From Blepharisma japonicum (taxonomy: Eukaryota; Ciliophora; Heterotrichea; Heterotrichida; Blepharismidae), in the NCBI GenBank assembly GCA_949751835.1, contig CATKHK010000193.1:1-20393 (forward strand): a DNA stretch of 20,393 nt, read 5' to 3'. The notes below the pieces were generated by a model. It was given only the letters and a program-made list of their open reading frames with translations. It made no database searches and was not told where the DNA came from. Positions 1-20,393 of this stretch are shown piece after piece. Numbering within the stretch: position 1 is the stretch's first letter; each line of letters starts with the position of its first letter. The translations under genes were made by a program, and so were the position numbers.

Positions 1-31
1 ACCCTAACACCCTAACACCCTAACACCCTAA
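1..31. repeat. Telomere, CCCTAACA-type repeat (C-rich strand)
   Basis: The first 31 bases are 3.75 copies of the 8-base unit CCCTAACA, reading C-rich from the chromosome end inwards, as expected of a left telomere. The unit matches heterotrich ciliate telomeres (Stentor, Blepharisma) and differs from the CCCCAA of Tetrahymena and the CCCCAAAA of spirotrichs. The tract is short here, probably because the assembly stops inside it. Confidence 0.95.
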
Positions 32-292
32 GCATTTAAAACATTTACTTGAAAATTTTTAGAAATACTTAGCAATTTTAGCAAATATTTGATCAAATGC
101 TAAAATATTAGACATTTTTTAGATAGAATTGACAATTTTAGTGTGCATTTGAGTTCTATTAGCAATATTAGCTTATTGCGTTACCAAACTTGAATTTTTT
201 AACGCATATTTAAAGTTCTCCTCTTAAACAGAATTTTTTATAATTAGATTAAAAACTGTGCATGTTGCTATTTTCTTACTACGTTTGGGAAT
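32..292. other. Subtelomeric spacer, AT-rich, no gene seen
   Basis: This stretch separates the telomere from the 3' end of locus A. It is very AT-rich. Between about 52 and 170 it holds several loose copies of a short AGCAATTTTAGCA-like motif. I find no coding frame that I can support. It must contain the 3' end of the locus A transcript, if there is one. Confidence 0.6.
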
Positions 293-2146
293 TTAATCGT
301 TTTTCACTTCTATACTGATGCTGTTCAAATTTATACTTTGGGTATGATTTTTGAAATCGTCTCATAGACTTGGAGACACAAGACTCTGAATTATGATAAA
401 ATCTATTTTTTCTGAACAATTATCAAGGGGACACTTCATAGCTTTTTCTATAGATTTTTCCTTGATATTATTCTCTAAAAACTGTCGTAAATCTTCTTCA
501 CAAAAATAATGATTGCAAGGAAGCCCTTTCAAGATTCTCGCAGGAAAAATGCTTCTACAAATTCCACATTGTTTTAAAGGCTCAGCAGCTGGATAAGTAA
601 ATTGAGAGTCTTTATTAGGAAAATAGTTGGAATATGACTCCAGCCCCTTTCTTAGCTTTTGCCTTTGAAAATCCATCTGTTCGAGAGCTTCTCTGGCTGC
701 TTTGCGATTTTTTCTTACTTTTACCAAGATAACAATCAAAGCAATTATGATTATAATGAAGACTGCTGAAACAGAAAGTGCAATAGCAAGTATTGTCTTC
801 GAATCATCACCTGAATTATCCGAAGAGTCATCATTGTTAGAATTTGTACCACCTGTGGAAGACCCTGAGCCTGTTGAATTAGTGACACTTGAGCCATTGG
901 ACCCTGAATTGGTAGTGCTAGAGCCATTTCCTGATGATCCTGAGCCACTCCCTGGATTGTGCTATTAGTGCCTGAAGTAGAATTTGTTCCAGAAGACCCA
1001 CTACCAGAACCGTTTGAACTTGTAGAATTATTATAGCTGATCTGAGATGTAAGTCCCACAGTAGTAAAGCCGATTTGCATGTTTTCCATGTCATAAACCG
1101 TATAAAATCTTCTAAGAAAAGCATCGCCCAACACTCATGTATTGTTTATTGTTGAATAATCAAATGTTGGAAGGCAGTCTGAACTACTTTTCCACAAGTA
1201 TCCTGCTGGCTTGATTGTAAATTCTACTCCACTCATTTTGAATAAAAAATTAGGATAATTAGCATTGCAATTGCAATAGAGTTGCCCTAAAACGTCATTG
1301 CAGCTATAATTATCGAGTAAATGCTTCAAAATATCATTAATAGCATCATTTGGCCCTAAAATATTGCTCGTTCCAGAGCTAATTATTGCCTTATTTCCGC
1401 TCGTATAATTAACTCCGTCAAAAATAGCACTATCGAAACCCATTTGAATTTGCTGCTTTAATATATATAAAATTGTTTTCTGCTGAATATTTCTTTAAGT
1501 CATGACCATCAATAATAAGAATTGACTCACCATAATTTGGCAAGTCTGAAGAGCTGTTGTCATCGTTAAGATAAAACGAAAAAATCATGTGGCTAATGTT
1601 ACCCTGGTTATATAAAATATTTAAAATAGAAGGATTTTCATCAGCTGAAGTATGAAAACCTAAGCAAAATATGCCATCTGGCTTGATATTGTCTAGGTTA
1701 GACTCTTTGTTTAATAAAAATATTCCTTGAGCTTCTGCAACAACTCCTCCTATTCCGACCACGTCTTTTCCTGTATATCCTTCTAAAGCATTAAGAGTTA
1801 AATATTTATTTCCGCTTTGAAAGGTTGATGAACTATTGGAATCAAATTTTTTAGCTGAGTCACGGCATTGGGAACAATTTTTCCCATCTATCAAAATCCA
1901 AGAGTACCTTAGGCTTACTATCGCTGTAAAATTTTGTGGAGGGGTTCCAACTCCAAGCTGAATGTAATATTGATCCTAAATAAAGACTACATTATCATAA
2001 TTTGTCATTGTTTCTGAATATGCAAGACTTCTGAATGAAGAGGGATGAGTTTTATTGAAAGAATTTGCTAGAGGTTTCAATTCTCGATGCAAAGGGATGC
2101 GAATTAAGGCTTCTGTTAAAGAAAGGAGTATAAATAAAATCATCAT
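293..2146 (-). pseudogene. Locus A: pepsin-like pseudo-protease / TM / RING1 gene, broken by two frameshifts
   Basis: A paralogue of gene B. It starts at ATG 2146-2144 (a second ATG follows directly) with a hydrophobic signal peptide, MMILFILLSLTEA. After a 15-base intron comes a pepsin-like domain with QLGVGTPPQNF, YSWILI, GDAFLRRF and YDMENMQIGF. The two catalytic sites read SLRYSW and IISSGTS, so neither Asp is present. A Ser/Gly/Asn-rich linker, a transmembrane helix near 790-725 and a RING1-like C3HC3 motif (CGIC, CNHYFC, CPLDNC) follow. TGA codons at 1134-1136 and 362-364 fall where gene B has Trp (AWILGD, IWDKL). The frame ends at TAA 293-295, shortly after RING1, so IBR and Kelch parts are missing. 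Two shifts break it: one near 1436-1443, where about 14 bases that gene B has are absent, and one near 960-975 in the Ser/Gly linker. No GT...AG intron of usual size repairs either. It is probably a pseudogene; assembly errors remain possible. Confidence 0.75.
1976..1990 (-). other. 15-nt intron in locus A
   Basis: On the minus strand the 15 bases run from GTAG to TTTAG. An in-frame TAG at the end would stop translation just before the conserved DQYYIQLGVGTPPQ. Removing the 15 bases joins ...TNYDN to DQYYIQ. The site matches the introns in genes B and C exactly. Heterotrichs are known for introns of 15-16 bases. Confidence 0.9.
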
Positions 2147-2383
2147 TGATTATTTATTTTTTATTGTGTATAAGTTTATTCACTTACTTCAAAGTTTAAA
2201 AATATTTTCTTAAGGCTATATATATTTCGTTTTTGGAGGATGAAAAATGCGGAAAATGTTAATATGAGTTTACTAACCAATAAAAAAAATTAAATATTAA
2301 TAATTATACTTGGGAAATATTTTGTATGTCATTGTATATTTAAAGTAAGTAAACTATGAGAAATAGGCAGCTTTAGTCGCTAA

Positions 2384-2805
2384 TGCCATTTGTTTTACAC
2401 TTATCTAAAAAGCATAGTCACTTTTGAGCAAGATTTTCTAACTTACCTTGCATACATGAATGATGCAAAGTCATTGGAAATGCCTCTCTTAGTTAAGATT
2501 ATTAAATGACCTATGAGATCTTTATCTTACTTTATTCCCCTAGTATCTATAAGTTATTTCTTTAAAGAGACTCAAGTATTGTTTAAGAGTTAGCAGGATA
2601 TGATTTCGAGGTCATCTCTAAGAAGGTCATGATGGAAAAGTGGATTTCTGAATGTTTTAAAAAATCGTTAAGCGATAAAACTCATCCTCCGAGGATTATC
2701 AAATCAGTAGGATGGGCATCTCTAGTGAATTCTCTCTTTCTCAAAGACCTCCTCCCTTGAGCACACAAGTGAAAAATTAAGAGGATAGGCTGGCTTGCAA
2801 CATAA
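2384..2805 (+). pseudogene. Possible decayed coding region, two overlapping frames
   Basis: With TGA as Trp, one frame is open from 2384 to the TAG at 2591-2593 and contains YLAYMNDAKSLEMPL. A second frame is open from 2587 to the TAA at 2803-2805 (72 codons) and contains FEVISKKVMMEKWISECFKK and VGWASLVNSLFLKDLLPW. Codon use and residue mix in the second frame look protein-like. The two frames would form one longer product if joined by a single frameshift near 2585, and no tiny intron fits there. The family is not recognised. A decayed gene or mobile-element remnant is the best guess; chance open frames are possible. Confidence 0.3.
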
Positions 2806-3104
2806 TTTAATGCGTATAACTAGCCTAAGAATTTTAATTTCAACCAGCTTGTTTTAATTGCTAATTCCATTCTGAGATTTCATAAACGTATAGTAGAATA
2901 CCGAAGAGTTTTATGGATTTTTTATTCAAAATTGGGCAAATAATTTAATACAAAAGTCAGCTTGCAAAGAACTTAAATTTTGAATAAACGGAGGTTTAAT
3001 TAAGAAAGCTTTACGAGCTTTACATAAATTTTTCCAAAGTTTATATTTTTTATAACCAATTTTTAGTTTTTCTGATTTTTATTTTTATTTTAAACATTTT
3101 AAGC

Positions 3105-3420
3105 ACAATTTAAAATTGTAGGACGTTTGCAGGGCATTGCCCTACAACGGACTTTAAAAAGGGGAATTCATCTTCTTCTGATGGTCTTAGACCATAGATA
3201 CAACTCACAGGTGTCACCTCATTGGCGAGTTTAAATGAGAGTCCATCTTGGCTAAGGCATTTTAAGCTCTAACGCTCGACATCGTTCTGATCCGTTGCTC
3301 AGAGCCGAACACTGCACTGATAAAGGCATCAAGATGAGAGAATATCATTGAGATTTTGAAGTGCAAGCTTATACAAAGCAATCCAGCCTTCACTTCACTG
3401 GACTATAAGAATAAAAGAGA
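3105..3420. other. Less AT-rich block with a hairpin, function unknown
   Basis: Composition shifts clearly here: this block is visibly richer in G and C than the surrounding AT-rich DNA. At about 3123-3148 an imperfect inverted repeat with arms AGGGC/GCCCT and a 3-base loop can form a hairpin, extended by an outer CGTT/AACG pairing. Another short stem may form around GCTCT...AGAGC (about 3267-3305). No tRNA B box or rRNA motif was seen, and no long open frame. It could be a non-coding RNA gene, a mobile-element fragment or a structured 3' end. Confidence 0.3.
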
Positions 3421-4987
3421 AAATGTTTGAGGATATAAAAGGTGCTATATTGCTTCAATTCTCAAAAAACTAATGTAATCTTATTCTTAATTTTCAATCT
3501 TAAAACTTTTTTAGAGCTTTTAATCAAAAATATATTTAATTCGTTGATAAAAAAGTATAAATTATATAAACCATAAGAAAGATCAGCTATTTTGAGAAAT
3601 TTACATTTCAATTAACTCTTGCGCATTTAATAACTTGAAATTGGCCATAGTGGATTTGACTTTTCCTTCAATTGCCCAAGAATTACTAATCAACAGTAGG
3701 TTTTATTAAATTTTTGAGATAATCAAATTAAGAACTGATTAGGCATTAACTAATCATTACGACTAATTGAAGGACGTTAAATAAAAGATTTATATATATA
3801 TTTTTATTTATCTTGATCTATGCTTCTCTAGACTCAAACTCTTTTGTACAAAGAGTTCTTGAGAAAAATGAGGGGACAAAGTTTTGCTTAATCTTTTGCA
3901 TTCAATACTTTTCTTGGGAATTGTTTCTCCCGAATTTCTCCATACTTGCTAAAAAAATGCTTAGTCTGGTCTGAAATAATTATTTTTGGGTGATCTGTTG
4001 TAAGCGCATGAGAAGCAAAATTGTCTTATATTTTGGGGCCCATACATTACAAATGGTCATAATTATGATCTTATTTATAAGGGAGCCTTCACCTAGGACA
4101 CTGAGCAACCATTTTTTCATGATTCGAATTCTAATCTTTATATAATTCCTGAGCTATCAGGCATTAGGGCCAAAAAAGCAGTCTTCCTCCGTATATGGTT
4201 TTTACCCTTCTAAAATGGATTTTTTTCTGTTATAAACCTGGTTGCATTTACTGTTGAATGCCAAGGCAAAGCGATGAATCAGAATCAACTCAAGCCAAAA
4301 TAGAGCAAATAGCGAGCATCTCCCAAATTTGCAAAATCTCTAATGGCACATAGCATCCATATATATGGGAACCTTACAAAAAGTCAAGAAACAGCTGAGA
4401 CGCCATACATTGTCGTCAGGTAAGCTGAATCGTTCTAAGCAGATTTTAAATATTAATCCTAATATAAAGCATAAAAATTTATAGTAGAAATTATCTATTT
4501 CCACCATTATTATCTTAAAATGTTTAAATAAGCTTCTAATTCTCTTGTTCCCTTATTATAAAAATTTCTTAGCATCTATCAACCTTATGGCAAGCCTTTT
4601 GGAATTAGATTCAAAAATCATTATAGCAATTTATGGCTATTACTGAAGATACCGTGGGAAGGTATCTTCAATTACTTAATTTTTTAATTAAAATACTAAT
4701 CCCAAAACGGTAAGTATAGATTAATAAAATTTTTGCAGCAAAATGCTCTAGATTTCATGTATTAGGTAAACAAGGTCACGCATGACTTATTTTTAAAATA
4801 AATAATAAATTAATAGAACCTTTTTTGAGTTGTGAAAATAAGCTATTAAATCTCATATGTTTTAATGCATTATCCACTTTAATAGATCTTTTTAAAATTT
4901 GATTGCCAGTATTTATTTTTATTTTATTACCTATTAATGCATGATTTAAATGATCTACATAATTGCCTACTAGAAATCCCTATCTTG

Positions 4988-7900
4988 TTATAAAAAGTTA
5001 CTGTGCTGAAGCTTGATCATAACTTTTTTATCCAAATCAAACTTAAAGTAGTAGCGCAGACCTTCAAAATTACCTCCAATATACACCGCACTTTTATTAT
5101 TTACGCAGCAAACCTGATCAGTATGGCCAAACCTAGCTATTGAGTTGGAAATATGTTTTCAAGTAGCTTCATCTCCAAATTCACTTTCGTATATTTTCCC
5201 TTCACATTCAATTAAATACAATCTCTCGACACTGATCAATAATTTTATTTTATTTTCTGAAAAATCAAAAGGAACTCTAGCAAAAAGGTTCAGATCAAGT
5301 GAATATTGCAAAATATTTTTATTGAAATATCCAGATATCAAAATGAATTTCTTAAACTCTATGCAGCTGCATCTGCAATCAGCTAGAGGCATTGGGCTTA
5401 ATTGAGTTCATTTATTTTCATCCAAATTAAATTTTTGGGATAGAGTTAAAGGGTGCTTTTTTACTCCTCCAAAACAGTAAACGTTTCTGTTAAGGTAAAT
5501 AGCTGAAGATTTAATGCAAGGGGTTCCAGATGGAATAACTCGAATTTCACAATTTTTATTAATAATTAATGACGTTCCTGAAGATGATTTATTCCCAAAA
5601 CAGAAGAGTCCACCTTCTGGAAGTTTAGCTATGGATGTATTGCAATCTAATGATTCTAGCGTTTCTAAGACTTTTACTTCTTCTTTTTCTATATCAGTAT
5701 TATAAGCAATTAACTTGGTTTTGTTGCCCTTATAGCTATAAGTAAGATAAATTGATGATTTTTGGCTATAAGAATTGAAAAAGCTTTGAAAAGTAGGGCC
5801 TGGTTGAGAATAATCAATAAAATCCTTTTTCTCATTTAACTGAATATTTGGATTGAAGCTTCGCTCTGAACTTTGGTCATTTGTGAAAATCATAGGTTTT
5901 TTATAAGTTGATAATAAAGGGTTAAATCTAATCTGAGGTTGAATTTCTGGGGCTTTGCTCCTGAAATTATAATAGTCTTTATTTTTTTCTATTTTCATAG
6001 GTAAATTTGGTGATTCACTTTTTTGAACTCGTCGAAGAAATTTGCTATAAGGAGCTTCAGTCTTTTCAAGATTTTTTTGCCTTCTATCTTCTTGATAAGT
6101 CTTTAGATTTAAATCATACCTATATTTTCCAGATAATAATTCGAGACCTTTCTTATTATCACATACTTCTGGGCTTGGCAAGTTCTTTTCTATTCTATAA
6201 AGAATTGGTGGCGGACTAATATAGTTTTCATAAGGCCGAGAGGTAGCAGGCCTTTTATTTTCATTTGTTGCAGGATTTATTCTGTAATCATGCTCATTTT
6301 CTGGCTTATTCCATTTCTCTGAAATTGTATAAATCATTGGGATTGATTGAACTTGATGAATTTTTGGTATTTCTTTATTTTCACTCTTTTCTTCTGGTTT
6401 TATAGAATTATTGTGAGCTTGACTTAGGTTTTTATTAGAATCATATCTATTAATAGAATCAGATGAAAAAGATCTGAAGCTTCCTTGCTTAGGTTCCAAA
6501 ATATATTTATCTTGCTCAATGGCAGCTTTTCTGATTGGAATTTCATAATTTTGAGGTATCTTTTGGATTTTTATTGATTCTCCTTGATTATCTTGGGTTA
6601 TTGGAAGAATGGAAGCAGATTTTTCTTTTCTAAGCCATGGGTAACTTGGTTTGAAATCTTGGTTTTGATTAATTGGATTTTCGATGTTTTGAGCTATTCT
6701 AGGAGAAATTTTATATTGTGATTGTGGATTCTCTATTTCAAGAGAAGGGCGAGTACAAAAGTTCACTTTAGTGTCCCTTTCAGGGGCTTGTCTTAAGTCT
6801 TCCAAGTAAGCATTTTTAACAGGTGGATCTAAAGGAAAGATCTTTTTCTCCTCTGATGGAAATGATATTCTGTCAATTTGCTCAAATTTGTGGTGAATCA
6901 TCTCCTCTTTAATTTTAGTTTGAATTTGTGGAGTGCTTATTTTAGGAGCTTCAAGCCGTTGAGGAATCTCTTGAATTTCAGTTTTTGGTTTTTTCTTTTT
7001 AGGATGTTGCATAGAAGAAGGAATTTTTAATTTTTCAGGTTTCCTGTAGCCTTCCTTATCTTTCCATTGAGGAACCAATTCTTGATCTGTCTTTATTTGT
7101 TTTTCCAGTAAAGAGAAACTGTTTTGATCAAACGGATTATGCATAATTTCTCTAATCTCCTTCTTCTCATCGTTTTCAGCAGGTGGTTGAGGTTGGGGAT
7201 TAGCAGTAGGTCTCTTTTTTTTACTCGGTGAAATTATGCTCTTCATGCTCTGATCATTCGGTTCTGCTACTGATTCTTTGCGCTCTTCATTTTTTTCTTC
7301 ATTTTCTAAAGGTATATCCTGATCTATAGATTTATTCTCGATCCCTTGATTTTCATTATCCTTTCTTCAATTTTCGAGAACTCTTTTGTACTCTTCTATA
7401 TTTTCTGTTATTTCAGATATATAATTCTTTGCTTCTTTTATCTCATGAGATCCAGCCTTAAGTGTTTTTTTGTATTCTTTCAAATTTTCCAATTTAGCTA
7501 TTAAGTTTCCAATTGTTATCAAAGCCCAAGTTTCTTGGCAATTTCCGTTATCATGCCAATTTTCATTGCATTCTGTACAAAATGTATGCCCACATTTTTT
7601 ACATTTTGCTTTTCTTGACTCATGAAAATTAAACTTTTCACTACAATTGGGGCATGTGACAATCCTGAAATCACATGTGATTATAAAGAAGTTTAGTTTA
7701 TCCCATATACTTTTAGGCAAAATATCCAGCAGAAAATTTAACTCAATTTCTTTTTTGCAACTATTAAGAGGGCATCTCAAAGCTTTGGCAAATAAATTCT
7801 CCTTGATGCATGACTGGATGCTTTTTCGTAAATCTTTTTTGCAAAAAATATGACCGCACTGAAGAGTTTTTAATAGGGAAATGGAAAAACTTTTATTGCA

Positions 7901-9220
7901 AATTTTGCATTCTTCTTGCGAAGAGTCATTATCTTCACGATCACAGCTATGATTACGCTTTTTCCATATGCATGCAAATATAAACCCAATAATAATGATA
8001 AGCAATGATGTAGATAATGCAATAATTATGCCCAGCGCTCAATTTTCCATAGAATTACTTTTACCAGAATCGTCAGCTTGAGATCCTGAGCCTACTTCAA
8101 TCTGTGATTGAGCTCCTATCGTAGAAAAGCCGATTTTCTTGGTTTCCATATCATAAAGAGTATAAAACCTTCTAAGAAATGCATCGCCCAGAATCCATGC
8201 ATCAGTAACAGCTGAGTAGCCAAATACTAAGAAGCAATCTTTGTTTAATTTTTGTAAATACCCAGCAGACTTAATCCTGAACCTAGTTCCGCTTATTTGA
8301 ATTACTATATCAGGATAATTTGCATCGCAGTTGCAAATCAGCATATTGTTACTGTTACAGCTAGCATTACTCTGCAACTGTTGCAAAATTCCATCAATGA
8401 CTTCTTTTGGCCCAAGGATTCCCTTTTCTCCTGGACTAATTATTGCTTTATTACCGCCTTTAAATGTTGTGACACCTAAGATTACTTCATCAAAGCTCAT
8501 TTCCCAATATTTACCCGATTTTACTACACTTATATAAGTAAACTCTTTTTCTACTGCATATTTATAAATATCATGACCATCAATAATAAGCATTGATTGA
8601 CCTTTATCAGGCAAGTCAGAAATAGTGCTTACATCATTTAAATAAAGCGAAAAAACCATATTCTCTATGCCATTTTGATCATGTAATGTTTTTAAAATTG
8701 AGACAGCTTGCTCTTGAGAAAAGCCTAGCCCTAATATTCCATCTGCCTCAAGATTATTCATTCCATACTCGATGTCTATTAAAAACACTCCTTGAGATCC
8801 AGCAGAAAGAGTTCCTATTCCGACTGTGTCTCTTCCAGAATTTCCCTGCATTTTCTCAACAGCGTCCATATTTCATTCATTATTGTCTTTTTTGAAAGTT
8901 GTAGATTTTGATGGATCAAATTTATTAGCTCATTTTCGGCACTGTAAACATTTTTTTTGATCTATAAAAATTCAAGAGGTTTCCAGAGATAATGATAAAG
9001 AAAAATTTTGGGGAGGAGTTCCAATCCCAACCTCAACATAATATTGACTCTAAATAAAAATCACATTTTGTAAATTTTTCATAGTGGCTGATGATGAAAG
9101 TCCTCTAAGTGAAAATGGAGGAGATGGGTTAGGCAAGACTCTTAAGGGCTTTGATTTTTCAAGCAATGGTATCCGTATTTCGGTTTTTGCCAAAAAAAAG
9201 AAGATAAATAACAGAATCAT
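4988..9220 (-). CDS. Gene B: pseudo-pepsin ectodomain / TM / RING1-IBR / Kelch-like membrane protein, 1405 aa
   Basis: Start ATG 9220-9218, one 15-base intron, stop TAA 4990-4988. Read with TGA = Trp it is one open frame of 1405 codons. Domains: signal peptide 1-12 (MILLFIFFFLAK); pepsin-like ectodomain about 53-370 with EVGIGTPPQNF, ADGILGLGF, YWEMSFDEV (233-241) and WILGDAFLRRFYTLYDM. Catalytic site 1 is LETSW (Glu75) and site 2 is IISPGEK (Ser257), so activity is unlikely. TM helix about 391-414, followed by basic WKKR; RING1 with C433, C436, C450, H452, C455, C478, C483; IBR-type C518, C521, C535, C538, C543, C546, H551, C556. A catalytic RING2 is not seen. Then a likely coiled coil (565-612), a charged Pro/Lys-rich disordered stretch (to about 1150) and a Kelch-like propeller (about 1153-1405; VYCFGG, ENKWTQLSPMP). 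TGA codons specify W78, W92, W111, W389, W613, W1266 and W1349. Probably a single-pass surface protein with an E3-like or scaffold tail; substrate and ligand are unknown. Confidence 0.88.
9050..9064 (-). other. 15-nt intron in gene B
   Basis: The minus-strand sequence GTGATTTTTATTTAG is 15 bases long with GT...AG ends. Without its removal, an in-frame TAG would precede SQYYVEVGIGTPPQ. Removal joins KNLQN (residue 52) to SQYY (residue 53) in phase 0, between the propeptide-like region and the first strand of the pepsin-like fold. Confidence 0.92.
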
Positions 9221-9340
9221 TGATTAATTATATTATAGAAGCTTAATATAAAGATTTATTGTGAGTAAATAAATTGATCTAGTAAGTTAGCTTCTAACGA
9301 CAATTCATTCTATAATTTTTTATAGTGCTTTAAAATATTT
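9221..9340 (-). promoter_or_regulatory. Upstream region of gene B, similar to that of gene C
   Basis: The 5' flank of gene B aligns with that of gene C. The bases just before the ATG read TATAATTAATCA in both, and blocks around AATAAATTGAT and CTATAATTTTT lie at similar distances. Locus A keeps only ATAATCA. The conserved flank was either duplicated along with the gene or is under constraint as a core promoter and 5' UTR. No individual regulatory site can be named. Confidence 0.45.
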
Positions 9341-9494
9341 TTTGAACAGTTTCTGCATGTGGAAAATTCTTCTACGTATGGAAAAAAAAACTTTTCTTGT
9401 GTGAAGAGGTTTCCATAAATAGTGCAACGCTCAATAAGATTATTAAGTAAATTCTATTAATTTTTTTTATAATGCTCTCAGATTAAATCATAAT

Positions 9495-9869
9495 TTAGCA
9501 CAGACTAAGCCAAATCTCATTTATAACTAACGAACACACCCAAAGACTTAAAAATACTAGCGCAGAAATCATAAGAGGGTAAACTAGATTTCATTTATCA
9601 TCTGAGCTATTAGAAGAGCCTTTTGAACTAGGAGAATCAGAGATGTTGATTTGAGATGTATATCCCACAGTAGCAAAGCAAATTTTCTTGTTTTTCATAT
9701 CATAAAGTGTATAAAATCTTCCGAGATAAAAGCTATCGGATAGATAAATATCGCATAAGCTCAATTTCTTATAGCGTGTAACTTGCTGTAATATACAATC
9801 ATAAATATTTTTCGATAGTGATGCCAAATCTTGAAGAGAAAAATTCAATATTAATTTATTTATCCTCAT
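9495..9869 (-). pseudogene. 3' fragment of a gene C-like pseudo-protease gene
   Basis: On the minus strand, from about GRFYTLYDMKNKKICFATVG onwards, this is nearly identical to the end of the gene C ectodomain, including the linker SSKGSSNSSDDK, a TGA-coded Trp and the start of the membrane helix (YPLMISALV). The helix then diverges and stops at TAA 9497-9495. Upstream of GRFYTLYDM only faint similarity remains (SDSFYLGRF against GNSFLRRF), and the rest of the pepsin-like domain is absent. An ATG at 9869 could start a 124-residue protein without a signal peptide, but a truncated duplicate is more likely. It lies between genes B and C, probably left by unequal exchange. Confidence 0.75.
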
Positions 9870-10038
9870 GCTAACAGAAATAAAATGAGTTCTAAAGTTT
9901 TATAAGCTTCAATAATTATTTCCTATTACTCATTTCTTTGCAATTATGATGGATTTATGGCTAGAATAAAATTCCTGCTTTGCGCCTATATATATATTTA
10001 TATTTTAACTGTTTCCTATTCATATTTATTTTTAACTA

Positions 10039-11445
10039 TTATTCGTGAGCTTCTTCATTTCTATTATGATCTCTATGGTAATGTCTATGTCTATGTTTAT
10101 GATTTTTTATGTCTATTTCTACCTCGTCTACTTCCACTGCTACTTCCTCTTTTTCATAATACTCACGACTATATCATACTTTAACACAGAGTATTACTAG
10201 CGAAGCCACCCAAATACTAAAAACTACTAGCGCAGAAATCATAAGAGGATAAGCTAGATTTCATTTGTCATCTGAGCTATTAGAAGAGCCTTTTGAACTA
10301 GGAGAGCCAGAGATGTTGATTTGAGATGTATATCCCACAGTAGCAAAGCCGATTTTCTTGCTTTTCATATCATAAAGTGTATAAAATCTCCTAAGAAAAG
10401 AGTTGCCTAAAATTCATGTATCAGAAATTGTTGAGTAGCCCAAGATTGGGGAGCAATCTTTATTTAATTTTTGCAAATATCCAGCTGATTTAATTTTAAG
10501 CTCATTTCCATCTATTCTGAATACTAAATCAGGATAATTTGCATTGCAGTCACAAATCAACTGATTATTGCTATTAATATTACAGCTGCTGTTACTTCGC
10601 AATTGCTGTAAAATTTCATCAATATCATTTCTTGGCCCAAGGATTCCCTTTTCTCCTGGACTGATTCTTGCTTTATTACCACCTGTAAATGTTGAAGCAT
10701 CTAAATCTACTTCATCGAGGCTCATTTCCCAATATTTATCGTTTTTTATTGTACTTATATAAGTAAAATCATTTTCTGCTGCATATTTAGAAATATCATG
10801 ACCATCAATAATAAGCATTGATTGGCCTTTATCAGGCAATTCAGAAAATGAATTGATATCATTTAAATAAAGGGAAAAAATCATATTCTCTATATAATTT
10901 TGGTCATATAAATTTTTTAAAATCGAGACAGCTTGGCCTTCAGAAAAGCCTAGCCCTAAAATCCCATCTGCAAGAAGATTATCCATTCCACTCTCGCTGT
11001 AAATTAAAAACAGTTCTTGAGAATCAGCAGAGAGAGCTCCTATTCTGACTGTATCTTTTCCAGCATTTCCCTGTATTTTGCCATCTGTATCAGCGTTCAT
11101 TTTATTATTGGTCTTTTTGAAAGTTGCAGATAGTGCTGAATCAAATTTATTAGTCCATTTTCGGCACAGTGAGCATTTTTTTTGATCTATAAAAATTTGC
11201 GAGGTTTCTAGGGATAATGATAAAGAAAAGTTTTGTGGAGGAGTTCCAATGCTAACCTTAATATAATATTGACTCTAAATAAAGCTCACATTTTGTGAAT
11301 TTGTCAAAAGAGATGGAGATAAAAGTCCTCTGAATGAAAATGAGTCAAGCGAGCTAGGTAAAGTTGTTAAGGACTCTGATTTTTCATGCAATGGCAATAA
11401 AATCTCAGCATCTACAGAGATAACGAAGATAAACAAAAGAATCAT
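10039..11445 (-). CDS. Gene C: pseudo-pepsin single-pass membrane protein with short His-rich tail, 463 aa
   Basis: Start ATG 11445-11443, 15-base intron at 11275-11289, stop TAA 10041-10039, TGA read as Trp at several places. It has a signal peptide (MILLFIFVISVDA), a 50-residue propeptide-like stretch and a pepsin-like domain with KVSIGTPPQNF, ADGILGLGF, KYWEMSLDEV and WILGNSFLRRFYTLYDM. The Trp of WILGN is TGA, where gene B has TGG. Catalytic site 1 is LETSQ and site 2 is ISPGEKG, so both Asp residues are missing, as in gene B. A Ser-rich linker leads to one membrane helix (YPLMISALVVFSIWVASLVI). The cytoplasmic tail is about 40 residues: an acidic stretch (EKEEVAVEVDEVEID), then alternating His and Arg (KHRHRHYHRDH). 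RING, IBR and Kelch parts are absent. It could be a co-receptor, decoy or metal-binding form of the gene B type; this is inference. Confidence 0.87.
11275..11289 (-). other. 15-nt intron in gene C
   Basis: The minus-strand bases are GTGAGCTTTATTTAG, 15 long, GT...AG. Splicing joins ...NSQN to SQYYIKVSIGTPPQ and removes an in-frame TAG. Position and phase match the introns of locus A and gene B. Confidence 0.92.
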
Positions 11446-11545
11446 TGATTAATTATATTATTTGATGCTTCATCATAAAGACTTATCTGCGTCAATAAAT
11501 TGATATAGTAGTTAACTGCTAAAGACAAATTATCTATAATTTTTT
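11446..11545 (-). promoter_or_regulatory. Upstream region of gene C, similar to that of gene B
   Basis: TATAATTAATCA directly precedes the ATG, and similarity to the gene B flank continues for roughly 100 bases. The likely core promoter and 5' UTR are included. Beyond about 11545 the two flanks diverge. Confidence 0.45.
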
Positions 11546-12107
11546 TAAAATTTTATTAAGGAAAATTCTATTGAAAAACTTTGTGTAATAAAAAAAAAGT
11601 TATTTGATTACCATAACGATAAATCTATTTAGTATGAATGTTTCCAATACAGAGATGCTATATTTAGCATTATATAGTCTTAATATTTGAGTAATGGAAT
11701 ATGTGAATTTGATTCCTGCCTTGAATTTTTTCTATAAAGGAATGCGAGCACTAGCATTTTTAAAATGAATATTTAGATTCATTCTATAAATACAATTTAT
11801 AGAGAGAGTTAAGGTATTAATATTCATAATTTTTAATGGGCTTTTTATTTTTTCGAGTTTACTGTTGATATCAATAGTAATGGAGTTTATTTTAGAATTA
11901 AGCAGCCCTGCCTCATTCTCATTCTCTATTTTTAATCTCATTAAATTTTGAAGCCTTTTAAAAGAAATCGAATTCTTAATGCTTGCGAACTTCACCAAAA
12001 TGATAGCACTTTAGAAATCAGAATTTAACAATTGACATTTATATATAAAAAAAATTATAAAAAATTTATTAAAGTCAATAACTCTGAAATTGAGTCTTGG
12101 TTTGACT
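11546..12107. other. AT-rich spacer between genes C and D with one weak minus-strand frame
   Basis: No supported gene. A minus-strand frame is open from about 12009 down to the TAG at 11732-11734 (contains NLMRLKIENENEAGLLNSK) but has no ATG at its head. It lies where the 3' part of gene D would be expected, so it may be a remnant of the helical region of that gene. I could not align it convincingly to E, F or G. Confidence 0.35.
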
Positions 12108-12482
12108 TTAACGATTTTTTAGCTTTGCAAATTCTAAAACCAAATTTCCTACATTAGCTGAAAAAGTATCTAAATTTCTAGTGATTGTCTTAAATCTTTT
12201 TCTAAATTAGCTAGATGCCGATTAAAGGAATCTATAATTAACTTCTTTAGCTTCCTATACTTTGAATCTTCTTTCATAAGAAATCTGAGTGAAAACAGCT
12301 TGTTTTATCTCTTCATTAGGCTCTGCAAATATAGAGTCAAATGAATGATCCCTGGCAGCAATTTTATTTTTAATATGCCTTTGGATATGCAGCTCACAGA
12401 AGAAAGATTCAGGAGAGGTGCATTTGCATGCATACTCAACTTCATTTTTGCAGCCTGGCTCGAAGCACTTCTTTTGATTCAT
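12108..12482 (-). pseudogene. Gene D: B box-like zinc-finger gene, decayed relative of E-G, no TPR part
   Basis: It starts at ATG 12482-12480 as MNQKKCFEPGCKNEVEYACK. The spacing C6-x4-C11-x7-C19-x-C21-x7-C29-x2-H32-x3-H36 equals that in E, F and G, including CTSP before the last Cys. A TAG at 12255-12257 would end it at 75 residues. Removing a 16-base GT...AG intron around that TAG extends it through KKLIIDSFNRHLANLEKDLR, which matches the first helix of E-G (NIIASFSQTIFSYENILKQV). A frameshift then separates this from DTFSANVGNLVLEFAKL, which aligns further along, before TAA 12110-12108. TPR repeats are absent. It is probably a pseudogene or a short form, in inverted orientation to the E-G array. 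Confidence 0.6.
12245..12260 (-). other. Probable 16-nt intron in gene D
   Basis: The minus-strand bases GTATAGGAAGCTAAAG are 16 long with GT...AG ends and contain the TAG that closes the first frame. Their removal restores similarity to the helical region of E, F and G. The E-G genes have no intron here, so it may instead be a disrupted coding stretch. Confidence 0.5.
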
Positions 12483-13043
12483 CTACAATTATTATTAAAA
12501 TAGCTAATTTATATGAAAAAATGTACATTTTTTTAGACAATCCTAAACACAGAAAATTCAATAAATAATTTGCATTCTTATGATAAAGAATTTATGAATA
12601 GCTGATTTGGGCTTGAACTTGCATTAGCATAAATTGAGTACTCCAAGGATTAATAATGGCAAGCATCCCTTTGGAAAATTTAGGCTATCAAAATTCTTAT
12701 GTTTACTATCTGATGATTTGCTTTGGCAACTTAAGAAGATTAGATAGAATCGCAATATTCCCTTCATACTTCACGCTACTATTATAATAGATTTCATATA
12801 GAAAGCTCATCATCAAGCCTAATATGTTTTAAAGCTTATATCATAAGCCTTTCCTCTTAGCAAGAGATCAAAATGAATTATATAATAAATGGATTAATAG
12901 TTAACCCAAGCTTTTCTTAGAGATAATCATAACTTTTTCGTCATAATTAAATTTGCAATAACTATTATAGGATTTCATATAATCTGATGTCCAATATAAT
13001 TGACTTAGGAGTCTAAATTAATGGAAAATATAATCCTAAGAGT
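12483..13043. promoter_or_regulatory. Divergent intergenic region between D and E
   Basis: It separates the divergent genes D (minus) and E (plus), so it should carry both promoters. Roughly 12905-13043 aligns with the 5' flank of gene G (about 18360-18482), with shared blocks CAATAACTATTA, AATCTGATGTCC and AATTGACTTAGG. The last 40 bases also match the leader of gene F (GAGTCTAAAT, AATATAATCCTAAGA). On the minus strand, 12960-12901 can be read as YCKFNYDEKVMI ending in TAA, like the Kelch-like end of gene B (YFKFDLDKKVMI). Confidence 0.5.
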
Positions 13044-14519
13044 ATGAGCACCATAAGATGCTATCAGCCAAAATGTGACCGAGAAGTTGAATTTTCATGC
13101 AATTGCACTTCGCCTGATACCTATTTTTGCCAAAAACACTGTGGGGGTCATTTAATATCTAGTAAAGGACCTCATAATCTCACCTCATTATTTTATGAGC
13201 CTTTTGAAGGCACAAAAGAAGCGATCCTTAGCATTCTTGAAGAAGAAAAATCAAAATTCGAAGAAATAAAAGTAAATATAATCGCTTCTTTTTCTCAAAC
13301 TATTTTTAGTTATGAAAATATACTTAAACAAGTTTTAAAAGAAATCGACTCTCATTCTGCAAAAATTGGCAAGCATGTTGAAAAAATCTTATTAACACAA
13401 AAACTATCTAGATTGGAGAAAGATCCAGCTTTAAATTTGTTAGCTTTGCAATCAAATGATGCTGTTGATAAAGCTAGAGTAATTCTTACAGCAAGAGAAA
13501 ATGAGAACATTAAATTATTTTGTGATATAGGAAGACAAATTGATATAATTATCATGAGCTTTAATGAAGAAAAGTCCAAATTTATTTCAGATGAAATGCA
13601 TTGAGAATTAAAGAGCAATCTTAAAGAGGGAATGAATTTTAAGAATGAAGGGGAAAAATTACAGCCAGCAATAGACAAGTATAAAGAAGCTATCAGAATT
13701 GATTCAAATGATGCTGATGCATACAACGGTATAGGAGATATTTTCTATAATGAAAAGAGATATGAAGAAGCAGTAAAACATTACAACGATGCAATTATAA
13801 TCAATCCAAATAGTACAAAATATTATACAAATAAAGGAAGCGCTCTTAGAGAGTTAGGCAGAAGTGATGAAGCTATGGAATGCTATAAAGAAGCTATCAG
13901 AGTTGATCCAAATAATGAACCTCCATACAATGGTATAGGAGATATCTTCTATAATGAAAAGAGATATGAAGAAGCAGTAAAACATTACAACGATGCAATT
14001 AGAATCAATCCAAATAAATCGATTTATTATTTTAATAAAGGAAATGCTCTTAGAGAGTTAGGCAGAAGAGAAAAAGCTATGGAATGCTATAAAGAAGCTC
14101 TCAGAATTGATCCAAATCATGCTGATGCATACTTTGGCATAGGAGATATCTTTGCAAATGAAAAGAGATATGAAGAAGCAGTAAAATATTACAACGATGC
14201 AATTAGAATCAATCCAAATGATGCACTTTATTATACAAATAAAGGAAATGCTCTATATTTGTTAGGCAGAAGAGAAGAAGCTATGGAATGCTATAAAGAA
14301 GCTCTCAGAATTGATCCAAATCATGCTGATACATATTTTGGCATAGGAAATATCTTTTCAAATGAGAAGAGATATGAAGAAGCAGTAAAAAATTACAACG
14401 ATGCAATTAGAATCAATCCAAATTTTGCACTTTATTATAGAAATAAAGGATTAGCTCTCAAATTATTAGGCAGAAAAGAAGAAGCTATGGAATGCTTTAA
14501 CAGAACTAAAAAATTATAA
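13044..14519 (+). CDS. Gene E: B box-like zinc finger / helical / 8-TPR protein, 491 aa
   Basis: I start it at the ATG that reads MSTIRC, shared by E, F and G. Residues 1-44 hold a B box-like zinc finger (C6, C11, C19, C21, C29, H32, H36, H44). Residues 46-205 are helical and coiled-coil-like (EEEKSKFEEIK, SYENILKQVLKEIDS). From residue 213 there are four 68-residue double-TPR units, that is eight TPRs, with the usual A-Y-x3-G and Y-x2-A-x2-Y-x2-A-I patterns. Codon 187 is TGA (DEMHWELKSN) where F and G have TGT (Cys); reading it as Trp keeps one frame through to TAA 14517-14519. TPRs usually bind other proteins and B boxes mediate assembly, so a cytoplasmic scaffold or adaptor is likely. No RING is present. 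The partner is unknown. Confidence 0.9.
13680..14495 (+). repeat. Four tandem 204-bp double-TPR units in gene E
   Basis: Units start at 13680, 13884, 14088 and 14292, each exactly 204 bases (68 codons, two 34-residue TPRs). Each begins YKEA(I/L)RID and its second TPR begins with the NDAI...NPN block. The phrase TACAACGATGCAATTAGAAT recurs almost unchanged, so the repeats are recent or homogenised. Confidence 0.92.
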
Positions 14520-14840
14520 ATGGTTTAATCTTATCAATAATAAAATATATTTTACTAGATCCCTTTTATTTATTATTATTATTATAAAGATTTATTAAAC
14601 TTATGCAGTTAAAGCTACAAACTTTTTATAATTTTAAAATATAGCGATTTATGATAACTTGAACGGGCTCTATTTTTGCTAGGACAATCCACATTATTCA
14701 CATACTTGCCCATTTTGCTTAGCTGTAATTTCTCAACATAGGCTGATATAATTTTTCTAGCTGAAATTCAATTTATGTGAATTTATTCGCTCAAAACACG
14801 ATGTGAAACACATGGCATTATGGGACAAACCTTCAGCTTT

Positions 14841-14928
14841 AGTGAATTCTGTGCAGGTCAATATTAGATTTTCAAAGGTGCAACTGCATCACACCAGTAG
14901 CCTGCATGAATGTTGTGCATGATAATAA
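14841..14928 (+). repeat. Diverged direct repeat, copy 1
   Basis: It begins AGTGAATTCTG, continues with a TTTTCAAA block and a CATCACACC block, and ends TGTTGTGCAT-GATAATAA. It pairs with 15208-15294. No open frame crosses it, so it is not a coding repeat. Confidence 0.7.
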
Positions 14929-15207
14929 TTATTTCAATAATGAGATTGCGTTTACACCTGCAGCTTGCACCAGCATGAATTGAAGCATGTTATAGGTTAA
15001 GACCTTCACTTGCCTTGATTTCATCCAGCATGTAATGTTTGGTGAATAATGATAATGCCTTAATTCAGATGCTAAATTTATTTGTTTTAAAATTATATAA
15101 CTTATATGACTTTTATTGTAAATGTTTTTGCAGCCTGATATTTGATTTTTCTAAAAGAAATTTAATTTCAAATGTACAGCTATGCCATTTTTAGCTTTTA
15201 TATATTT

Positions 15208-15294
15208 AGTGAATTCTGCATAGGCTGATATTGAATTTTCAAATATGAAGCTGCGTCACACCTGTATCTGCATGACGTTGTGCATTATGAATAA
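15208..15294 (+). repeat. Diverged direct repeat, copy 2
   Basis: The same order of blocks as copy 1: AGTGAATTCTG, TTTTCAAA, CGTCACACC, GTTGTGCAT, with roughly three quarters of positions shared by eye. The short motif ATAGGCTGATAT at its head recurs in variant form near 14739 and 15134. Similarity continues weakly on the 3' side of both copies (TTTGGTGAAT...ATGAT near 15038 and 15360). Confidence 0.7.
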
Positions 15295-15825
15295 ATTTCA
15301 CTTAATATAAGTCTTCTTCAGTAATTTCATTTTTACTGCCATAATTTCTAGGATGGTACATTTGGTGAATCATGATGATCTTATACAGATAATTGGCTTA
15401 TTTGTTTAAAGCATGATGTAGCACACATGACGCATCATTGTTTCCTCTAAACAGTTTAATTTTATTTTTCTGTACCTAGTAAGTTACCTGGAACCTTATG
15501 GAAGAGAGTGTATCGTTCGGAAATTCAATAAAAATAATATTTTGCTTTGGTCAAAAATTTAAAATAAGCCTTCTGCATCATGCCTAAGGCACCGATAATC
15601 TGAATTGACAGTTGGATGTGCTTTTAAAAGCCTTTTAAACCCTGCTGACCTTAATCTCCATTCAATTTAGCTTCACTTATAGCAATCCTACACATAATAT
15701 GGGCGATTTTATCAGGTGTTGACTTATCAGATTGCTACATACGCAAAAGAAATTTTATTAGAACGTAAAAAATTAAATCTCCACATCTAGGAGTCTAAAT
15801 GAATGAAAAATATAATCCTAAGAAT

Positions 15826-17709
15826 ATGAGCACCATAAAATGCGATTGGGCAAAATGCGACCGAGAAATTGAGTTTTCATGCAACTGCGCTTCTTCTGAT
15901 AAATATTTTTGCAAAAAACACTGTGGGAAACATTGCATATCTAGTAAAGGACCCCATGATCCCATCTCATTATTTTATGAGCCTGCTGAAGGCACAAAAG
16001 AAGCGATCCTTAGCTTTCTTAAAGAAGAAAAATCAAAAATCAAGGAAATAAAAACAAATCTAATCGCTTCTTTTTCTCAAACTATTTGTAGTTATCAAAA
16101 TATACTTAAACAAGTTTTAAAAGAAATCGACTCTGATTATACAAAAATTGGCAGTTATGTTGAAAAAATCTTATTAACACAAAATCTATCTAGATTTGAG
16201 ATAGATCCGGCTTTAAATTTGTTAGATTTGCAATCAAATGATGCTGTTGATAAAGCTAGAGTTATTTTTACAGCAAGAGCAAATAAGAGCATTGAATTAT
16301 TTTGTGATATAGGAAGACAAATTGATATAATTATCAAGGGCTTCTATGAAGAAAAGTCCAAATTTATTTCTGATGAAATGCATTGTGAATTAAAGAGCAA
16401 TCATAAGGAGGGCATGAACTTTGAGAATGAAGAAGGAAAATTACAGCCAGCACTAAACAAGTATAAAGATGCAATCAGAATTGATCCAAATAATGCTGAT
16501 GCATACAATGACATAGGATTTATCTTCTATAATGAAAAGAAATATAAAGAAGCAGTAAAATATTACAACGACGCAATTAGAATCAATCCAAACTCTGTAA
16601 ATTATTATTTTAATAAAGGAAATGCTCTTAGAGAGCTAGGCAAAAGAGAAGAAGCTATGGAATGCTATAAAGAAGCTATCATAATTGATCCAAATCATGT
16701 TGATGCATACAATGTCATAGGATGTATCTTCTATGATGAAAAAAGATATGAAGAAGCAGTAAAATATTACAACGATGCAATTAGAATCAATCCAAATGGT
16801 ACAAAATATTATACAAATAAAGGAAATTCTCTTAGAGAGCTAGGCAGAAGAGAAGAAGCTATGGAATGCTATAAAGAAGCTATCATAATTGATCTAAATC
16901 ATGCTGATGCATACAATGGCATAGGAGATATCTTCTATAATGAAAATAGATTTGAAGAAGCAGTAAAATATTACAACGATGCAATTAGAATTAATCCAAA
17001 TGGTGCAAAATACTATACAAATAAAGGAAATGCTCTTAGAGAGTTAGCCAGAAGAGATGAAGCTATGGAATGCTATAAAGAAGCTATCAGAGTTGATCCA
17101 AATAATGCACCTCCATACAATGGCATAGGAGATATCTTCTATAATGAAAAGAGATGTCAAGAAGCACTTAAATATTACAACGACGCAATTAGAATCAATC
17201 CAAATAAATCAATTTATTATTTTAATAAAGGAAATTCTCTTAGAGAGTTAGGCAATAGAGATGAAGCTATGGAATGTTATAAAAAAGCAATCAGAATTGA
17301 TCCAAATAATGCACCTCCATACAATGGCATAGGAGATATCTTCTATAATGAAAAGAGATGTCAAGATGCGCTTAAATATTACAACGATGCAATTAGAATC
17401 AATCCAAACTTTGCACTTTATTATAAAAATAAAGGAAATGCTATTAGAGGGTTAGGCTGAATAGAAGAAGCTATAAAATGCTATAAAGAAGCTATCAGAA
17501 TTGATCCAAATCATGCTGATGCATACAATGTCATAGGATGTATCTTCTATAATGAACAGAGATATGAAGAAGCGCTTAAATATTACAACGATGCAATTAG
17601 AATTAATCCAAATAAACCACTCTATTATACAAATAAAGGAGAGACTCTGGAGAAGTTAGGCAAAAGAAAAGAAGCTAAGAAATGCTTTAACAGAGCTAAA
17701 CAATTATAA
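15826..17709 (+). CDS. Gene F: B box-like zinc finger / helical / 12-TPR protein, 627 aa
   Basis: The longest member of the tandem family. The start chosen is the ATG of MSTIKCDWAKCDREIEF, which matches E and G; an in-frame ATG at 15799 would add nine residues (MNEKYNPKN), but the corresponding upstream ATGs of E and G are out of frame. Zinc-finger residues are C6, C11, C19, C21, C29, H32, H36 and H44. The helical region runs to about 205, and six 68-residue double-TPR units start at residue 213. Codon 545 (17458-17460) is TGA in the loop GLGWIEEA, where sister units have Arg, Lys or Asn; as Trp it leaves the frame open for another full unit to TAA 17707-17709. A stop there would cut the last unit. 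Probably a cytoplasmic protein-binding scaffold; the partner is unknown. Confidence 0.9.
16462..17685 (+). repeat. Six tandem 204-bp double-TPR units in gene F
   Basis: Units begin at 16462 and every 204 bases after it; six fit exactly. Units 4 and 5 share the unusual NNAPPYNGIGDIFYNEKRCQ block and are nearly identical to each other, pointing to a recent internal duplication. Unit 6, after the TGA codon, is a little more diverged. Confidence 0.92.
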
Positions 17710-18482
17710 AATGCATAATCTTATCAATAATGAAATATATCTTCCGAGATCTCGATTTATTATATATATAGATTTATTAAAACTCGTAGTTAAAGAAACA
17801 AACTTTAGTTTTAAAATAAAAGCTCAAAAAATGAATCTGTTTATAAAATAGAGCAAAGAGAAAGCTAATCCTTTGAAATGAACTCAAATAACTTTTAATC
17901 CTAAATGATGCCCTTTACTCTGCAGGTAAAGCAGCTATTGCGATATATGACTAGCATTTCAAGGATAGTAGATAGAAGAAATTCTTTAAATCAATGAAAT
18001 AAGCTTAAATAGTTAAATTAATTTTGAATAATTAATTTTCCTTATTTTATGCGCATCTTTAGCTCTAATGTCTAGATGGCGTTTTCATTTAAATTCCAAA
18101 GTTAAACCAAGAGTTGAAACAATCATACTCTTGCCAAATTTACAGCTCAAGCTACAATTTTCATTTTAAACAAAGCATGCCAAATTTCGTTCTCAAAAAC
18201 TATTCAAAACTGTCATTATTTGGCATTCAATTTGAATAATTTTATTTATAGTTAGCTTTACCATTTCAAGGCAAATAATCGAAAATTTTGCTCTCTCATA
18301 AATATATTTTTCTTTCTCAAGAGGAAATTTTTTTGAAGATATTTTATCAAATTTTCTTTAGTTAATCATCACTTTTTAAGCTTAATTAAACTTTCAATAA
18401 CTATTACAGAATTTCGTGCAATCTGATGTCCTAGATAATTGACTTAGGTGCCTAGATTTAATGGAAATATAATTGTAAGAAT
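17710..18482. other. Intergenic region between F and G: duplicated 3' flank and G promoter
   Basis: No gene seen. The first part (to about 18300) aligns with the DNA downstream of gene G, including a perfect 39-base match (17748-17786 against 19589-19627) and the block GATGGCGTTTTCATTTAAATT. The last 120 bases align with the 5' flank of gene E. The region is therefore a junction of two duplicated units. Confidence 0.65.
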
Positions 18483-19571
18483 ATGAGCACCATCAAATGT
18501 TATTGGCCAAGATGTGACCAAGAAGTTGAGTTTTTATGCGACTGCACTTCCCCTGATACTTATTTTTGCAAAAAACATTGTAGGAGTCATTGTACATCTA
18601 ATGAAGGACCTCATAAACCCATCTCATTATTTTATAAGCCTGTTGAAGGCACAAAAGAAGCGATCCTTCGCTTTCTTGAAGAAGAGCAATCAAAAATTGA
18701 ACAAATAAAAACAAATATAATTGCTTCTTTTTCTCAAACTATTTGTAGTTATAAAAATATACTTGAGCAAGTTTTAAAAGAAATCGATTCTGATTATACA
18801 AAAATTGGCAATTATATTGAAAAAATCCTATTAACACAAAAACTATCGAGATTTAAGAAAGATCCAACTTTAAATTTGTTAGATTTGCAATCAAATGATG
18901 CTGTTGATAAAGCTAGAGTAATTTTTACAGCAAGAGCAAATAAGAGCATTGAATTATTTTGTGATATAGGAAGACAAATTGATATAATTATGAAGGGCTT
19001 CTATGAAGAAAAGTCCAAATTTATTTCTGATGAAATGCATTGTGAATTAAAAAGCAATCATAAAGAGGAAATGAACTTTGAGAATAGAGGAGAAAATTTA
19101 CAGCCAGCACTAAATAAGTATAAAGAAGCAATTAGAATTGATCCAAATGATGATGGTGCATACAATAACATAGGAGTAATTTTTTATGATAAAAAGAGAT
19201 ATGAAGAAGCAGTAAAATATTACAACGATGCAATTAGAATCAATCCAAATGATGCACTTTATTATGCAAATAAAGGATTCGCTCTATATGAGTTAGGTAG
19301 AAGAGAAGAAGCTATGGAATGCTATAAAGAAGCTATCAGAATTAATCCAAATAATGCTGATGCATACTTTGGCATAGGACTTATCTTTGCAAATAAAAAG
19401 AGATATGAAGAAGCAGTAAAACATTTTAACGATGCAATTAGAATCAAACCAAATGAAGCAGATTATTATATAAATAAAGGAAATTCTCTTAGCTTGCTAG
19501 GCAGAAAAGAAGAAGCTATGAAATGTTTTAACAGAGCTAAAAAATTATGAAATGCAGAAACTTATCAATAA
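18483..19571 (+). CDS. Gene G: B box-like zinc finger / helical / 4-TPR protein, 362 aa
   Basis: The shortest intact family member. It starts at MSTIKCYWPRCDQEVEF with the same eight zinc ligands as E and F, a helical region, and only two 68-residue double-TPR units from residue 213. The codon at 19548-19550 is TGA, at the exact place where E and F end with TAA (KKL-stop, KQL-stop). Read as Trp, the protein gains WNAETYQ and ends at TAA 19569-19571. If this TGA does act as a stop, the protein has 355 residues. The helical region is closest to that of gene F, while the 5' flank resembles that of E. Role as for E and F: a likely cytoplasmic adaptor with a smaller TPR surface. Confidence 0.88.
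19119..19526 (+). repeat. Two tandem 204-bp double-TPR units in gene G
   Basis: Units start at 19119 and 19323. Both keep the 68-codon length and the NDAIRI block, as in E and F. Confidence 0.92.
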
Positions 19572-20229
19572 TAAAATATATCTCCCTAGATCTCGATTTA
19601 TTATATATATAGATTTATTAAAACTCGCAGTTAAAAGCAACAAGCTTTAATTTTAAAATAAAAGCCCAAAAGAAATGAATCTGTTTATAAAATAGAACAA
19701 AGAGTAAGGCAACCTTTTGAAATGCTAATGAAACCTACTCAACAAAAATTTAATTCAAAACGATGTCCTTATTCTGCAGGTAAAGCTGCTATTGCGATAT
19801 TGGGCTAGATTTCAAGGATAGTAATAGGGAAAATCCTTGAAACAATGATGAAATATTACATCAAAGGTGTAATTAGAGGAAGCATAAATTAATTTTGAAT
19901 AATTCATTTGCCTTATTTTATCCGCATCTTTAGCTTTATTATCCAGATGGCGTTTTCATTTAAATTGCAAAGCCAAAACAAAGAGTTGAAACAATTATAC
20001 TTGCCAAATTTGGGATTTTCATTTTAGACAAAGCAAAATTTCTTTCTCAAAGCCTATTCAAAAGCTTCATTATAATTTGAATGATTTTTATATATATTTA
20101 GCATTATTATTTAATGGCAAATAATCGAAAATTTTGATTTGGATAAGTTTTATTGATAGTGAGCAATAGAACTGAATTTCAGCTTAATGAAATAACAAGC
20201 ATGAAATTTGGCAATGAGATGAAAAATAA
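19572..20229. other. 3' flank of G, duplicated from the F-G interval
   Basis: Up to about 20140 this aligns with 17710-18300 downstream of gene F, with small insertions and deletions. No gene was seen. The similarity ends near AAATAATCGAAAATTTTG, which marks the approximate right edge of the duplicated unit. Confidence 0.65.
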
Positions 20230-20393
20230 ATAGAAATAAGCTGCAAGGATTATATAGATGGAAAGTTGTTTTCTGAGTTAATAGCCTTGAAAGCTGATGC
20301 AAGTCTGCCAATAAAGGTTGAAGATTCATTTATTAAGAAAGATGATAGTGAAGTAGACAGATTATACTTAGGCTGCATGAAAATGTTGTGACC
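20230..20393 (+). CDS. Possible partial coding frame running off the window end
   Basis: From just after the TAA at 20227-20229, a plus-strand frame stays open to the end of the window with TGA as Trp (54 codons; contains GKLFSELIALKADASLP and VEDSFIKKDDSEVDRLYLG). The acidic and basic residue mix looks protein-like, but no ATG or intron junction explains its beginning, and a minus-strand frame is also largely open here. The family is not recognised. Confidence 0.25.

Follow-up and report, generated by a model that had tools for sequence, protein, structure and literature searches.

Can one protein join a pepsin-like ectodomain, a membrane helix, the RING1-IBR part of an RBR ubiquitin ligase and a Kelch-type domain, and does a gene of this kind stand alone in its genome? 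The question is raised by a minus-strand gene in a 20,393-nucleotide stretch of Blepharisma japonicum DNA (hereafter the window), which is the entire contig C193 (CATKHK010000193.1) of an assembly of 45.2 Mb in 224 contigs (GCA_949751835.1). The window carries the telomere repeat CCCTAACA at its left end only, in three full units within positions 1-31. For Blepharisma stoltei, the same repeat is given together with UGA read as Trp, 15/16-bp introns, 66% AT and a 41 Mb genome in extracts of PMC9942806. We read the gene and its immediate downstream sequence as follows, in window coordinates.

9220-4988, minus strand: whole gene, one frame of 1405 codons when spliced, with TGA as Trp
9065..9220, minus strand: exon 1, 52 codons, a signal-peptide-like start MILLFIFFFLAKTE... 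and a short pro-like segment
9050..9064, minus strand: intron GTGATTTTTATTTAG, 15 nt, of the same sequence in the C78 copy
4988..9049, minus strand: exon 2, 1353 codons and a TAA stop, with seven TGA read as Trp
8120..9046, minus strand: pepsin-fold (A1) ectodomain, from Pfam Asp, PDB pepsin and alignments, with Ser at both catalytic Asp positions
7973..8041, minus strand: single transmembrane (TM) helix followed by WKKR, from sequence, hydropathy and a modelled helix (pLDDT 73-78)
7757..7909, minus strand: RBR-type RING1, with C381, C384, C398, H400, C403, D406, C426 and C431 (P0001 numbering)
7538..7681, minus strand: IBR domain, from Pfam IBR (1.4e-5, above cut-off) and the range aligned to ARIH1
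5825..7525, minus strand: linker of about 570 codons, rich in Lys, Glu, Pro, Asn and Gln, with a short helical-looking start
4991..5824, minus strand: Kelch-type C-terminal domain, from Kelch_6 (below cut-off), paralogues and weak PDB matches
3823..4147, minus strand: degenerate RING2 relic beyond the Kelch stop, interrupted by stops and frame changes

The coordinates, the reading of TGA as Trp, the single 15-nt intron and the continuous frame proposed in an initial annotation of this DNA all held, with no internal TAA or TAG across the spliced codons. Chance can be dismissed as the cause of this openness, since 500 mononucleotide shuffles of exon 2 (4059 coding bases) gave no TAA/TAG-free frame longer than 196 codons, against the 1353 of exon 2 itself. 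A plus-strand reading of 4988-9220 was ruled out by many stops in the frame translated. The intron occupies the same position in 10 of the 12 dead-pepsin genes examined (window gene and C78 copy included), and an exon 1 equivalent is likewise present in 10 of 12, the window gene counted; in the C8 and C21 genes the intron was not found within the 153 and 176 nt of upstream sequence examined.

A second copy of the gene lies on contig C78 (exon 2 at 23548-19508 plus stop). It is open throughout its 1399 codons, shares the intron, and differs from the window gene by three in-frame indels of 3, 12 and 3 bases. The two contigs are 92.9% identical in DNA over window 4689-11791, with larger matching pieces at 88-93% from window 31 to 11791; beyond window 11791, nothing matched the C78 stretch 12000-39999 above the filter used. 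Because this diverged copy carries the identical join, the fusion is not an assembly artefact.

Judged by its sequence, the ectodomain is a catalytically dead pepsin fold. Pfam Asp matched it at 9.8e-48, above cut-off, over profile positions 1-314 of 315, a PDB pepsin matched at 3.7e-30, and a weak TAXi_N match was found in the Pfam scan. The A1 fold is thus present over both lobes, while the catalytic Asp pair in D[TS]G is absent: in an alignment that includes two active relatives, both catalytic columns hold Ser in this protein. This pattern extends to the family, in which none of 11 aligned members has Asp at either column; the first holds Ser in nine, Asn in one and Gly in one (a broken copy), and the second Ser in ten and Thr in one. 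Six Cys of the dead pepsin are invariant in eight aligned sequences. Elsewhere, pepsin-type frames with both catalytic motifs are common (19 found with a simple pattern in the loci examined), and loci L016 and L017 hold other membrane-anchored pepsin-type genes that also lack both motifs.

A protein search placed close relatives of this ectodomain at 12 genomic places with at least 48% identity, the next best reaching 39%: three on C193 (one in two pieces), five on C78 and one each on C8, C99, C156 and C189. What follows the ectodomain differs from member to member.

Window 10042..11274 (minus strand; second exon of the upstream paralogue), its C78 counterpart, and C8: TM and a short tail
C156 and C189: RING and an apparent half IBR
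Window 296..1975 (minus strand; downstream paralogue): TM and RING, in a gene broken by frame changes, the C78 counterpart being open with three RINGs
C78 13880-16294 (minus strand, within L011): open gene with TM and three tandem RING1 units, no IBR match
C78 27790-30099: Kelch without RING; its TM is weak and its start broken
C78 33760-36058: Kelch without RING, with a frame change ahead of Kelch
C99 (L014 5137-7233, minus strand): TM and full RING1-IBR-RING2, by appearance a complete membrane-bound RBR ligase that also has an ectodomain
Window gene and its C78 copy: RING1-IBR-linker-Kelch

A short remnant of a dead-pepsin C-terminus with TM also lies upstream of the gene (window 9899-9498, minus strand). 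The initial annotation knew of no described family with this domain order, and our search of open-licence PMC papers found no report of a dead pepsin-TM-RING1-IBR-Kelch architecture; nevertheless, on these alignments the gene belongs to a local family whose tails differ and is not a lone oddity.

Sequence and hydropathy give the protein a signal peptide and one TM, which separates the lumenal domain from the RING. On the cytosolic side, RING1 has seven Cys/His ligands and an Asp at one ligand position, its last ligand pair is C-x4-C, and it carries Ile in the C-x-I-C position, a residue which in RING domains contacts the E2. It matched zf-RING_UBOX at 2.3e-7, above the Pfam cut-off, and its model (pLDDT about 80) matches RBR RING1 structures. 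That model was built on five window segments only; it served for TM and RING1 and in part for IBR, and its pepsin part was poor. By sequence, the closest PDB relative of RING1-IBR is ARIH1 (1.8e-9). Pfam FYVE also matched the IBR stretch, just at cut-off (27.8 bits); IBR is preferred because the stretch comes after RING1 and both align to ARIH1. An NCBIfam search gave nothing useful. The pseudo-pepsin, single-helix and RING1-IBR assignments of the initial annotation were all borne out. A RING2 with its catalytic Cys is not in the frame of the window gene. The C99 paralogue, in turn, aligns to ARIH1 through RING2, and the Cys aligned between them we take to be the catalytic one. The zinc module is accordingly best described as a truncated RBR, and not as the RING-H2 of PA-TM-RING proteins.

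Where the missing RING2 went can probably be read downstream of the gene. A tblastn search with the C99 RING2 found one further window place at E<0.01, at 4115-3823 on the strand of the gene, which corresponds to C99 residues 598-698 and has a counterpart on C78 with a common early stop. The Kelch stop and the relic are about 0.85 kb apart in both copies. Its main pieces reach 30.8 and 26.9 bits for the window copy and 38.1 and 26.6 bits for that on C78, compared with 26.2 bits for the best single chance match when the window was simulated 300 times by a first-order Markov model. A further part at 4147-4112, matched weakly (E 0.39 in a search of the region around it), would extend the relic to the residues directly after IBR in C99. 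The alignment of the window gene to C99 ends at C99 residue 585, just past IBR, and the relic starts within about 13 residues of this point. A search beside it for relics of RING1 or IBR came up empty at E up to 1e-3.

The simplest reading is that the ancestor was a dead-pepsin-TM-RING1-IBR-RING2 gene, of which C99 would be an apparently intact example, that a piece of about 3.4 kb with linker and Kelch was inserted after IBR, separating it from RING2, and that RING2, once cut off, decayed; the relic could instead derive from another, lost RBR gene. The relic has gathered several stops, and linker and Kelch, which would have been inserted together, have none. The survival of the missing RING2 as a downstream relic points to the likely origin of the gene and speaks against ordinary RBR catalysis; it also makes module gain and loss readable from one locus.

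The linker looks disordered, as had been suggested. Its main part has only two matches in the genome, its own locus and the C78 copy, and its reading as a known protein was dropped for this reason; a comparison with what precedes Kelch in three soluble Kelch genes gave no convincing match (best E 0.13). For the C-terminus, the earlier label of Kelch-like repeats stands as a Kelch-type domain, putatively a propeller, and it leans on paralogues because the window gene itself scores below the Kelch_6 cut-off (2.5e-4; 21.4 against 25.3 bits) and its single-sequence structure model reached a pLDDT of 32. All four paralogues scanned, 49-50% identical to the window Kelch, passed that cut-off. The window Kelch shares 49-50% identity with two soluble Kelch proteins and 43% with the gene at C78 27790, and weak PDB matches include KLHL20 and KLHDC10.

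We hold with moderate confidence that the product is a type I membrane receptor or adaptor, made by insertion of linker and Kelch into a dead-pepsin-TM-RBR gene and working without the RING2 step. The type I topology would follow from the signal-peptide-like start, the basic residues after the TM and a zinc module placed inside. The non-catalytic pepsin fold, lumenal or extracellular, would serve as a ligand-binding domain, since a pepsin cleft that has lost catalysis can still bind peptide or protein. RBR RING1 domains bind E2~ubiquitin and pass the ubiquitin to the RING2 cysteine. The cytosolic RING1-IBR would then represent the E2-binding half of an RBR ligase, and the product probably keeps E2 binding without the RBR catalytic cysteine. 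Beyond the flexible linker, Kelch may bind a cytosolic partner. E2~ubiquitin, perhaps with an E3 partner, would be brought to Kelch-bound or receptor-bound proteins, the RING2 transthiolation step being bypassed, with the protein acting as an E2-recruiting adaptor or needing a partner. We infer a location at the cell surface and a role in ubiquitin signalling, as the initial annotation had proposed. In extracts of a Blepharisma paper the gamone 1 receptor is called putative (PMC10892320), and for this reason Blepharisma surface families with cytosolic effector modules deserve a look; none of the present results links the window gene itself to mating.

The gene may also be one product of a wider process, a reading we put forward tentatively. 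Here, dead-pepsin or soluble Cys/His-rich N-termini would form a plug-in set with exchangeable RBR and Kelch modules (and TPR on the soluble side), from which recombination keeps making new adaptors between receptor and ubiquitin, and the window gene would be a Kelch module inserted into a membrane RBR ligase. Many members lie near contig ends. All 142 Kelch places scored match the window Kelch; as they were taken from 1030 first-look candidates, the family exceeds 142 places. Fifty of the 142 start within 15 kb of the first base of their contig (by hand count), a zone that makes up 7.4% of the genome or less. Two fully read Kelch genes look soluble: a Cys/His-rich start leads into a long middle that is probably coiled-coil. 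The same type of start is found on the RBR-like L039 gene of C97 and on three window TPR genes, that of L040 differing; a B-box label for it found no Pfam match in the two pieces tried. A Kelch tree of 18 rows places its two TM-anchored types apart, with a single clade not rejected (AU p=0.067), and independent capture of Kelch by the two is thus only suggested.

Several neighbouring and distant loci show related modules. Window 12482-11627 (minus strand) carries a remnant of a soluble Kelch-family gene that covers its N-terminal part but not its Kelch, and the DNA is 88-90% identical to a C99 stretch (L014 338-1430). The three TPR genes stand in tandem on the plus strand (13017-14519, 15799-17709 and 18462-19571), each with a Cys/His-rich N-terminus and a TPR array, the arrays differing in length. 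On C97, two long multi-zinc-finger RBR-like genes (L039 265-2664 and L040 242-3121, minus strand) resemble each other closely in their C-terminal halves but differ at their N-termini. C125 carries a tandem array with many IBR matches at about 85-105 kb.

Could the protein instead be an active transmembrane RING E3 in the manner of PA-TM-RING ligases, with RING1 transferring ubiquitin from E2 to substrates held by Kelch or ectodomain? The retained ligands and the Ile at the E2-contact position favor this, as does a dN/dS of 0.26 for RING1-IBR between the window and C78 copies, the lowest of the regions compared. We consider it unlikely, however, because RING1 is of the RBR type with its C-x4-C last pair, a type that seldom transfers ubiquitin directly and hands it to the RING2 cysteine, and RING2 is not in frame.

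The same comparison of copies bears on whether the locus encodes one protein at all, or a dead-pepsin-TM-RING-IBR protein next to a linker-Kelch stretch that forms its own protein or a non-coding remnant, or is simply decaying. Whole-gene dN/dS between the copies is 0.77, with 0.29 for exon 1, 0.57 for the pepsin part, 2.5 around the TM (from 10 changes only), 1.5 for the stretch after IBR, about 1 for the linker and 0.88 for Kelch; purifying selection on linker plus Kelch was not detected between the two copies (p=1.0). Protein-level selection is thus seen in the front half, and the open frame is the sole sign of it in the back half. The near-neutral ratios of linker and Kelch suit a split or decaying gene, and so do the broken neighbors at window 296-1975 and both C78 genes with pepsin, TM and Kelch. 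Against this, both copies are free of stops and differ by in-frame indels only: the 211 substitutions in exon 2 include no new stop, against a random expectation of 9.0 (P=9e-5). Taken by segment, the deficit is significant for the linker only, and not for pepsin (P=0.24), TM-RING-IBR (0.19) or Kelch (0.42, from 17 changes). Furthermore, the nearby RING2 relic did gather stops, and the window Kelch lacks the Cys/His-rich start of the two fully read soluble Kelch genes. We therefore regard a split or decaying gene as quite improbable.

A sorting or scavenger receptor, whose dead pepsin binds lumenal cargo and whose RING-IBR-Kelch tail serves traffic, would recall plant RMR receptors, since in PA-TM-RING/RMR proteins a protease-associated domain on the lumenal side is combined with one TM and with a RING (extracts of PMC4021871 and PMC5085694), but PA domain and pepsin are different folds and we give this reading little credence.

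The preferred reading, a receptor or adaptor without the RING2 step, can be set against several known systems. With PA-TM-RING proteins (GRAIL, RNF13, RNF167; plant RMR) the window gene shares a signal peptide, a lumenal protease-related domain, one TM and a cytosolic RING, and the resemblance pointed out in the initial annotation is good as an analogy of layout. It does not extend to membership: a pepsin fold replaces the PA domain (none in the lumenal part in a Pfam scan up to E=1), an RBR-type RING1-IBR replaces the RING-H2 (the ligands after the TM are C-C-C-H-C-D-C-C, with RBR RING1 as best relatives), and Kelch is added. With RBR E3 ligases (ARIH1, ARIH2, HOIP, parkin) it has RING1 and IBR in common by sequence, and RING1 also by model, and it shares both domains with the RBR ligases that have hydrophobic regions (RNF144A/B, RNF19A/B, RNF217). 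It differs from them in lacking an in-frame RING2 Cys, in its large folded ectodomain and in the Kelch after IBR; the C99 paralogue, like RBR E3 ligases, keeps RING2. As the gene departs from PA-TM-RING proteins in two features that define them and is without the defining RING2 of RBR, we file it in neither group and see it as a variant of transmembrane RING protein that appears to descend from an RBR.

Non-catalytic A1 proteins are known in the plant xylanase inhibitor TAXI, which is soluble, and in pregnancy-associated glycoproteins. These have the pepsin fold without the catalytic residues, to which the weak TAXi_N match corresponds, whereas the window protein is membrane-anchored with a cytosolic zinc module. 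Kelch-containing E3 adaptors (KLHL/BTB-Kelch, KLHDC) offer a Kelch-type C-terminus on a ubiquitin-linked protein; in contrast, the window gene encodes a membrane protein without BTB (none in a Pfam scan up to E=1). Few membrane RING ligases carry a folded domain on the outside, and a review covering those of human (PMC4021871) describes the PA-TM-RING group as unique in having one. The family with differing tails is more interesting than the single gene: dead-pepsin proteins with an RBR, or with Kelch and an RBR that has lost RING2, would constitute a second, independent solution to a ligase with a folded ectodomain.
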